Source: Epilithonimonas caeni DSM 17710
GTDB taxonomy: Bacteria > Bacteroidota > Bacteroidia > Flavobacteriales > Weeksellaceae
Assembly (NCBI RefSeq): GCF_000426465.1
Contig: NZ_AUFK01000018.1
Coordinates: 186,001-250,000, forward strand
Direction: 5' to 3'
DNA: 64,000 nucleotides
Under the pieces are notes generated by a model. It was given only the letters and a program-made list of their open reading frames with translations, was not told the origin of the DNA and did not search any database. Made by a program: the position numbers and the translations under genes. Each line of letters opens with the position of its first letter. Within the stretch, counting starts at the first letter, position 1. Shown here piece by piece: positions 1 to 64,000 of this stretch.

Positions 1-1875
1 ATTCCATGTAGAAACATAATTGCTCGCTGCATTGTAAGAAACTCCATTGTCAGCCTTTAACCAAAGCGCTGCTCCCTGTACGCCCCCAGGTGCCGTTATA
101 AATCCGGCAAAGCTGAAGAAATCACCAGAAGTGAAATCGACCAATACCACATAATAATCTACTCCGTTTATGGTTTCCTTTGCCATAGTCCTGATGCTGG
201 TGTCATCAAATGTAGTAGTATTGCTAACCAATAAAGCAGGTTTCGTAAGTGCACCCGGCCACATGCTTACCGGTACAGCTACTTTTACCGTGCCAACGGT
301 TTTGGTCTCCTGCACTTTCCATATGCGGGCCATTCTATTATTCAGTTCGCCAAAAGCAAATGCAGTGGCAAAGGTTGTGCTACCCGTATCTGAACCCCAA
401 ACCAAAGCTGTTTTGTCTAAATTGAAAGTGCTGATGTTTGCGGCATTGGTAGCGGCAATTGTCACATTCCCAATCACCGGCTGAAAACCACCGTTTACAG
501 ACTGAGACTGCTTCTGATACAACCCGGAATCCTGATTGTCCCGCCCGATACCGGCGATATCGTTATTATATCCATCATTATAGGAATTGCTCCAAACAAT
601 AGTCCCATCCGAGAGCTTGTAATCTGATGGCAAAGTGGTTCCGTACTTTAAAGCGAGATAAGACTCTACCTTAATCCTTTCATCTGCCGACAATTCCGTA
701 CGAAAGATGATCACTTCTCCCATCTTACCATTGTAAAAAGTACCTCCACCAGCAGAGCCTATGTACATCGGCTTATTCTGCCCATTGTAGTTGTTCATAG
801 TGGTACCAGAAGCGATCTGTGTTCCGTTCCGTCTCAAGGAAGTTTTTGTGGGTAAGCCGGCATTATTCCAGCCTGTCCAGATGTAGGGCGTGTTCACAGT
901 TCCACCCCAAGGTGCCTCAATTCTGCTTGTATTGATTCCATCCCAGTACACATAACCATTCCCCCATGGGGCGTGCAAATTAAACTGCGAATCTCCACCG
1001 GAATTGTTTTTGGCCATTTCAAAGAAGATCGAACTGTTTTGTACATTACCTACAGCACTGACCACAAACGCTGACACATTGGTGTAGTTTCCCGTTCCTA
1101 AAATACCGTTGACATCGGTAAATTCATTATTTGATCCGTTAAATGAAATCATAGGGTTAAAATTGACCCTAGATGATGCACTATTCAGATACGTTGGTCT
1201 TTTGTTATTATCGGTCTGTATCATATGATTATTGGCCCCGCTCTGGTCCATCCATACCGACGCCGCAGAATTGTCTGCAGAAACAGAAGTCAATTTCTTA
1301 ATGACATCCGCACGCATTGAAGGATGGTCATTAAAATCTGTAACAGTAATACGAATGTAACGTGCCATAACAGGTGCAGAAAAAATATTGATAACTTTTG
1401 TACTCCGGTCTGTATTTCCCGGAAAAGCAGACAATACGGTAAACGTATCGTTAATATTATTACTGTTCAAATAGCTTATAGTATAGCTTTTTACCCATTG
1501 ATCATAATCATACCTTCCCTGGGTTACTACACCGTATATTGTTTGGGAAGATCCTAAATCGAGCGTCAGGTATTCACCATTGCTTTTATTACCAGCAGCC
1601 CAGCCACTCGTCTGCGAATCAATTACCGAGTTAGCAGTAGAAAAACCTGAATAAGTGCTACTGGCGGTACGATTGGCTCCCGGCACCTGAAAATAATCAA
1701 CGGTATTAACTCCGTTATCCGCCTTTAGCCAGAGTGATGCACCAGAGACCCCGCCGGGACTCTGCGCATATATAAGACCTATCATCAGAAACAGCACAAC
1801 AGCTATCGACCGCGACAGGAATATTTTAATTAGAGCTCCTCTCTGAGGAGGCTCATAGATTGTATTTTTTTTCAT
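1..1875 (-). CDS. Large secreted discoidin/LamG-type protein, 3' end outside window
   Basis: The minus frame is open from the ATG at 1873-1875 to the left edge (625 codons, no stop), so only the N-terminal part is present. Residues about 17-40 form a hydrophobic signal segment ending LIYAQSPGG. Then comes a block GGVSGASLWLKADNGV, an F5/8C (discoidin)-like part with GEYLTLDLGSSQ and MARYIRITVTDFND, and a concanavalin/LamG-like part with ASVWMDQSGANN, FYNGKMGEVIIF and RIKVESYLALKYG. Near residue 600 the opening block recurs as GGVQGAALWLKADNGV, which shows that the module is duplicated. This architecture is common among proteins exported by the Bacteroidota type IX system. A C-terminal sorting domain is therefore expected to the left but cannot be seen. 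Likely role: surface or extracellular carbohydrate binding (inference). Confidence 0.85.
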   Translation of the reverse strand, partial: MKKNTIYEPPQRGALIKIFLSRSIAVVLFLMIGLIYAQSPGGVSGASLWLKADNGVNTVDYFQVPGANRTASSTYSGFSTANSVIDSQTSGWAAGNKSNGEYLTLDLGSSQTIYGVVTQGRYDYDQWVKSYTISYLNSNNINDTFTVLSAFPGNTDRSTKVINIFSAPVMARYIRITVTDFNDHPSMRADVIKKLTSVSADNSAASVWMDQSGANNHMIQTDNNKRPTYLNSASSRVNFNPMISFNGSNNEFTDVNGILGTGNYTNVSAFVVSAVGNVQNSSIFFEMAKNNSGGDSQFNLHAPWGNGYVYWDGINTSRIEAPWGGTVNTPYIWTGWNNAGLPTKTSLRRNGTQIASGTTMNNYNGQNKPMYIGSAGGGTFYNGKMGEVIIFRTELSADERIKVESYLALKYGTTLPSDYKLSDGTIVWSNSYNDGYNNDIAGIGRDNQDSGLYQKQSQSVNGGFQPVIGNVTIAATNAANISTFNLDKTALVWGSDTGSTTFATAFAFGELNNRMARIWKVQETKTVGTVKVAVPVSMWPGALTKPALLVSNTTTFDDTSIRTMAKETINGVDYYVVLVDFTSGDFFSFAGFITAPGGVQGAALWLKADNGVSYNAASNYVSTWN

Positions 1876-2043
1876 CAAATTAGTTATAAATAATTATTAA
1901 TTATTATTGCTAACAGTGAGGAGCCGCTGCAGAAACCGCCTGTTCATTACCACTATTGTAACCTAAATCCACCTCTTTAACGGTGCTTTTAGTTAGTTAT
2001 AAGGGTGAATCATCAATACAGTTTTTTCCAGGGTCCCCACCTC

Positions 2044-2589
2044 TCAAACTAATATGGGCGGTGGGCGGCAACAAAAAAATATTGAGATCTTATCTAATGA
2101 GAATGAATCGTAAACGGAGAATAGAGAACCTCCTCCGTTGTCCTGAAAATGAAATGAAAATGAAAAAAGAGATTTTAAAAGCAGGAATTTCAAGCCATAT
2201 CCGCCCGATAAAACAGCCATAGAAGAAGAACTTCTGGAAATACCAAATGTATAAATGCTTCCTGAACCAGTAGCCAAAAACTGTTTATCATACACCACTT
2301 TCTCCGCTTTCTTTTTGAAATTTTTGTCTCTAAGCCGATCTGAAAGTGATTTTTCTTTACTACTTCTTTTTTTTGCTTTGTAAATTTTTGATTTTAAAGC
2401 CCCTGAGGACCCTACAGGCAATTTCAGGGCACCATCAAAAACGACAACTGTTCCACTTATGATGTGAATGTCCGGGTTATTCTCAGAGAAAGACTGTCCG
2501 AAAATGTTAAATGACAGAAGACAAAGAATTAAAACTTTTGAAATGCCTACCGAAAATACATTTGCAAACATTTTATTGTCTATATCCAC
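2044..2589 (-). CDS. Hypothetical secreted protein, 181 aa
   Basis: I do not recognise a family. A hydrophobic segment, KVLILCLLSFNIFGQS, at residues about 18-33 reads as a signal peptide with a cut after FGQ. It is followed by HIISGTVVVFDG and a very basic, Ser/Lys-rich stretch (KAKKRSSKEKSLSD, KKKAEK). The C-terminal third is Ser/Phe-rich and ends in a Cys-Cys-Arg-Pro-Pro-Pro run, which may be read-through rather than native tail. The first ATG is used; an ATG at 2571 (MFANVFSVG) places the signal nearer the N-terminus and is an equally good start. It is divergent from the sensor kinase at 2894. Coding is supported by the signal peptide only. Confidence 0.55.
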   Translation of the reverse strand: MDIDNKMFANVFSVGISKVLILCLLSFNIFGQSFSENNPDIHIISGTVVVFDGALKLPVGSSGALKSKIYKAKKRSSKEKSLSDRLRDKNFKKKAEKVVYDKQFLATGSGSIYTFGISRSSSSMAVLSGGYGLKFLLLKSLFSFSFHFQDNGGGSLFSVYDSFSLDKISIFFCCRPPPILV

Positions 2590-2816
2590 CGCTGTCCAAT
2601 TTTAGATTAAATAATTTGTGCTTCAATAAATACCTTAAGGCCGAACGCTATAAAACAATGGTTATCAGCGAAATAAAAATCATCATTTGCATTTTTTAAA
2701 AATCAGGTAATGTGTTTTTTATAGCAATAACCTATATATGTTTACCTAATTTTACTTCAGCAAATCTAAAGCGCTTAACCTAGAGTTAACTTAGAACTTA
2801 TATGATTTATAAGCCG

Positions 2817-2845
2817 AATTAATACTACGTGTTGTAGTATTAATT
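2817..2845. promoter_or_regulatory. 12-bp-arm palindrome upstream of sensor kinase
   Basis: AATTAATACTAC, a five-base spacer GTGTT, then the exact reverse complement of the first arm. It lies 48 bp before the kinase ATG in the only sizeable spacer of this region (2590-2893). It could be an operator or an attenuator-like hairpin; there is no T-run after it, so a terminator is unlikely. Confidence 0.5.
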
Positions 2846-2893
2846 CTACACAGGGAACATTATTTTTTATTTTCTTTTGCAACATTTTATGTT

Positions 2894-5848
2894 ATGAAAC
2901 AATTTTATCTATTCAGTTTTCTCATTTTTTTCTGGGCAAAAAGCCAGTACACCAACTTCTACGAAAGATGGTACAGCAGCCAGGAAGATAAACTTCCTCA
3001 AAACACCATAAAATCTATCGTGAAGGACAAGTACGGTTTTCTGTGGATATCCACAGACAACGGCCTGGTCCGTTTTGATGGCACTTCGTTCAAAAAATAT
3101 GATATTACTGTACCCGGCGTTGAAAACAGAACCATCCTTATAGACGGCAGTGCGTCCGATGACTGGCTGTTCACATTTTACAACTCAGGAGAAATACCTA
3201 CCCTCATAACAAAAAGAAATGCCTTCACCGTAAACGACAGCTGTGGAAAATCCTTCAGAGATCTATCCGTATATGGATTTGAAAACCTGCAAAGGCTTTT
3301 GGAACACAATATGGAACATATCAAAAAAGACAGGTTTCATTTTTTCATAACCAAAAAAAAGTTCTATCTCCTGGATAATTATCATTTGTTCTATCAAGAT
3401 AATGGTGTTAAAAAATATATTACAAAATGTGATGACTATTTGCATTATCGTTTTTTTCTGCTGAACAACAAATTGTTCTATATCAGGAATCCAAATAAGA
3501 TTGAGGAAATCAACCGTGATGGTTCCAGAACTCTTTTCACCTTACCTCTGAAAAATAATCCTGAAAATGCCTCCTATTTTATCAATAATGCCAATCAGCA
3601 GGTCTTTATCCGATCAGGGAAAAAAATCTACCTTATTGAGTATTCTAATAAAAAAATCGTAGCAACCCCGATCTATGAGAATGAAGCTATCCGTAAACTT
3701 TCCCTATCAAGTATCTATTATGAGCAAAAGGACAGAACTCTTTTCCTGGGAACGAGTACCAAGGGTTTGCTGGTGACCAGAAAGCATTTTATAAATATGG
3801 TCAGCAATTCTTCAAATAATATTTTCAACGCCATCGAAAAATCCGGAAACAATGTCATTACCAGCCAGGGTGAATTGTTGGATGAAAAGGGCATCAAGAC
3901 TGTATTACCTTTTCCAAAAGGGCCCGACAACTATGGAATCATAACGACAGCAGATCCGCAGGCCTATGTTTTTAAAAGAAATGAGATTCTTTACCATTAT
4001 TTCAATAACAAGCTGACACCACTTTTAAACTTTGGAATGAACCATTCGTCCATATGTACAATTTCCAAGGGAAAAGATCAAAAAATATGGTTATCTGCCT
4101 GGCAGAAAAAAAGCTGCAAACTCGGGTACATTATCTTAAAAGAGGGAAAAATCCAAGAGCTGAAATTCTACAGCGTTCCCATGCCTATAAGAGGTATTTT
4201 CGATCTTGGCAATAACAAACTGCTTCTGGCATCAGAAAGCGGCCTTTATTATTTTAACAGTAATACAAGGGTGATACATTGCCTGGTCCCCAAAATCAAC
4301 TTCAGAAGCATCAATGGTAATCCGGATAATGTGGTCTGGATAGAAAGCTATGGCAAGGGTCTGTACATGTACAAAGCCGGGAAGGTATATGGTCCGCCCA
4401 AAATGAATCAACACACGTTTTCTTATGTGCATTGTGTAATAGATGATAATAAAGGCTATTACTGGCTCTCATCCAACAATGGATTATTCCAAATAAGAAA
4501 GCAGGACCTGATAGATTATTATTACAGGAAAGTAAGTGATATCTATATACAGAAATATACGCTTGCAGATGGTCTCCTCACAATGGAGTTCAACGGAGGA
4601 AGTAACTCCAACGGGCTTAATTTAGCTAACAACATCGTTTTTCCTTCCATGGATGGCCTTGCATTTATTAATATAGATGAAGCCCGCCCGGTATTACCGA
4701 GTGAAAATTTTTACATAGACAAAATAAATGTTAATGGTCAGGAAATATCTGCAAAAGAGGAAATCAGCCTGGAAAGAAATTTTGACAACCTAAGAATCTT
4801 TCTGGACTATACCAACTATGGAAATATAAAAAATGACCGCATCGAGTATAAAATAGATAACAAAGACTGGCAGCGCCTGGATGAGACCAGAAGTCTATAT
4901 ATCAATTCCCTATATACCGGAAGGCACAAGGTAATATTCAGGAAACTTAAAAATTTCTCATCGGATCACATTTACAAGACCATAGTGCTGACTGTAAGAC
5001 CGGCTTACTGGGAAACCACGATCTTCAGGCTTTTTATCATTCTGAGCTTTCTGACCATTGTCTATTGGACCTATTCTGCAAGATTAAAAAAAATCACCCG
5101 AGAGAAGATGTTACTGAACAAAAAAATAGAGGAAAGCACCATAGAACTACGGAAAACCGTTACGTCATTATCGGCCACAAGAGAAGAACTCTATGCGCAG
5201 CTTATCAGGAAAAAAAAATTTATAACCACTATAACCCACGATATCACAACGCCCTTAAAATATATTAAGATGAGTTCTCATTTTCTGCTTGACACGTCAA
5301 TTCCCTGGAACGAAAAGGAAAAAATCGTGCACTCCATTCAGGATTCCATTTCTAAGATCACTTCTTTCATAGAATCTACGTTGCATTACAATAAAGTTTT
5401 TATAAACAACAGTTTCAGTAAAAATGAAAAAGTTTACCTCAAGAAATTTATCAATAAAAGATCGTCGTTCTTCAATGCAATTGCTGAGTTTAAACAGCTG
5501 GAAATAATTAATAAAATCGATAACAAAATAGTTCTTTATACAAATCCGGATGTACTAAGCATCATTGTTCACAATATAATAGACAATGCCGTTAAATATA
5601 CAGATTCCGGATATCTGGAAATCTCTGCTTTATCCTCCGCTGGCGGGCTTATTATTTCATTCCAGGATACCGGGATTGGAATGACAGCGGATGAAATTGC
5701 AATCATTAATGATCCCGGCAGAGAATCCGACCCAAAAGTTGGCATGAGGATAATCAAAGATCTATTACCGCTTATCAATTGCAAAATGCAGATAAACAGC
5801 AAAAAAAATGAAGGAACAAAAATCCTTCTGGAGTTTGACGCTAATTAA
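2894..5848 (+). CDS. Two-component sensor histidine kinase with N-terminal beta-propeller
   Basis: A signal peptide (residues 1-17) leads a periplasmic two-component-regulator propeller; the motif GFLWISTDNGLVRFDG near residue 50 is typical and similar blades recur (YYWLSSNNGLFQIR). A Y_Y_Y-like domain follows at about 620-700, then one membrane helix (IFRLFIILSFLTIVYW, about 705-722) and a coiled coil. The H-box is FITTITHDITTP with the phospho-accepting His near 782. The N-box is NIIDNAVKYTDSG near 893 and the G-box is DTGIGMT near 925. There is no fused receiver or AraC domain, unlike the large hybrid sensors of Bacteroides. The partner is probably the NarL-type regulator whose gene converges with it and overlaps its last 8 bp. 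The inducing ligand cannot be told from the sequence. Confidence 0.93.
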   Translation: MKQFYLFSFLIFFWAKSQYTNFYERWYSSQEDKLPQNTIKSIVKDKYGFLWISTDNGLVRFDGTSFKKYDITVPGVENRTILIDGSASDDWLFTFYNSGEIPTLITKRNAFTVNDSCGKSFRDLSVYGFENLQRLLEHNMEHIKKDRFHFFITKKKFYLLDNYHLFYQDNGVKKYITKCDDYLHYRFFLLNNKLFYIRNPNKIEEINRDGSRTLFTLPLKNNPENASYFINNANQQVFIRSGKKIYLIEYSNKKIVATPIYENEAIRKLSLSSIYYEQKDRTLFLGTSTKGLLVTRKHFINMVSNSSNNIFNAIEKSGNNVITSQGELLDEKGIKTVLPFPKGPDNYGIITTADPQAYVFKRNEILYHYFNNKLTPLLNFGMNHSSICTISKGKDQKIWLSAWQKKSCKLGYIILKEGKIQELKFYSVPMPIRGIFDLGNNKLLLASESGLYYFNSNTRVIHCLVPKINFRSINGNPDNVVWIESYGKGLYMYKAGKVYGPPKMNQHTFSYVHCVIDDNKGYYWLSSNNGLFQIRKQDLIDYYYRKVSDIYIQKYTLADGLLTMEFNGGSNSNGLNLANNIVFPSMDGLAFINIDEARPVLPSENFYIDKINVNGQEISAKEEISLERNFDNLRIFLDYTNYGNIKNDRIEYKIDNKDWQRLDETRSLYINSLYTGRHKVIFRKLKNFSSDHIYKTIVLTVRPAYWETTIFRLFIILSFLTIVYWTYSARLKKITREKMLLNKKIEESTIELRKTVTSLSATREELYAQLIRKKKFITTITHDITTPLKYIKMSSHFLLDTSIPWNEKEKIVHSIQDSISKITSFIESTLHYNKVFINNSFSKNEKVYLKKFINKRSSFFNAIAEFKQLEIINKIDNKIVLYTNPDVLSIIVHNIIDNAVKYTDSGYLEISALSSAGGLIISFQDTGIGMTADEIAIINDPGRESDPKVGMRIIKDLLPLINCKMQINSKKNEGTKILLEFDAN

Positions 5849-6476
5849 TTTTCAAAATCTCTACCAACGCAGGTATATTATTGATGCCCAGCTTCTCGAA
5901 TATCCTCATTTTATAGGTACTTACAGTCGATTTCTGAATATTGAGCGACGATGCTATAAAAGTATTTGAATAACCGTAAGCAAGCAGTCTCGCGATTTCC
6001 AATTCACGGACCGATAGCGTATCAAGATCATTTACGCTTTTGTTTCTCACCATATTTTCAAGTAGCCGGTCTTTCAGCTCTTCACTTATATACTTGCCAT
6101 TCTCAAAAAATCTGCCAAGCGCATACACTAGCTGATGTTCTTCGGTAAGCTTGCTCAGAAAACCATTGGCTCCAGCCTTTATATATTTGAAAGCGTAGAT
6201 GTTTTCATCAAGGGCCGAGAAAATCAGTATTTTAATTTCATCATTATTAATTGAGCGCAAATATTCGACAAAAGTCAGGCTGTTGCCTTCAGGAAAGTTT
6301 ATATCTAAAATAATATAGTTGACAGAATTATTTTTGACAATTGAAATAGCTTCATTAATGGAAGCAACGTCAAAGACCGTAGGATCGCCAAAATACTTTT
6401 TTATAAGCAGATATACACCTTTTCTGACAATGCTGTGATCATCAACCAATAGAACGGTTTGTTTACTGATATTCAT
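5841..6476 (-). CDS. NarL/FixJ-type response regulator
   Basis: The receiver domain (about 5-125) has acidic residues in VDDHS and a phospho-acceptor Asp58 in ILDINFPEG; a conserved Lys lies in AFKYIKAG. A LuxR-type HTH occupies about 145-205 (LSVRELEIARLLAYGYSN, then IQKSTVSTYKMRI). The 211-aa length is normal for the family. The gene runs tail-to-tail into the sensor kinase with an 8-bp overlap of coding ends, so the two are transcribed convergently although they probably form one signalling pair. The ATG at 6474-6476 is the natural start. Confidence 0.93.
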   Translation of the reverse strand: MNISKQTVLLVDDHSIVRKGVYLLIKKYFGDPTVFDVASINEAISIVKNNSVNYIILDINFPEGNSLTFVEYLRSINNDEIKILIFSALDENIYAFKYIKAGANGFLSKLTEEHQLVYALGRFFENGKYISEELKDRLLENMVRNKSVNDLDTLSVRELEIARLLAYGYSNTFIASSLNIQKSTVSTYKMRIFEKLGINNIPALVEILKIN

Positions 6477-6856
6477 TTTTTCATATTTATGTTATCTCAA
6501 AAATAAGTAAAAACTTCCATCTCCTGACAAAATATTTCCATTAATGGTCTTTGATCGTTCTGTTATCTGGAAACAAGTTGAATTGATCTATCTGCTCATT
6601 ATTTTATGAAAAATAATAGCGTCTTTATTACCAATATCACTGTAAAATAAACAGATAAATTTTCGGTATAACAGAGAAGTAACATAGTTATAAGTATTGA
6701 CCATAAACGCCGTAATCGTTTTCATTTTTCACAACCAAATGAGCCAGGAGTTGATAATCAAATTGCCGATCCTTTTAGTGGGATAGCTGCTATTTCCTTT
6801 CCATCGCAAATTATTCCAGTCCTAGACCTTATAATTTGGGAATCCAATTTTCATTA
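6477..6856. other. Gene-free spacer
   Basis: AT-rich DNA between the response regulator start and the AraC remnant. I see no coding frame with protein-like content, no RNA gene and no clear hairpin. The missing HTH domain of the AraC remnant would be expected here but cannot be read in any minus frame. Confidence 0.5.
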
Positions 6857-7299
6857 TTATTTAATTACTTTCAAAATCTTGGCAATAATAGATTCCAGTT
6901 CACTTTTACAACTGTCGACCTTGCGGAAGCCATATTTACCCACTTTACTGAATATTGGCAGAGAATTGATAAAATCTTTCTGAGACAAAAAATCGTTAAA
7001 AAAATCTTAATTGAAATTAATCATAATCCGTTCCGTATTTTCGGAAGTAATCTAAGGACATGCACCTGACCAGGGCTAAGAAAAAAATTGTCCCATCCTC
7101 TATTTCCCATTCCTGGAAATCCACATAATGAATTCCTGTACCTTTGCTTACATAAAGAATCTAAAAAAAAATGTTTGTGAGGTGTTTTTAGAATATACAA
7201 ATCTTCTTTCACAAGCTCACTGAGATTGTGTACCGCAAAATTATTCTTCTGATTAACCTTTTTTCGGATATCACAGGACTTAATTAATGGTATATTCAT
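6857..7299 (-). pseudogene. Decayed AraC-family regulator (N-terminal sensor half)
   Basis: Pieces of one AraC protein lie in order in different minus frames. Frame 1 gives MNIPLIKSCDIRK to TPHKHFFLDSL, the cupin HxH region. After a poly-T tract a second frame gives GTGIHYVDFQEWEIEDG. The first frame then returns with FFLSPGQVHVLRLL. A third frame gives INFN-stop-DFFNDFLSQKD and SLPIFSKVGKYGF and ends at 6857. At least three frameshifts and one nonsense codon (probably GAA to TAA) are needed. The DNA-binding AraC domain is absent. A non-functional relic is the only reasonable reading. Confidence 0.8.
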
Positions 7300-7322
7300 A
7301 GAAGTTGAAACAATAAAATAAA

Positions 7323-7351
7323 AACCCTTCCATTAAGATAATGAAAGGGTT
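7323..7351 (-). terminator. Rho-independent terminator of the efflux operon
   Basis: A 12-bp stem with one mismatch (AACCCTTCCATT paired with AATGAAAGGGTT) and a 5-nt loop. On the minus strand it is followed by a T-rich tract. It lies 17 bp beyond the last gene of the module. Confidence 0.8.
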
Positions 7352-7367
7352 ACAATTTAAAAAAAAT

Positions 7368-7574
7368 TCACACAGAACAATTTCCGCCGTCTTTTTTAAC
7401 GCCGAGCTTATTGAGAATCATATACATTAAACACCAATCAGTCAAGGCATGAATCCACATATTGACTCCCACAAATCCTGTAAGCCAAAACCAATTCTGA
7501 TCGACATAAATTCCTAATAATAAACTCACTAAAATGAGGGTTCCTGCTACTGCGTGTACTATTCTTGTTTGCAT
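7368..7574 (-). CDS. DUF2892 (YgaP-like) small membrane protein
   Basis: A 68-residue protein with two membrane helices (AVAGTLILVSLLLGIYV and a second around FVGVNMWIHALTDW), the layout of DUF2892 proteins that form the membrane part of YgaP-type rhodaneses. It ends GGNCSV. It is the last gene of the minus-strand module containing a free-standing rhodanese (14469-14780), so the two may act together in sulfane-sulfur handling (inference). Length and motif order match the family. Confidence 0.85.
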   Translation of the reverse strand: MQTRIVHAVAGTLILVSLLLGIYVDQNWFWLTGFVGVNMWIHALTDWCLMYMILNKLGVKKDGGNCSV

Positions 7575-7627
7575 AATATTCTGTTGTTTTTAATTAATCA
7601 ATTAATACTTTTTTTTTTTCCGAAAGC

Positions 7628-7798
7628 CTATACAAGCAGACAACCCATTATTGCTCCATAAAGGATACTGCTGAAAGGACGGGAAGTGATTGCACAGTTT
7701 CCTGTACTGCAGATGAAGTAATAATACAGATACCCTGCAACCCCTCCTGTAAAAGCTCCGATAAGCGATACGAATCTCTTTTTACTTAAAATTTTCAT
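7628..7798 (-). CDS. DUF6132-like small membrane protein, 56 aa
   Basis: A short frame from the ATG at 7796-7798 to TAG at 7628-7630. It begins MKILSKKRFVSLIGAF and has two hydrophobic segments (LIGAFTGGVAGYLYYYF and SSILYGAIMGCLLV) joined by a CSTGNCAITS turn carrying two cysteines. Glycine-rich helices around a CxxxxC turn are typical of the small DUF6132 proteins found beside rhodanese genes in Bacteroidota. It overlaps the end of the upstream gene by 17 bp, indicating translation as part of the same operon. Family assignment rests on memory of the pattern. Confidence 0.75.
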   Translation of the reverse strand: MKILSKKRFVSLIGAFTGGVAGYLYYYFICSTGNCAITSRPFSSILYGAIMGCLLV

Positions 7799-8087
7799 TT
7801 TCTAAATTTATCGTTGCCATATGAATCTGGGAAACGGTTTTCTGCTTTTGATTAAATTCGTTGACGCTTTTATAAATATCGTCAATGCAATTGCAATCGG
7901 AAAAAACCGTGAAAAGCAGGGAATTTACTGCAATATCATCTTTTCCGAACCAATTGCTCATTTCGTTTTTATTGTTTTTAAAACCTTTTACGGATTGATA
8001 GGAAAAAGATTTCACTCCCGAATGCTTCAGGATATCAATGACATCTGCTTCTAATTCCTCTATTGTGGTGATTAATAATAGTTTCAT
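7782..8087 (-). CDS. Small PII-like/ferredoxin-fold protein, 101 aa
   Basis: Begins MKLLLITTIEELEADVIDIL and has the alternating beta/alpha pattern of small PII-like signalling proteins. A DCNCID motif in the C-terminal half might bind metal or thiols. There is no signal peptide. It sits 21 bp behind the RND pump gene and overlaps the next small gene by 17 bp, so it belongs to the operon. A similar small cytoplasmic protein often follows heavy-metal-type RND pumps. Function unknown; the fold call is inference. Confidence 0.7.
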   Translation of the reverse strand: MKLLLITTIEELEADVIDILKHSGVKSFSYQSVKGFKNNKNEMSNWFGKDDIAVNSLLFTVFSDCNCIDDIYKSVNEFNQKQKTVSQIHMATINLENENFK

Positions 8088-8108
8088 AAGATGAATGTTT
8101 AATTGGTT

Positions 8109-11100
8109 TTATGCTTCAAAAAACTTGTCGTCAGATTCTGACTTTTTCTCCCATTTTTTCTTTTCGGTAGCATAGTAAACCAACGGAACGACAATCAAAG
8201 TCAAAAGCGTGGAAACAATGGCTCCGAAAACGAGTGATATTGCCAATCCCTGGAAAATCGGGTCAAAAAGAATGATTACGGCTCCAATTACTACCGCACC
8301 TGTTGTTAATAAAATCGGGGTTGTTCTCACAGCTCCGGCTTCAATAATGGCCTGCTTCATGGGAATTCCCTCTTTCAGACGAATTTCTATAAAGTCGATT
8401 AAAAGAACGGAATTTCTTACCATTACACCCGCTAGGGCAATCATTCCGATAAAAGATGTAGCCGTGAAGAATGCCCCTAGAATCCAGTGTCCCAGTACAA
8501 TTCCTATAAGGGAAAGCGGAATCGCAACCATCATTACAATAGGTGTTTTGAAATTCTGGAACCAGCCGACAATCAGCATATAAATAATAATGATCACGAC
8601 CGCAAAAGCAGTTCCCAAATCACGGAAAACTTCCAATGTAATTTGCCATTCTCCGTCCCATTTCACCGTATAATTGCCCTCGTCTTCAGGTTGGTTCATA
8701 TACAATTCATTCATTGAATATCCATTCGGAAGCTGGATTTTTTTTAGTTTTTCTTCCATTCCGAGAATCGCATAGGCCGGGCTTTCCAGTTTTCCTGCCA
8801 TATCGGCAAGAACATATACCACACGCTTCTGGTCTTTTCTATAAATGGTTTTGTCCAGCTCCTTTTTTTCTGCTTTCACAAGGTCACTCACCGGAACCAA
8901 GCCCGTCTGTCCTTTGATTTTTAATCCTGTAATACCCTGGATACTGGTTTTATCTGCATTTTTTAGCTTCATTACAATATCTACAGGGTCGTTGGATTTT
9001 TCATCATAAAGATTTCCAATAGGATATTCACCTATCAGGTAAGTCATATTTCCAACGATTTGCTGAGGAACAATACCGTTAAGCATTGCTTTTTCTTTAT
9101 CAGGGACAAGCTTGAATTCTTTTTGAGGCGCTTCTACCATCCAGTCAACATCTACGACATCATCGGTTTTCTTCAGAATATCTTCTACTTGTTTTGCCAC
9201 TTTTATCTGGCCTTCGTAGTCAGGTCCGTAGATTTCTGCTACAATTGTTGAAAGAACCGGTGGCCCCGGTGGAACTTCCACCACTTTTACATTAGCTCCG
9301 TATTTGGCAGCTATTTTCTGAATTTCAGGACGGATGTTTTTAGCAACATCGTGGCTCTGTGCATCTCTGTCTTCCTTATGCAGAAGGTTCACCTGAATAT
9401 CCGCCGTATTACTGCTTCCACGCATATCATAATGACGAACCAATCCGTTGAATGTAATCGGAGCAGAAGACCCGACATAATTCTGATAATTCAACACTTC
9501 CGGAACAGTCTTCAGGTATTGCGCAATATCCTGTGTTACCGCGGATGTTCTTTCCAGTGTTGTTCCTTCCGGCATGTCAATCACCACCTGAATTTCATTT
9601 TTGTTATCAAAGGGAAGCATTTTTACAGCCACCCATTTGGTAAAAAATGCAGCTACGGAAATCAGCAGCAAAACAACTGTAATCCCCATCATCATCCATC
9701 TTTTTGATTTTGAATTTAGGAGTGGCTGCTCTATCTTTTTATAAATTCTATAAATCCTGCCGGTTTCCAGACCTTGCTCTTCTGTGTATTCCTGTTTGTC
9801 TTTTACTTTCAGCAAATGATAGCCGAGATATGGTGTAACCGTTAATGCCACAAAAAGAGAAAGCATCATTGCGATAGAAGCTCCAATTGGCATCGGCGAC
9901 ATGTAAGGCCCCATCATTCCTGATACGAAAGCCATTGGTAAAATCGCAGCAATAACCGTAAACGTTGCTAAAATGGTAGGATTTCCTACTTCATTAATGG
10001 CATAAATTGCAGCCTGTTTAAACGGCAGTTTTTTCATATGAAAATGCCTGTGCATGTTTTCAGCAATGATGATGCTGTCATCTACTACAATTCCGACCAC
10101 AAAAACTAATGCAAATAATGTAATCCTGTTCAGGGTATATCCTAAAATATAATAGCTGAATAAAGTTAAAGCAAACGTCAACGGAACCGAAAAGAATACT
10201 ACCAAACCTCCTCGCCAACCCATTGCCAGCATTACCAGAACAGTTACTGCCAAAATCGCGACACCAAGGTGCATCAACAACTCAGAAACTTTGTGTGAGG
10301 CGGTTTCTCCATAATTTCTGGTGACTTCTACATGCACATCATTCGGAATGAGATTTTTCTTTAATCCTTCTACTTTGTTTAGAATCTGTTCAGAAATTTT
10401 CATTGCATCAGCGCCTTTTACTTTCGAAACTGAAACGGTAACCGCCGGATATTCCGATTTAAACTTTTTACCGTTTTCTACAGCATTTCCATATCCGAAG
10501 CTTACATAATTCGCAGGATCGGACGCTCCGTCTTTTATGGTTGCCACCTGCTTCAGATACACCGGCATATTCTGCGATGTTCCGACAACCAGATTTTCCA
10601 CATCTTCAGCTGAGTTGAGAAACTGACCTGTCGTTAAAAGATATTCCGAATCGCCTGAATCAAACCTCCCCGATTGGGAGCTTCCGTTATTCGCCTGAAT
10701 CATCTGCATTACGGAAAGGGCGTCTACACTCAGTTCAGCCATTTTATCTTTATCTAGAATCACCTGCAGCTGGCGGTTTCTTCCACCAATCGTTTTGGTA
10801 AGAGACACATCTTTTATTTTTTTGATTTCAGAAGATAATTCCTCTCCTATCTGGCGAAGCTGAAAATCATTATAATGAGGATTATCACTCCACAAAGTCA
10901 GTCCGAGCATCGGAACATCATCAATGGAACGTGTCTTCACCACCGGTTCCATTACATTTTTTGGAAAAATATTTTTATTCTTCATCAGCTCATCGTAAAG
11001 CTTCACATATGAACGTTCCGTATCTTCCCCTACATAAAACTGAACGATAATCATGGCCTGTCCGTTCATTGCCATCGAATGAATATGCTCTACTCCCTTG

Positions 11101-11336
11101 ATGTTGGAAATAATCTTTTCCAGAGGTTTTACGATGCGGCTTTCCACCTCTTTCGGACTGGCGCCTGGGTAACCGACCATTACATCCGCCATCGGAATAA
11201 TAATCTGAGGTTCTTCTTCTCTTGGTATTAATGTAGAACTGTATACCCCGATAATCATCAAAGCAATCATCAATAGAATTGTTAACTTTGAATTGATGAA
11301 AAACTCGGCGATACGTCCTGCGAATCCTTTTTCCAT
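8109..11336 (-). CDS. RND-family efflux pump inner-membrane subunit
   Basis: About 1075 residues from MEKGFAGRIAEFFINSK, the usual RND N-terminus; the ATG at 11334-11336 is preferred over one 25 codons upstream whose extra residues do not look native. Two halves each have a large periplasmic loop and membrane bundles. FVVGIVVDDSIIIAENMHRH in TM4 carries the Asp pair used for proton relay. The second half has IGMIALAGVMVRNSVLLIDF. It works with the fusion protein and the TolC gene upstream as a tripartite exporter. The substrate is not readable; the rhodanese/OsmC company suggests oxidised thiols, sulfur species or electrophiles rather than a classical antibiotic (inference). Confidence 0.95.
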   Translation of the reverse strand: MEKGFAGRIAEFFINSKLTILLMIALMIIGVYSSTLIPREEEPQIIIPMADVMVGYPGASPKEVESRIVKPLEKIISNIKGVEHIHSMAMNGQAMIIVQFYVGEDTERSYVKLYDELMKNKNIFPKNVMEPVVKTRSIDDVPMLGLTLWSDNPHYNDFQLRQIGEELSSEIKKIKDVSLTKTIGGRNRQLQVILDKDKMAELSVDALSVMQMIQANNGSSQSGRFDSGDSEYLLTTGQFLNSAEDVENLVVGTSQNMPVYLKQVATIKDGASDPANYVSFGYGNAVENGKKFKSEYPAVTVSVSKVKGADAMKISEQILNKVEGLKKNLIPNDVHVEVTRNYGETASHKVSELLMHLGVAILAVTVLVMLAMGWRGGLVVFFSVPLTFALTLFSYYILGYTLNRITLFALVFVVGIVVDDSIIIAENMHRHFHMKKLPFKQAAIYAINEVGNPTILATFTVIAAILPMAFVSGMMGPYMSPMPIGASIAMMLSLFVALTVTPYLGYHLLKVKDKQEYTEEQGLETGRIYRIYKKIEQPLLNSKSKRWMMMGITVVLLLISVAAFFTKWVAVKMLPFDNKNEIQVVIDMPEGTTLERTSAVTQDIAQYLKTVPEVLNYQNYVGSSAPITFNGLVRHYDMRGSSNTADIQVNLLHKEDRDAQSHDVAKNIRPEIQKIAAKYGANVKVVEVPPGPPVLSTIVAEIYGPDYEGQIKVAKQVEDILKKTDDVVDVDWMVEAPQKEFKLVPDKEKAMLNGIVPQQIVGNMTYLIGEYPIGNLYDEKSNDPVDIVMKLKNADKTSIQGITGLKIKGQTGLVPVSDLVKAEKKELDKTIYRKDQKRVVYVLADMAGKLESPAYAILGMEEKLKKIQLPNGYSMNELYMNQPEDEGNYTVKWDGEWQITLEVFRDLGTAFAVVIIIIYMLIVGWFQNFKTPIVMMVAIPLSLIGIVLGHWILGAFFTATSFIGMIALAGVMVRNSVLLIDFIEIRLKEGIPMKQAIIEAGAVRTTPILLTTGAVVIGAVIILFDPIFQGLAISLVFGAIVSTLLTLIVVPLVYYATEKKKWEKKSESDDKFFEA

Positions 11337-11426
11337 AAAAAATATTTTTTTTATGTAACAATGAATCAATCTAACAGTGTAACAATGATTTTCATTGGTA
11401 AATTGATACATTGATATATTGTTACA

Positions 11427-12515
11427 CTATTTTACTTGCACTTTTGCCCCGTTATACAATTTCCCTGTTGAAGAAATGATGTACGATTCTTCAGGATTTA
11501 AACCTGAAAGGATTTCAATCTGATCTCCGATTGTTTTTCCTGTCTTCAGCCATCTCAATACTGCCGTATTTTGTGAACTGACCACATAAACGCCTGTGAG
11601 CTGACCATTTTCTACCAAAACAGATTTTGGAACCATCACACTTTCCTGAAAACTCTGATTGATTTTCTCTGAAGATTTGATAGGAAACTGTACATTCACA
11701 AACATGCCCGGAAGCAGATCTGCAGCATTGTGAATATTGATTTTCACCATATATTGTCCACCAGTATTGGCTGCCGATTTGCTGATTTCGGAAACCGTTC
11801 CGGAAACTGTTTTATTCAAGGATTTCAGAGTGACCTGAACGGACATTCCGTTATTGATTTGTGTGATATTTTGCTCGGAAACCAGAACCTGCGCCTGCAA
11901 AGATGACGGTGATTCTATCGTAAGCAAAGGCATTCCCGGACTTGCCATATCACCCTGCTCTGCAAATTTTGCCGTAATAGTCCCGGAAATGGGAGCTGTA
12001 ACGTTGGTATAACGATATTGTGCATTGACTTCGTTTTTCATCTGTTGTGCAGCCTGCAACCCTGCCTGTGCCATTTCGTAACGGGCTCTCATATCGTCCA
12101 ATTCTTTTTGGGAGGCACTTTGGGATTTATACAAATTCTGGAATCTCTCGTAATCTTTTTTGGCAATATTATAATTGGCCTGAGCCTGGGAAATCTGTGC
12201 ATTGGCTTGTCCGCCTTTTGCCTGAATATCAGTGGCATTGATGCTTACCAGAAGCTGCCCTGCTCTTACGTTTTGTCCAACTTCTGCTTTCATTGCAGTG
12301 ATATAGCCCATCATTCTTGTGGAAATATTGACGGAATTTTTTGCAACCAGTTTTCCGCTGGCTGTGATAAAAGTACCGTTCGCTCCTGTTGCCAACTTAT
12401 GAACGGTTACAGAAATAGGAGCATCGGTATTAACCGCAGATTTTTCCTGGTTCGAGGAACAGCTTTGTAAAGTAATCGCTGCTAGAATTAATGTTGAATA
12501 AATGTATCTTTTCAT
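11427..12515 (-). CDS. RND periplasmic adaptor (HlyD/AcrA-type) lipoprotein
   Basis: 362 residues with a lipobox ending at Cys19 (LAAITLQSC), so it is anchored in a membrane by lipid. The lipoyl-like half-motif TRMMGYITAMKAEVGQNVRAG lies at about 65-85, then an alpha-hairpin (KKDYERFQNLYKSQSASQKE), the second half-motif TNVTAPISGTITAKFAEQGD near 175, and beta-barrel parts. It links the RND pump to the TolC channel. It is 90 bp upstream of the pump gene and follows tolC across a 16-bp-arm palindrome. Confidence 0.93.
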   Translation of the reverse strand: MKRYIYSTLILAAITLQSCSSNQEKSAVNTDAPISVTVHKLATGANGTFITASGKLVAKNSVNISTRMMGYITAMKAEVGQNVRAGQLLVSINATDIQAKGGQANAQISQAQANYNIAKKDYERFQNLYKSQSASQKELDDMRARYEMAQAGLQAAQQMKNEVNAQYRYTNVTAPISGTITAKFAEQGDMASPGMPLLTIESPSSLQAQVLVSEQNITQINNGMSVQVTLKSLNKTVSGTVSEISKSAANTGGQYMVKINIHNAADLLPGMFVNVQFPIKSSEKINQSFQESVMVPKSVLVENGQLTGVYVVSSQNTAVLRWLKTGKTIGDQIEILSGLNPEESYIISSTGKLYNGAKVQVK

Positions 12516-12537
12516 TGTAATTGTTTTCTTTTTTTTG

Positions 12538-12570
12538 AAACCTCATAGGTTTTAAAAACCTATGAGGTTT
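12538..12570. repeat. REP-like perfect palindrome between tolC and adaptor
   Basis: 16-bp arms (AAACCTCATAGGTTTT and its complement) with one base between them, in the spacer of two co-directional genes. The sequence resembles short palindromes scattered through flavobacterial genomes. It may trim or stabilise the mRNA, altering the ratio of TolC to pump. Confidence 0.65.
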
Positions 12571-12582
12571 GTTTACAGTTGA

Positions 12583-13890
12583 TTATTTCTTCAAAAATTG
12601 CAGATAAGCAATTGCCGTGTTATGCTCGAAAATAGCTTGCTGATATTCCAGTTCTTTTTGGGACATCAACGTTTCGGCAGAAAGCAAATCCGCTGATTTC
12701 TCCAAGCCTTGGTCATACCTGTTTTTCCTGATTCTATAGGCTTCCCGGCTCTGTTCCCAAGCTTGTTTCGTGAACGTAACTTTGGAATCTGCATCCTGAA
12801 CCGACCTCACTGCTTTGTTGAGTTCTAACTGACTTTGCTTGGTGTATTGCTCGATTTCGGTTTGGGCTTTATGGAGTTCGGATTTGTATTTTTCCCGTTC
12901 GGATTTTGACTTCAGACCATCGAAAACATTCCACGATAACTGAAGTCCAACCATATATCCATTGGCATCAAATTGCGCAATTTTGTTGTCGTACATTTCC
13001 CAGCTTCCAAAAGCGTTCAGTCTCGGAAGAAACTTTGCTTTGGAAGATTTAATCATTAAATCATAAGCTTCCAACGATTTATTGTACGCTTTCAAATCCT
13101 TTCGGGAAGTATTTAATGAAAAGTCGTTTTCAATCAAATTTCCATTATATTCCAAAGGTTCGGTCGGTTTTAAAATTTTGTCTTTTGAATCTTCATTCAA
13201 CAGAAAATAGAGATAATCCGAAGCATTTTTGATATTGGAATCTGCCAACTGAATCTGGCTGTCGATTTCACTAATACGAACATCCATATACAAAACTTCC
13301 GATTTCTGAATCATTCCGTTTTTGAAATAATTATCGATGACCTTTTTGTTGGCAAGTGTCGTTTCCTTTGCATTTTCCAGCGTTTCTTTCATTTTATACG
13401 CCAACTGAAGCATCATATAGGCTTTCTTCAACTCAAACTGCACATATTCTTTGGTGCGTTCGGTTTTTATGTTCAGAACATCGGCTTTTATTTGTCCTGC
13501 TTTCTTCTGATACACTGCATCCATATTGATAATCGGCTGCTGAACTTCAACTTTTGTCCCAAAATTGGAGATGCTTTTTGGACTGTTCAGATTATCCGGA
13601 TTGAAATCCATCATTGTAATACGTTCCTGATTCAGCTTCGAGCCAAACGCCATTAAAGGATTATTGGTATTGGTAAAGGTGTAAGATGCGGTCACATTCG
13701 GAAGATACATTGCACGTGTTCCGAGAAGTTCGGTTTGAGCAAGGCTGGCTTCGCTTTTTGCCATTTTGACCTGAAGGTTTTCGTTGAGCGATTTGGCTTC
13801 AATTTCGGTTCTGGAAATCATTACGGTTTGCTGTGAAAATACCGAAGTAAAAAAGCTTGTTGAAATGATGAAGGTGAACACTTTTTTCAT
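12583..13890 (-). CDS. TolC-family outer-membrane efflux protein
   Basis: 435 residues with signal peptide MKKVFTFIISTSFFTSVFSQ. The two-fold coiled-coil TolC layout is visible, for example LGTRAMYLPNVTASYTFTNT in the first half and SKAKFLPRLNAFGSWEMYD in the second. It forms the outer channel for the adaptor and pump encoded downstream. It has its own promoter: a -7 box at 13908-13915 and a Crp/Fnr-like site at 13936-13958. An upstream terminator separates it from osmC. Confidence 0.94.
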   Translation of the reverse strand: MKKVFTFIISTSFFTSVFSQQTVMISRTEIEAKSLNENLQVKMAKSEASLAQTELLGTRAMYLPNVTASYTFTNTNNPLMAFGSKLNQERITMMDFNPDNLNSPKSISNFGTKVEVQQPIINMDAVYQKKAGQIKADVLNIKTERTKEYVQFELKKAYMMLQLAYKMKETLENAKETTLANKKVIDNYFKNGMIQKSEVLYMDVRISEIDSQIQLADSNIKNASDYLYFLLNEDSKDKILKPTEPLEYNGNLIENDFSLNTSRKDLKAYNKSLEAYDLMIKSSKAKFLPRLNAFGSWEMYDNKIAQFDANGYMVGLQLSWNVFDGLKSKSEREKYKSELHKAQTEIEQYTKQSQLELNKAVRSVQDADSKVTFTKQAWEQSREAYRIRKNRYDQGLEKSADLLSAETLMSQKELEYQQAIFEHNTAIAYLQFLKK

Positions 13891-13907
13891 TCTTTCTAAT
13901 TTTAAGA

Positions 13908-13958
13908 CAAAATTAGATTGGCGGAATCTACTGTACAGTGATGAAAGTTACATAAGGG
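13908..13958 (-). promoter_or_regulatory. tolC promoter with Crp/Fnr-like activator site
   Basis: On the minus strand the -7 box TAATTTTG lies at 13908-13915. A site read on the plus strand as CAGTGATGAAAGTTACA begins at 13936, 21 bp from the box. The site (13936-13958) matches the one upstream of the rhodanese gene at 20 of 23 bases and sits at exactly the same distance from the -7 box, about -42 from the expected start. That is the class II activator position used by Crp/Fnr proteins. Confidence 0.75.
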
Positions 13959-13982
13959 ATTTTTTTTGAAGCATTTATAAAA

Positions 13983-14003
13983 AAACCGCCTGCAAGGGCG
14001 GTC
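13983..14003 (-). terminator. Terminator after osmC
   Basis: The stem ACCGCC/GGCGGT with a short loop is followed on the minus strand by a run of seven T. It lies between osmC and tolC, so tolC expression depends largely on its own promoter. Confidence 0.75.
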
Positions 14004-14028
14004 ACATTATAAACTATGGAAATAAACA

Positions 14029-14463
14029 CTACATCAAACTTATCTGCGGAATCACTGTGATTTTAGACTTCACCGAATTGGATATCAAACAGTTGGCTTC
14101 AGATTTCTGGAGAACACGCACTGCCTTTTCTCTGTCTGATTCATTTTTTATAGTAACGACAGGTTCCAGAATAACTTCTGTCATCAGGAATTTTCCTTCA
14201 ACCTGTTCTAATTTTCCCTTAGAACTGCATTCAAAATTTACAAACTCCAATTTAGAATTTTCTGCAATTGCCAGAAAAGTCGTCATCAGACAACTGCTTA
14301 CTGCTGCGGTGAAAAGATGTTCGGGCGACCAGATATTTTCTACTCCTTTCGGAAACTGCGGAGGTGTTGCGATTTCTACAGATTGAGAAAGCTCCGGTGA
14401 AGATATTTCTCCTTTTCTGTCCTGTTTCCAGGAGATGTTTACGTTATAAAAATGAGCATCCAT
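14029..14463 (-). CDS. OsmC/Ohr-family peroxiredoxin
   Basis: 144 residues with the two reactive cysteines of the family: Cys58 in FTAAVSSCLMTTF and Cys125 in SEANCLISNSVKS. Between them is the central helix and a strand with MTEVILEPVV. OsmC/Ohr enzymes reduce organic hydroperoxides through a thiol cycle in the cytoplasm; some members act on persulfides. It lies 5 bp behind the rhodanese gene, in one unit driven from the Crp/Fnr-like promoter at 14806-14856. Confidence 0.92.
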   Translation of the reverse strand: MDAHFYNVNISWKQDRKGEISSPELSQSVEIATPPQFPKGVENIWSPEHLFTAAVSSCLMTTFLAIAENSKLEFVNFECSSKGKLEQVEGKFLMTEVILEPVVTIKNESDREKAVRVLQKSEANCLISNSVKSKITVIPQISLM

Positions 14464-14468
14464 CAGTA

Positions 14469-14780
14469 TTAGATTTTATTGTTAAGACTCATCCATCCAC
14501 CACCATTATGGACATTGTTGTACCCATTGTTCTGAAGAATGCTTTTGGCAGAGGCGCTTCTCATTCCCGATGCACAACAGGTAATAACAGGTTTGTTTTT
14601 ATCCTTCAGTTTCGAAAGATTCTTCTGAAGCTGGTCAACAGGAATATTGATAGAATTTTTGATATGTCCTCCGTCATATTCGCTTTTGCTTCTTACATCA
14701 AGGATTACAGCACCTTCTTTTAAAAGCGCCGCATAGTCGGTTTTCTCCATTCCGAAAAGGTTTTTTATTGCATCTAACAT
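14469..14780 (-). CDS. Single-domain rhodanese (sulfurtransferase)
   Basis: 103 residues, one rhodanese domain. The active loop reads CCASGMRSA; the catalytic Cys is the second one (Cys69), followed by the Arg five residues on. EGAVILDVRSKSEYDGGHI is the usual N-terminal substrate-side motif. It carries sulfane sulfur as a persulfide. It is first in the osmC unit and probably works with the DUF2892/DUF6132 membrane proteins at the end of the module (inference). Confidence 0.93.
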   Translation of the reverse strand: MLDAIKNLFGMEKTDYAALLKEGAVILDVRSKSEYDGGHIKNSINIPVDQLQKNLSKLKDKNKPVITCCASGMRSASAKSILQNNGYNNVHNGGGWMSLNNKI

Positions 14781-14805
14781 TTTATTGATTTTTAAATTGA
14801 TGATG

Positions 14806-14856
14806 CAAATGTAAGGTGCGGATAAAAGCCTGTCAGTGATGAAGGTTACAATAGGG
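14806..14856 (-). promoter_or_regulatory. rhodanese-osmC promoter with Crp/Fnr-like site
   Basis: The -7 box TACATTTG on the minus strand is at 14806-14813. The plus-strand site CAGTGATGAAGGTTACA begins at 14834, 21 bp from the box, and runs to 14856, reaching into the last codons of the regulator gene. Spacing and sequence match the tolC promoter. The half-sites GTGAT and GTAAC (complement of GTTAC) separated by four bases resemble a degenerate Crp/Fnr palindrome. Confidence 0.75.
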
Positions 14857-15454
14857 TAATTTTATTTCGGGAAAGTTTTATTTTACCGTCCGTTTCAATC
14901 TGTTTGAGAACACGGCTAACGGCTTCTCTTGTAATTCCGAGTTCGTCAGCCAGTTGCTGATGGGTTACATTAAGTTCTTTGGATTTGTAAAGCTGTGATT
15001 TTTGGTTCAAGAGATGTAATATTCTGGTATCAACTTTCTGAAAAGCGACAGCATTTACCACAGAAAGCAGGTCTTCAAATCTTCGTTGGTAAAGTCCAAA
15101 GATAAAATCTGTCCACTCGGGATATTTTTTCAGCCAATCTTTTGCCTGTTGAAGCGAAATCATCAGAATCTCAGCATCCTCTTCTACTACAACTTTCACT
15201 TTTGAGGTGTCCTGTGTAAGCCCGGAAAGTATCGATGAAATACAGCTTTCGCCCGGAGTAAGGTAATATAACAAAATTTCCCGCCCATCTTCTTCCGTGC
15301 GGATTACTTTGATGCTCCCCGAAATCACCAAAGGAATATAATTGATATATGAATTAATATCCAGAATTACGCTACCTGCCGGAAACATTTTTAGGCCTTG
15401 GCTGGCTTCGATTTCTTTTCGAAAGTCGGGGTCAGATATTTTTTGAATATTCAT
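14846..15454 (-). CDS. Crp/Fnr-family transcriptional regulator
   Basis: 202 residues from the ATG at 15452-15454 (a TTG two codons upstream is less likely). The cyclic-nucleotide-like beta-barrel covers about 20-115 (MFPAGSVILDINSYINYIP, EILLYYLTPGESCISSIL). A winged HTH lies near the C-terminus (THQQLADELGITREAVSRV). There is no N-terminal Cys cluster, so it is not a classical Fe-S Fnr; the Cys in GESCISS might sense redox state (inference). It heads the stress/efflux module and is the obvious candidate to bind the two matched sites at 13936 and 14834. Confidence 0.92.
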   Translation of the reverse strand: MNIQKISDPDFRKEIEASQGLKMFPAGSVILDINSYINYIPLVISGSIKVIRTEEDGREILLYYLTPGESCISSILSGLTQDTSKVKVVVEEDAEILMISLQQAKDWLKKYPEWTDFIFGLYQRRFEDLLSVVNAVAFQKVDTRILHLLNQKSQLYKSKELNVTHQQLADELGITREAVSRVLKQIETDGKIKLSRNKITLL

Positions 15455-15690
15455 TTTCAAATATAAAAATAATTTAAATAAATACTCTGTTTCTTTTAGC
15501 CATTATCTCATTAATATAAGGATCAAAGGTTCAAAAAATTATAAAGCTTTATCCTGTCCAAATTTATAAACAATATTCAGTACTATAATGAACTTTTCAA
15601 TAGTGAACGGGTAAAAAAACTATAGCATAAACGGTTTTCTCTCTAAAATTACCTCCAATTATTCCGTTTCCTTAGGTTAAGAATGATTAT

Positions 15691-18240
15691 TTATTTTCTT
15701 CCTAAACGTCTTTTTATAAGCTTATAAACCTCAAACCATAATACAGAAATAGCAGCAGTTAGCAATGTCAGCCCCAATTCCTGTATGGTAAGGAAGATTA
15801 CACTAAAGAATCCTGATACCGGCTTTATATACAGAATGATAAACAATAATACAAGAACCAGTGCCGAAATTCCTGCCAATAAAAAATTACGATTTTTAAA
15901 ACTTTCAAAAATACTGTAATAGAAAGACCGGTTCACCAGGCTCAATAATATATTGGCAAATATCAAAGTACTGAATACCAAAGATCTTGTTTTGGGCTCA
16001 TCATTCCCCAACCCAACAGAATATTGGTACATCCATAGTATTCCTGCGGTTATAATCAATCCCTGAACAATACTTACCATAAGCTCTTTCCAGTTTAAGA
16101 AAGTATCTGTAAGTGCTCTCGGTGGTTTCTTCATGGCATTTTTTTCAATAGGCTCGTTTTCATACACAATGGAACAGGTAGGCCCCATTACCAGTTCAAG
16201 AAAAATAACATGAACCGGGGTAAATATGTGAGGAAATACCCATCCCAGGAATAAAGGTAAGGAAACAGTAAGTATGATGGGAATGTGAATGGAAATGATA
16301 TACTGAACGGCCTTTTTGATATTGGCATAAATTCTCCGCCCCGCAGCAATTCCTACTACCAGTTTTTCCAGATCATCATTCGTAATAACCAAAGCTGCTG
16401 CCGATTTGGCAATTTCAGTTCCTTTATTTCCCATTGCCACTCCTATGTGAGCCGCTTTCAATGCTGGACCGTCATTCACACCGTCTCCCAACATAGCGAC
16501 CACGTTACCTTGCGCTTTCAGGGCATTCACCACTTCAAGCTTTGCTTCAGGAAACATTCTTGTAAAAAGAGTTGTTTTTCCAGAAAGCTTTATTAAATCA
16601 TCTTCTGAACTTGCGGTCACTTCACTCCCATTAACGGCCGGAGCATTATTAATGATCCCGGCCTGTAATGCAATAGCTTTTGTCGTATCCGCATTGTCCC
16701 CTGTAATTACTTTTACCTTAATCCCTGCATCATAAATATGCTGAAACACCTCTTTTATTCCTTTTTTAGGAGGATCATAAAATACAGTCAATCCTAAAAA
16801 TTCAAATGTAAAATCCTGCTGCTTTTCAGGGAAATCATTTCCTTCAAAATGAGATTTGGCAACCCCAAGTACCCGATATCCCTGCTCTCCTAATTCTTTT
16901 ACAATCTTTCTGATTTTATTCTTTTCTACTTCTGAAAGCTCAGAAACATTAAGGATTGCTTCAGGAGCACCTTTTGCCGCAATAATCCTGTCTTTTTGTT
17001 CATTTTCGAAAAGGTGCGTCATCATCGGAGGTCTTCCTTCCAAAGGATATTCGTGAAATAGCTGGTAATCTTTCCTTTTATCCGAATCCTTAGTCTGCTC
17101 ATAAATCTTATGCAAAGTGATCTCCATCGGATCAAACGGAACAGGCTCACTGCTCCACATCGCATAATCAATGAGTTCATCCAGCTCTTTTGTCATAAAA
17201 TCCTCCTGTTCATAAATAGCATCGGACCTATAATCATACAAATGCTTTAACTGCATAGAATTTTCGGTAATTGTTCCTGTCTTATCTGTGCATATTACTG
17301 TAACACTTCCCAAAGTCTCCACAATACTGCTCCGTTTGATAATAATTCCTTCACGCATCAGTTTCCATGCTCCCAAAGCCATAAAGGTTGTAAAAGCGAC
17401 AGGAATTTCCTCAGGAAGTACAGACATTGCCAATGTAAGACCGCTTAATAAACTGGTAACAAAATCCTGCGTTTTGATATAGCTGAAAATGCATATTGCC
17501 AAAAATACAACCAGCCCGATAATCGCCATTCCTTTTACAAAACTCCGGATCTGAAGCTGTAAAGGAGATATTTCTTCTTTTATTCCAAGTATAGACTGTC
17601 CTATTTTTCCTACCTTAGTTTCTTTTCCTATTTGTTCTACTTCAAAAACAGCCAATCCGGAAACAGTAATTGTTCCGCTAGAAACTTTATTATCTTCCGA
17701 TTTATTGTCTTTGAAAACAGAAAAGCTTTCCCCTGTAAGCGAAGACTGATTAACGGAAAAATCATTACTGTGAACAATCTTCCCATCTGCATTAATTAAA
17801 CTTCCTTCCTCAGTAATACAAAGATCACCGACAACAATTTCAAAAGTGGGTATTTTAATGACCTTTGAATTTCTTATTACCGTACTTAAAGGCTCGTTCA
17901 GTTTTTCAAGCTCTTCCAAAGCTTTTTTACTTCGGTTATCCTGGTAGAAAGAAATTGCGGTAACTCCTATTATCGCCACCAACATGAATAATGCTTCTCC
18001 GTAGTCGCCTATAACTACATAGATAAGAGAAACACATATCAGTAAGATAAGCATCGGTTCTTTCAGAATATCAATAAGCATATCTGTCCATGTTTTCTTT
18101 TTAACAGCTTCCAGCCGGTTATATCCGTATTTTTTTCGGGAAGCTTCAACTTCCGCTTCTGTAAGACCTTTGAGATTTTCAGGGATATTATAATTCATAT
18201 GAATGGATGTAGTATTAAAATTACTGAATGTTTTTGTCAT
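15691..18240 (-). CDS. P-type cation-transporting ATPase (P2/Ca2+-like)
   Basis: 849 residues. In order: an N-terminal cation-ATPase domain (LKGLTEAEVEASRKKYGYN), the actuator motif SLTGES, PEEIPV in TM4, the phosphorylation site CTDKTGTITEN (Asp about 318), KGAPEA in the nucleotide domain, and GDGVNDGPALKAAHIGVAMG at the hinge. Ten membrane helices are apparent. The family pumps Ca2+, Mn2+ or other divalent cations at ATP cost. An ATG at 18196-18198 (MNYNIPENL) gives a more typical N-terminus and may be the real start. It is a single transcription unit. Confidence 0.93.
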   Translation of the reverse strand: MTKTFSNFNTTSIHMNYNIPENLKGLTEAEVEASRKKYGYNRLEAVKKKTWTDMLIDILKEPMLILLICVSLIYVVIGDYGEALFMLVAIIGVTAISFYQDNRSKKALEELEKLNEPLSTVIRNSKVIKIPTFEIVVGDLCITEEGSLINADGKIVHSNDFSVNQSSLTGESFSVFKDNKSEDNKVSSGTITVSGLAVFEVEQIGKETKVGKIGQSILGIKEEISPLQLQIRSFVKGMAIIGLVVFLAICIFSYIKTQDFVTSLLSGLTLAMSVLPEEIPVAFTTFMALGAWKLMREGIIIKRSSIVETLGSVTVICTDKTGTITENSMQLKHLYDYRSDAIYEQEDFMTKELDELIDYAMWSSEPVPFDPMEITLHKIYEQTKDSDKRKDYQLFHEYPLEGRPPMMTHLFENEQKDRIIAAKGAPEAILNVSELSEVEKNKIRKIVKELGEQGYRVLGVAKSHFEGNDFPEKQQDFTFEFLGLTVFYDPPKKGIKEVFQHIYDAGIKVKVITGDNADTTKAIALQAGIINNAPAVNGSEVTASSEDDLIKLSGKTTLFTRMFPEAKLEVVNALKAQGNVVAMLGDGVNDGPALKAAHIGVAMGNKGTEIAKSAAALVITNDDLEKLVVGIAAGRRIYANIKKAVQYIISIHIPIILTVSLPLFLGWVFPHIFTPVHVIFLELVMGPTCSIVYENEPIEKNAMKKPPRALTDTFLNWKELMVSIVQGLIITAGILWMYQYSVGLGNDEPKTRSLVFSTLIFANILLSLVNRSFYYSIFESFKNRNFLLAGISALVLVLLFIILYIKPVSGFFSVIFLTIQELGLTLLTAAISVLWFEVYKLIKRRLGRK

Positions 18241-18271
18241 AATAGAACAATATTCATGATTTTATTTGCTG

Positions 18272-18412
18272 TTATTCAATCTGTTCTTTAATTTCAGCTA
18301 CCCACTTTTCTATCTCTGATTTATCTGCGGAAGATAATTTTGCATTATGATGAAATCTAAAGTTGGATTTAATGGTAAATACAACAGAATGAGGACTTGC
18401 ATTTGAACAACG
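18272..18412 (-). pseudogene. Remnant of an unidentified gene's 3' end
   Basis: A 46-codon minus frame without a start ends at 18272. It reads SNASPHSVVFTIKSNF and then SSADKSEIEKWVAEIKEQIE, a compact amphipathic C-terminus that looks like real protein. A stop precedes it immediately and no ATG is in frame. I cannot name the parent family. It lies in the otherwise empty spacer 18241-18566. Confidence 0.35.
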
Positions 18413-18566
18413 TTAACAATTCCCAAATATATGGAATACTCTAAGTCTATTTCTATCCACTAGTTTTTACGATATGGTCTTCAGAATCTATTCTTTCGCC
18501 ACCCAATTTTACAGTTTCACCGGTTTATTGTATTGTTAGTTTCAATATTTTACTTTCTTTGTATCA

Positions 18567-19586
18567 ATGATTAAGAATGAGAGAAAAATACATCTTTACA
18601 GTGCCTTTTTGATCACACTAATGGTCAATTCTGCAAAACTGATGGCCCTTAACAGTGACGGGATTATTGCCCGTTACTGGCAGTTCAATATTTGGGAGTA
18701 TGGTTTTCAGTTTATCTACAATTTTATATTCTGTCTCGTCTTGTTTTATCTTAATCTTTCTGAAGGTAAATTTTTTAGTGTATTTAGAGAAAACAAACAA
18801 TATTGGAAACTCTATACATTCAATGTCTTGGCGGTTCTGGCAACTCTCATACTTGGAAGCATGATCCATTCTTTGTTTTTTGGAACTCCCCAACTTCCGG
18901 GAGGTAGGATCAGAGGATATTTTGCCCGGTTTTTTCTCAGCAGTATCATGATCGCTGTCGTTATCCGCCTTATTCTTCTGATGCGTGAAAGCAGAAATAA
19001 GGACCTTATCAACGAACAGCTCAATTCCGCTTACCTTAGGACACAACTGCAATTGCTTCAGAAACAGCTTAACCCTCATTTCCTATTCAATACCCTAAGC
19101 AGCCTTTCTGCTATAGTGAGGGAGAATCCGAATCTGGCTCAAAACTATATCCTCCATCTTTCCAAAATCTTCAGATATACACTGGTCCATTCAGGTAACA
19201 ATCTCGTAACTCTTGAGAAAGAGCTTGAGCACCTGAAATCCTATATCCAGTTGGTAAAAATGCGGCTGGAAGATGCCTTTCAGATCCAAATCAACTTCAG
19301 CGAAGATTTTTTAAACAAGCAAATCCTTCATTTATCACTGCAACCTTTGGTAGAAAATGCAGTAAAGCATAACAGAGCTACACTTTCCTATCCTTTAACC
19401 GTAGAAATTTTTGAAGAAAACGGCTGGCTCATTATCAAAAATAATCTACAGCCAGCTGTCGGTGAGGCAGAAGGCACCGGACTTGGTCTTATCAACCTGA
19501 ATGAAAGATACAAATTGCAAACCCATCATGAGATAGAGATCAATCAAACGACGAAATATTTCATCGTAAAGCTTCCATTGCTATGA
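18567..19586 (+). CDS. LytS-type sensor histidine kinase
   Basis: 339 residues. The first ~130 residues hold four hydrophobic segments (for example YNFIFCLVLFYLNL and LAVLATLILGSMIHSLFFG). A coiled linker then leads to the His_kinase domain, with the H-motif KQLNPHFLFNTLSSLSAIV (His near 170). The ATP-lid region has LSLQPLVENAVKHN and GTGLGLINLNER. This is the Bacteroidota form of LytS/YpdA. The last four bases overlap the start of the LytTR regulator (ATGA), so the pair is translationally coupled. Confidence 0.95.
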   Translation: MIKNERKIHLYSAFLITLMVNSAKLMALNSDGIIARYWQFNIWEYGFQFIYNFIFCLVLFYLNLSEGKFFSVFRENKQYWKLYTFNVLAVLATLILGSMIHSLFFGTPQLPGGRIRGYFARFFLSSIMIAVVIRLILLMRESRNKDLINEQLNSAYLRTQLQLLQKQLNPHFLFNTLSSLSAIVRENPNLAQNYILHLSKIFRYTLVHSGNNLVTLEKELEHLKSYIQLVKMRLEDAFQIQINFSEDFLNKQILHLSLQPLVENAVKHNRATLSYPLTVEIFEENGWLIIKNNLQPAVGEAEGTGLGLINLNERYKLQTHHEIEINQTTKYFIVKLPLL

Positions 19587-20362
19587 AAAAAAAATTAGAC
19601 ATTGTAATTATCGAAGATGAAGCCGCCACCGCAAGAAATCTCGAATATATCCTGAAAGAAATCAATCCGGAAATCCAAATTGTGAAAACTTTACAAAGTA
19701 TAACACAGGCAGTGGATTGGTTTGCCTTAAATGATAAAGATCATGACCTGATATTTTCAGACATCAGGCTTTCTGACGGGTTATCGTTTGAAATCTTCAG
19801 GCAGGTAAATATAACAAAACCCGTTATTTTTGTTACTGCATATAATGATTATGCTATCGAGGCTTTCCGTAACAATGGCATTGATTATGTGTTAAAACCT
19901 TTTGACACGGAAGAAATACAGCGGACTTTACTTAAATACAATACCCTTATTGCAGCTGATATCAAAATTGAACAGAGCAAATCAGAATCTCTGTTGCAGG
20001 AACTCCAGAATACTACAAAACAATTTAAAAAATCCTTTCTGATCCATTACTGCGGCAGGCTTATCCCTGTGGAAGCGGCTAAAATCAATTGGTTCCATAC
20101 CGCAAACGAAATTGTATACGCACATATGACCGACGGCAGACAATATATAGTGGAATTCACACTGGAACAACTTGAACAGGAATTGGATCCTAGCGTCTTT
20201 TTCAGGGCTAATCGCCAATTCATCATCAATAAGAACGCTGTAGAAGCCGTGGAATATTTTTTCAATGGGAGGTTACTTGTCAAAATACATCCATTACCTC
20301 AGGAACAGATCCTTGTCAGTAAAGCAAAGGCGATGCATTTTAGAAAGTGGCTGGACCAGTAA
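19583..20362 (+). CDS. LytTR-family response regulator
   Basis: 259 residues. The receiver (1-125) has IIEDEAA and phospho-acceptor Asp60 in DLIFSDIRLSDG; FVTAYNDYAIEAF and VLKPF complete the site. The LytTR DNA-binding domain spans about 155-255 (RLIPVEAAKINWFHTANEI, FFRANRQFIINKNAVEAV). It is cognate to the kinase just upstream. Possible targets are the two genes that follow (inference). Confidence 0.95.
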   Translation: MKKKLDIVIIEDEAATARNLEYILKEINPEIQIVKTLQSITQAVDWFALNDKDHDLIFSDIRLSDGLSFEIFRQVNITKPVIFVTAYNDYAIEAFRNNGIDYVLKPFDTEEIQRTLLKYNTLIAADIKIEQSKSESLLQELQNTTKQFKKSFLIHYCGRLIPVEAAKINWFHTANEIVYAHMTDGRQYIVEFTLEQLEQELDPSVFFRANRQFIINKNAVEAVEYFFNGRLLVKIHPLPQEQILVSKAKAMHFRKWLDQ

Positions 20363-20462
20363 AGAATTTCACCCTGGAATTTAGCAGGTTCATCCTTTTT
20401 TATCTTAAAGGAAATAATCGTTCTTGCTACATTTGTTTCATTAAAAATTAAAATTTTCCAAG

Positions 20463-20849
20463 ATGATTTTAAAACAAAAAAAACAATGTGTACTTTTTGT
20501 TATAGCATTTCTATGTATGACATTTGCAAATGTGACAGCACAGACAAAAAAGTTACAGGACAGTACTCCCGAACAGCGTGCTAAGATGATGACGGAGTGG
20601 ATGACAAGTAAATTAGCTTTAAATGCCAAACAAGTTGAGCAGGTCTCTGATATTAATCTTCAGTATGCCCTAAAGAATGACCCGATCTTACAAAGTAATG
20701 AGGGTAAACTCTCTAAATTCAAAAAACTAAAAGCTTTACAGAAAGAAAAATCCAATGCTCTGAGCCAAATTCTGGATCCAGGACAATACAAAAAATATGA
20801 GGAAATCAAAGATGAGATGGTGCAAAATATTAAAAACAAAAGAAAATGA
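20463..20849 (+). CDS. Periplasmic Spy/LTXXQ-like protein
   Basis: 128 residues with signal peptide ending NVTAQ. The mature part is helical and charged: DSTPEQRAKMMTEWMTSKLA, LNAKQVEQVSDINLQYA, LSQILDPGQYKKYEEIKDEM. This is the pattern of Bacteroidota Spy-like proteins (helical, TPEQRA opening, loosely chaperone-like). A perfect -7 box TACATTTG lies at 20428-20435. It overlaps the next gene by four bases (ATGA). Confidence 0.75.
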   Translation: MILKQKKQCVLFVIAFLCMTFANVTAQTKKLQDSTPEQRAKMMTEWMTSKLALNAKQVEQVSDINLQYALKNDPILQSNEGKLSKFKKLKALQKEKSNALSQILDPGQYKKYEEIKDEMVQNIKNKRK

Positions 20850-21928
20850 AAACACTATTAAACCTATGGCTGATCATTATAGTTATTACCACTTCTGCAT
20901 GCTCTCAAGGCACTAACGATACTGACGAAGCTGCTGCTCCTCTCCAGTCAAAACTTGACACCAGCCTTGATGGACCTATACAAAAGCCTGTGTCGGGATA
21001 TGGTGCAGACGGAAGCTATGAAGTGGCAGAAATTGACTTCAGTAATCCACAGTACACAGGAACACAGGTTTCAATTTTCTATCCTAAAGGGATAACTTCT
21101 CCTAGGCCTACTATATTCTTCTCGCATCCATTCGGGGGTGAGGACAAAGAATACAATATAGAACTGTATAACTTTATTGCAAAGAAAGGTTATGTGGCAG
21201 TGTTTGTTCCTTACCGCACCATCGATATCAGTGTTGATCACCGGTACCAGACACTTTGGGAAGGCTTCACGAAGGCCGCTGCAGATTATCCCAACATTAT
21301 TGACACTCTGAAAGTCGGTTTTATGGGACATTCCTTTGGTGGTGGGGCAAGTATCGATCTATCCTATAAAGCATTTAAAGAGAAAGGCTGGGGACAAAAC
21401 GGGCGTTTTATTTTCACCATGGCTCCCTGGTATTCGTTCAACTGGAACAGTCCATTAACTACGCAACAGCAATTGCAGAGTTTTCCTTCCAACACCAAAA
21501 TGATCACCCAGGTCTATGATGAGGATGATGTAAACGATCACAGGATGGCAATCGATATCTTCAAAAATATCAATATTTCTAATGCTGAAAAAGATTTTAT
21601 TTACATTAGATCATCTACTATAAATGGATACAATTATGTGACAGACCACGCAATGCCAAGTTCCCGAATAGCTTTCGATGCATTGGACTATTACGGTGTT
21701 TACCGTCTTTTGGATGCCATGATGGATTATAGTTTCAATGGAAACAGCAATGCCAAAAATGTGGCCTTAGGTAATGGTTCCGCAGCACAGGTCACCATGC
21801 CTTCCTATAACGGACAGTCGATGGCTCCGCCTGAGGTCACAGATAATCCCACTCCGAAATATCTGCAAGGTAAATATCAATTCAAATGCAGAGATAGTAC
21901 CAATCCACGAATCTCTTACTGTAATTAA
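20846..21928 (+). CDS. Alpha/beta-hydrolase lipoprotein (dienelactone-hydrolase-like)
   Basis: 360 residues. The lipobox is VITTSACSQG, so the enzyme is membrane-anchored outside the cytoplasm. Fold landmarks: TIFFSHPFGGEDKEY (oxyanion region), KKGYVAVFVPYRT, and nucleophile elbow GFMGHSFGGGAS. An acid is plausible in ITQVYDEDDVNDH and the His in TDHAMPSS. It hydrolyses an ester or amide; the substrate is unknown. It is coupled to the Spy-like gene and possibly part of an envelope-stress output of the LytS/LytTR pair (inference). Confidence 0.85.
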   Translation: MKTLLNLWLIIIVITTSACSQGTNDTDEAAAPLQSKLDTSLDGPIQKPVSGYGADGSYEVAEIDFSNPQYTGTQVSIFYPKGITSPRPTIFFSHPFGGEDKEYNIELYNFIAKKGYVAVFVPYRTIDISVDHRYQTLWEGFTKAAADYPNIIDTLKVGFMGHSFGGGASIDLSYKAFKEKGWGQNGRFIFTMAPWYSFNWNSPLTTQQQLQSFPSNTKMITQVYDEDDVNDHRMAIDIFKNINISNAEKDFIYIRSSTINGYNYVTDHAMPSSRIAFDALDYYGVYRLLDAMMDYSFNGNSNAKNVALGNGSAAQVTMPSYNGQSMAPPEVTDNPTPKYLQGKYQFKCRDSTNPRISYCN

Positions 21929-22146
21929 TAAATGAATAATAGCTTTCTTGAAGAAAATGAAGCGTAAAGAAAAATTAAAAAGAGTGAGGGAAAAACCACC
22001 TGCTCTTTAGATCTCTTTATTTGTCGAAATTTTCTGAAATCAGGTTTCATTACTCACTTTTAAAATGTAGGTCTCTGATTCAATTTTATATTCAAATTTA
22101 CTAATTTATTGAATAGAATTATTGTGGTTGTAAATAAAATGACAGA

Positions 22147-22270
22147 CACCTATATACTTGGATGTACAGTTCTTGATACTTTCGATTTTACGATCTGTAA
22201 AACAAAAAAACTTGATCAAAACACAAATAATATTGTAATTTATTATCCGGTACATCCAAGTATATAGGTG
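22147..22270. repeat. 21-bp perfect inverted repeat after hxlR
   Basis: Arms at 22147-22167 and 22250-22270 are exact reverse complements, 82 bp apart; the right arm touches the hxlR stop codon. The core CTATATACTT..ATGTAC also recurs near 54448. The flanking spacer 21929-22146 shows nothing else. It may be remnants of a transposed segment or a regulator-binding pair. Confidence 0.6.
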
Positions 22271-22271
22271 C

Positions 22272-22604
22272 CTAAATTTTCTGGATTTCAAGGTGCCTAT
22301 ATCCCCATTTTCTCATATCATTGATTATAGGGTATATACTTTCTCCATACTCTGTCAAGTAATATTCTACTCTTAAAGGGACTTCAGCAAATACTTTTCG
22401 GGTAATTATTCCATCCTTTTCCAGTTCATCCAATTGTTTTGCCAACATCCGCTCACTAATAGTTGGCAACGTTTTATTCATCTCAGAAAAACGATTACGC
22501 CCTTTTTTGATAAGCACGATGATGGTGGTTTTGCATTTACCCTTTATTACCTGTAAGAAAACATCTGATGGACACACCGTTTCAATTTTTTCTACTTCCT
22601 GCAT
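22272..22604 (-). CDS. HxlR-family transcriptional regulator
   Basis: 110 residues, a single winged-helix domain. It has CPSDVFLQVIKGKCKTTIIV near the N-terminus with the conserved redox-candidate Cys, then RNRFSEMNKTLPTISERMLA (recognition region), ELEKDGIITRK and VEYYLTEYGESI. HxlR proteins sense electrophiles or quinones through thiols. It is divergent from the quinone oxidoreductase gene with a 114-bp shared spacer, the usual regulator-target layout. Confidence 0.92.
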   Translation of the reverse strand: MQEVEKIETVCPSDVFLQVIKGKCKTTIIVLIKKGRNRFSEMNKTLPTISERMLAKQLDELEKDGIITRKVFAEVPLRVEYYLTEYGESIYPIINDMRKWGYRHLEIQKI

Positions 22605-22718
22605 ATTATTGTATATGTTTGATTGTCAGCAAAACTGCACTTTACTTCAGCATGTAAACAAAATGTAAGTTATTGTTTAATAAGCTTTTATTTCTCAAAT
22701 TTACTAAAAATAATTATT

Positions 22719-23717
22719 ATGACACGGCAGTTTAAAGCCTTAATGGTAAGAGAAGACAATGGTATTTTTAATACTAAAGTAGAACAAATTTCTATGGCTG
22801 AAATCCCTAAGAATGAAGTCTTGATAAAAGTGGCCTACTCTTCGGTAAACTATAAAGATGCTTTATCGGCTTCCGGAAATAAAGGTGTTACACGACGGTT
22901 TCCTCATATACCGGGAATAGATGCAGCAGGTCAGGTTGTTTCCTCAACCTCTGAAAACATTGCCGAAGGAGACAAGGTAATAGTTACGGGTTATGATCTG
23001 GGCATGAATACCTGGGGAGGCTTTGGTGAATATGTGAGCGTACCTGCCAACTGGGTAATCAAACTGCCTGAAAACCTTTCCCTTTTTGAGGCCATGTGCC
23101 TTGGAACTGCGGGACTTACAGCAGGTCTGTCTGTTTACAATCTCATACATTCCGGTATTGGAAAAGAACAAGGGAAAATAGTTGTAAGTGGTGCCACAGG
23201 TGGTGTGGGAAGCATCTCTATTGCAATCATGTCAAAATTGGGATATGAAGTGGTCGCGATATCAGGAAAAGAGGAAGACCATTTTATCACTCAGATATTA
23301 GGGGCCGGTTCAATTATTTCAAGAAAAGATTTTGTTGAGACCTACGATCAAAAGGCGATGTCTAAGGCGGATTTTTCAGGAGGAATAGACACGGTAGGCG
23401 GAAGCATCTTATCGGGTATTATAAAATCGCTGAAATACAATGGGGCTGTAACCACTTGCGGCAATGTGGCTTCTGCGGAAATTTCAACAAGCATTTTTCC
23501 TTTCATTTTAAGGGGAGCAAAACTTTTAGGTATAGATTCTGTTGAACAGCCTGTTGAATTTAAAAGTGAAATATGGAATTTACTGGCTAAGGAATGGAAG
23601 CCTACACATTTGAAAGATATAGTAAAGGAGATCTCTATTGAGCAACTGTCTGATGTTTTGACCACACTACTAGAAGGAAATGCCAGAGGGCGATATGTGG
23701 TAAACCATTCTCTTTAG
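22719..23717 (+). CDS. YhdH/AcuI-type MDR quinone/acrylyl-CoA reductase
   Basis: 332 residues from MTRQFKALMVREDNG; the ATG at 22719 is chosen because the 32 upstream residues are not native-looking. The medium-chain dehydrogenase fold has KVAYSSVNYKDALSASGNKG, GDKVIVTGYDLGM and the NADPH motif VSGATGGVGSISIAIM. There are no zinc ligands. The family reduces quinones or acrylyl-CoA-type electrophiles. Control by the divergent HxlR regulator is likely. Confidence 0.9.
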   Translation: MTRQFKALMVREDNGIFNTKVEQISMAEIPKNEVLIKVAYSSVNYKDALSASGNKGVTRRFPHIPGIDAAGQVVSSTSENIAEGDKVIVTGYDLGMNTWGGFGEYVSVPANWVIKLPENLSLFEAMCLGTAGLTAGLSVYNLIHSGIGKEQGKIVVSGATGGVGSISIAIMSKLGYEVVAISGKEEDHFITQILGAGSIISRKDFVETYDQKAMSKADFSGGIDTVGGSILSGIIKSLKYNGAVTTCGNVASAEISTSIFPFILRGAKLLGIDSVEQPVEFKSEIWNLLAKEWKPTHLKDIVKEISIEQLSDVLTTLLEGNARGRYVVNHSL

Positions 23718-23979
23718 ACCTATATATTATTACGCCATCACTCTCCAAACAGATCATTACAAAATGGGTATAAATTGAAGATATAAATACGACTAAATAT
23801 AAACTGAGCCATTAGCATCGGATTATCAAAATCGGATATGAGATATTTCGATTGGACATATGCTTAGCCACATCCGTAGAGATCTATATAATTACTCTTC
23901 CATAGCATGAGTATTTATGACCGTTTTTGATTGTTATTGGTTGACATTATCTTCAGCTTTTCTGTACCCATACATGAAA

Positions 23980-24018
23980 AACAAAGCCTTGCAATAGAAA
24001 TTATTGCAGGGCTTTGTT
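23980..24018 (-). terminator. Terminator after the YCII gene
   Basis: A 17-bp stem with one T-G wobble (AACAAAGCC..TGCAATA paired with TATTGCA..GGCTTTGTT) and a loop of five, followed on the minus strand by T5. It starts 5 bp beyond the YCII stop. The rest of 23718-23979 shows nothing recognisable. Confidence 0.85.
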
Positions 24019-24023
24019 AGATG

Positions 24024-24368
24024 CTAATCTCTTTTCAAAACTTCCCTTATTTCAATGTTTCCGCCCACCTGGTCAAAAATAGGATTAGCTTTTGCGATCT
24101 CTACCGCTTCATAAATAGTTTCGGCTTTTATCACAACATAACCGCTAACAAATTCTTTGTCCTCGGCGTAAACTCCGTCAGTTACCTCCTTGTTGGACTT
24201 TAAGGTTTTTGCACTTCCTTCAAATGGCAAGAGCGTGTTGCCTTTGTCCGTCAATCTGTTTTGTGAAGCAATTCCTGCCAACCAATTCATACGTTCCTGC
24301 AATTGTTCAGGTGTTGGTCTGAAATCGGAAATGCCTTTTAATCTGAAAATCAATACAAATTCTTTCAT
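24024..24368 (-). CDS. YCII-family protein
   Basis: 114 residues: MKEFVLIFRLKGISDFRPTP, NRLTDKGNTLLPFEGSAKTL, VSGYVVIKAETIYEAVEIAK, NIEIREVLKRD. The pattern is the dimeric ferredoxin-like YCII fold. Such proteins are habitually encoded next to ECF sigma factors of the SigJ type, and this one lies 71 bp after such a gene. Enzymatic role not established. Confidence 0.88.
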   Translation of the reverse strand: MKEFVLIFRLKGISDFRPTPEQLQERMNWLAGIASQNRLTDKGNTLLPFEGSAKTLKSNKEVTDGVYAEDKEFVSGYVVIKAETIYEAVEIAKANPIFDQVGGNIEIREVLKRD

Positions 24369-24439
24369 TGTCTATAAAATTTAATTGTTTTTATAAGACA
24401 ATTTCAGATCAGGCAACGTGACAGAAAGTAGAAAAAATT

Positions 24440-25276
24440 TTAAATTTTCATCAATTTATCCGGATCAACGACAGAAAAGATACTTGTGATCTTTCCGTCC
24501 GGATTTAGCTCAAATATCTGACAGTTTATCAAGGTTGTACCTCTGTAGAACAGTAATGCAGATTGATGATTGATTTCCTCGATTTTGATCTCAAGGTCTT
24601 TTTGATGATTTTCATAGACGTAGGTCATCAGTTTAATGGTGTTGTCAATTCCAGAGGTCTGTCCAGCTATGACCTGTAATTTATTTCCTGCATCTGCCAA
24701 AACCTGCACTTCATCAGATAGCATGTGTTCCAAGGTTTTTACATCGCCTTTACGGATCGCGGACACATATTTTTCCAAATATTTTCGGTCTTTTGCAGAC
24801 GAGATTGCGATTTCTGGTTTGCGTAATTTCAATTTCCTTTTGGCCCTTGTGAGAACCTGTCGTGAATTTTCCACCGAAATCTCTAATATTTCAGCGATTT
24901 CTTCGTGCCCGTAATCAAACGCTTCTCTGAGCAAAAAAACGGCTCTTTCTTTGGCATTCAGAGTATCGAGTAGAACGAACATTGAATAGTTGAGTATTTC
25001 ATCTAACTCAATTGTGCTTTCGCCCTGATTGGTAACGATTGGTTCGGGTAACACAATTTTTTGCTGCCTTTCTCTGTTGTTTTTCTTTTTAAGATTTATG
25101 GCCTGGTTGATGACCATTTTTATAAGATACGCATTGGGATTACAAACTGAACGGACCTGTTTTTCATTGAATTTTATCAGGACGTCCTGAATTACGTCTT
25201 GGCAATCGTCAATATTTCCCAAAATGTTGTAAGCATATGGAAACAGTTTTTTGCTCAATACATTTAAATCGTCCAT
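24440..25276 (-). CDS. ECF sigma factor with SnoaL-like C-terminal domain
   Basis: 278 residues. Region 2 includes YAYNILGNIDDCQDVIQDVL and region 4 the HTH DYGHEEIAEILEISVENSRQ. From about residue 170 a SnoaL-like domain (YVSAIRKGDVKTLEHMLSDE) is fused, as in SigJ/ECF41-type factors whose activity is set by that extension instead of an anti-sigma. The companion is the YCII gene downstream. Confidence 0.93.
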   Translation of the reverse strand: MDDLNVLSKKLFPYAYNILGNIDDCQDVIQDVLIKFNEKQVRSVCNPNAYLIKMVINQAINLKKKNNRERQQKIVLPEPIVTNQGESTIELDEILNYSMFVLLDTLNAKERAVFLLREAFDYGHEEIAEILEISVENSRQVLTRAKRKLKLRKPEIAISSAKDRKYLEKYVSAIRKGDVKTLEHMLSDEVQVLADAGNKLQVIAGQTSGIDNTIKLMTYVYENHQKDLEIKIEEINHQSALLFYRGTTLINCQIFELNPDGKITSIFSVVDPDKLMKI

Positions 25277-25457
25277 TTTTTGATTTTAGAGTTAGACAAT
25301 TTCAAAGGTAATAACGTGACAGATTTTGAGGTAAATCTATAGAAATCTTTGCCAAATCAGGAATTAAGAACAGTTAAGCAGAACCCAACTATCAAATATA
25401 GCAGACAATCTGATTGATACCATATATCCTTTTCTCATTAACACAACCGTTTAATTC

Positions 25458-25886
25458 CTATATTTTCTTTAGTGCATAGATGTTGCTTTCCTTTCTAGTG
25501 AAACCGAGCTTTTCATATAAGCTGATGGCCGAAGTTCGGTGCTCTTCGGTAAAGAGCAATACTTCACTCAGCTGCTGCTCGCTGGAGATGGACAGTAGCT
25601 TTTCAATGAGCCTCATCCCGATTCCCATTCCACGATAATTCTCATCCACGATCACATCTTCGATCCAGCCCTTCTTACCCGAAATTACCTTATAGATAGC
25701 CATGGAAGCAATTCCCACGATTCTATTTCTCATGAAACATCCGAGCAATGTCACTGGGTTATCCTCCATTAAAATCTCATCCAGTTTCAGCTGTTTTTTG
25801 TTAGGGCTCAGTTGTTTAAATAGCTCATAGACCTGATCCTGTACATTTGCCTTGAGACTGGTTTTATTTAAAACGATGATCTGCAT
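25458..25886 (-). CDS. GNAT-family N-acetyltransferase
   Basis: 142 residues. The acetyl-CoA loop is VIVDENYRGMGIGMRLIEKL (R/Q-x-x-G-x-G). The C-terminal motif is ISLYEKLGFTRKESNIY. The ATG overlaps the last base of the AhpD-like gene upstream (TAATG), so the two are translated together. The substrate is unknown. Confidence 0.9.
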   Translation of the reverse strand: MQIIVLNKTSLKANVQDQVYELFKQLSPNKKQLKLDEILMEDNPVTLLGCFMRNRIVGIASMAIYKVISGKKGWIEDVIVDENYRGMGIGMRLIEKLLSISSEQQLSEVLLFTEEHRTSAISLYEKLGFTRKESNIYALKKI

Positions 25887-26338
25887 TATTCTATATCTTT
25901 TAATTTTACAACTGCTTCTGCTTGTAGGTCCTCAGTTAGGTCCATTGTTTTTCCCAGCTTTTGTGACGCATTTATAAAGGTAATGAAAACACATAATTCC
26001 GAAATTTCTTTATCCGAAAAATATTCCCGGAGCATCTCAAAATGTGCATCCGAGATAGAACGGTGGTCTATGCAAAATAATTCTGCAAAAGAAGCCGCCG
26101 TAGAGATCTTCATCTGTGATTCGTCAAAATCAGGTTTTCCGCCTTTTACCATGCAGTATTCACAACCATTTCCAAAGGCCATTGTTCTTCGAACCTGCTC
26201 TAACAGATCCGGGTTCAGCAACGTTTTCTTCCATAAAGTTTCCTCCAGATCATTCCACTTTTTAAGAAAATCGGTATTGTGCCCGATAAGTCTTTCAAAT
26301 GGGGTGTTTCCATTGTTCGAAAATTTAATTCTTACCAT
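25886..26338 (-). CDS. AhpD/carboxymuconolactone-decarboxylase-like protein
   Basis: 150 residues, all helical. The redox motif CEYC sits in AFGNGCEYCMVKGGKPD, matching the CxxC of AhpD-like alkylhydroperoxidases; SFAELFCIDHRSISDAHFEM supplies the usual His-containing helix. It is probably a peroxide-detoxifying or related enzyme. Divergent from an Lrp-type regulator gene 110 bp away, which may control it. Confidence 0.85.
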   Translation of the reverse strand: MVRIKFSNNGNTPFERLIGHNTDFLKKWNDLEETLWKKTLLNPDLLEQVRRTMAFGNGCEYCMVKGGKPDFDESQMKISTAASFAELFCIDHRSISDAHFEMLREYFSDKEISELCVFITFINASQKLGKTMDLTEDLQAEAVVKLKDIE

Positions 26339-26448
26339 ATTTTTTATTTACATCACAAATTTCAATATTTAAATATACGTGATGAAACGGAATTAATGGA
26401 ATTATTTAGTAATTTTGATTGATTTAATTGTCAGTATTTAATTTTAAA

Positions 26449-26883
26449 ATGAAAATAACTTTAGATGATTTTGACCAGAAGATTCTTCAGATTTTAAGCC
26501 AGAATTCAAGACTTAGCTATGCTGAGATAGGAAGACTAATTTCACTGTCACAATCTGCTACAAAAGAGCGCGTGATGAATTTGGTTGATAATGGAATAAT
26601 ACGTCAGTTCAGCGTAGAGATAGACTATCAGAAATTAGGTTATGATCTGAAGGTACTGATCAGTATGAAATTTAAAAATGACGATTTCAGAAAATTTACT
26701 GCAGATCTGGAGAAATTTCCGGAAGTTCTGAACTGCAAAAGAGTTACGGGCGAATATTGCCTAATTACCGAATGTATCTTACGGGACAGTTCTCACCTTG
26801 AAAACCTTATAGACAGGCTAATCCCCTATGGAATCCCAACGACATCCATTCAGCTTTCAGAAATAAACCGGCAGAAAATTTAA
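26449..26883 (+). CDS. Lrp/AsnC-family regulator
   Basis: About 144 residues from MKITLDDFDQKILQILSQNS. The HTH is LSYAEIGRLISLSQSATKER; the RAM domain follows (VLNCKRVTGEYCLITECIL). ATG at 26449 is chosen over one seven codons upstream. It is divergent from the AhpD-GNAT pair, which it probably regulates. Confidence 0.92.
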   Translation: MKITLDDFDQKILQILSQNSRLSYAEIGRLISLSQSATKERVMNLVDNGIIRQFSVEIDYQKLGYDLKVLISMKFKNDDFRKFTADLEKFPEVLNCKRVTGEYCLITECILRDSSHLENLIDRLIPYGIPTTSIQLSEINRQKI

Positions 26884-26898
26884 ATCCGAAGAAAAAGA

Positions 26899-27522
26899 CT
26901 AAAAAGGCAACCTATATGAAGTATCGCTCAACCTTTTAATGATTTTCTTACCACATGATCTTCTGTATAGGAAAGAAACACCTCCGCTCACTCCGGATAG
27001 GTCAATATCATTAAGCATTTCCGGATCTAAGCCTAACCACATCACATTAAAGATGCTTAGGGTATCGCCGTGCGAAACAATGATGATATTTTCATTGTCA
27101 CTTGACATGATCTCATTGTAGAAAGGTAATAGTCTGTTCCAAACATCAAATCTGGATTCCGCATCGCTGAAGCATTTATCGTAGATTGTTTTTTCTTCGT
27201 TCTCAATATTCTCTCTCAGCCATTGGACAGACCTTCCGATAGCCTTGCCGAGGCTTCTCTCTTTCAGCGCATCGGTCAGCTTGGAAGTGCTGCGTAACTC
27301 TTTCCCAAGAATTTCGGCAGTTTGTCTTGTCCTTTTGAGAGGTGATGAATATATTGCAAACCTGATGTCCTGAAATTCTTTCCTGATATTGCGTGCGATG
27401 TTTTCCGCCTGAACGATTCCCTTTTCAGTCAGTTCCCAGTCAGTCCATGAACCGATCATACCATTTGTATGATGGATGGATTCAGGGTGTTGGATCGTGA
27501 TTATATTTTTATTTAATAGCAT
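26899..27522 (-). CDS. Histidine-phosphatase-superfamily protein with altered RHG motif
   Basis: 207 residues. The fold is that of phosphoglycerate mutase/SixA-like enzymes: WELTEKGIVQAENIARNI, AIYSSPLKRTRQTAEIL and the C-terminal IIIVSHGDTLSIFNVMW. The usual N-terminal RHG is IQHPESIHH here; the His that takes phosphate is kept but Arg and Gly are not. A variant group with QHP is known to me from related proteins, so it may be a true subfamily. Substrate unknown. Confidence 0.88.
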   Translation of the reverse strand: MLLNKNIITIQHPESIHHTNGMIGSWTDWELTEKGIVQAENIARNIRKEFQDIRFAIYSSPLKRTRQTAEILGKELRSTSKLTDALKERSLGKAIGRSVQWLRENIENEEKTIYDKCFSDAESRFDVWNRLLPFYNEIMSSDNENIIIVSHGDTLSIFNVMWLGLDPEMLNDIDLSGVSGGVSFLYRRSCGKKIIKRLSDTSYRLPF

Positions 27523-27567
27523 TGATCTATTGCCGTTTAAAACAAAATTAGAACTATATGCAAATTT

Positions 27568-28209
27568 TCAGGCCAGATAAATTTCGATTCGTTCTTTATT
27601 CTTTCCCTGCCCGCTCCTCTTTAATTTTAAAGAACCAAGCTCACCGGTCTTTTTGATATGTGTTCCACCACAGGCTACCTGGCCAAAACCTTCAATTTTC
27701 CAGTATCGCCTTTCTTCCGCTTCGTCACTGAACGCGCTTATGATGACCTTATCTGCGAGAATGATCTCTTCTAATTTTTGTTCCAATACCGGAAACATCC
27801 CGGAGATATTATTGGGCCATATAAAGTCGATCCTCGATTTTTCTGACGTTATGTTTGCGCCTATTTTCTGAGGGCTGTCGAAGTGCTGATTGACAAGTTC
27901 CAAAACGAGTTCCGCAGCAAAATGAAGCTTCATAATTTTATAACGCTTGTCCCAGTCTATTTTTACTTCTACAATATCGCCAGGTTTCAGATTATGCCCT
28001 TCCTCGATCGTGTAGAAGATTTCTTTGCCGGATTTTTGGGCCTTAACGATTTTAAAGCCGTTGATCGTCCCGTCGTCTGACTGTTGTCCACCGGAAAATG
28101 CATACGCGATGGTCTCCTTTAATGTTACCACATTACCGGATATTCCGGCTACACTTGTTGTCAGCTCAGTCTGATAGGGATCTTCCCAGAATATTTTTCG
28201 TACCGTCAT
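27568..28209 (-). CDS. AlaX-type alanyl-tRNA editing protein
   Basis: 213 residues: AYAFSGGQQSDDGTING at the front as in the AlaRS editing core, then IMKLHFAAELVLELV and ACGGTHIKKTGELGSLKLKR. The second zinc motif (C-G-G-T-H) is intact. In the first, HxxxH reads HFAAE, so one ligand is Glu. It would hydrolyse Ser- or Gly-tRNA(Ala). It is one of two tRNA-editing genes in this small cluster, the other being YbaK-like at 29024. Confidence 0.88.
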   Translation of the reverse strand: MTVRKIFWEDPYQTELTTSVAGISGNVVTLKETIAYAFSGGQQSDDGTINGFKIVKAQKSGKEIFYTIEEGHNLKPGDIVEVKIDWDKRYKIMKLHFAAELVLELVNQHFDSPQKIGANITSEKSRIDFIWPNNISGMFPVLEQKLEEIILADKVIISAFSDEAEERRYWKIEGFGQVACGGTHIKKTGELGSLKLKRSGQGKNKERIEIYLA

Positions 28210-28269
28210 TGTTAGATTCTTTATTAAAGTTGATTAAAATACATCTGTTTCCAAGTATTAAAAAACCTC

Positions 28270-28905
28270 TCAGGCATTATAATACTTTTTATAAAAATCA
28301 TACAGGCCGTCGATATTGCTATCACATAGCAAAGGTATTGCTTTTTTCAGAAGCTCTTCATCCCAATGCCACCATTGCATCTCCAGGAGCTTATCAATAT
28401 GTTCCCCGGAAAATCTTTTCTTGATCTGTTTTGCGGGATTGCCACCGACGATCGCATAAGCTTCAACATCTTTGGTTACTAAGGCCCTGCTGCCGATGAC
28501 GGCCCCATCTCCGACCGTTATACCAGGCATGATCATGGCCTCACCTCCGATCCACACATCATTGCCGATGACGGTATCTCCCGATCTTTGAAATCCGTCA
28601 GCAGCATTTCTAAAATCTTCTTCTTCTGACATATAGAAAAACGGGAAGGTTGAGATCCAATCGTGCCGGTGTCCCTGGTTTCCGGCCATGATAAAACTGG
28701 CACCGCTCCCTATCGAACAAAAGGAGCCTATAATGAGCTTGTCCACATCGTCCCGGTCGGGCATCAGATATCTTGCACAATCATCAAAGGAATGACCGTG
28801 GTAGTATCCCGAATAGTAAGAATATTTACCTGCGATGATATTCGGGTTTTTAATATGATTCTTGATGATTTTTCCCTTGAAAGGACTCTCGAAGAAATTT
28901 TCCAT
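28270..28905 (-). CDS. catB: Type B (hexapeptide) chloramphenicol acetyltransferase
   Basis: 211 residues, very close in wording to CatB proteins: [52 protein letters not shown] (catalytic His region), then left-handed beta-helix repeats ([32 protein letters not shown]). XAT enzymes acetylate chloramphenicol or streptogramin A with acetyl-CoA. Chromosomal catB genes are usual in Chryseobacterium relatives, so this need not be acquired resistance. Confidence 0.92.
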
Positions 28906-29023
28906 GATGAGATCGCTTTACTGTAGTTATGCAAATTTACAAAAACAAAAAATCCATCCTGCCGGACCGCTTCCATAAGTCAATGCTATATTCCATTTCC
29001 AATGGTTTGGCCAGTTAAATTTA

Positions 29024-29491
29024 TCATTCTTTGGTAACGTTTACCCATCTTACGTATTCCGAACTCTGTTCCAGTTCTGCAATTGAAAGTTTTATAGCAG
29101 AATTGCCACTGCCGCACGCAGGATAGACCCACTCAAAATGCTTGAGAGAATCGTCCAGATAAATCTTGACTCCCTGCTTTACGCCAAAAGGACAAACGCC
29201 ACCGACAGGATGCCCTACCAATGGCTCTACATCTTCGGAGGAAAGCATTTTTGCCTTTAGCCCAAACTCATCTTTAAACTTCCTGCCGTCTATTCTGGCT
29301 GTGCCGGAAGCAACGATCAGGATAACACCGCCACTTTTATCGTAAAAGCTGACCGATTTTGCAATTTCGCTGCCTGTCACTCCCAATGCCTTAGCAGCAA
29401 GCTCGACGGTTGCACTTGACACATCAAGGATCATGATATCGTTATCTTTCTTCCACTTACTTAAATGCTGTTTTGCTGTTTCTATGCTCAT
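29024..29491 (-). CDS. YbaK/EbsC-family aminoacyl-tRNA deacylase
   Basis: 155 residues: ELAAKALGVTGSEIAKSVSF, VASGTARIDGRKFKDEFGLK, VGHPVGGVCPFGVKQGVKIY, YPACGSGNSAIKLSIAELE. This is the YbaK/ProX fold that removes mischarged amino acids from tRNA(Pro) or similar. The GHPVGGVCPFG loop is the substrate-binding signature. It stands alone between catB and a HAD gene. Confidence 0.9.
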   Translation of the reverse strand: MSIETAKQHLSKWKKDNDIMILDVSSATVELAAKALGVTGSEIAKSVSFYDKSGGVILIVASGTARIDGRKFKDEFGLKAKMLSSEDVEPLVGHPVGGVCPFGVKQGVKIYLDDSLKHFEWVYPACGSGNSAIKLSIAELEQSSEYVRWVNVTKE

Positions 29492-29647
29492 CGCTTTAAT
29501 AGACTTTAATTTTGCTTCTTTTGTTAAGTAAAGTATTCCTCTAGATTTCAGCTAAGTATGCTGACTAAACAAAAATAGGAAAACGATTTCTGAAAATCAG
29601 CCAAACTTGCCAGGGTATTCTTAATTTGTATCATCAATTCCCGTTTT

Positions 29648-30337
29648 CTATAAGTAACTTAGAATACCGTCAATACTTTTCAACTCCATAAAATTTTCGT
29701 GCTTCAAAACAGGTTCATGCTGCTCGTGCGTCCAGGTGACATGGTAAGGAATATGAGCTGCGTAGCCACCCAGCTCCAGAACAGGCAATATGTCGGATTT
29801 AATGGAATTCCCCAGCATCAGGAAATTTTCTGGTTTGCAGTCGAGATGTTTTAATAACTTTTGGTAATCGCTTATTTTTTTATCACTCATGATTTCGATA
29901 TGATGAAAATAACCTTCCAGTCCTGAGTTGTTCAGTTTCCGTTCCTGGTCCAGTAGATCACCTTTAGTAGCTACGATCAATCTGTAATTGCCTTTCAGCT
30001 TATCCAGAGTTTCGGACACGCCGGATAGTAATTCGATGGGTTTCTGCAATAGTTCATGTCCTATATTGACGATTTCATCGATCAATTTCACCGGAATCGT
30101 AGCGTTGGAAATTCTGCTTGCAGTCTCGATCATACACAGAACAAATCCTTTCACACCATAGCCGTAAAGGTGCAGGTTTTTCATTTCAATTTTAAACAGT
30201 TCCTGCGACACCGAATGCTGAGGAAGATAGTCTTCCAATAACATACAGAATTGGCTTTCAGCTTCCTGAAAATAGGGTTCATTGATCCACAATGTATCAT
30301 CTGCATCGAAAGCGATCGTTTTAATCTTGTTTTTCAT
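29648..30337 (-). CDS. HAD-superfamily hydrolase
   Basis: 229 residues from MKNKIKTIAFDADDTLWINE; this ATG (30335-30337) puts the DxD motif at the usual N-terminal place, while the longer frame adds 21 unlikely residues. Motif II is VATKGDLLDQERKL, motif III/IV FLMLGNSIKSDILPVLELGG. A helical cap lies between motifs I and II. It is a phosphatase of unknown substrate. Divergent from a Crp/Fnr gene 77 bp away. Confidence 0.9.
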   Translation of the reverse strand: MKNKIKTIAFDADDTLWINEPYFQEAESQFCMLLEDYLPQHSVSQELFKIEMKNLHLYGYGVKGFVLCMIETASRISNATIPVKLIDEIVNIGHELLQKPIELLSGVSETLDKLKGNYRLIVATKGDLLDQERKLNNSGLEGYFHHIEIMSDKKISDYQKLLKHLDCKPENFLMLGNSIKSDILPVLELGGYAAHIPYHVTWTHEQHEPVLKHENFMELKSIDGILSYL

Positions 30338-30414
30338 TTCTTTATTTTTGTATTTTGAAAAAGCAAAATTCAGAAAAGTAATAACCTGAAAAAAGGACAT
30401 TTGTCCCGACCGAT

Positions 30415-30978
30415 ATGTTACGAACCAACCAATCTTTTTTGACCTATGTCCAGGAACTTTACGAACAGCAGGAACGGAAGGAAAATATTATCGTAAAGCA
30501 ATACTCAAAAGGACAGAAGTTATTTTCTCAAAATGAAAATGCAACGAAGGTAATGGTCATCAAAGAAGGCATCACCAAATGTTTTTTTACAGAACATAAC
30601 GAGAAGGAATATATCGTCGAATTTTTAGGTAATGGTGAGATCATCGGTGAGATCGAGCTTATCCGGCAGATCTCATGCTTATGCAGCATTGAAGCGTTAA
30701 CAGACGTCACGGCTTATGCCATCAGTACCGATTATTTTTCACAGCTTATTAAAAACAGCCTTCTACTGAACAACCTGTTGCTGGATGTATTTGCCAAACG
30801 TATTATCGATACGTCAACCAGAGCTTCATATCAGCAGGTCTACACTATTGAACACAGCCTGACTAAGCTTTTGAATCTGCAATCCAAACAGGATATTTCT
30901 ATTTCAAAAGAAGATATGGCCTCCTATCTTGGGGTTACCGTGAGAAGTCTTAACAGGATATTGAAAAAACATGTCTAA
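30415..30978 (+). CDS. Crp/Fnr-family regulator
   Basis: 187 residues. A cNMP-like barrel (IVKQYSKGQKLFSQNENATK, EYIVEFLGNGEIIGEIEL) and a C-terminal winged HTH (ISKEDMASYLGVTVRSLNRI). No Fe-S cysteine cluster. Possible target: the divergent HAD gene (inference). Confidence 0.9.
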   Translation: MLRTNQSFLTYVQELYEQQERKENIIVKQYSKGQKLFSQNENATKVMVIKEGITKCFFTEHNEKEYIVEFLGNGEIIGEIELIRQISCLCSIEALTDVTAYAISTDYFSQLIKNSLLLNNLLLDVFAKRIIDTSTRASYQQVYTIEHSLTKLLNLQSKQDISISKEDMASYLGVTVRSLNRILKKHV

Positions 30979-31009
30979 TAAATGAATGCATTAGTATCGG
31001 TTATTTGGA

Positions 31010-31031
31010 TTCTAACATTTTGGAGTTAGAA
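31010..31031. terminator. Weak hairpin after Crp/Fnr gene
   Basis: Seven-bp arms TTCTAAC/GTTAGAA with an 8-nt loop, 32 bp after the stop. There is no T-run, so termination is uncertain. Confidence 0.35.
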
Positions 31032-31086
31032 AACCTAATTAACATACCATGTAAAGCATATTTTCTTTATTCAAGTCGATCATAAG

Positions 31087-31105
31087 GTTGCAATGCTATT
31101 GCAAC
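31087..31105. promoter_or_regulatory. Operator-like palindrome GTTGCAAT-gct-ATTGCAAC
   Basis: Perfect 8-bp arms around three bases, 121 bp upstream of marR and away from any stop codon. The size and symmetry fit a regulator site better than a terminator. The binding protein is unknown. Confidence 0.45.
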
Positions 31106-31188
31106 TTTCTTACAAACAGATTCGGCAGACATAATCTATACAAACTTTCAAATCACGGCATTGGCTCCTATTTTTTAACAAAATCATA

Positions 31189-31221
31189 TAGTTTAAATTC
31201 AAACTATTTTTTATAGTTTTG
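31189..31221 (+). promoter_or_regulatory. marR promoter with 18-bp MarR-type operator
   Basis: The operator TAGTTTAAATTCAAACTA lies at 31189-31206; it is palindromic at 16 of 18 positions. A -7 box TAGTTTTG follows at 31214-31221, five bases before the ATG. The operator would block polymerase. An identical 18-mer is in the usp promoter at 37528-37545. Confidence 0.75.
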
Positions 31222-31225
31222 CAAA

Positions 31226-31678
31226 ATGAAAATTAGTCAACATAAGGATCTGGCCAAAATCTCAAGATTAATTGATACCATGCGGGATATCAGGAAAGCG
31301 GTACGCACCCAGTTCATGAAGAAAATGAAAGATCATGATCTTGACCTGACCATCGAGATGCTGGAAGTTTTATATATTCTTTGGGACAAAGACAACGTCA
31401 ACCAGCAGGAAATTGTGGATAAAACCAACCGGAATAAAGCCAGTATCACCTCTCTGATCGATAATATGAATGCCCGCGAACTTGTGCAACGGAATCCCGA
31501 CCCGCAGGACAGGCGGAATAAGCTGATCTCATTGACGGAGGAAGGTGAACATTACCAGAAAAGGTTAATTCCCCTATTGGAAGAGGTCTACGCACCTTTA
31601 CTAACTGCTGACCTAATACAGGAGATCGAAAATACGACGATCAAACTTCAGATAATACTACACACTATCAGCGAATAA
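31226..31678 (+). CDS. MarR-family transcriptional regulator
   Basis: 150 residues: LTIEMLEVLYILWDKDNVNQ, the recognition helix NRNKASITSLIDNMNARELV, and the wing QRNPDPQDRRNKLISLTEEG. This is the MarR signature. It is first in line before tolC-hlyD-MFS, and an operator precedes it. It probably represses itself, the efflux genes and the usp-tetR unit; the inducer would be an exported compound. Confidence 0.93.
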   Translation: MKISQHKDLAKISRLIDTMRDIRKAVRTQFMKKMKDHDLDLTIEMLEVLYILWDKDNVNQQEIVDKTNRNKASITSLIDNMNARELVQRNPDPQDRRNKLISLTEEGEHYQKRLIPLLEEVYAPLLTADLIQEIENTTIKLQIILHTISE

Positions 31679-31741
31679 TCATATAACAAATAAGTAGAAA
31701 TCTTGATAAATAATATATTTAAATTTATAAGTACATCAAAA

Positions 31742-31757
31742 TAGTTTGAATTTAAAC
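31742..31757 (+). promoter_or_regulatory. Second (partial, inverted) MarR-type operator before tolC
   Basis: TAGTTTGAATTTAAAC equals 16 of 18 bases of the reverse complement of the marR operator; the last two bases are CG, not TA. It lies 26 bp before the tolC ATG. Confidence 0.65.
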
Positions 31758-31782
31758 CGTATGAATACGAATTAATAATGAG

Positions 31783-33102
31783 ATGAATATAAAAACATTA
31801 GTAATGACTTTAGCTGTAGGAATCGTATCTGATATTGATATTAACGCGCAGCAAATAACAGCAAGAAAAATATCTGTTCCGGAACTGTTTGAGCTTGTCA
31901 GACAAAATCATCCTAATCTGGCAGTATCAAAGGTAGACATCGCTATTGCAAGACAAGGGATAGAAATTGCAAAAGATGCGCGGCTTCCCAATGCCAGCAC
32001 AGGCCTCCAGGGATATTATATTGGCAATGCATTTATAATGGATAAGGATTTTTCAAACTTTACAAATGTTGAAATGCCTCATTTCGGTAATACTTTTTCC
32101 CTGGACGCCAGTGAACTTATCTGGAAAGGCGGTGCCGTACGGAACAATATCAAGGTTCAGTCACTCCACGCAAAATTGGCACAATTGAATTATGAGTCCA
32201 ATGAACAAAACATCAAGCTTTTAACGCTGGGGTATTACCTTGATCTTTACAAACTGACCAACCAACATTCTGTATATCTGGAGAATATCAAGCTTGCCAA
32301 ACAACGGCTGGAAAATATCAATAAATTCTATGGTCAGGGCATGGTAACGCGTAACGATGTCATCAGAGGCGAATTGCAGCTATCCAATCTGAATATGGCC
32401 CTGCAGGTAGTTAATAATAACCGCCAAATCCTGAACAAACAATTGACGACAGCTTTGGGACTGACAGAGACAACCGAGATCTTGCCGGACGATACGCTTC
32501 TTGAAAATACCCCAAAAGCACTATCCATCAGCGACTACAAAGACTATGGAAAACTTAATCCTTCCCTGCTAATCACCCAAAAAGCGGTAGATGTTTATAA
32601 TCTTACCGAAAAGATCACCAAAGCAGAAATGCTTCCAACGCTGTCGGCTTTTGCAGGCAACAAACTTGCCAGACCCATCACTACCGTCATACCGGCTATG
32701 GATATGTACTCCAATGGCTGGAGCAGTGGATTGTCACTGAATTTTAACATCGATGCTTTATACAAGACACCAAAAAAATTGAAACAGGTAAGGCTTGAAA
32801 AAGATAAGGCTCTTGCTCAGGTCAATGAAACCGAGAAGGCCATCGATGTTGCGATCAATGCCGCTTATATTAAGTATAATGAGTCAGTCACACAGAATAT
32901 TGCGCTTGAGACCAATATGAGATTAGCGAATGAAAATTACAGGATCATGAACAGCAAGTATAACAATCAGCTGGCTATATTACTTGACCTGATCGATGCG
33001 AGTAATGCCAAACTGGATGCAGAACTTCAGTTCGCCAACTCAGAGATCAATATTGTCTATGCCTACTACAAATTGCTAAGGGAAAGCGGAAGCTTAAAAT
33101 AA
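31783..33102 (+). CDS. TolC-family outer-membrane channel of MFS efflux system
   Basis: 439 residues with an N-terminal signal (LVMTLAVGIVSDIDINAQ). TolC repeats: LFELVRQNHPNLAVSKVDIA, DLYKLTNQHSVYLENIKLAK, and ENYRIMNSKYNNQLAILLDL in the second half. It serves as the outer channel for the HlyD/MFS pair directly downstream (22-bp gap). Preceded by a MarR-type operator. Confidence 0.93.
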   Translation: MNIKTLVMTLAVGIVSDIDINAQQITARKISVPELFELVRQNHPNLAVSKVDIAIARQGIEIAKDARLPNASTGLQGYYIGNAFIMDKDFSNFTNVEMPHFGNTFSLDASELIWKGGAVRNNIKVQSLHAKLAQLNYESNEQNIKLLTLGYYLDLYKLTNQHSVYLENIKLAKQRLENINKFYGQGMVTRNDVIRGELQLSNLNMALQVVNNNRQILNKQLTTALGLTETTEILPDDTLLENTPKALSISDYKDYGKLNPSLLITQKAVDVYNLTEKITKAEMLPTLSAFAGNKLARPITTVIPAMDMYSNGWSSGLSLNFNIDALYKTPKKLKQVRLEKDKALAQVNETEKAIDVAINAAYIKYNESVTQNIALETNMRLANENYRIMNSKYNNQLAILLDLIDASNAKLDAELQFANSEINIVYAYYKLLRESGSLK

Positions 33103-33124
33103 TCCAACAAAAAAAAGAAATAAA

Positions 33125-34291
33125 ATGTCACAAGATACAGCGAATCACAAGCCTGAAGATCATAAGAGCGGAGAACACAATACACAGAGATTGCACCAGT
33201 CACCTGAATCTAAGAAAAAGAAGAAAAGAAACAGTATGAAGATCATTAACCTTTTGGTACTCGTACTGGTCCTGGGAGGTCTTTATTTTGTTATTAGATC
33301 ATATTTCAATGTAGGAAACGATAAATTCACGAACGCAGCCCAGATCGAATCCTACATCAACCCTATCAATACCAGGGTGTCTGCGTATATCAAAGAGATA
33401 CGTTTCACTGAACACCAATATGTAAAGAAAGGCGACACCTTATTGATCTTGGATGACAGGGAGATTCGGACCCAGCTCGGACAAGCAGAAGCCGCCTATA
33501 TGTCAGCACAAGCATCCAAAAATGCAACTTCCTCCTCAGTGAAAACGGCTGCCAATAATGTGTATACTGTTGGTGCGAATGTAGAAGCTGCTAAGGCCAA
33601 CATCGAAGCTGTAAGAGCCCGTTTATGGAATACGGAACAGAATTTTAAGAGATACCAGAATCTATTGAATGATGAAGCCGTGACCAGGCAGCAGTTCGAA
33701 CAGATAAAAACGGATTATGAAGCGCAGAAGGCTCAACTGGAAGCCCAGATCGCGCAATACCAGTCTGTCATCAATTCAAGGACGACCAGCGAGCTTTCCG
33801 TCCGGGAAGTGCAATCCAAGTTAGGGCTTAATGATGCTGAGATCAAGAGGTCGGCCAATGCGTTGGCGATGGCAAAGCTTAACCTGTCTTACACCGTCAT
33901 TACCGCTCCACATGACGGAATTATGGGCAGAAGAACTGTGAATGTCGGCCAGTTGCTGAATGCAAGTCAGCAGGTCGCAACCATTGTGGACATCAACAAC
34001 ATCTGGGTAACGGCCAATTTCCGTGAAAAACAGTTGGGTAATATTAAGATAGGCGGTTCGGCAAATATTAAGGTCGATGCTTTGGGTGGTGAAGAATTTG
34101 AAGGAAAGATCACAGCAATTTCCGGTGCAACAGGGGCCAGATACGCTGCTGTGCCTGTCGATAATTCGACGGGAAATTTTGTTAAGGTTCAACAGCGAAT
34201 CCCGGTGCGCATCGAATTTACCAAGAATAATCCACCGCAAGAGCTAAAGAAACTCCGTGCAGGAATGAACGTTGAGATCAATATAAAATAA
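33125..34291 (+). CDS. HlyD/EmrA-type membrane fusion protein
   Basis: 388 residues. The cytoplasmic N-terminus is His/Lys-rich (GEHNTQRLHQSPESKKKKKR), followed by one TM (IINLLVLVLVLGGLYFVI). The lipoyl half-motif is INPINTRVSAYIKEIRFTEH near 75, then a long coiled coil (AKANIEAVRARLWNTEQNFK), then YTVITAPHDGIMGRRTVNVG and the barrel. It couples an EmrB-type MFS to TolC. Six bases separate it from the MFS gene. Confidence 0.94.
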   Translation: MSQDTANHKPEDHKSGEHNTQRLHQSPESKKKKKRNSMKIINLLVLVLVLGGLYFVIRSYFNVGNDKFTNAAQIESYINPINTRVSAYIKEIRFTEHQYVKKGDTLLILDDREIRTQLGQAEAAYMSAQASKNATSSSVKTAANNVYTVGANVEAAKANIEAVRARLWNTEQNFKRYQNLLNDEAVTRQQFEQIKTDYEAQKAQLEAQIAQYQSVINSRTTSELSVREVQSKLGLNDAEIKRSANALAMAKLNLSYTVITAPHDGIMGRRTVNVGQLLNASQQVATIVDINNIWVTANFREKQLGNIKIGGSANIKVDALGGEEFEGKITAISGATGARYAAVPVDNSTGNFVKVQQRIPVRIEFTKNNPPQELKKLRAGMNVEINIK

Positions 34292-34296
34292 AGAAG

Positions 34297-35841
34297 ATGT
34301 ACAACAAAGGACCATTTGCCCATTGGGTACCCAAGCCGGTGATGCTGCTGCTCATGATGATCATTCTTTTTCCCATGATGGCGATTTCGGGCTCCTATAC
34401 GACTATTGCCTCCGATCTCTATGGGGCCATGTCGGTCTATCCTGAATACATCTCATTGGCCTATTATGCCGGTTCTATCGGTATGGGACTTTCAATCATG
34501 ATCATGATGCGTGTCAAGATGCGTTTTCGCAGCAAAGATATCATTATGGCATGTTCACTATTACTGGCATTACTTTCCTATATGTGCGGTACCACCGAAG
34601 ATCCCCGGGTACTGGTCGTGTGCAGCTTTCTGATAGGCTTTCTTAAAATGTTTCCCATGATCGAAATATTGTTGCCCGTGATGTTTATGATCACCCCTAC
34701 CGGTGACCGCGGAAAGTTCTATTCTGTATTCTACCCGCTTTCCATAGGATTCGGGCAATTGTCAGGCTATTGCTTTTCCAGCCTTGTCTATAATGGCAGT
34801 TGGGAGAGGCCATACATTCTGATGACAGGATTAATGTTGCTTATAACAATTCTTTCACTGATCTTTCAGCACAATCAGAGGTTCAGTTTCAAAATGCCGC
34901 TTCACCAGATCGACTGGCTTTCGCTAATGTTGCTGGCTTCCTCGTACATGCTGCTCACCTATTTCTTCGTATTCATGAAGCAGCAGGCTTGGTTCACTTC
35001 ACCGTATATCACCGGATCATTAGTATTAAGCCTGATCCTATTTTTGCTGCTGATCTACAGGCAGAAGTTCCTGAAAAGAAAAATGATCCATTTTGAATGT
35101 TTCAGCCATAAAAATGTCATTCACGGCACCATCCTGTTATTATTTATGGGGATATACCTGGGAAGCTCAACTGCATTTTCACAATTCACTTTGGGAATTT
35201 TAGGCTATAATAACCTGATCAATGCTGATATCAACTTATGGATGCTTCCGGGAATTGTCCTTGCGGGAATCATGGCATCATTCGGATTTAAATACCAATG
35301 GCCAATCAAATATTATATCAGTTTTGGTTTTATATGTCTTTTTTTACATACACTAAGCTTATACCTGCTGATTCAGCCTCAGATGGACATCCGCTACCTG
35401 GAATACACCATGGTCATCAAAGGGCTGGGAATGGCAACACTCTTTATCGGGATATGGTTTTACACGGTGCTTGGCCTTTCACAGGAAAAGATGCTGGGAA
35501 TAATGGCTGTACTGATACCTATCAGGTCAGCAATATCTACTGCTGTGGGTTCTGCGCTGGTAGGATGGGCTATTTACCAGGGACAATGGCAGAGCCTCAG
35601 TGATATTTCCAATTACCTGGATAGTGGGAATATACAGGACGGGATGGGCATTTACCAAAATATTAACTATAATGCGATGATGGCCTCTTCAAAGATAGTG
35701 CTGGGCTCACTCTGCTGGTTAATTATTCCGGTACTGATATTCATATTCACCCATTCTTATGGCAATTTTAATATCCGACGCATCATTATGTTGCGAAAGA
35801 TGGTGAGAGGCAACAGCATCAAAGGCTATAAATTATCTTAG
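34297..35841 (+). CDS. MFS drug exporter, EmrB/DHA2-like
   Basis: 514 residues with about 14 hydrophobic segments, the size and topology of DHA2 transporters. It contains PVMLLLMMIILFPMMAISGS at the N-terminus, FYSVFYPLSIGFGQLSGYCF, and IKGLGMATLFIGIWFYTVLG. It uses the proton gradient to expel amphipathic compounds through the HlyD/TolC partners of the same operon. The exact substrate is unknown. Confidence 0.9.
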   Translation: MYNKGPFAHWVPKPVMLLLMMIILFPMMAISGSYTTIASDLYGAMSVYPEYISLAYYAGSIGMGLSIMIMMRVKMRFRSKDIIMACSLLLALLSYMCGTTEDPRVLVVCSFLIGFLKMFPMIEILLPVMFMITPTGDRGKFYSVFYPLSIGFGQLSGYCFSSLVYNGSWERPYILMTGLMLLITILSLIFQHNQRFSFKMPLHQIDWLSLMLLASSYMLLTYFFVFMKQQAWFTSPYITGSLVLSLILFLLLIYRQKFLKRKMIHFECFSHKNVIHGTILLLFMGIYLGSSTAFSQFTLGILGYNNLINADINLWMLPGIVLAGIMASFGFKYQWPIKYYISFGFICLFLHTLSLYLLIQPQMDIRYLEYTMVIKGLGMATLFIGIWFYTVLGLSQEKMLGIMAVLIPIRSAISTAVGSALVGWAIYQGQWQSLSDISNYLDSGNIQDGMGIYQNINYNAMMASSKIVLGSLCWLIIPVLIFIFTHSYGNFNIRRIIMLRKMVRGNSIKGYKLS

Positions 35842-35922
35842 ATCCTGTGAAATGTTTTCAAATAAGAGATTATAGTTTGGTATATCTGCTTATGTTCGAT
35901 TCAAAATCTTATAATAATTAGA

Positions 35923-36519
35923 TCAAAGGATATTGCTGTTGATATAATCCATGATATCATCAACCGTGCATTTTTCAGTATGTTTTTGTAATCTCTCACG
36001 CCTTCTTCCTTTAATGATCATCTGCTTGACCAATCCAAAGATCGAATGGTATAAAAAGTCGTGATCGGACTTTTTAATCTTAAGTTGGGTACGCTGTTTG
36101 TCCATGATCTTACAAAACCTGTAGAAATGGGCCTGTTCCATCTTGGTAATCAATTGTCTGCTTTTAGGCGTTGAGGCATGGACCTGCTCGCTGATAAAAA
36201 GTAATGATATGCCTTCCAGCCTGAATAGTTCCTGTACCGAAGATCTGATATAATGTTCAAGCTGCGATTTTTCCTCAGTATCATTTTCGCTCAACTCATC
36301 AATTGAAGCTATGCTGACATATAGATCCTGAAGTATCGTGACCAAAAGATTTTCCTTGCTCTCAAAATGATAGTTGATCATAGAACAGTTGATGTTTGCT
36401 TCGTTTGCAATATCACGAATGCTCGTCTGCTCATAACCATTTCTGGAAAAGAGCTTCACGGCACTTTTGAGAATTGTTTCCTTTGTATCCTTACGTTCAT
36501 TCACTTCGTGATCTTTCAT
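35923..36519 (-). CDS. TetR-family regulator
   Basis: 198 residues. The HTH lies at about 12-58: KETILKSAVKLFSRNGYEQT, SIRDIANEANINCSMINYHF. The ligand domain is C-terminal and helical. It follows the universal stress gene by 46 bp on the same strand and is probably co-transcribed from the operator-bearing usp promoter. Confidence 0.92.
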   Translation of the reverse strand: MKDHEVNERKDTKETILKSAVKLFSRNGYEQTSIRDIANEANINCSMINYHFESKENLLVTILQDLYVSIASIDELSENDTEEKSQLEHYIRSSVQELFRLEGISLLFISEQVHASTPKSRQLITKMEQAHFYRFCKIMDKQRTQLKIKKSDHDFLYHSIFGLVKQMIIKGRRRERLQKHTEKCTVDDIMDYINSNIL

Positions 36520-36565
36520 CTCATTGATCTGATTAAATTTGATGTTTTGAATATATTACTGAAGG

Positions 36566-37411
36566 CTATTTTAATATCAGCACAGGACGGCTGACATTCT
36601 GATAGATCGCCTCCGAAATACTGCGATTGGCCATATGATAGAGAAAACTGTGTTCTCCGGGCAAGGCAATAATAAGGTCTGTATCATGAGACGCTGCAAA
36701 AGCTAATATTCCTCGTACGATTTCTTTACCGAAAGAATAATGGATGCTGTAAGGTATATTTTTCAAATAGTCATTCACGTAATCTTCCCAAATCTCCTTA
36801 TTATGATCCCTGGTATCCTTTTCACCTTTGGTATCGATATAAAGCAGCATTAGATGATGGTTCCTGTTTTTTAGAAAAGACCTATAATCTGACAATCTTT
36901 CCAGGTGATCCGCCCGGCTGATATCACACGGGATAAGAACATTAGACACCTCTTTATAATGTTCTCCTTCGGGAACGATCAATGTCTTAACCCGGCTTGT
37001 CCTTGCAATACTGATAATATCTTCTGAAACAATGCTGCTGGTGCTACCTGCCCGATTTTCAGTTCCCAGGACAAGCAGCTCAATGGTGTTGTCGGCTTTG
37101 AGATAATTATTGATGCTGCGCAATATGGTAAGAGCACTTGTAACTTTTGATACCTTAGTGATAAAACCTGTTTTTTTTATTAAGTGTTCCAGGTGATCCA
37201 GCAATGCTTCGTTGTTTTCACGGATCCTGTTGACCGTTTCTTCGTTCACCAGTGCGTAACCTTCCGAAATGTTGATGTAGTCAAATACAGAATCATATGT
37301 TTTCATCAGAATGATATGATCATAGCCATATTTTTCAGCCCATTGTGCAGCAAATAAAACGGCATTTTCGTTTGTTGCAGTTGAGTCAACCGGTATCAGT
37401 ATGGTTTTCAT
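36566..37411 (-). CDS. Tandem-domain universal stress protein
   Basis: 281 residues with two UspA domains (about 1-140 and 150-281). Domain 1: MKTILIPVDSTATNENAVLF and ELLVLGTENRAGSTSSIVSE. Domain 2: NVLIPCDISRADHLERL, LIIALPGEHSFLYHMANRSI and PVLILK. The nucleotide-binding G-x-x-G-x(9)-G pattern is degenerate in both halves, so ATP binding is doubtful. Its promoter contains the same 18-bp operator as marR, which ties it to efflux induction. Confidence 0.9.
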   Translation of the reverse strand: MKTILIPVDSTATNENAVLFAAQWAEKYGYDHIILMKTYDSVFDYINISEGYALVNEETVNRIRENNEALLDHLEHLIKKTGFITKVSKVTSALTILRSINNYLKADNTIELLVLGTENRAGSTSSIVSEDIISIARTSRVKTLIVPEGEHYKEVSNVLIPCDISRADHLERLSDYRSFLKNRNHHLMLLYIDTKGEKDTRDHNKEIWEDYVNDYLKNIPYSIHYSFGKEIVRGILAFAASHDTDLIIALPGEHSFLYHMANRSISEAIYQNVSRPVLILK

Positions 37412-37512
37412 AATCGCTCAAATTTTTTTCCTGCGTTCAGAAGTCAGATGTCAGCGAAATTCTGCATGATGATTATGCTTATATGATGGCAAATGACCAT
37501 ATTTTAATTTAA

Positions 37513-37545
37513 CAAAGATACGTTAATTAGTTTAAATTCAAACTA
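37513..37545 (-). promoter_or_regulatory. usp promoter overlapped by MarR-type operator
   Basis: On the minus strand: -7 box TATCTTTG at 37513-37520; 18 bases upstream, a -33 TTG that lies inside the operator 37528-37545. The operator, read on the plus strand, is TAGTTTAAATTCAAACTA, identical over 18 bases to that before marR. The remaining spacer 37546-37935 shows no gene. Confidence 0.8.
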
Positions 37546-37935
37546 TTTTATTTAGATTTTTATTTTACAGAGATAAGGGTCAATATATCGCTTTTAGCTT
37601 TTGAAATGATATTACATGCAGGTCAGATGTAAATCCTGGAGATATTTAAATATTTCCTAAAAAGCCGCCTCAATTGTGGGACGGTTACTTGCAAAATTTA
37701 TTACTCATAACTTTAAACTATCAACAGCACCTACAAAATATTTTACTATACATTCAAAGTATATTATGTTTGGGCAGTTTCTGATCTATTTATTATTTAG
37801 AAATAAAATTTGCAAATTGTTATTTTAGAATAAAAAATTACCAGATCATATAATTGGGAAGAGTGTCTAAATATTAAATTCAATTTATAGATCTGCTAAA
37901 ATGGAAAAAAGGTCATAAGATTATAGGCACTTGGT

Positions 37936-38910
37936 CTATTTTCTATTAAAACGTTCCTGCACGCTCCATTTCTTAGGTTTTATACCAAAATGCTGCTCAA
38001 ACAACCTACCGAAATAACTCAGATTGGTAAAGCCTAGCTGATATCCGGTTTCAGAGACCGAAAGATTCTTCTCCCTCATCAGTCTCGCTGCCTCCTGCAT
38101 CCTCAGGTATTGGCCATACTCATAGATGCCCTTTCCAAAGATCTGCGTAAAGAGCTTTCTGAGTTTGAGCACGTTCATTCCACTGACCCTCATTAGCTCA
38201 TCCTGTGTCAACGGTCGTTCGAGAGAAGATGAAACCGCGTCCCTGACACGGTAAACTGCTTCTATCTCATCACTACGGAGACTTTGATATTTGACATGCT
38301 GTCTTTTAGATAGATTTTTGAAGAGCAGGTACAGCAGCTCCAATGCTTTCAATTTGTAATAAGCTTCCGAAAGGATACCCATCTCAGGAGTCCCGGCGAT
38401 CTCATTAACAAGGTCGGCCATGCCAGGCGACATAAATTCTTCTATCAATAAAGTTTTTTCATCATTGAAAAGATAACCGAATGTCTTCTGGTCTTTTCCG
38501 ATAAAACTTTTGAGAAAATCGATTTCGACCAGTATCGTGATCTGGCTGATAGCAGATCCTTTAGGAAATACCACTTCACTTTCCAGGTGGAGAGGACTTA
38601 TCCGGACATGAGGCCGTACTTGACGTGATTTTTCGTGATCTTGATTCTCATTATTATCTGAAGAATGGCCGGAAATGTTCTGGAAAGAAATAAGCAGACC
38701 TCCTTTAACAGCATCGATAGGTTTTCGTGTGTATGTAAATGTTTCTTCCGCAATGACGGAACGGGCCATCACCAGCATTTCCGGAAGCATATCGACAATG
38801 TGGACCTCATTAAGCCGCAAAAGGTCCAGGGAATCACTGAAGTCGGATGCAGGCATTCCCAATTTCTCTGCCAGATCAAGCATCTGTTTCTTGTTTTCAG
38901 ATAGATTCAT
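37936..38910 (-). CDS. AraC-family regulator
   Basis: 324 residues. The C-terminal AraC domain has two HTHs: LTQDELMRVSGMNVLKLRKL and SVSETGYQLGFTNLSYFGRL, ending FEQHFGIKPKKW. The N-terminal ~220 residues are a sensor region of no recognised type. Divergent from the flavin monooxygenase at 38999 with an 88-bp spacer, so that is the likely target. Confidence 0.92.
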   Translation of the reverse strand: MNLSENKKQMLDLAEKLGMPASDFSDSLDLLRLNEVHIVDMLPEMLVMARSVIAEETFTYTRKPIDAVKGGLLISFQNISGHSSDNNENQDHEKSRQVRPHVRISPLHLESEVVFPKGSAISQITILVEIDFLKSFIGKDQKTFGYLFNDEKTLLIEEFMSPGMADLVNEIAGTPEMGILSEAYYKLKALELLYLLFKNLSKRQHVKYQSLRSDEIEAVYRVRDAVSSSLERPLTQDELMRVSGMNVLKLRKLFTQIFGKGIYEYGQYLRMQEAARLMREKNLSVSETGYQLGFTNLSYFGRLFEQHFGIKPKKWSVQERFNRK

Positions 38911-38998
38911 TTTTATGGACTATTTTTATTACGAACAGGACTATTTTATACTTAAATGTAAAACTAATTTTGCAATAAGCATTTAAAAAATTTTAGAA

Positions 38999-40171
38999 AT
39001 GAAAAAGAACATTTTAATATCCGGTGGCGGAATTGCGGGATTGACGGCCGCAAAATTGCTATCAGCGCAAGGTCATCATGTTACGGTGATCGACAGGGCT
39101 TTATCTTTTACGAGGGTAGGTTTTCTAATTTCCGTGAAGAGTTTCGGTGTCCGGATCATGGAAGAACTCGGCTTGATAGAAGAACTCCAAGCAGCCTCTT
39201 CCCCATCTGAGTTTGTGAGTTTTTTAGAAAAAGATGAGCAGGTCATCCAACGCATCAGCTATGAAAAAATGAATCAGAATATTGAACGTTCGGTGTTGAT
39301 ATCCCGTGGCGGACTTCACCATGTCTTATATGAAAATCTAAAAGGCCATGTAAACATTCTTTTCGACACAACGATCTCCGAGATCGCTACGACGGATAAT
39401 AAAACCGAGGTGACACTTTCTGATGGATCTCGGATGGAAGCAGATCTTGTAATTATATCTGAAGGCTTGCGTTCTTCAACACGGGAACGCTATTTTACCA
39501 ATCCACACATGGAAGACTTCAATACGTTGTACATGGGTGGAAGATTGCAGACGGAACATCCGTATCCTGTAGGCTCCTTTAAGGTCTATATTGATGTAAA
39601 TAAAATGCTCTCTATCTATCCCATTGCAAACAACGAAATCGCAATCCAGTGTTACATCCATCATACGGGTGATATTGCAACGATAAAGCAGAGGTCGGCA
39701 GAACTATTACAAAGCTCTTTCAGTGATTACAGCAGCGAGACAAGGGATCTTCTCGCCCGTTTTGCAGAGGAAGGCCTAATGTTCGTCGATAAGATGGGAA
39801 TGGTAGAGGCTCCTGATCTGGTCAATGGGAACCTTGTTCTGCTGGGTGACGCAGGATACTGCCCCACCGCCCTGTCCGGGATGGGAGCATCACTTTCTAT
39901 TTACGGAGCAAAGGCATTATCACATTTTATCAGCAAAACGCCCGATGATCTGGCATCCGCCTGCAGCAATTATAATATATTGATGCAGCCCATCATCCGT
40001 AAATTCCAGGGCAATGCCAGAAACAATGCCTCTTCGTTCATCCCTGTTGATGCGCAGAAGCTTGACCGGTTTGTCGACTCTTTCAGGTCTGCATCCGACA
40101 TCGAACTGAAAGGAATAATGACCGATCCCATCGTACTTACTGAAGAGCAGTTGAATTTTAAGATCAATTAA
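38999..40171 (+). CDS. FAD-dependent monooxygenase (PHBH fold)
   Basis: 390 residues. FAD/NADH site ILISGGGIAGLTAAKLLSAQ at the N-terminus, the DG-like motif DLVIISEGLRSSTRER near 150, and the second FAD motif GNLVLLGDAGYCPTALSGMG near 280. This is the class A flavin hydroxylase family that includes TetX, but the TetX hallmark residues are not evident, so no drug inactivation is claimed. A -7 box TAATTTTG lies at 38965-38972. Confidence 0.9.
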   Translation: MKKNILISGGGIAGLTAAKLLSAQGHHVTVIDRALSFTRVGFLISVKSFGVRIMEELGLIEELQAASSPSEFVSFLEKDEQVIQRISYEKMNQNIERSVLISRGGLHHVLYENLKGHVNILFDTTISEIATTDNKTEVTLSDGSRMEADLVIISEGLRSSTRERYFTNPHMEDFNTLYMGGRLQTEHPYPVGSFKVYIDVNKMLSIYPIANNEIAIQCYIHHTGDIATIKQRSAELLQSSFSDYSSETRDLLARFAEEGLMFVDKMGMVEAPDLVNGNLVLLGDAGYCPTALSGMGASLSIYGAKALSHFISKTPDDLASACSNYNILMQPIIRKFQGNARNNASSFIPVDAQKLDRFVDSFRSASDIELKGIMTDPIVLTEEQLNFKIN

Positions 40172-40174
40172 GAG

Positions 40175-40552
40175 ATGAGCTTCAAAAAAGTACTTTCGCC
40201 TATCATTGGATTTGGAACCATTGGGCTTTTAAGTTCCATATTTGCCAAATTGCAGGGTGTGTTATTTCCAAATTCTTTGCAACTGTTCGAGGATGTGAAT
40301 TGGACCTCTTACGATGTTATTCAACTTGTCATCAAATTAGCCTGCGTCTACATTAGCTGTGTTGCAGGAGGTGTTACGACATCTTTGTGTGGCGGTGAAA
40401 ATAGACAGCTGTACATTACCGGAATCAGCATTGTCATGGTTGTGATATGGTTATGGATCATTACCATTCATCCGTTATGGTTCTGGGCATTATTGCTAAT
40501 GGGAATTATCCCTTTTGTTCTGATCGGAAGTAAGGTCAAACAAGCATTTTAG
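40175..40552 (+). CDS. Small integral membrane protein, 125 aa
   Basis: Four hydrophobic segments (IIGFGTIGLLSSIFA, VIQLVIKLACVYISCVAGGV, ITGISIVMVVIWLWII, WFWALLLMGIIPFVLIG). It follows the monooxygenase by 3 bp and is surely co-transcribed. No family recognised. Confidence 0.75.
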   Translation: MSFKKVLSPIIGFGTIGLLSSIFAKLQGVLFPNSLQLFEDVNWTSYDVIQLVIKLACVYISCVAGGVTTSLCGGENRQLYITGISIVMVVIWLWIITIHPLWFWALLLMGIIPFVLIGSKVKQAF

Positions 40553-40640
40553 TGAATGCACTTGTCGGCATTCTCTCAAGATCTGGGGATCTTATGGTAT
40601 ATCAGGATCCAATAAGATAGTAGGCATCCGGTAAGTAAAA

Positions 40641-40811
40641 TAATTTTGTATGATAAAGTACATTAATGCATACCAAAATTACCCGTGCCTAGTTGAACAA
40701 AATATGATGGTATTAGAAATATTTTTTTTAAACAATCCCGTTGCACTAAAAAAATTGGTAGATGGAAAATACAGTTGCCTAAAATTAAACCCTTTGGTTC
40801 ATAAACATTAA
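40641..40811 (+). other. Possible 53-aa ORF behind a promoter-like box
   Basis: The spacer 40553-40957 contains TAATTTTG at 40641-40648 and an ATG at 40650 opening MIKYINAYQNYP up to a stop at 40811. The product matches nothing I know. The preceding ~60 bp resemble the DNA upstream of the AraC gene at 43339 (GGATC, AGTAGGCA, TTTTGTA, AAAGTA in the same order), so this may be the beheaded control region and relic of a similar gene. Confidence 0.3.
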
Positions 40812-40957
40812 TTATCTGCATCAGTGCAGTATTAGCCTGGTATCTATGGAAAGATAATATTTTTATCCGGATCATTTTTACGCCTTTGGAAAAGTTCGTT
40901 TGATAAATTAGCAAATTTTTGTAAAAACTGTATATGTTTTTGTTAAGAAATCAAACA

Positions 40958-41737
40958 CTAACCTCTTATTTCATTGATGAGTTTTGTTGGTGTTAAATTG
41001 AATTCCTTTTTAAAAGCAACTGAAAAATGTGACAAACTTTCAAAGCCCAGATCAAGATAAATATCTACCGGTTTTTGATGTTTTGTATTTATAAGGAAAT
41101 ACGCTTCTTCCAGTCTTTTCTTTGTGAGCCATCGGCCCGGTGTAGCATTAAATAGATTTTTAAAATCACGCTTGAACGACGACAAGCTTCTTCCCGTCAA
41201 TTTTGCAAAATCCAGAATGCCTATGTTAAACTTATAGTTTTTATTCATAAACGCCATTAAATCTATTTTTGCAGGGGCAGCAAAGTCAAACAAGATATCT
41301 GAAAGGTCGGGTCGCTCCAGCAACAGGATGAGTAGCAATTCGTTGTATTTCAAATCTTCAAAACCCTTCTGTAATTCCATAAATCCTTTGTGGTAAGGCT
41401 TTATAGATTCCATAAAACTGTTTATTATTGTATTTGTCTTAATTTCTATAAGCGCATCCACTATCCCAGAATTTGGGTCGTAAATAAGTGAATGCTTTTG
41501 TTGGAATTCTTTCAAAAATGATTCTTCAAAGCAAAAAGCAACAGGCTCAAAAATATCTTCCAAGAGTTCGAATTTGACCAGGGTATTTTTACGCAGGAGA
41601 AAAGCATCACCCCATTTAAATATATAACGCTTGTTACCATCAAAAATCCTCAATGACCCTTTTACCACGTAAATAAAAATATGGTCAGGAATAAACTGTT
41701 CTTTTAAAATATCTGTTGCTATACCACCTTTTACCAT
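40958..41737 (-). CDS. AraC-family regulator
   Basis: 259 residues. A cupin-like N-terminus (IFIYVVKGSLRIFDGNKRYI, GDAFLLRKNTLVKFELLED) and a C-terminal AraC domain (ILDFAKLTGRSLSSFKRDFK, PVDIYLDLGFESLSHFSVAF). Located 20 bp beyond the small membrane protein gene and the epimerase on the same strand, so the three may form one operon in which the regulator is last. Confidence 0.92.
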   Translation of the reverse strand: MVKGGIATDILKEQFIPDHIFIYVVKGSLRIFDGNKRYIFKWGDAFLLRKNTLVKFELLEDIFEPVAFCFEESFLKEFQQKHSLIYDPNSGIVDALIEIKTNTIINSFMESIKPYHKGFMELQKGFEDLKYNELLLILLLERPDLSDILFDFAAPAKIDLMAFMNKNYKFNIGILDFAKLTGRSLSSFKRDFKNLFNATPGRWLTKKRLEEAYFLINTKHQKPVDIYLDLGFESLSHFSVAFKKEFNLTPTKLINEIRG

Positions 41738-41757
41738 TTCAATTATTTCTATTCAAA

Positions 41758-42126
41758 TTATACATTTTTAAAAGGGTGTCCTAAATATATTAAAATAAGA
41801 GGCATAATAATAAATGGGATCTCAACCAATGCAAATTTGTAGTTTCCAGATCTCAATGCCAGAGCCGCCATCACTATCAACATCACTGCTCTTAGCGTAT
41901 TACCAATAAAAAATGTACTTTGAAAAAGTATCAGTATGGCAAAGCTTATCGATAAAATCCCGATCAGGATCCTTAATGTATTGGTTATCCCTAAAGAGTT
42001 CATCATTTCCATATATTGTTGGGATGGCTCCTGGAATACCCGCGAGCCATGACTTATGCCGAAATAAGTGGTGAGCAAAAGCAGCATTCCACTGATTATC
42101 CTTATTGTAAGCGTTTGTTCTGTCAT
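41758..42126 (-). CDS. Small membrane protein, paralogue of 53096 gene
   Basis: 122 residues with four hydrophobic segments. The C-terminus RSGNYKFALVEIPFIIMPLI closely parallels KAGNYKMALIEIPFLAMPLL in the gene at 53096-53443, and the central TFFIGNTLRAVMLIVM parallels TFFISNVLRAIIIVLI. Both sit beside AraC genes. Function unknown. Confidence 0.8.
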   Translation of the reverse strand: MTEQTLTIRIISGMLLLLTTYFGISHGSRVFQEPSQQYMEMMNSLGITNTLRILIGILSISFAILILFQSTFFIGNTLRAVMLIVMAALALRSGNYKFALVEIPFIIMPLILIYLGHPFKNV

Positions 42127-42133
42127 TTGTTTA

Positions 42134-43168
42134 TTATTTTATCAAATTATACTTTATCAAGGTATCCACCGCTGCCAGGATGCTGTCTTCTTTCGATGCA
42201 ACAGGTTCCCAGTGTAATATTGTTTTTGCCTTTCGATTGCTGACATTCCGGTTCATTTTGCTAAGCAGAACACCTTCTTTTGCCTTTTCGTTAAAAAGGG
42301 CCGCAATCTGCAAAATAAAGTCTGGTAATTTTCTGGAAGTGATCTTTCTTGCAATTTCTGGGCGTTTGGTTTTTATGAGCTGTGCAATCTCTGGCAAAGA
42401 AATTTGCCCGTCGGATGTGGCAATAAAACGATGCCCGTTGGCCTCATTAATTTCCATTGCCCGAATGTGCAGGTCAGCAACATCTCTGACGTCCACGATG
42501 TTTAGCGAAATATTGGGTACCGCTTTCATGCTACCATTTATAAGATCTTGGAGCAAATGGAAACTGCCGGAAACGTGTTCATCCAATGACGGACCTAAGA
42601 TTGCAACGGGATTTATTGTCGTAAACTCAAGATCTCCGCCCTCGCTCTTGATAAATTCCCACGCTGCCATCTCTGCCAAAGTTTTGGACCTTTCGTAAAC
42701 AGATACCGCCGTATTGCCGGTATTTGTCCAATCCTCCTCTGTAGTTGCCCGTCTTTTGTCGGTCTGGGTAAAACCTACCGCACCAAAGTTAGAGGTCATC
42801 ACGACTCTTTTCACATCTGCTTTCCTAGCGAACCTTAAAATACGCAAAACACCCTCCCTGGCAGGATGCAAGGCTTCTTCCTCATCTTTTGGTCTATCAA
42901 AAAAGACTGGTGACGCAACACTTAATACGTACTTGGATCCTTTCATCGCATCTTCCCAATTAGCATCGTTGGTGAGTTCCGCTTCGAAAAAAGATAGATT
43001 TTCAGAAGGAATTCTATTTGATTTTAAAGCATTGCCTATTCTTTCAATACTTTTCAAACTTCTTACCGTGGTACGCACATTATATCCTTTCTGAAGTAAC
43101 TGGACAATGATCCGCATGCCTAAAAACCCGCTTCCGCCTGTTACCAGTACAGTTTCTTTATTTGTCAT
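42134..43168 (-). CDS. NAD(P)-dependent epimerase/dihydroflavonol-reductase-like SDR
   Basis: 344 residues, extended SDR. The nucleotide motif is VLVTGGSGFLGMRI; the catalytic pair is in SVYERSKTLAEMAAWEF (Tyr and Lys of YxxxK). INPVAILGPSLDEHVSGSF fits reductases of aldehyde/flavonol type. It stands 7 bp before the small membrane protein gene. Confidence 0.92.
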   Translation of the reverse strand: MTNKETVLVTGGSGFLGMRIIVQLLQKGYNVRTTVRSLKSIERIGNALKSNRIPSENLSFFEAELTNDANWEDAMKGSKYVLSVASPVFFDRPKDEEEALHPAREGVLRILRFARKADVKRVVMTSNFGAVGFTQTDKRRATTEEDWTNTGNTAVSVYERSKTLAEMAAWEFIKSEGGDLEFTTINPVAILGPSLDEHVSGSFHLLQDLINGSMKAVPNISLNIVDVRDVADLHIRAMEINEANGHRFIATSDGQISLPEIAQLIKTKRPEIARKITSRKLPDFILQIAALFNEKAKEGVLLSKMNRNVSNRKAKTILHWEPVASKEDSILAAVDTLIKYNLIK

Positions 43169-43338
43169 TTTTTATGTTTATATTAAATCATAGTGCAAAT
43201 TTCTGAAATACTCCAGGAAGTCGATTTATCTAAAGGTCCTATTTCACTTTATTCAAAAGTCCATATATCTACTGGATCTTAAAAGAAGTAGGCAATAATA
43301 TATTTTGTACACTAAAGTATTATCGCCATTTTTGTTAT

Positions 43339-44253
43339 ATGATCGATACACATTCCATTGATGTTTATGCTCCGCAAATTGCGGAGGTGAAAGATCCTTC
43401 AGGAGGATACTTTACAGTTGCCCATTTAGGAGAATTTTCTAAAGAAAGCCTTGATGCGACTAGCAAATACAGCAGGAAGGATTTTTATAAAATATCACTG
43501 ATCACCGGTGATGCATCGTATTTCTACCAAGGGATGGAATATAAAAATAAAAAAGATGAGTGGTCATTGGTATTTACGAATTGTGAGGTCCCTTACCGCT
43601 GGGAAGTGCACGATGGAGCCTGTAACGGCTATGCCTGCATGTTTACTGAAGACTTTCTGCCATTACATACTTTTTTACGTCCTGCAGATCTGATCGTATT
43701 TAGGAATGAAGGACAGTCTGTATTCAAATTGAATGAAAAGGAACTTATACAATTTAAAGTGATTTTTGAAAAAATGTTTGAAGAACAGTCTTCCAGCTAT
43801 ATTAATAAGTATGACCTATTATTCCTGTATGTCTTAGAGTGTATCCATGCTGCACTAAAATTACAACCCAATATCCACAACCGAGGCCAATCCGCAGCTT
43901 CGCAATTGGTGGAATCCTTTAAAAGATTATTGGCCAGTCAGTTTCCGATCGTTTATCCTAATAATATCATGACATTACGCAGCCCAAGACAATTTTCCGA
44001 CAAATTGGCCGTACATACCAATTCTCTTAATAGGGCAATAAAAGAAGTCACTGGAAAAACGACAACACAATTGATCAATGAAAGGATCATTCAGGAAGCG
44101 AGAGCTTTGTTGGCACACTCCAATTTGAGCATCTCGGAGATAAGCCTAAGTCTTGGATTTGAGGAGCCCACCCATTTTACAAGAACCTTTCGAACGCTCA
44201 CCGGGCAAACGCCAACGTTGTTCCGTTCATTGATTGATAATGGTCGGTTTTAG
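43339..44253 (+). CDS. AraC-family regulator
   Basis: 304 residues. N-terminal cupin-like domain with YFTVAHLGEF and VPYRWEVHDGACNGYACMF; C-terminal AraC domain with RQFSDKLAVHTNSLNRAIKE and LSISEISLSLGFEEPTHFTR. Divergent from the epimerase at 42134-43168 and 68 bp upstream of an SDR on the same strand; either may be its target. Confidence 0.92.
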   Translation: MIDTHSIDVYAPQIAEVKDPSGGYFTVAHLGEFSKESLDATSKYSRKDFYKISLITGDASYFYQGMEYKNKKDEWSLVFTNCEVPYRWEVHDGACNGYACMFTEDFLPLHTFLRPADLIVFRNEGQSVFKLNEKELIQFKVIFEKMFEEQSSSYINKYDLLFLYVLECIHAALKLQPNIHNRGQSAASQLVESFKRLLASQFPIVYPNNIMTLRSPRQFSDKLAVHTNSLNRAIKEVTGKTTTQLINERIIQEARALLAHSNLSISEISLSLGFEEPTHFTRTFRTLTGQTPTLFRSLIDNGRF

Positions 44254-44321
44254 TTTGAAATAGGTCTGTAATCCTTGGGATGAGATTCTAAATTTGTATT
44301 GTAAATTTTAATTCAATACAT

Positions 44322-45146
44322 ATGAAAACTTGGTTTATAACAGGTACTTCGACCGGACTGGGTAAAGTTCTAACTGAAAAGCTGCTGGCGAAGGGTGACA
44401 AGGTCATTGCTACCGTACGCAATCAAAATGCACTAGTGGATTTAATAACAAAGTATCCCGATACTTTATCGGTTTCCATACTCGATGTGACGAATACCGA
44501 TCAGATAAAAAATGTTGTAGATAAGGCATTTAAAGATGCAGGGACTATTGATGTTATTGTCAATAATGCCGGATACGGACTATTCTGCTCGGTTGAAGAG
44601 GCTACTGATGAACAGATCAATCATCAAATCCAAACGAATATTATAGGCTCGGTTCAAGTGATCAGAGCGGCATTGCCACATCTAAGAGCACAAGGCCACG
44701 GAAAGATCTTACAGCTTTCCTCGGCAGGAGGTCAAACTACATATCCCAATTTTAGCTACTATCACTTAACCAAATGGGCCGTTGAAGGATTTTGTGAAAC
44801 TATCGCACAGGAACTTTCGCCATTCAATATCGATGTTACAATTGTAGAGCCGGGTGCACATTCCACTTCTTTCGGATCTAACCTGCAAACAGCTCCGATC
44901 ATTGAGGATTACGATAAAACGCCTGCCGGGGATGTGAGAAGGGCTATTGAATCCAACACATTCCCTATTAATAACAACGTTGATATCAGTGTTCAAGCCA
45001 TTATAGATCACATTGAGGCAGATAGGTCATCATTGCGGCTAACCCTTGGAGGTGATGCTTACCGAGATATAAGGACTTCTTTAGTTTCCAGATTAGAGGC
45101 TCTTGATGCACAAAAAGAGATCGCATTGGCAAGTGAAATAAAGTAG
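44322..45146 (+). CDS. Short-chain dehydrogenase/reductase
   Basis: 274 residues. Classical SDR: FITGTSTGLGKVLTEKLL, NNAGYG, and catalytic SYYHLTKWAVEGF (YxxxK). The C-terminal part is of the type annotated as oxidoreductase of unknown substrate. A -7-like TAAATTTG lies at 44289-44296. It pairs with the AraC gene just upstream. Confidence 0.92.
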   Translation: MKTWFITGTSTGLGKVLTEKLLAKGDKVIATVRNQNALVDLITKYPDTLSVSILDVTNTDQIKNVVDKAFKDAGTIDVIVNNAGYGLFCSVEEATDEQINHQIQTNIIGSVQVIRAALPHLRAQGHGKILQLSSAGGQTTYPNFSYYHLTKWAVEGFCETIAQELSPFNIDVTIVEPGAHSTSFGSNLQTAPIIEDYDKTPAGDVRRAIESNTFPINNNVDISVQAIIDHIEADRSSLRLTLGGDAYRDIRTSLVSRLEALDAQKEIALASEIK

Positions 45147-45481
45147 TGCTATAAAAGGATTTAAAAAAATTAAAAAAAAAATGATCAATAAAAATCAGAT
45201 CGAGGCCTGATGTTTTATTGATCATTTTAAGGTCTTGTTTGCACCAACAGCCAAGCTTCCAAACTTGGTTAAAATGATAATTCTGTTTCACCAAGAACCG
45301 TCGTTGACATAGTGGTATCGATTCCTGATAATCATTGAATTGTTCACGAATTTTACTGTATGTTACAACAATTCCTTTATTGATTCCATTTTTAGGCCGA
45401 GTTAATGGCGTAATTGCAACAATATTATTTAATAAATGTGGAACGCTACCACTATTTTCTGAATACTTATCTACAGTAGCA
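45147..45481. other. Spacer with a possible coding relic
   Basis: A minus-strand stretch reads HLLNNIVAITPLTRPKNGIN and YSKIREQFNDYQESIP, which is protein-like. The fit beyond that needs a frame change, with STTVLGETELSF in the next frame. I cannot name the parent gene. It begins right at the terminator of the SDR downstream. Treat as an unidentified remnant. Confidence 0.3.
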
Positions 45482-45510
45482 AAACGGCAGTAGCCACCCA
45501 ACTGCCGTTT
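45482..45510 (-). terminator. Terminator of SDR 45529
   Basis: Perfect 10-bp stem AAACGGCAGT/ACTGCCGTTT with a 9-nt loop, ending in a short T-run on the minus strand, 18 bp beyond the SDR stop. Confidence 0.85.
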
Positions 45511-45528
45511 ATTAAAATCTGTTCCTGC

Positions 45529-46389
45529 TTACAATAACTCTCCCATTCCGAACACCGTCAATCCTTTGGCAAATTGTTCGGCTACCGCTTGGTTAGCAGA
45601 CTCAATATATTGACCAGTGATAGGGTCAACCACGGTGCGTAACGGTCTGCTTCCTTTTGGAGTATCAATAAGTTTTACAATGGCATCAGCAACATCCTGT
45701 GGATCAGGCTTTTTATCCTGCATCTCTCCACCTAATGCGGCTACCATTTTGTTAGGGATATCGGCAATGGCAGCATACCCTTCAAATACCCCCTGATCAG
45801 ATGCAGGGTTGTTCTTTTGCTGCATTTCCGTAGGGAAAGCACCCGGCTCCACAATGGCTACATCAATGCCTAAGCGCTTTACCTCGTAATGCAAGCCCTC
45901 ACTTATTCCCTCCAGTGCAAACTTTGAAGCTGCATAAATAGTAGCGAACGGAAATGACACCCGCCCAAAGCCGCTGGTTACGTTAATGATCAGTCCTTCG
46001 GATTGTTTGCGCATGGCGGGCAGCACTTGTTTCATCAGTCGCCAAGGGGCATAAACGTTGATATCAAAGGTGGTGTGTACATCGGCCGTGGTAAAGCTCT
46101 CGGCTACACCGGTCATACCGTAACCTGCGTTATTTACCAGCACATCAATAGTGCCTTCTTTGTCTAAAATGGTGTCAACAGCTTGTTTCACGCTGTCGTC
46201 ATCTGTCAGGGTAACATCTAAAACAGTTACGTTGTCTAAGGCCTCAAGGGCAGCTGCTTTATCAGCATTACGGCCCTGAGTATCACGCATGGTAGCGTAC
46301 ACTTTGTGTCCTAAAGCGGCTACACTATGGGCGGTAAGCCAGCCAAAACCACTATTTGTTCCGGTTATTAATACGATCTTTTTGCTCAT
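45529..46389 (-). CDS. Short-chain dehydrogenase/reductase
   Basis: 286 residues: VLITGTNSGFGWLTAHSV, LVNNAGYG, TIYAASKFALEGISEGL (YxxxK). It resembles the SDR at 44322 in overall layout, but GC content of this gene looks higher than that of its neighbours, hinting at a different origin (visual impression, not computed). The Crp/Fnr gene 76 bp upstream may control it. Confidence 0.92.
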   Translation of the reverse strand: MSKKIVLITGTNSGFGWLTAHSVAALGHKVYATMRDTQGRNADKAAALEALDNVTVLDVTLTDDDSVKQAVDTILDKEGTIDVLVNNAGYGMTGVAESFTTADVHTTFDINVYAPWRLMKQVLPAMRKQSEGLIINVTSGFGRVSFPFATIYAASKFALEGISEGLHYEVKRLGIDVAIVEPGAFPTEMQQKNNPASDQGVFEGYAAIADIPNKMVAALGGEMQDKKPDPQDVADAIVKLIDTPKGSRPLRTVVDPITGQYIESANQAVAEQFAKGLTVFGMGELL

Positions 46390-46465
46390 CTTTTTATTAT
46401 TTAATGACTATGCAAATATTGGAAATGAAAGTAAAAAAACATTTACCAAATGGTAAAAAGTGAAG

Positions 46466-47038
46466 TTAACGGATATTGCGGCGTATACGGCTTAACGATT
46501 GTTGGGTAACGCCCAAATACGAAGCGACATATGAGAGCGGAATGCGGTTGATAAGGTTGGGAAAAGCCTCAATGAACGACAGATAACGTGTGGTCGCATC
46601 TTCTGAAACCAACGGGCTGCGCCGCTCCATAGCCAACGTAAGACATTTTTTTACCATCTTCGCCTTCATCATTTCCCAGCCAACAATGGTATCAGATATT
46701 TCGTCCCAATCCTTTTTGTTAAAAGCGAGCACTTTGCAGTCGGTAACCGCCTGTACATATTCCGATGCAACGATCTGCGATTCAAATTTTTCATTATCAA
46801 CTACAAAATTGCCTTCGTCCACAAAATAGTTGGTAACCTCTTCACCCTTATTGTTATAATAACAAAAGCGGAAAACACCTTCCAAAACGAACGCAACATA
46901 ACGGGGCACCTTCCCGGCTTCTGAGAGGTAGTCGCCTTTTTTGAATTCGAGGGTTTCCACCTTACTCAGCAAAAACTCGGTCTGCCGTTTGTTCAGGTCT
47001 CCAAATTGCAGGATAAAATTTATCATTGCTTTCATCAT
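46466..47038 (-). CDS. Crp/Fnr-family regulator
   Basis: 190 residues. cNMP-like barrel: VETLEFKKGDYLSEAGKVPR, FCYYNNKGEEVTNYFVDEGN; the short C-terminal HTH is PLSYVASYLGVTQQSLSRIR. This wording is typical of the many Bacteroidota Crp-like repressors next to SDR genes. No Fe-S cysteines. Confidence 0.92.
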   Translation of the reverse strand: MMKAMINFILQFGDLNKRQTEFLLSKVETLEFKKGDYLSEAGKVPRYVAFVLEGVFRFCYYNNKGEEVTNYFVDEGNFVVDNEKFESQIVASEYVQAVTDCKVLAFNKKDWDEISDTIVGWEMMKAKMVKKCLTLAMERRSPLVSEDATTRYLSFIEAFPNLINRIPLSYVASYLGVTQQSLSRIRRNIR

Positions 47039-47356
47039 GTAAAGATAATACAGAGCTCAAAACACTCATTTATCATATGGTAAAAAATAACGGAGCCTAA
47101 CAAAAAGACAAAGGTCCGTTAGTTTTTCAGGAACTATAATTTTAACTAATTTACCTTTTAGTTGTAAAAGGCAATTATAACCTTACACTTGATTGTACGA
47201 CTAATATCAAATGGGTTGTCAATAACTGCAATTCAATATAAACTGTTAATCATCCTCATCATACATCTGATGAGATCCGATACGGCGACACATTTATAGG
47301 AATCAAGCAGAAAGACATATACTGACAAGTGAGCAGCTTTTTTGTCTAATAGATCA
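47039..47356. other. Gene-free spacer
   Basis: 318 bases between the Crp/Fnr gene and the SnoaL-like gene. No protein-like frame, RNA gene or clear hairpin seen. Confidence 0.5.
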
Positions 47357-47710
47357 CTACGGTAAATGCTTTTTCTCAATAACAAATGCTTTGAGCTCCG
47401 ATATCTTCCCATCTTCGAATTTCCAGATATCACAGTAATCAAAATCATCATAGCTTCCCGCCTTATTTTTTAATCGAATCTCCCCCGTCACCATAACAAG
47501 ATCACTGTCTTCGATCGCCTTTTCAACATTGAAGACAGGTGGTTCGATGTAGAACTCTTTCATGTAAGCTCGGACCTCTTCTTTCCCATTTAAGATACGT
47601 CCACCAACAAATACCCATCGTGTGTCGGATGTACAATAAGCTAAAAAACTTTCATAATCGCCTTTTGATACAAATTCATTGGCCTCATGTAGAATCGTTG
47701 TATTTCTCAT
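47357..47710 (-). CDS. SnoaL/NTF2-like protein
   Basis: 117 residues: HEANEFVSKGDYESFLAYCT, DTRWVFVGGRILNGKEEVRA, DDFDYCDIWKFEDGKISELK. This is the cone-shaped NTF2 fold used by isomerases and stress proteins. Monocistronic; function not assignable. Confidence 0.88.
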   Translation of the reverse strand: MRNTTILHEANEFVSKGDYESFLAYCTSDTRWVFVGGRILNGKEEVRAYMKEFYIEPPVFNVEKAIEDSDLVMVTGEIRLKNKAGSYDDFDYCDIWKFEDGKISELKAFVIEKKHLP

Positions 47711-47839
47711 TTCTATTATTTAAATGATCATTTTCTGCCGCTGCATTCGCATTGCATGTTCTAAACAAATATAGATCATTTGACCTAAAACAAAAAAATC
47801 TCGATATTTTACCTCTTCGTCTTCTGAAGAAACTTGAAC

Positions 47840-47962
47840 ATGTGGCAAGAGTTTTTTAATGAAAAGGAACAAATCTTAAGAGCTGGTGATACAATCAATG
47901 ATTTGGATACGCAATATCCATCTAGGCGTGTCGGTTGGAAAGAAGTTGTTTTAAATGGGTGA
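47840..47962 (+). other. Possible 40-aa ORF or 5' gene relic
   Basis: Opens ATG TGG and reads MWQEFFNEKEQILRAGDTIN, then DLDTQYPSRRVGWKEV to a TGA. Composition is protein-like, yet no family is recognised and it is too short to judge. It lies in the spacer 47711-48105 together with ATATACTTGG at about 47990. Confidence 0.3.
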
Positions 47963-48105
47963 TCATATACTTAACTATTTTATATGATATACTTGGTACA
48001 TCGAAATATTTAGTTGCCTAACTTTAGACTACAAGAAAAGCCGTTTAGGCTACATGTATTTTTTAAAACCATTGCAATTTTGTTTTATCAAAAAATAAAA
48101 TAATT

Positions 48106-50505
48106 ATGGATTTAAAAAACAGTGTAAACAACTTCTTCATTACTTTAGTTTTATGCTTGGTTAGCGGAATCACTTTTGCCCAGTCAACAGGAAGTTTGAA
48201 AGGGAAAATTATAGAGCAGTCTACCAAACAATCAATTACTGACGTTACTGTAACAATTGACGGCACCCAGTTAATAAGTGCTACGGATTCTACAGGAATT
48301 TTTACTATTAACAACATACCTGCAGGTACCTATTCTGTCACGATTTCATCAGACGGATTTCAGACCAAAAATATTACGGATATTATTATTTCTTCCAATA
48401 AGACCTATTACTCAGAAATAGAATTACTTGAAAAATCAACAACATTGGAAGGTGTTACGATCAGGTCATTTAGAGGAGAAAACAATCCTATGACGCCGGT
48501 TTCCTCTTATTCCTATTCCAGAGAAGAGATTTTCAGGAGTCCGGGCGCTCAAGGCGATATTATGCGGGCTTTGTCCAGTTTGCCTGGCGTTGTAAGCGGT
48601 GGTTCCCAGTTTTCAGCCATTGCAGCAAGAGGACAGGGAACTCAGGATAATGTCTATATGGTAGATGATATTCCGATGTTCAATCTGTCGCATCTGGAGG
48701 CAGAAGGTTTTAATTCGGGTTTTAATGACCCAAATGGTGGCAGGTTCAGCATCTTTGCGCCAAGGATCATTGATAATGTACAATTTCAGAACGGTGGCTT
48801 TGATGTTACAAATGGTAGGAGATCCTCATCTTATCTAGGACTTGGCGTCAAAGAAGGGAATAAAGAATCCTGGAGTTTGAGCGGTCAGCTCGATTTATTG
48901 GGAGGAACGTTGATCGCAGATGGTCCTATATCCAAAAAAACGAGCATTTTTACTTCTGCCCGATACCAAAATTTTGGTATGCTTATCAATCTTATCGGTG
49001 AAAACCCTGCTACAGTAGCATTTGGTGATTATATTATAAAAACTACCACACAACTCAATGACAAAAACAAACTTTCGGTGATTGCCATGTACAATCCTGA
49101 AAATACCAGCAGAACCATTGATGACGTAGAAGCCGGAGTCAATTTAAATGATGACAACAGCGGACGTAATATACTATGGGATCATAGAGACAGTAAAACT
49201 TTGGTGGGCCTTAATCTGAGAACATTGATCAATTCTAAAAGTTATATCAAAAATGTACTGTACTTCCGTTCATCTACTGTTGATAATAATTTTGGACGCT
49301 TCAATCCTTCTTTTGACGCAGACGGTGTTATACTAAATCCTGTATATGGAGGATATGAAAATAGTTTAAGAAAGATCAAAAATAACCAGCAGGAGATCGG
49401 CTACCGTTCTATTTATACAAAACGTTTCAACAAAGTAACGCTTACTGCAGGAGTAGATGCAATGATGATCAAACTTGACTATGCAAGGACGCTAAGCCGT
49501 ATCGATACGCTTTACTCTTTCCGCTCTAGAGAAATTGCCAGTGATCCTACAAGATATTATCAGGTTCTGGACCCGTCAATGTTTAATTCTGCTTTTGATG
49601 ATTCTGCTTTTAACGGGTCGGGATATGTTAATTTATCTTGGAAGGTTACGGACAGGTTGACTCTTAATCCTGGAGTACGTTACGATTATACCGGATTTTC
49701 TGAACAGCATACCATATCGCCAAGATTAAGCGGAAGTGTTTTGCTGAATGATAAACAAAGCATCAATTTTGCCACAGGTATTTATTATCAGGATGCCGCC
49801 TATTCCGATATTGCCGGGCAGTCTGCTTTCAACAAGCTTAAAAATGAACGTTCAATCCAATCCATCCTTGGATATAAGATGCAGTTTTCAAATGATTTGA
49901 AATTTGTTGCAGAAGCTTGGCATAAACAGTTTAGCGACGTGGTAGTACAACCAAACAGGGCACAAAGTTACCTTACAAATGATGGAGATGGATATGCATA
50001 TGGTGCCGATTTCAGCTTGACAAAAAGGCTCTCAAAAAATTATTATGGTTCCATCAGCTACTCGTATATGCAAAGCAAGAGAGACGATAATGATGGTATG
50101 GGCGAATACAATTATATCTTCAACATACCGCATACTGTTAGCTTGATGGGAAGTTACAAACCCAATGATAAATGGATTTTTTCAAGTAAATTCCGTTACA
50201 GTACAGGCCGTCCTACCGATAAGTATATCATTCACTCCGATGTATTGAACGATCCCAATATGCTTCGCTATTCCCAGGAAATAACCGAAGTAAACGGCGA
50301 AAGATTACCTGATTTTTTCAGTCTGGATATCAGGGTAGATTACAACGTACAAAGAAAATGGGGAACTTTTTCTGCCTTTGTAGATATGGTAAATATATCC
50401 AACAGGTTCAATGTAAACTCCGAATTGTTCATTCCTGAAACAGGCAGGATTTCCAATATAGGGTTGGGTGTTTTCCCAACATTTGGCGTGAGGGTAGAAT
50501 TATAG
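48106..50505 (+). CDS. TonB-dependent outer-membrane receptor
   Basis: 799 residues. Signal peptide ends GITFAQ. A carboxypeptidase-like regulatory domain (about 28-110: GSLKGKIIEQSTKQSITDVT) precedes the plug (about 130-240: RALSSLPGVVSGGSQFSAIA, YMVDDIPMFNLSHLEAEGF). The rest is a 22-strand barrel ending in RVEL. No SusD gene follows, so it is not a glycan-uptake pair. The downstream SDR starts 20 bp later and may share the transcript. Confidence 0.93.
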   Translation: MDLKNSVNNFFITLVLCLVSGITFAQSTGSLKGKIIEQSTKQSITDVTVTIDGTQLISATDSTGIFTINNIPAGTYSVTISSDGFQTKNITDIIISSNKTYYSEIELLEKSTTLEGVTIRSFRGENNPMTPVSSYSYSREEIFRSPGAQGDIMRALSSLPGVVSGGSQFSAIAARGQGTQDNVYMVDDIPMFNLSHLEAEGFNSGFNDPNGGRFSIFAPRIIDNVQFQNGGFDVTNGRRSSSYLGLGVKEGNKESWSLSGQLDLLGGTLIADGPISKKTSIFTSARYQNFGMLINLIGENPATVAFGDYIIKTTTQLNDKNKLSVIAMYNPENTSRTIDDVEAGVNLNDDNSGRNILWDHRDSKTLVGLNLRTLINSKSYIKNVLYFRSSTVDNNFGRFNPSFDADGVILNPVYGGYENSLRKIKNNQQEIGYRSIYTKRFNKVTLTAGVDAMMIKLDYARTLSRIDTLYSFRSREIASDPTRYYQVLDPSMFNSAFDDSAFNGSGYVNLSWKVTDRLTLNPGVRYDYTGFSEQHTISPRLSGSVLLNDKQSINFATGIYYQDAAYSDIAGQSAFNKLKNERSIQSILGYKMQFSNDLKFVAEAWHKQFSDVVVQPNRAQSYLTNDGDGYAYGADFSLTKRLSKNYYGSISYSYMQSKRDDNDGMGEYNYIFNIPHTVSLMGSYKPNDKWIFSSKFRYSTGRPTDKYIIHSDVLNDPNMLRYSQEITEVNGERLPDFFSLDIRVDYNVQRKWGTFSAFVDMVNISNRFNVNSELFIPETGRISNIGLGVFPTFGVRVEL

Positions 50506-50525
50506 GAACAGAAAAATTAAGAATA

Positions 50526-51308
50526 ATGAAATTAAAAAATCGTACTGTCCTTATTACAGGCGGAACAAGTGGAATCGGCCTGGAGTTTGTGAAACAATTG
50601 ACCGGACAAGGAGCCAATATCATCGTTACGGGGCGTAACCCTGAAGCATTATACAAAATAAAACACCAGTTTCCGGATGTACACACTTTCCAAAGCGATG
50701 TGAGCAAGGCACAAGACATCGAAGCTTTGTACAAAGATGTTACAAAACAATTCCCTGAGTTGAGCATCCTTATCAACAACGCCGGAATCATGCGGCAGAT
50801 AGATTTGCAGGACAGCTCATTGAACCTGGAAGACATCAATCGTGAAATAGCTACCAATCTTACGGGAATTATACAAATGAACCATCGGTTTCTGCCCCAT
50901 CTGTTGACTCAGAAATCGGCAGCCATCATCAATGTTACATCCAGCATTGCATTTCTTCCGTACAGCATTACGCCTATTTACAGTGCATCAAAAGCAGGCG
51001 CCCATGCGTACACAAAAGCGCTCCGCCTGCAATTGGAAAATACCAATGTAAAGGTAATGGAGGTTTTGCCGCCGGGTGTTAAAACCAATCTCCAAAAAGG
51101 TTGGGAACTACCACCACCGGAAGAAAGAATGATGGAAGCCGATAAAATGGTAAGCGATGTCATCAACGGAATTTTGAAAGATAGGCAGGAGATAACACCA
51201 GGTCTTGCACGGGTTATAAAAGTACTTAGCAGGCTAATCCCGAATTCCCTCATCAGCTTCGGGCACGGAGAATTTAAAAAACTTAAACAATTAAAAAATA
51301 AGAAATAG
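50526..51308 (+). CDS. Short-chain dehydrogenase (DltE-like)
   Basis: 260 residues: VLITGGTSGIGLEFVKQLTG, ILINNAGIMRQ, PIYSASKAGAHAYTKAL (YxxxK). The wording matches the DltE/YoxD-type SDRs. It lies 20 bp behind the TonB receptor and 4 bp ahead of the DUF2147 gene, in an operon with MFS and small membrane protein genes. Confidence 0.92.
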   Translation: MKLKNRTVLITGGTSGIGLEFVKQLTGQGANIIVTGRNPEALYKIKHQFPDVHTFQSDVSKAQDIEALYKDVTKQFPELSILINNAGIMRQIDLQDSSLNLEDINREIATNLTGIIQMNHRFLPHLLTQKSAAIINVTSSIAFLPYSITPIYSASKAGAHAYTKALRLQLENTNVKVMEVLPPGVKTNLQKGWELPPPEERMMEADKMVSDVINGILKDRQEITPGLARVIKVLSRLIPNSLISFGHGEFKKLKQLKNKK

Positions 51309-51312
51309 CCTT

Positions 51313-51733
51313 ATGAGAAAGCTGATTGCTTCAACCTTGATGTTACTTATATCGGTTGCTTCTTTCGCACAGAAATTACCCCCGGAGATTGCAGGTGTAT
51401 GGAAGTGTGACGATTTCAAAATTGAAATATTCAAATCCGGACAAACCTATTCGGCAAAATTGTTATGGGCAAAAGATATATTTGAAGCAGACGGCAAAAC
51501 ACCGAAGAGGGACAGTAAAAATCCCGATGAAAAGCTTAGAAACCGTTCCAGACAAGGCATTACACACATTACAGAACTGATCTATAAGGACGGCGAATTT
51601 ATTAATGGTAAATTGTACAGCGTTCAGGACGGTAATACTTATAGTTTTGAAGAGCGAGAATAGTCTGGAAACAAGAGGTTATAAAGGTGTTCCGATGATA
51701 GGTAAGACATTTAAATGGACCCGTGTAAAATAA
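51313..51733 (+). pseudogene. DUF2147 protein, frameshifted near its C-terminus
   Basis: Signal peptide (STLMLLISVASFAQ) and the DUF2147 pattern: PPEIAGVWKCDDFKIEIFKS, DGEFINGKLYSVQDGNTYSF. The frame stops at 51661-51663 after 116 residues. From 51662, one frame over, the normal DUF2147 tail is found: SLETRGYKGVPMIGKTFKWT, then RVK and a stop at 51731-51733. One indel near 51655 thus cuts off the last ~22 residues. Either a recent mutation or a sequencing error. Confidence 0.8.
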
Positions 51734-51741
51734 TAACACCG

Positions 51742-53034
51742 ATGAATAACTCCCAAAAAAACATAATTACAGACAAGAACCAATGGCTTACAGGCTGGCG
51801 CAGAAATATGCTGCTGACAACCCTTTTGCTGGTAAGTATATTCAGTCAGATAGACCGTATTTTACCATTTATCATGGCAGAATCTATAAAAGCAGATTTA
51901 AATTTGAGCGATACCCAGCTTGGGTTGATAACTGGTCTGGCATTTTCAGCGTGTTATTCTTTTGCATCTTTACCCTTTGCGCGAATTTCGGACAATGGTT
52001 TGGCAAAACAGGTTTTGTTTTGGTGCATTATAATCTGGAGCATTATGACAGGTTTTGGCGGTTTGACAACAGGTTTTGTAACATTGGCACTTTCCCGCTT
52101 CGGTGTTGCACTGGGTGAAGCAGGAGGAACTCCTGCAAGCCATGCCATTATCGTCCACAAAATTTCCGAAAAGTTCAGGGGAAGAGCATTGGGCTTATTT
52201 TCGATGGGCATTCCTTTGGGTACAATGTTTGGTTTTTCTATTGGTGGTTGGGCAAATGATACAATCGGCTGGAGAAATGCGTTTTTCGTAGCAGGTGCTT
52301 TCGGCGTATTTGTATTGATCATGGTGGTTCTGTTTATCCAAAAAAATAATAGAACAAAACCGGTTATTGCCAATACCGGGAATTTCTTTTCCTCTGCTAA
52401 AAACTTATTGGCCAATCCCACATTCCGATGGTTGTTTGTTGCTACCAATTTGCTTGGGTTTGCATCTGCACCTTTTTACATTTTTGTATCACCGTTTTTG
52501 ATAAGAACTTATGGACTTACTGCTGCGGAAGTGGGTTTATCGTTCGGTATTTTACAAGGTTTAATGGGTGTTGCAGGTACACTTCTTGGGGGCAGGTTGT
52601 TTGACAGGGCGGTAAGCCGAGGTTCACGTAGATTGATGAACCCGCCGGCAATTGTCTTTAGTATAGCAGCTATAACAACCACTGCAGCTTTGTTCATGCC
52701 TGCAAGCTGGATGTCCATTACATTGTTTATACCTGGTATGTTCTCGTTTGCCTTTCTCTTGCCTCATGGATTCGGAGCGGGACATCTGGTGGCTGGTGCC
52801 GGAAAGCAGGCTTTATCTTCCGGGTTACTGATGCTGGGTTCAGGACTTTTGCCGGCTGCACTGTCACCACTTCTGGTAGGTATCATCAGCGATGCGGCTA
52901 CGGCTGCAGGTGTTGATAACGGCTTGAAGATGGGACTGCTGATATCGCCATTGTTCATAGTTCTTTCAGGGATTTGTTGTTTTATAATAAGCAGAAAATT
53001 AATTCCCTATTTAAAATCCGAAAAAATTGTGTAA
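51742..53034 (+). CDS. MFS transporter (Spinster/sugar-phosphate-type)
   Basis: 430 residues from MNNSQKNIITDKNQ; the ATG at 51742 is used because the longer frame runs through the DUF2147 tail. Twelve hydrophobic segments. MFS motifs: LSDTQLGLITGLAFSACYSF, RFGVALGEAGGTPASHAII, FRGRALGLFSMGIPLG. The GEAGGTPA and RGRALG features fit the Spinster-like/ACS branch. Substrate unknown. Confidence 0.9.
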   Translation: MNNSQKNIITDKNQWLTGWRRNMLLTTLLLVSIFSQIDRILPFIMAESIKADLNLSDTQLGLITGLAFSACYSFASLPFARISDNGLAKQVLFWCIIIWSIMTGFGGLTTGFVTLALSRFGVALGEAGGTPASHAIIVHKISEKFRGRALGLFSMGIPLGTMFGFSIGGWANDTIGWRNAFFVAGAFGVFVLIMVVLFIQKNNRTKPVIANTGNFFSSAKNLLANPTFRWLFVATNLLGFASAPFYIFVSPFLIRTYGLTAAEVGLSFGILQGLMGVAGTLLGGRLFDRAVSRGSRRLMNPPAIVFSIAAITTTAALFMPASWMSITLFIPGMFSFAFLLPHGFGAGHLVAGAGKQALSSGLLMLGSGLLPAALSPLLVGIISDAATAAGVDNGLKMGLLISPLFIVLSGICCFIISRKLIPYLKSEKIV

Positions 53035-53095
53035 TGTTGAAATCATTAATAAATATAAAATCTTAAATCAGAATACTAAACAACTAGAAAACAAA

Positions 53096-53443
53096 ATGAA
53101 AACTATTAGTATCATACTTTTGGTAATCTCAGCATTCCTGAATTTTAAACACGGTTGGGATGCTTTCCGACCATCAACTCCCGAACAGGCGGAAATGATG
53201 TCAATACTGGGTGTCAATGAAGCGATCATGCCATATTTTGGAATATTTTCCGTTCTTATCGGCCTGATGTTGCTTCATCCAAAAACATTTTTCATCAGCA
53301 ATGTGCTTCGTGCGATCATAATAGTATTAATAATGACATTATCTCTAAAAGCGGGGAACTATAAAATGGCATTAATAGAAATTCCCTTTTTGGCAATGCC
53401 ACTCCTATTGATCTTGTTGAAATATCCTTTTAAATTTAATTGA
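53096..53443 (+). CDS. Small membrane protein, paralogue of 41758 gene
   Basis: 115 residues from MKTISIILLVISAFLNFKHG (ATG at 53096). Four hydrophobic segments. The second half is about as similar to the 41758-42126 product as two paralogues can be by eye (KAGNYKMALIEIPF against RSGNYKFALVEIPF). It follows the MFS gene by 61 bp and precedes an AraC gene by 8 bp. Confidence 0.8.
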   Translation: MKTISIILLVISAFLNFKHGWDAFRPSTPEQAEMMSILGVNEAIMPYFGIFSVLIGLMLLHPKTFFISNVLRAIIIVLIMTLSLKAGNYKMALIEIPFLAMPLLLILLKYPFKFN

Positions 53444-53451
53444 TTACAACA

Positions 53452-54366
53452 ATGGAAAATAAAATAATTCATATAAAGACAATAGCAGACGGTCACAAAG
53501 CCCAACAATTGCCACCACCTGCGCATCCGCTCATCAGCATTGTGAATTGTCAGGATATGCATCCGAGAAAAGTTGGCCTACCGGGCGTAAGAGTAATGTT
53601 GGATCTATACACCATCTCCCTAAAAACAGATTGTGATAAAATTCCTTATGGGCAACAGAAATACGATTTTGATGAGGGAATGATGGCTTTTATGGGACCT
53701 AATCAACTCTTGGGTGTAAGAGATAATTTAGATGCACCTCAGCCAAAGGGCTGGATGATGTTCATACATCCTGATTTTTTTTGGAATACATCTTTGGCAA
53801 AAAAGATAAAGGAATATGAATTTTTTCAATATTCTGTAAACGAGGCATTGTTTCTATCAGAAAAGGAGCAGGCCATCATCAATGGAATTGCCGATAATAT
53901 ACGGAGCGAATATTATTCTAATATAGACAAATTCAGTAAGCAGATCATAGTTTCACATCTTGAAAATCTCTTGAGTTATGCCGAAAGGTTTTACAACCGT
54001 CAATTTATCACCAGGGAAAAGTCCAACCATCAAATCCTCGACCGGTTATCTGTTTTGTTGAATGATTACTTCAACGGCGACGACCTTGTTACAAGAGGTT
54101 TGCCAAGCGTTCAGCATATCTCTGAACAGCTGAATGTTTCTACTAACTATTTGCGTGGTCTTCTCAAAATGCTGACCGGCCAAAATACACAACATTATAT
54201 TCATGAAAAGTTGATTGATAAAGCCAAGGAAAAACTTTCGACAACCAGTTTATCTGTATCTGAGATTGCCTATGAATTAGGCTTTGAGCATTCGCAATCG
54301 TTCAGTAAGCTATTTAAAACCAAAACCAATCAAACGCCATTGGAGTTTAGGGCTTCGTTTAACTAA
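53452..54366 (+). CDS. AraC-family regulator
   Basis: About 304 residues from MENKIIHIKTIADGHKAQQL; the upstream TTG is not preferred. N-terminal domain is of the TIGR-type AraC binding region (YTISLKTDCDKIPYGQQKYD). C-terminal HTHs: QHISEQLNVSTNYLRGLLKM and SVSEIAYELGFEHSQSFSKL. Last gene of the TonB-SDR-MFS cluster and its probable regulator. Confidence 0.92.
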   Translation: MENKIIHIKTIADGHKAQQLPPPAHPLISIVNCQDMHPRKVGLPGVRVMLDLYTISLKTDCDKIPYGQQKYDFDEGMMAFMGPNQLLGVRDNLDAPQPKGWMMFIHPDFFWNTSLAKKIKEYEFFQYSVNEALFLSEKEQAIINGIADNIRSEYYSNIDKFSKQIIVSHLENLLSYAERFYNRQFITREKSNHQILDRLSVLLNDYFNGDDLVTRGLPSVQHISEQLNVSTNYLRGLLKMLTGQNTQHYIHEKLIDKAKEKLSTTSLSVSEIAYELGFEHSQSFSKLFKTKTNQTPLEFRASFN

Positions 54367-54506
54367 CCATGAGAATAGGAATTAGTAGATTGCGGCGTTC
54401 AAAGCCAGGCAAATATGTATTTGAATTTGGCGAATAAAAAAAGACAACTATATACTTTAATGTACCATTTTGCTTTGTTGTATCAATTATAAGGGTAGTT
54501 AACTAA

Positions 54507-54581
54507 AATGTAATAGCCACGACTTTATCTGACAGTTAGGGTTTAAAAATAATTGTCAGATAAAGTCGTGGCTATTACATT
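54507..54581. repeat. 28-bp perfect inverted repeat
   Basis: Arms at 54507-54534 and 54554-54581, 19 bases apart, exact reverse complements (core TAATAGCCACGACTTTATCT). The right arm is also the 3' part of the small lipoprotein gene. It is too long for a usual terminator and has no T-run. It probably arose as an inverted duplication. Confidence 0.8.
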
Positions 54582-54734
54582 ACCTAATGTTTCAATTTCT
54601 TTATACAGCGGATCTGTTGTCTGAAGAATTGCATTCTGGGAATGCCTAGTTGCCGAACAAGAGACAATCATTCCCAGACAGACGATCAACAAGGTAAATG
54701 AGAAGAAGCTTTTTAGGTGAACATTATTTCCCAT
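54543..54734 (-). CDS. Short lipoprotein, possibly truncated
   Basis: 63 residues. The lipobox is LGMIVSCSAT. The mature part reads LQTTDPLYKEIETLGNVIAT, which looks like the first helix of a DUF4440/NTF2-like lipoprotein, but it stops a few residues later, inside the inverted repeat 54507-54581. The gene is probably a truncated relic of a longer lipoprotein (inference). Confidence 0.5.
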   Translation of the reverse strand: MGNNVHLKSFFSFTLLIVCLGMIVSCSATRHSQNAILQTTDPLYKEIETLGNVIATTLSDNYF

Positions 54735-54803
54735 AAATTTTAATTAGCCAATATTCAAATATCCGAAATAATAATTAGCTGCAATAAAATATTAATTACG
54801 TTT

Positions 54804-55286
54804 TTATCTTTTCACTCGTTTCATTGGGAAGGTCTGTTTGCGTTTCTGTCCGTTTTTTGTCCCTGAAATTTCGGCTATCAATGAATCTGAAGTGATTTTT
54901 GTGTAAGCGATGATCTGCGGAAAGTCGTGTTGTGGATTTTCAAAGACCAATTGATTTTCAGAAATAGTTTTGGCGGCAAAACGAACAGGCAGACCTTCAT
55001 TTTGATTTTTAACAATTGGAATGTAAAACAACTTTTTATTTTCCTGCACGAGTCGGATATTTTCAAAAACGATCGTGTCTTTGCCTCTGACACTATAACT
55101 TTTCCCCGAAAATTCATTATCGCCAGTTTTGGTCCAGGCTTCATAGATGCTGCCTCTCTGGGTTTTATTTTCCCAGGTACCGATCAGCCATCCAGCTTTT
55201 TGAATGTCTTTTGTCTGCTTTATTGTCCAGCCATAAAGAATAGCCAAACTAACAACCGTAATAAAAAATTTTGTTCCTGTTTTCAT
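54804..55286 (-). CDS. DUF6265-family secreted protein
   Basis: 160 residues. Signal-anchor FFITVVSLAILYGWTI. The domain pattern: AGWLIGTWENKTQRGSIYEA, GDNEFSGKSYSVRGKDTIVF, FENPQHDFPQIIAYTKI. The W-L-x-G-x-W opening and N-P-Q-H-D-F-P motif mark DUF6265, a lipocalin-like fold. Function unknown. Confidence 0.85.
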   Translation of the reverse strand: MKTGTKFFITVVSLAILYGWTIKQTKDIQKAGWLIGTWENKTQRGSIYEAWTKTGDNEFSGKSYSVRGKDTIVFENIRLVQENKKLFYIPIVKNQNEGLPVRFAAKTISENQLVFENPQHDFPQIIAYTKITSDSLIAEISGTKNGQKRKQTFPMKRVKR

Positions 55287-55411
55287 AATCTTAGCTCATT
55301 GAATAATTGTCATTTTATTCGATTTCAAACACTGGATAACTTCCTTGCTGAAAGTTTAGATGACAAAGTTGTAATGTTTTTAAAAACTAAAATTGTAAAA
55401 ATGGGACAATT

Positions 55412-56227
55412 CTAATCCGTTCCGTAAAAAAGTGAAGACATTTTGAGGTGAGTGCCATAAAATTCTTTGGGCGTAGATCCGGTAAATTCTTTAAACTCTT
55501 TGATAAAGTGCGCTTGGTCATAATATTCGTTTTCGTAAGCAAGGTTTGAAAGGTTTGAGAACTGATCGTTCAACAACATTTTGAGTGCAGCCTGCAATCG
55601 AATCGTTCTGGATAGTTGTTTAGGGCTTAGACCAATGGCTGAAGAAAATTTGCGTAACAATTGTCTTCGATCGACTTGGGTAAGCTTGGACAATTCGTCA
55701 ACCGGAAGTTGTCCATTGGCTGTTATAATCGTTTCAACCGTTGATTTTACAATGCGGTCAACAGTTTCAAGGTCAGTCAACCGATCTAGTAAAAATATTT
55801 CAATGAGCTTTATTCTCTCCGTAGTAGAATTGGCATTTAAGATCTGTTGCTCAATTTCCTGTCCATCTTTTCCAAAAAGCTTTTCCAATGAAACGGCGGT
55901 ATTTTCCATCTCTTTTATGGAATTAGTGGTAAAAGGCAAAAATCCTTCCGGCTGAAAACGGACGGAGAAAATTCCGGTTTCGCCGGTCGGCTCTATTTCC
56001 AGTGGCCGTGTCAGTTGTCCGATAACAAAACATCTGGGCTGGATAATGCTATTCCCATTATCAAAGTATTGTTTGTATAGATCGCCATAATGAAAGATCA
56101 TCTCAATACATCCGTCAGGAACGATGGTTTGTTTTTCAGGCGTTTCTTCTTTCGGGCTTTCCAATGTCCAATAACATTTGATAAATGCTGTCAAGTCCCG
56201 ATCCGGTTCAAATGTCTGGTAATTCAT
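55412..56227 (-). CDS. AraC-family regulator with DUF6597-type N-terminus
   Basis: 271 residues: LTAFIKCYWTLESPKEETPE, IVPDGCIEMIFHYGDLYKQY and FSVRFQPEGFLPFTTNSIKE are the DUF6597 region; the AraC domain has LSKLTQVDRRQLLRKFSSAI and NLAYENEYYDQAHFIKEFKE. It is 126 bp upstream of the DUF6265 gene on the same strand and may control it. Confidence 0.92.
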   Translation of the reverse strand: MNYQTFEPDRDLTAFIKCYWTLESPKEETPEKQTIVPDGCIEMIFHYGDLYKQYFDNGNSIIQPRCFVIGQLTRPLEIEPTGETGIFSVRFQPEGFLPFTTNSIKEMENTAVSLEKLFGKDGQEIEQQILNANSTTERIKLIEIFLLDRLTDLETVDRIVKSTVETIITANGQLPVDELSKLTQVDRRQLLRKFSSAIGLSPKQLSRTIRLQAALKMLLNDQFSNLSNLAYENEYYDQAHFIKEFKEFTGSTPKEFYGTHLKMSSLFYGTD

Positions 56228-56686
56228 CGGCTTCTTTACAAAAGTTATTCATTTAAAAACTTCAAAGTAAATCAAATATAATCAATCTTAGTATAAGAGA
56301 TTAATGAATCATCTATCATAAATCTGCATAATCTAATACACGTAAACCTGAAACCTCCGCAAAATGTGCACAGGTCAGATTAAAATCGGCTCGAAAATTA
56401 AGCAACTCAACACTGATCCTGCATAAAAATTGAGCCGGATGTTTAAATTGGTATTCAAAAAATAAGTAATCTTATTCAAGGCTTTATTGATAACATGTTA
56501 AACATTCGACAGCACTGCAAAAATAACATAATTGTTCTTTATGAATTGCACTTATTTCACACACTTTTCACCGGTACATGCTCTCATATGGTATGTTTAA
56601 GTATATCATTATGATCTTTATTTATATATTTAGTCCACGGAGCTAAATTTTATTCATTGTTTACTAGGAGATTTTTTTAGAAATAA
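56228..56686. other. Gene-free spacer
   Basis: AT-rich DNA between the AraC start and the integrase tail. I see no coding frame, RNA gene or strong hairpin. Confidence 0.5.
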
Positions 56687-56721
56687 CTACGATCCATACT
56701 TATTCTCCATCAATACATTTC

Positions 56722-57909
56722 TTAAATTAGATATATCCTTCCCAATTTTTTATCCTGTATTTTTGCATAATGCTGGGTCATTCGTATGTTGGTGTGACCA
56801 AGCATTTTACTCACTGTTTCCAAAGGGACACCATTGTTAAGCGTGATTGTCGTTGCAAATGTATGTCTTGCGGTATGAAAAGTAATGTCAAAATCAACAT
56901 CGCATATGGCTCCGATCTCTTTTAGGTACTCATTCATTTTCTGGTTACTCATAACAGGTAAAGCAGTATTCTCGTTTATACATCTTGGATGGTCTTCATA
57001 CCTCTTTAAGATCTCCTTTGCTTCAGGTAACAAGGGAATACTGGCTTCAATATTAGTTTTTGTTCTTTTAATTTTTATCCATAGTTCTCCATCGATACCA
57101 ATACTTACCTTACCTTTTGTCAGATTCTTAACGTCGACATAGGCTAGACCAGTATAGCAGCAGAAGACAAATATATCCCTGACGATTCTTAAGCGTTCTG
57201 AAACAAAGCCCTTAGATTGAATATTTTTTAATTGTAAATCGGTCAGGAAACGTACATCGACATTTTCTATTTTAGACTTGTATCTTATAAAAGGGCTTTT
57301 ACTGATCCATTCATTATTTAGACAAATATTAATGATTTTCTGAAAATTCTTGATGTATTTTACGGCAGTATTGTTTGAACAATCCCGGACTGTACGAAGA
57401 TAAAACTCATAATCAGCAATAAACGCAGGGTTAATGTTACAAACATCTATATCTGAAATATTAAATTTCCATTTCAAAAATGATCGGGTATGTCTTAAAG
57501 AAGTCTCATATCTCTCCCACGTCCCTTTGGAAAATTCCTTACCTATCAGTTCTTTCATCCTTGAGTTATGGTCTTCGAAAACATTCATGAGAGTGATCTT
57601 TCTTTCATCGATCTTCAGATATTTATTTCGTAGGCTCTCACAGGTGATCTCTTTACCGTTGTTAAAAAGTGAAGTATAACATTCGAACACTTTCGAACGT
57701 ATCCCTTCCAGCAATGCGTTCAAGTTTTTTGCATTGGGAGTATTGCCGGTTATTTTTCCAGACTTTATATTCCATTGTGATGTTGGTATCTTTTGCCCTG
57801 TCGATATCTCGGTACGTTTACCAAAAATGGTTATCCGCAAATAAATGGTAGAGATCTTGGGCTTGTTTTTAGTCTTCTTTGCATAGAATAGCAAATTGTA
57901 AGTGTTCAT
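56722..57909 (-). CDS. Tyrosine recombinase/integrase of a Bacteroidota element
   Basis: 395 residues. Arm-binding domain (FYAKKTKNKPKISTIYLRIT), SAM-like core-binding domain (about 105-205), catalytic domain with TGLAYVDVKNL (first Arg replaced by Ala, as is common in the Bacteroidota integrases), FHTARHTFATT (HxxR) and LGHTNIRMTQHYAKI (nucleophile Tyr). After DKKLG the frame ends RIYLI; in the next frame the expected tail DISNLRNVLMENKYGS runs to 56687. One base seems missing near 56740. The catalytic residues precede the shift, so activity may survive. Confidence 0.93.
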   Translation of the reverse strand: MNTYNLLFYAKKTKNKPKISTIYLRITIFGKRTEISTGQKIPTSQWNIKSGKITGNTPNAKNLNALLEGIRSKVFECYTSLFNNGKEITCESLRNKYLKIDERKITLMNVFEDHNSRMKELIGKEFSKGTWERYETSLRHTRSFLKWKFNISDIDVCNINPAFIADYEFYLRTVRDCSNNTAVKYIKNFQKIINICLNNEWISKSPFIRYKSKIENVDVRFLTDLQLKNIQSKGFVSERLRIVRDIFVFCCYTGLAYVDVKNLTKGKVSIGIDGELWIKIKRTKTNIEASIPLLPEAKEILKRYEDHPRCINENTALPVMSNQKMNEYLKEIGAICDVDFDITFHTARHTFATTITLNNGVPLETVSKMLGHTNIRMTQHYAKIQDKKLGRIYLI

Positions 57910-58093
57910 ACCAGTTGATGTTTTAAGATTAATAAATGTATTTGCGAATCTTAAAACCTACAAGATGTTTAACCGATGAACAGGCTGTTTGCCTGCAATT
58001 CGGTGAGTCCAAACTAATGTCTTATAGTACTCACCGAATGACTCCCTTTCAATTTGTATTTATTTGATACGTTTCAAAGGTCCAAAATAACAA

Positions 58094-58127
58094 AAAAGCC
58101 TTTAAATACTAAGATTTAAAGGCTTTT
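58094..58127. terminator. Bidirectional terminator
   Basis: 14-bp stem AAAAGCCTTTAAAT and its complement around ACTAAG. A- and T-runs on both sides allow termination either way. Read on the minus strand, it lies just after the tRNA-Ser 3' fragment, exactly where a tRNA terminator is expected. Confidence 0.8.
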
Positions 58128-58148
58128 GATTTTGTTTGTTTCTCCAAC

Positions 58149-58167
58149 TGGCGGAGAGTGAGGGATT
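58149..58167 (-). other. tRNA-Ser 3' fragment, candidate att site
   Basis: On the minus strand AATCCCTCACTCTCCGCCA is the T-stem 3' half, acceptor arm and CCA end of a tRNA-Ser. No tRNA body follows at higher coordinates, so it is a displaced 3' end as left by tyrosine integrases. The integrase gene lies 240 bp to its left. Which side is the inserted DNA cannot be settled here; the second copy is not in the window. Confidence 0.6.
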
Positions 58168-58475
58168 TTGTACCCATTTCTCATCGCTTTATTGATAAGA
58201 TTTTCGCTGTAGTATCTCTGTGAATGGCCTCAAATAGGACATTTGCAAAAAAGTGGTAAAATCCTAATTTAAATTTTACGTAGTAAAACTAGGAATTTTC
58301 GTTTGAATTTGCAAGTAAAGATTACTAAATTTTTAACAAGTTTTTTGAATTCATATTTGAAATTTAACAACATTTTTTCTTTTAAGAAATTCCTCAGATG
58401 AAATATTCCTAAAAGAAAACGAAGAAAAAACCGAAAAAAAAGAAAAAAAGAAAGCCTTTTGAAAATGAGCGTGGC

Positions 58476-58568
58476 ATTCTGTCAAGGTTTTTTGGAAAAA
58501 GTTTTTGCGTAGATAGTTATACGCAAAAACTTTTTCTGAAAATCCGGAGGGCTTGACCTTGACAGAAT
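58476..58568. repeat. Nested palindrome beside the serine recombinase
   Basis: Outer arms of 13 bp (58476-58488 ATTCTGTCAAGGT; 58556-58568 complement) enclose an inner 17-bp perfect stem at 58496-58512 and 58521-58537 (GAAAAAGTTTTTGCGTA and complement; loop of 8). It could extrude as a cruciform. It may be a res/oriT-like site of the mobile DNA. The flanking 58168-58475 and 58569-58634 contain no gene. Confidence 0.75.
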
Positions 58569-58634
58569 TTAGGTGGTGGACTGGGAAGCGAATTACCTTT
58601 GGTTTCTGTTTTTTATTTTAATTTGTAGTTGTAA

Positions 58635-59231
58635 TTAGTTCATTCTTTCTTTTACAAAACTAGAAACGGTTAATCTGTGCACACCTAAAATCCTACCTAT
58701 TGCAGAATATGAAACTTTCTTTTCAATCAATTCTTGAATCTTCTTTTCCTGACCAGTTAATTTTGTCTTAGAAGATTTACTACCCACAGGACGGCCTAAA
58801 ATTACACCTTCTGCTCTTTTTCGAGCTAATGCTTCTTTAGTTCTTTGGGATATAAGGTTTCTTTCAATTTCGGCTGATAAACCAAATGCAAATGCCAACA
58901 CTTTAGAATTAATATCACTTCCTAAGCGATAATTGTCTTTAATGGTCCAAACTTGAATATCACGATTCATACATTCATTAAGTACGCCCATAATCATCAG
59001 AAGATTTCTTCCAAGCCTGGATAATTCTGAGCAAATTAAAACATCTCCTTTTTTCATTTTTTTTAAAAGTTTTCCTAATTTTCTGTCATCAACATTCTTT
59101 GCTCCTGAAATAGTTTCTTCGATCCATTTGTTCACAACAATTTGTTGCTTGTCACAAAAATGATTGATTTCAAATCTTTGATTTTCTACTGTTTGTTTGT
59201 CTGTGCTTACTCTGATGTATCCGTAAATCAT
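58635..59231 (-). CDS. Serine recombinase (resolvase/invertase family)
   Basis: 198 residues. N-terminal catalytic domain: GYIRVSTDKQTVENQ with nucleophile Ser9, then ICSELSRLGRNLLMIMGVLN and AFGLSAEIERNLISQRTKEA. The arm ALARKRAEGVILGRPVGSKS leads to a small HTH (YSAIGRILGVHRLTVSSFVK). This is the short Gin/Hin/Tn3-resolvase type, not the large serine integrase. The gene starts 14 bp from a 25-bp palindrome (59246-59270) and 43 bp from a beheaded collagen-like gene, pointing to site-specific inversion or insertion there. Confidence 0.94.
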   Translation of the reverse strand: MIYGYIRVSTDKQTVENQRFEINHFCDKQQIVVNKWIEETISGAKNVDDRKLGKLLKKMKKGDVLICSELSRLGRNLLMIMGVLNECMNRDIQVWTIKDNYRLGSDINSKVLAFAFGLSAEIERNLISQRTKEALARKRAEGVILGRPVGSKSSKTKLTGQEKKIQELIEKKVSYSAIGRILGVHRLTVSSFVKERMN

Positions 59232-59245
59232 TTCTTTTGTTTAAA

Positions 59246-59270
59246 ATTTTATACAATAATGGTATAAAAT
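59246..59270. promoter_or_regulatory. 25-bp palindrome, candidate recombination site
   Basis: ATTTTATAC, seven bases AATAATG, then GTATAAAAT. Nine-bp inverted arms around a short centre are the size of a crossover site for Hin/Gin-type recombinases. It lies between the recombinase start and the broken reading frame. It may also overlap the recombinase promoter and serve autoregulation. Confidence 0.55.
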
Positions 59271-59274
59271 ATAA

Positions 59275-60222
59275 GATGCGGTAGGAGCGACTGGCGCAAC
59301 AGGTCCTCAGGGAATCCAAGGCATTCAGGGTGTTACGGGTAATACTGGCCCTGCAGGCGCACAAGGTATAACAGGTGCGGTAGGAGCGACTGGCGCAACA
59401 GGTCCTCAGGGAATCCAAGGCATTCAGGGTGTTACGGGTAATACTGGCCCTGCAGGCGCAACTGGCGCAACAGGTGCGCAAGGTGTTACTGGAGCGACTG
59501 GTCCTCAAGGGCCGGTTGGAGCAATAGGTCCAGCAGGTGTTCAGGGAGCTACAGGAGCGATTGGCCCTACAGGACCAACAGGTAGTACTGGTGCCGGTAT
59601 TTCTAATGGAACTACAGGTGCTCAGATTATTCTGACCAGTGCCGTAGCACCATATTCTCCCGGAGTTCCTCAAACGGTAACTGGCGATGTTACCATAAAT
59701 TCATCAGCTGTAACCACTATTGCTGCAAATGCAATTACTACAAGTAAAATCAATGACGGTGCGGTAACTATAGCTAAAATTTCTACGACATCAGGAACAG
59801 CAGGTTCTTCCACGTATCTTAGAGGCGATGGAACTTGGTCAACGCCGAGTAGTGGCGGAAGTGGCGCTAGTATTGTTTCTACTCAATCAGTTTCTTCGAC
59901 GGTCACACTTACTAATACTCCTTCATCTGTATTTACATATACTTTAACATCATCAGGGATATTTTTAGTAAATGTTAGTATGGCTGGTGTTGTAAACAGT
60001 GCGACTTTATTTGGTGCAATCAAACAAAATTCAGTTGTTGTCGCATATGGAAATGGATCGGTTAATAATCTTATTCCGTCACCAACTACAAGATGCTCAA
60101 TATCCATGGTAATACAAGGTGTAGTGGGAGATATTATAACTGTTGAGGGAGTAAGTAATAATACTAACAATGTGCTTACAACAGATGGTTCTAGCCGAAT
60201 GGTCGTTACAAAGCTGAACTAG
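59275..60222 (+). pseudogene. Collagen-like (G-X-Y) surface/tail-fibre-like protein lacking its 5' end
   Basis: An open frame of 315 codons with no start: a TAA at 59272-59274 is followed at once by GAT GCG GTA GGA. Residues about 3-112 are Gly-X-Y repeats ([40 protein letters not shown]). Then comes [20 protein letters not shown] and [13 protein letters not shown], linker motifs usual in such Bacteroidota proteins and phage fibres, and a beta-rich C-terminal head ([20 protein letters not shown] to RMVVTKLN) like a C1q/BclA domain. The frame enters in mid-repeat, so the 5' half with its signal was removed or lies elsewhere. It may be a silent cassette for a recombinase-driven switch. Confidence 0.8.
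59277..59460 (+). repeat. Two exact 85-bp direct repeats in collagen-like region
   Basis: 59277-59361 and 59376-59460 are identical by eye, with a period of 99 bp (33 codons, 11 Gly-X-Y triplets). The first copy starts two bases after the frame opens. Confidence 0.85.
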
Positions 60223-60406
60223 TTCGAATAAAATAACTTCTTAAATTTATGATATACTATCAATGACCTTGAGAGATTCATATTCTGTTAATTTTATTGC
60301 TTTTGTGTATTCAAAAATACTAGAAAAGAGTTGTTGTGAATGAAGTAACTTTGAAATAATTTAAATAGCCAGGGTTTATTGGTTTTCTAGCTCTAATTAA
60401 TCTTAG

Positions 60407-60440
60407 CAGAGGCTTCTTTTCAAAAGTCTCTGTTTTTTTT
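60407..60440 (+). terminator. Terminator downstream of collagen-like gene
   Basis: 9-bp stem CAGAGGCTT/AAGTCTCTG (one G-T) with an 8-nt loop and T8. The remainder of 60223-60549 holds nothing recognisable. Confidence 0.85.
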
Positions 60441-60549
60441 ATTTGGGTTAAAAATATCCATTAGAAAGGTTATTTGGATAAATCTAAAAGAATAAAATTC
60501 TTAAAAATATTCTATAAAATTAAAGTTTTATTAAGCTTTTGATAATAAT

Positions 60550-60580
60550 TTGTTAGTCTGGGTGGAAATATATAATTTTG
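60550..60580 (+). promoter_or_regulatory. Promoter of HAD gene 60601
   Basis: -33 TTG at 60550-60552, 20-base spacer, -7 box TAATTTTG at 60573-60580; the ATG follows 20 bases later. Matches the Bacteroidota sigma-A consensus. Confidence 0.75.
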
Positions 60581-60600
60581 CAACTTCAATTTTAACAAAT

Positions 60601-61002
60601 ATGGAATTAGAATACAAAGAACATCTGAGCCCGATGCTGAAAGGCGATATCAAGAATTATCTGATCGATATCGATGGAACGATTACAGACGATGTTCCTA
60701 ACGAAGAACCGGAAAGAATGGTAACTTGCGAGCCATTTCCGGATGCTTTGGCAACTATTAACAAATGGTATGACGAGGGCCATCAGATTTGTTTCTTCAC
60801 TTCCAGAACAGAGGATCTAAGAGAAATTACAGAAACTTGGCTGAAAAAACATGGTTTCAAATATCATAGTGTTTTGCTTGGAAAACCAAGAGGTGGAAAT
60901 TATCACTGGATAGACAATCACCTTGTGAGAGCAACAAGATACAAAGGAAAATTCACGGATATGGTTGAAAAACAAGTGACCATAGAGGTTTTCCGTGACT
61001 AA
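60601..61002 (+). CDS. HAD-type phosphatase (often annotated phosphoheptose isomerase)
   Basis: 133 residues from MELEYKEHLSPMLKGD (ATG 60601; the frame extends upstream but over the promoter). Motif I is YLIDIDGTITDDVPNEEP (DxD), motif II CFFTSRTEDLREI, and GNYHWIDNHLVRATRYKG supplies the C-terminal acidic motif. Small single-domain HAD enzyme conserved in Flavobacteria. Substrate unknown; position before serA in core-like DNA. Confidence 0.85.
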   Translation: MELEYKEHLSPMLKGDIKNYLIDIDGTITDDVPNEEPERMVTCEPFPDALATINKWYDEGHQICFFTSRTEDLREITETWLKKHGFKYHSVLLGKPRGGNYHWIDNHLVRATRYKGKFTDMVEKQVTIEVFRD

Positions 61003-61204
61003 AAATATTTTAAATCAAAAATTCCCGAGTCTCATAATTTCGGGAATTTTTGATTTGAAGACAAAACCCATAGCCCCGATTGCAGCGGTATCCTTTTTCT
61101 TTTTTTTCTAAAAAAGGAAAAGATATAGCGGAAAGCGGGATTAAGCTCCTAAACCAATTAATTATTGAACAGATTCTGTTCTTCAAAAAAATATACAATT
61201 TATA

Positions 61205-62161
61205 ATGAAAGTACTTGCTAATGACGGATTGACGCAATCCGGAATAGATGCGCTGAAAGAAAACGGATTCGAGGTAATCACATACAAAGTGGCTCAGGAA
61301 AATCTAATCACTTATATCAATGAAAATCAGATCACGGTTTTACTTGTAAGAAGTGCGACGAAAGTGACGAAGGAAATGGTGGACAACTGTCCAAGCCTGG
61401 AAATCATCGGTAGAGGTGGTGTGGGAATGGACAACATCGAGGTGGCTTATGCAAGGGAAAAAGGAAAACATGTGATCAATACGCCTGCTGCCTCTTCGGA
61501 ATCTGTTGCGGAATTGGTATTTGCACATCTTTTTTCCGGAAGCAGATTTTTACAGGATTCTAACAGACAGATGCCTGTGAAAGGTAATACTGAATTTGCT
61601 AAATTGAAAAAAGCTTACGAAAAAGGTGTTGAGCTGAGAGGTAAGACCATCGGAATAGTAGGGATCGGAAGAATAGGACAGGAGGTTGCAAGAATCGCAC
61701 TTGGATTGGGAATGAAAGTGATCGCTTCTGACACGAGAATCGGGAAAGCAAGTGTACGTGTGGATTTTTACAATCAGCAATACATCAATGTGGAAATAGA
61801 AACGGAGCCGTTGGAGCAATTGATCCAGCATTCTGATTTCATCACGCTTCATGTCCCGGCTCAGGATGGACCGATCATTGGAAAAGCGGAATTGGAAAAA
61901 ATGAAGACCGGAGCAGCTATTGTCAACTGTGCAAGAGGAGGTGTGATTGACGAAGAAGCTTTGGTAGAAGCTTTGGATTCTGGAAAATTAGCATTTGCAG
62001 GTCTTGACGTTTTCGAGAATGAACCAACACCTTCTGAAAAAATATTGACGCATCCAAAAATCTCTTTGACGCCTCATACAGGTGCGGCTACGGAAGAAGC
62101 TCAGGACAGAATAGGGACTGAGTTGGCCAATCAAATTGCCAGCATCCTTTTGGTTAAATAA
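61205..62161 (+). CDS. serA: D-3-phosphoglycerate dehydrogenase
   Basis: 318 residues. D-isomer 2-hydroxyacid dehydrogenase fold: SATKVTKEMVDNCPSLEIIG, GRGGVGMDNIEVAYAREKGK, NAD motif GIVGIGRIGQEVARIALGLG, catalytic VNCARGGVIDEEALVEAL and His in LTPHTGAATEEAQDR. It lacks the C-terminal ACT domain, as usual for the short SerA of this phylum. First step of serine synthesis. Ends at a terminator 21 bp downstream. Confidence 0.88.
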   Translation: MKVLANDGLTQSGIDALKENGFEVITYKVAQENLITYINENQITVLLVRSATKVTKEMVDNCPSLEIIGRGGVGMDNIEVAYAREKGKHVINTPAASSESVAELVFAHLFSGSRFLQDSNRQMPVKGNTEFAKLKKAYEKGVELRGKTIGIVGIGRIGQEVARIALGLGMKVIASDTRIGKASVRVDFYNQQYINVEIETEPLEQLIQHSDFITLHVPAQDGPIIGKAELEKMKTGAAIVNCARGGVIDEEALVEALDSGKLAFAGLDVFENEPTPSEKILTHPKISLTPHTGAATEEAQDRIGTELANQIASILLVK

Positions 62162-62181
62162 TTTAACTTAAATAACAATAT

Positions 62182-62210
62182 AATGCTCGTTTTTTTAGCG
62201 GGCATTTTTT
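62182..62210 (+). terminator. serA terminator
   Basis: 8-bp stem AATGCTCG/CGGGCATT with one T-G pair, followed by T-run. Confidence 0.8.
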
Positions 62211-62283
62211 ATTTTCCCGATTCGTATTAAAATTTTACTTTTGCTGAGGTTTTTATGGCAGCTTAATCCGTCTTCCGCTCCCT

Positions 62284-62336
62284 CCCGATTTTACATCGGG
62301 ATTCGTTCAAAAAGTTTATACTGAGCGAAGTCGAAG
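62284..62336. repeat. Dispersed-repeat-like segment
   Basis: A small hairpin (CCCGA..TCGGG) followed by CTGAGCGAAGTCGAAGTA. This wording is familiar from intergenic repeats in flavobacterial genomes; only one copy is in the window, so repetition is not shown here. Confidence 0.45.
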
Positions 62337-62372
62337 TAAGCTGCAGTTTCACCTTTGAATCAACATTCTCTT

Positions 62373-63392
62373 ATGAAAAGAAAAGTCTTACTTATTTACA
62401 CCGGCGGAACCATCGGGATGGAAAAAGATTACATAACCGGAAGTCTTGTTCCGTTTGATTTTTCCACTATTTTCAAGAGGATCCCGGAAATGAATCTTCT
62501 CGAATGTGAGGTTTCTGTTCATCCGTTCGAAAAACCTGTCGATTCTTCTGATATGGGACCGGATGAATGGCGAATGATTGCGGAATGGATTCATAAAAAT
62601 TACGATTTGTTTGACGGGTTCCTAATTCTTCATGGAACTGATACAATGTCTTACACCGCTTCCGCGCTTAGTTTTATGCTCAAGAATCTTGGAAAACCAG
62701 TAATTCTTACAGGTTCTCAGTTGCCCATTGGAGATCTGCGGACGGATGCTAAGGAAAATCTCCTGACAAGTCTTTATTATGCAAGTCTATATGAAAATGA
62801 TGAAGCAGTCATCAAAGAAGTCGCTGTTTATTTTGAATACAAACTTCTTCGCGGAAACCGAAGCCTGAAATATTCAGCGGAATTCTTCGATGCTTATCAA
62901 AGCCCGAATTATCCGATTCTTGGTCAGTCTGGTGTTCATCTCAATATCGAAAAAGATTTGCTCTGGAAACCCAAAAATGATTTCGAATTAGATACTTATC
63001 TCAATGAAAATGTTCTTTTCTACAGGATCTTCCCTGGAATGAACTTCGAATCTCTGTTGGAGTTGAAAACACCTGAAGCTATTGTTTTACAGGTTTTTGG
63101 TTCCGGAACGATTTTCAATAGCGATAAAACCTTGTCTGTTCTTCAGGAATTGAGGGTTCGGGGAATCGAGATAGTAGTAATTAGTCAATGTGTTTCAGGG
63201 GGAATTAGTTTTGGGAAATACAGCAATAGCAATATTTTTACCAAAGTTGGCGCTATCAGTGGAAATGATATGACTGCTGAATCGGCGATTACCAAATGTA
63301 TGCATATTTTAAAAAATCCAAAGTACGATAAAAGCTTCTCGGAGCTCTTTACCAAAAATATTTGTGGAGAAGTTACAGAAGACTTTCAATAA
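62373..63392 (+). CDS. ansA: Type I (cytoplasmic) L-asparaginase
   Basis: 339 residues from MKRKVLLIYTGGTIGMEKDY (ATG 62373; an ATG six codons upstream is possible). Active-site motif 1 is IYTGGTIGM, motif 2 FLILHGTDTMSYTASALSFM. No signal peptide, hence cytoplasmic. Converts asparagine to aspartate and ammonia. Monocistronic, ahead of tRNA-Ser. Confidence 0.93.
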   Translation: MKRKVLLIYTGGTIGMEKDYITGSLVPFDFSTIFKRIPEMNLLECEVSVHPFEKPVDSSDMGPDEWRMIAEWIHKNYDLFDGFLILHGTDTMSYTASALSFMLKNLGKPVILTGSQLPIGDLRTDAKENLLTSLYYASLYENDEAVIKEVAVYFEYKLLRGNRSLKYSAEFFDAYQSPNYPILGQSGVHLNIEKDLLWKPKNDFELDTYLNENVLFYRIFPGMNFESLLELKTPEAIVLQVFGSGTIFNSDKTLSVLQELRVRGIEIVVISQCVSGGISFGKYSNSNIFTKVGAISGNDMTAESAITKCMHILKNPKYDKSFSELFTKNICGEVTEDFQ

Positions 63393-63396
63393 TATT

Positions 63397-63425
63397 TTGG
63401 GAATCGGGATATTTCATTATATTTG
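63397..63425 (+). promoter_or_regulatory. tRNA-Ser promoter
   Basis: -33 TTG at 63397-63399, overlapping just after the asparaginase stop; 18-base spacer; -7 box TATATTTG at 63418-63425. The tRNA begins 12 bases later. Textbook Bacteroidota spacing. Confidence 0.8.
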
Positions 63426-63436
63426 CAACCTCAATT

Positions 63437-63523
63437 AGAGAGGTGTCCGAGTGGTTGAAGGAGCTACCCTGGAAAGGTAGTATACGGGTAACTGTATCGA
63501 GGGTTCGAATCCCTTCCTCTCTG
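63437..63523 (+). tRNA. tRNA-Ser (anticodon GGA)
   Basis: Acceptor AGAGAGG pairs with CCTCTCT; anticodon stem CTACC/GGTAG with loop CTGGAAA gives anticodon GGA; long variable arm (class II); T-loop TTCGAAT. 87 bases; CCA is not encoded. Confidence 0.93.
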
Positions 63524-63543
63524 CAAAGTTGAAAATTACTTAA

Positions 63544-63576
63544 AAAACGACCAAATAATTTTGGTCGTTTTTTTTT
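63544..63576. terminator. Terminator between tRNA-Ser and the lipocalin-like gene
   Basis: Perfect 12-bp stem AAAACGACCAAA/TTTGGTCGTTTT with loop TAAT and a following T-run; the right end meets the stop codon of the convergent gene, so it serves tRNA and probably both directions. Confidence 0.85.
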
Positions 63577-64000
63577 ATTTTACTTTTTCCAAGAGGTACA
63601 GTTTGGCTCCGGAAAAAGCCAATTTAGGCATCAGGTTTCCTTCTAAGACCATCGTTTTGTTATTGATATCAATAACCGAAATATAATTGTTGGAATTATA
63701 TTCGATATAATTTTCTTTCTCTTTCGTAAGAGGATTTTTCCCGAACTCGAAATCATACTTTTGCCAGTCTTCTTTCTCTGTGCTACAGTGGACAGGTTTG
63801 AACTTTGACTTTTTAGAATTGAAAACAATTTGGTCAAAACCTTCTACACATTCACTGTTGAAAGAGCTGTCGGGAGCTTGGTCATTGCTAAAAGCTTCAA
63901 AAGAACCTTTATAAACGCCTATGACTTTCCAGGTTCCGTCTATACGATCGTCATCTATTTTTCCTTTGGCTTTGCTTACCGCCCAGCCAACACCCTTTAC
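63575..64000 (-). CDS. Lipocalin-like hypothetical protein, 5' end outside window
   Basis: A 141-codon frame open to the right edge and ending at 63575. It reads DGTWKVIGVYKGSFEAF, VEGFDQIVFNSKKSKFKP, YISVIDINNKTMVLEGNLMP and ends LYLLEKVK. The G-T-W opening and strand-rich pattern suggest a lipocalin-type barrel. No named family; the N-terminus and any signal peptide are missing. Confidence 0.75.
   Translation of the reverse strand, partial: VKGVGWAVSKAKGKIDDDRIDGTWKVIGVYKGSFEAFSNDQAPDSSFNSECVEGFDQIVFNSKKSKFKPVHCSTEKEDWQKYDFEFGKNPLTKEKENYIEYNSNNYISVIDINNKTMVLEGNLMPKLAFSGAKLYLLEKVK

Follow-up and report, generated by a model that had tools for sequence, protein, structure and literature searches.

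A serine recombinase beside a headless collagen-like gene in Epilithonimonas caeni: a probable displaced invertase of a type IIG restriction-modification switch

In the 64,000-nucleotide stretch of the Epilithonimonas caeni genome that was analysed here (the window), a gene for a short serine recombinase stands beside a palindrome and a collagen-like reading frame that lacks its beginning. A preliminary description of this DNA proposed that the recombinase inverts DNA at the palindrome, and that the beheaded frame is one half of an alternating or donor cassette. The locus therefore raises the question of whether the recombinase serves the gene beside it, or whether its proper partner lies elsewhere. 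The analysis presented here indicates, with high confidence, that the recombinase is the displaced invertase of a type IIG restriction-modification (RM) specificity switch. With less assurance, though still as the probable course of events, we propose that a 72-kb inversion parted this switch and beheaded the collagen-like gene. What appeared to be a surface-gene switch would thus become a displaced part of an RM-specificity switch. The features concerned are collected in Table 1.

Table 1. Features at and around the recombinase locus, in window coordinates
Feature	Position	Strand	Basis or remark
Right-hand part of type IIG RM switch module (recombinase and flanks)	58089..59273	minus	92% DNA identity over 1195 alignment columns to Chryseobacterium taeanense (L060)
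Serine recombinase, DNA-invertase type, 198 aa	58635..59231	minus	Resolvase PF00239, PHROG, and PDB matches
25-bp inverted repeat ATTTTATAC-N7-GTATAAAAT, recombinase 5' region	59246..59270		Exact 9-bp arms, 7-bp spacer
Candidate rearrangement junction: RM-module DNA left, collagen repeat right	59273..59277		End of L060 match; first 99-bp unit
Collagen-like gene 3' half (tail), 315 codons, without start	59275..60222	plus	Open frame; PF01391
99-bp collagen-repeat unit, 1.9 identical copies	59277..59460	plus	Also in the head on contig C5, 96% over 178 bp
HAD-type protein and serA-like dehydrogenase (names by our own reading)	60601..62161	plus	In sister genomes, downstream neighbours of the complete collagen-like gene

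The recombinase, the palindrome and the headless gene

The recombinase gene, located at C7:244638-245231 on contig C7 of this assembly (G000), encodes a Resolvase-type catalytic domain (E 8e-35; 120.5 bits against a cut-off of 23.3), and its product also matches a PHROG DNA invertase (E 1e-48) and the DNA invertase of PDB entry 4m6f (E 2e-15). This entry and 3uj3, which was likewise matched, represent the serine DNA invertases of the Hin/Gin type. These matches uphold the original assignment of the protein to the Hin/Gin/resolvase type, as a serine recombinase of the invertase kind.

The palindrome is exactly as first described, including its distance of 14 bp from the recombinase start. By itself, it is unremarkable: counting nested repeats separately, there are 34 perfect inverted repeats in the window whose arms measure 9 bp and whose spacers range from 0 to 12 bp, and in four of them the spacer is 7 bp long. 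Identical letters lie upstream of the recombinase gene of C. taeanense (L060), whose recombinase is 100% identical in protein sequence to that of the window. The role of flip site that had been suggested for the palindrome did not survive: the proposed search for further copies returned none in the genome at up to one mismatch, and the repeated sites of the relatives lie elsewhere, the inverted element being an AGCG..TAGACA-like site inside an RM gene. The palindrome is probably a promoter or operator part of the recombinase gene and not a site of crossover.

The collagen-like frame does begin without a start codon, as had been noted. It matches the Collagen domain (PF01391) with an E of 7e-16, and the single open reading frame of at least 60 aa listed within it starts from an internal ATG at 59980. 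The start and signal half, which was expected to lie elsewhere, was located: in a DNA search of the 16 contigs of the assembly, the collagen repeat was found at one other place (C5 bases 4-181, minus), within a 5' half (C5:1-600, minus) that has a start codon and a signal-peptide-like beginning and is open at the contig end. Chance does not account for the headless frame, since the genome contains its matching head at another place. The same search revealed one head and one tail, and no alternative of either.

Complete collagen-like genes, adjoining HAD and serA genes, were found in all four sister loci inspected (G001, G008, G017, and G022), with no recombinase frame among their listed neighbours. 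The genes preceding the collagen-like gene in G001, G008, and G022 match those of C5 (a 161-aa protein, a glycosyltransferase-like, and a permease-like protein, by our own reading), while in G017 the contig stops after the 161-aa protein. Two collagen-like genes stand in tandem in G001 and G022, and the tail of the window is closer to the copy beside HAD. In a search for a conspecific strain whose collagen-like gene is intact, 7989 homologues of the tail were scored, and none was more than 66% identical. Judged from these sequences, head and tail would formerly have been one gene, and C5 would once have adjoined the window near 59275.

A programmed collagen-gene switch or donor cassette, flipped by the recombinase at the palindrome, would account for the proximity of recombinase, inverted repeat, and headless gene, and for the presence of a head elsewhere in the genome. 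Such a cassette is nevertheless very improbable, given a single head and a single tail, a palindrome lacking a second copy, sister loci that are complete, and, as set out in the next section, relatives in which an RM recognition domain often takes the place of the collagen-like frame.

Relatives of the recombinase and their neighbours

Among species genomes, at least 584 stretches matched the recombinase and at least 122 encode a relative; the loci analysed are the best 80 of these at least 122. At 42 of the 80, a recognition-domain match in reverse orientation lies upstream of the recombinase, and 25 of the 41 loci with at least 5.2 kb of upstream DNA also possess a type IIG RM gene facing that domain. 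A reading frame opening with (M)S[DV][YF][FV]RQ, or with a closely similar sequence, begins 76-102 nt upstream of the recombinase and reads away from it at 27 of the 80 loci. An AGCG..TAGACA-like site or variant lies inside the best inverted repeat at 16 of the 43 loci whose upstream DNA spans 3.5 kb or more (counted by hand), these repeats measuring 13 to 264 nt with their arms about 1.7-2.1 kb apart. Finally, a contig ends within 250 bp of the recombinase on the upstream side at 18 of the 80 loci and on the downstream side at one of the 80, as would be expected if the upstream DNA were heterogeneous.

The domains of the RM protein at the L060 locus are DUF7149, DUF7814, Eco57I, and TaqI_C, the last of which also makes up the headless second domain; the best PADLOC model for this system is type IIG. 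The anatomy of these loci is that of an RM recognition-domain switch, which the recombinase would run. The invertase would flip the segment between the inverted short coding motifs, about 1.7-2.1 kb apart, and with each flip, one RM enzyme would exchange its C-terminal DNA-recognition domain for the other. Serine invertases of this group occur in many Bacteroidota assemblies, in a position from which they could replace one recognition domain of a single-chain type IIG enzyme with another.

The link to RM genes is not universal across the recombinase family. The arrangement of RM gene and recognition domain is absent from 16 of the 41 loci with at least 5.2 kb upstream, an RM match accompanies only three of 57 relatives on viral contigs, and none was found near the 90%-identical recombinase of G017 in the 20 kb fetched, 14 kb of which lies upstream. 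In these three viral-contig relatives (L146, L155, and L165), the RM and recognition-domain matches lie directly downstream of the recombinase rather than upstream. Other relatives adjoin very long surface-protein-like frames (L130, L133, and L134) or SusC/SusD-like genes (L129 and L135), all named by our own reading, and with such neighbours the family may serve switches other than RM. In two genus relatives (G011:C3:1-135 and G003:C29:1-92), the recombinase at a contig end adjoins an apparent methylase fragment, cut near the NPPY motif (by eye), which is perhaps a switch with a different crossover position.

Since the relatives of the recombinase often sit at RM specificity switches, the collagen-like gene of the window looks like a bystander, most likely one that was beheaded by the 72-kb inversion.

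A divided RM module at the ends of a 72-kb segment

The genome possesses an RM module of its own, in two parts. Its type IIG gene (C7:313449-317186, plus) is 92% identical in amino acid sequence to that of L060, the nearest intact module (96.6% in DNA over 3417 bp), and faces a second recognition domain in reverse orientation (C7:317191-317604), which is truncated where the contig ends at C7:317605 and whose headlessness is visible in the relatives only. The recombinase lies on the same contig but 68 kb away from the type IIG gene, rather than adjacent to it, and the two parts of the module stand at opposite ends of a 72-kb segment (C7:245274-317605). As homology to L060 stops at window position 59273 and the first collagen unit begins at 59277, the module is cut just outside the 5' region of the recombinase. 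The local RM site occurs once in the assembly, at C7:316325, where the type IIG gene is unbroken; a second crossover site and about 0.6 kb of the module were not found in the assembly. A tyrosine integrase (window 56722-57909; Phage_integrase and Arm-DNA-bind_5) lies beside the module remnant, and this region is perhaps the edge of a genomic island.

The orientation of the 72 kb differs from that of its surroundings. GC skew and the proportion of coding on the plus strand are +0.045 and 80% within the segment, against -0.054 and 29% in C7:6001-245272 to its left and -0.060 and 24% over the initial 132 kb of contig C5 (374 kb). Since skew and coding strand are opposite to both neighbours, and the module and the collagen-like gene are both split, the segment appears to be inverted. 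The skew supports this flip, although it does not pin the edge: the change point passes a block permutation test (p 0.0005) but falls at 234 kb rather than 245 kb, the cumulative minimum is broad, from 216 kb, and one of the nine full 24-kb bins left of the junction is also positive. Gene order in the left part of C7 was not colinear with that of sister genomes, and was thus uninformative. A 1.44-kb segment encoding an AraC-like regulator and a 160-aa protein occurs twice (window 54797-56237 and G000:C7:307413-308856; 90.7% identical over 1444 bp), one copy on each side of the rearranged region; homologous recombination between the copies was considered and rejected, as they do not lie at the breakpoints.

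According to the explanation that we consider probable, the 72 kb would have been inverted with one end at the recombinase and the other within the 99-bp collagen repeats. This would sever the second recognition domain from the 5' region of the recombinase and deprive the collagen-like gene of its head. While the inverted state lasts, the RM enzyme would probably be locked in one specificity and the collagen-like gene would be inactive.

The preliminary description would have been contradicted by sister strains carrying an intact gene that is simply interrupted by the recombinase element. The intact genes were indeed found, in all four loci; the simple interruption was not, the gene being split by an inversion or by a misjoin instead. 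The recombinase does stand between two halves of one gene, as it would if it were a mobile, IS-like insertion in the collagen-like gene, but the head does not lie across it on C7 (the sole other match to the repeat is on C5), and parts of one module occupy both ends of the 72-kb segment, which leaves such an insertion scarcely credible.

A more serious alternative is that the chromosome order is intact and that the assembler wrongly linked the recombinase end to the collagen repeat. This can be entertained because the reciprocal junction, between collagen head and second recognition domain, would fall unseen in the gap between the end of C7 and the start of C5, and because of the missing 0.6 kb of the module. 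Furthermore, both sides of the junction are prone to assembly error, one consisting of identical 99-bp repeats and the other of a switch at which the contigs of relatives often end, and the two remaining sides coincide with ends of C5 and C7. Against this, the two joined sides share only a few bases, so that chimeric reads would be needed, the type IIG gene is unbroken at its own site, and a fully assembled analogue exists in a relative, itself a metagenome assembly. A misjoin is thus somewhat unlikely, and a real inversion is moderately favoured over it.

This analogue is found in a Prolixibacteraceae metagenome-assembled genome (L124), where a recombinase 74% identical to ours adjoins a split hydrolase gene on one contig. 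The halves of the hydrolase gene meet at residue 112 of a 305-aa relative, lie in opposite orientations 1.8 kb apart, and the tail reads away from the recombinase. The head half contains one stop and then runs into a reverse-transcriptase-like frame (named by our own reading). Both here and in the window, 40-45 nt separate the junction from the recombinase start, and each junction ends a 15-nt stretch in which 13 positions are alike (window 59262-59276), a likeness that may mark a site or be due to chance. The inversion that splits the hydrolase gene (5376-8151) contains the recombinase. A scripted search found no inverted repeat around the two halves, which led us to reject L124 as a switch flanked on both sides by such repeats. 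The case supports inversion but gives no site.

The recombinase itself may have made the 72-kb inversion at a secondary site. Against such action, the distance between the junction and the recombinase start is 42-45 nt, whereas the RM site lies at 76-102 nt, and no clear copy of an RM-type site was seen at the junction. A six-letter match to such a site at the collagen breakpoint, noticed by eye in the alignment, was taken as chance. It is tempting to generalize, if only tentatively, that Bacteroidota RM-switch invertases might at times cause recombination between the end of their switch and distant secondary sites, the resulting inversions of about 2 to 72 kb reversibly beheading host genes (the collagen-like gene and the L124 hydrolase) and freezing RM specificity. 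If the 72-kb inversion is true and was made by the enzyme, the locus would offer a direct test of how frequently such invertases rearrange the chromosome off target.

Comparison with known inversion systems

The literature on DNA inversion that was found deals with hsdS genes, Mpi, and phage examples (related papers include PMC11868660, PMC11892184, and PMC7154626). PMC5903667 describes inversions that affect hsdS genes, tail fibres, and surface loci of Bacteroidetes, and also mentions Mpi. A literature search that covered few subscription journals returned no report of inversion of type IIG recognition domains; in PMC5903667 and PMC7154626, type IIG appears in the reference lists only, in citations on phase variation of a Campylobacter jejuni type IIG enzyme.

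The closest parallel in function would be the invertible hsdS loci of type I RM systems, in which, according to PMC5903667 and PMC7394358, recombination swaps recognition domains and hence specificity. In contrast to these loci, the present system consists of a single-chain type IIG enzyme, with the domains listed above for L060, and a headless second C-terminal domain. Mpi of Bacteroides fragilis, compared here by description only, is likewise a serine recombinase in a related bacterial group; in PMC5903667, it is said to be a master recombinase that inverts at least thirteen regions, whereas in the genome studied here a single copy was found of the local RM site and of the palindrome. The Hin/Gin-type invertases share with the present group the Resolvase-type catalytic domain and, among the relatives, the adjoining inverted short sites that split a coding gene. 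They differ in that the C-terminal HTH_38 match of the window's recombinase falls under the Pfam cut-off (21.7 against 27 bits) and in that the partner of many of its relatives is an RM recognition domain.
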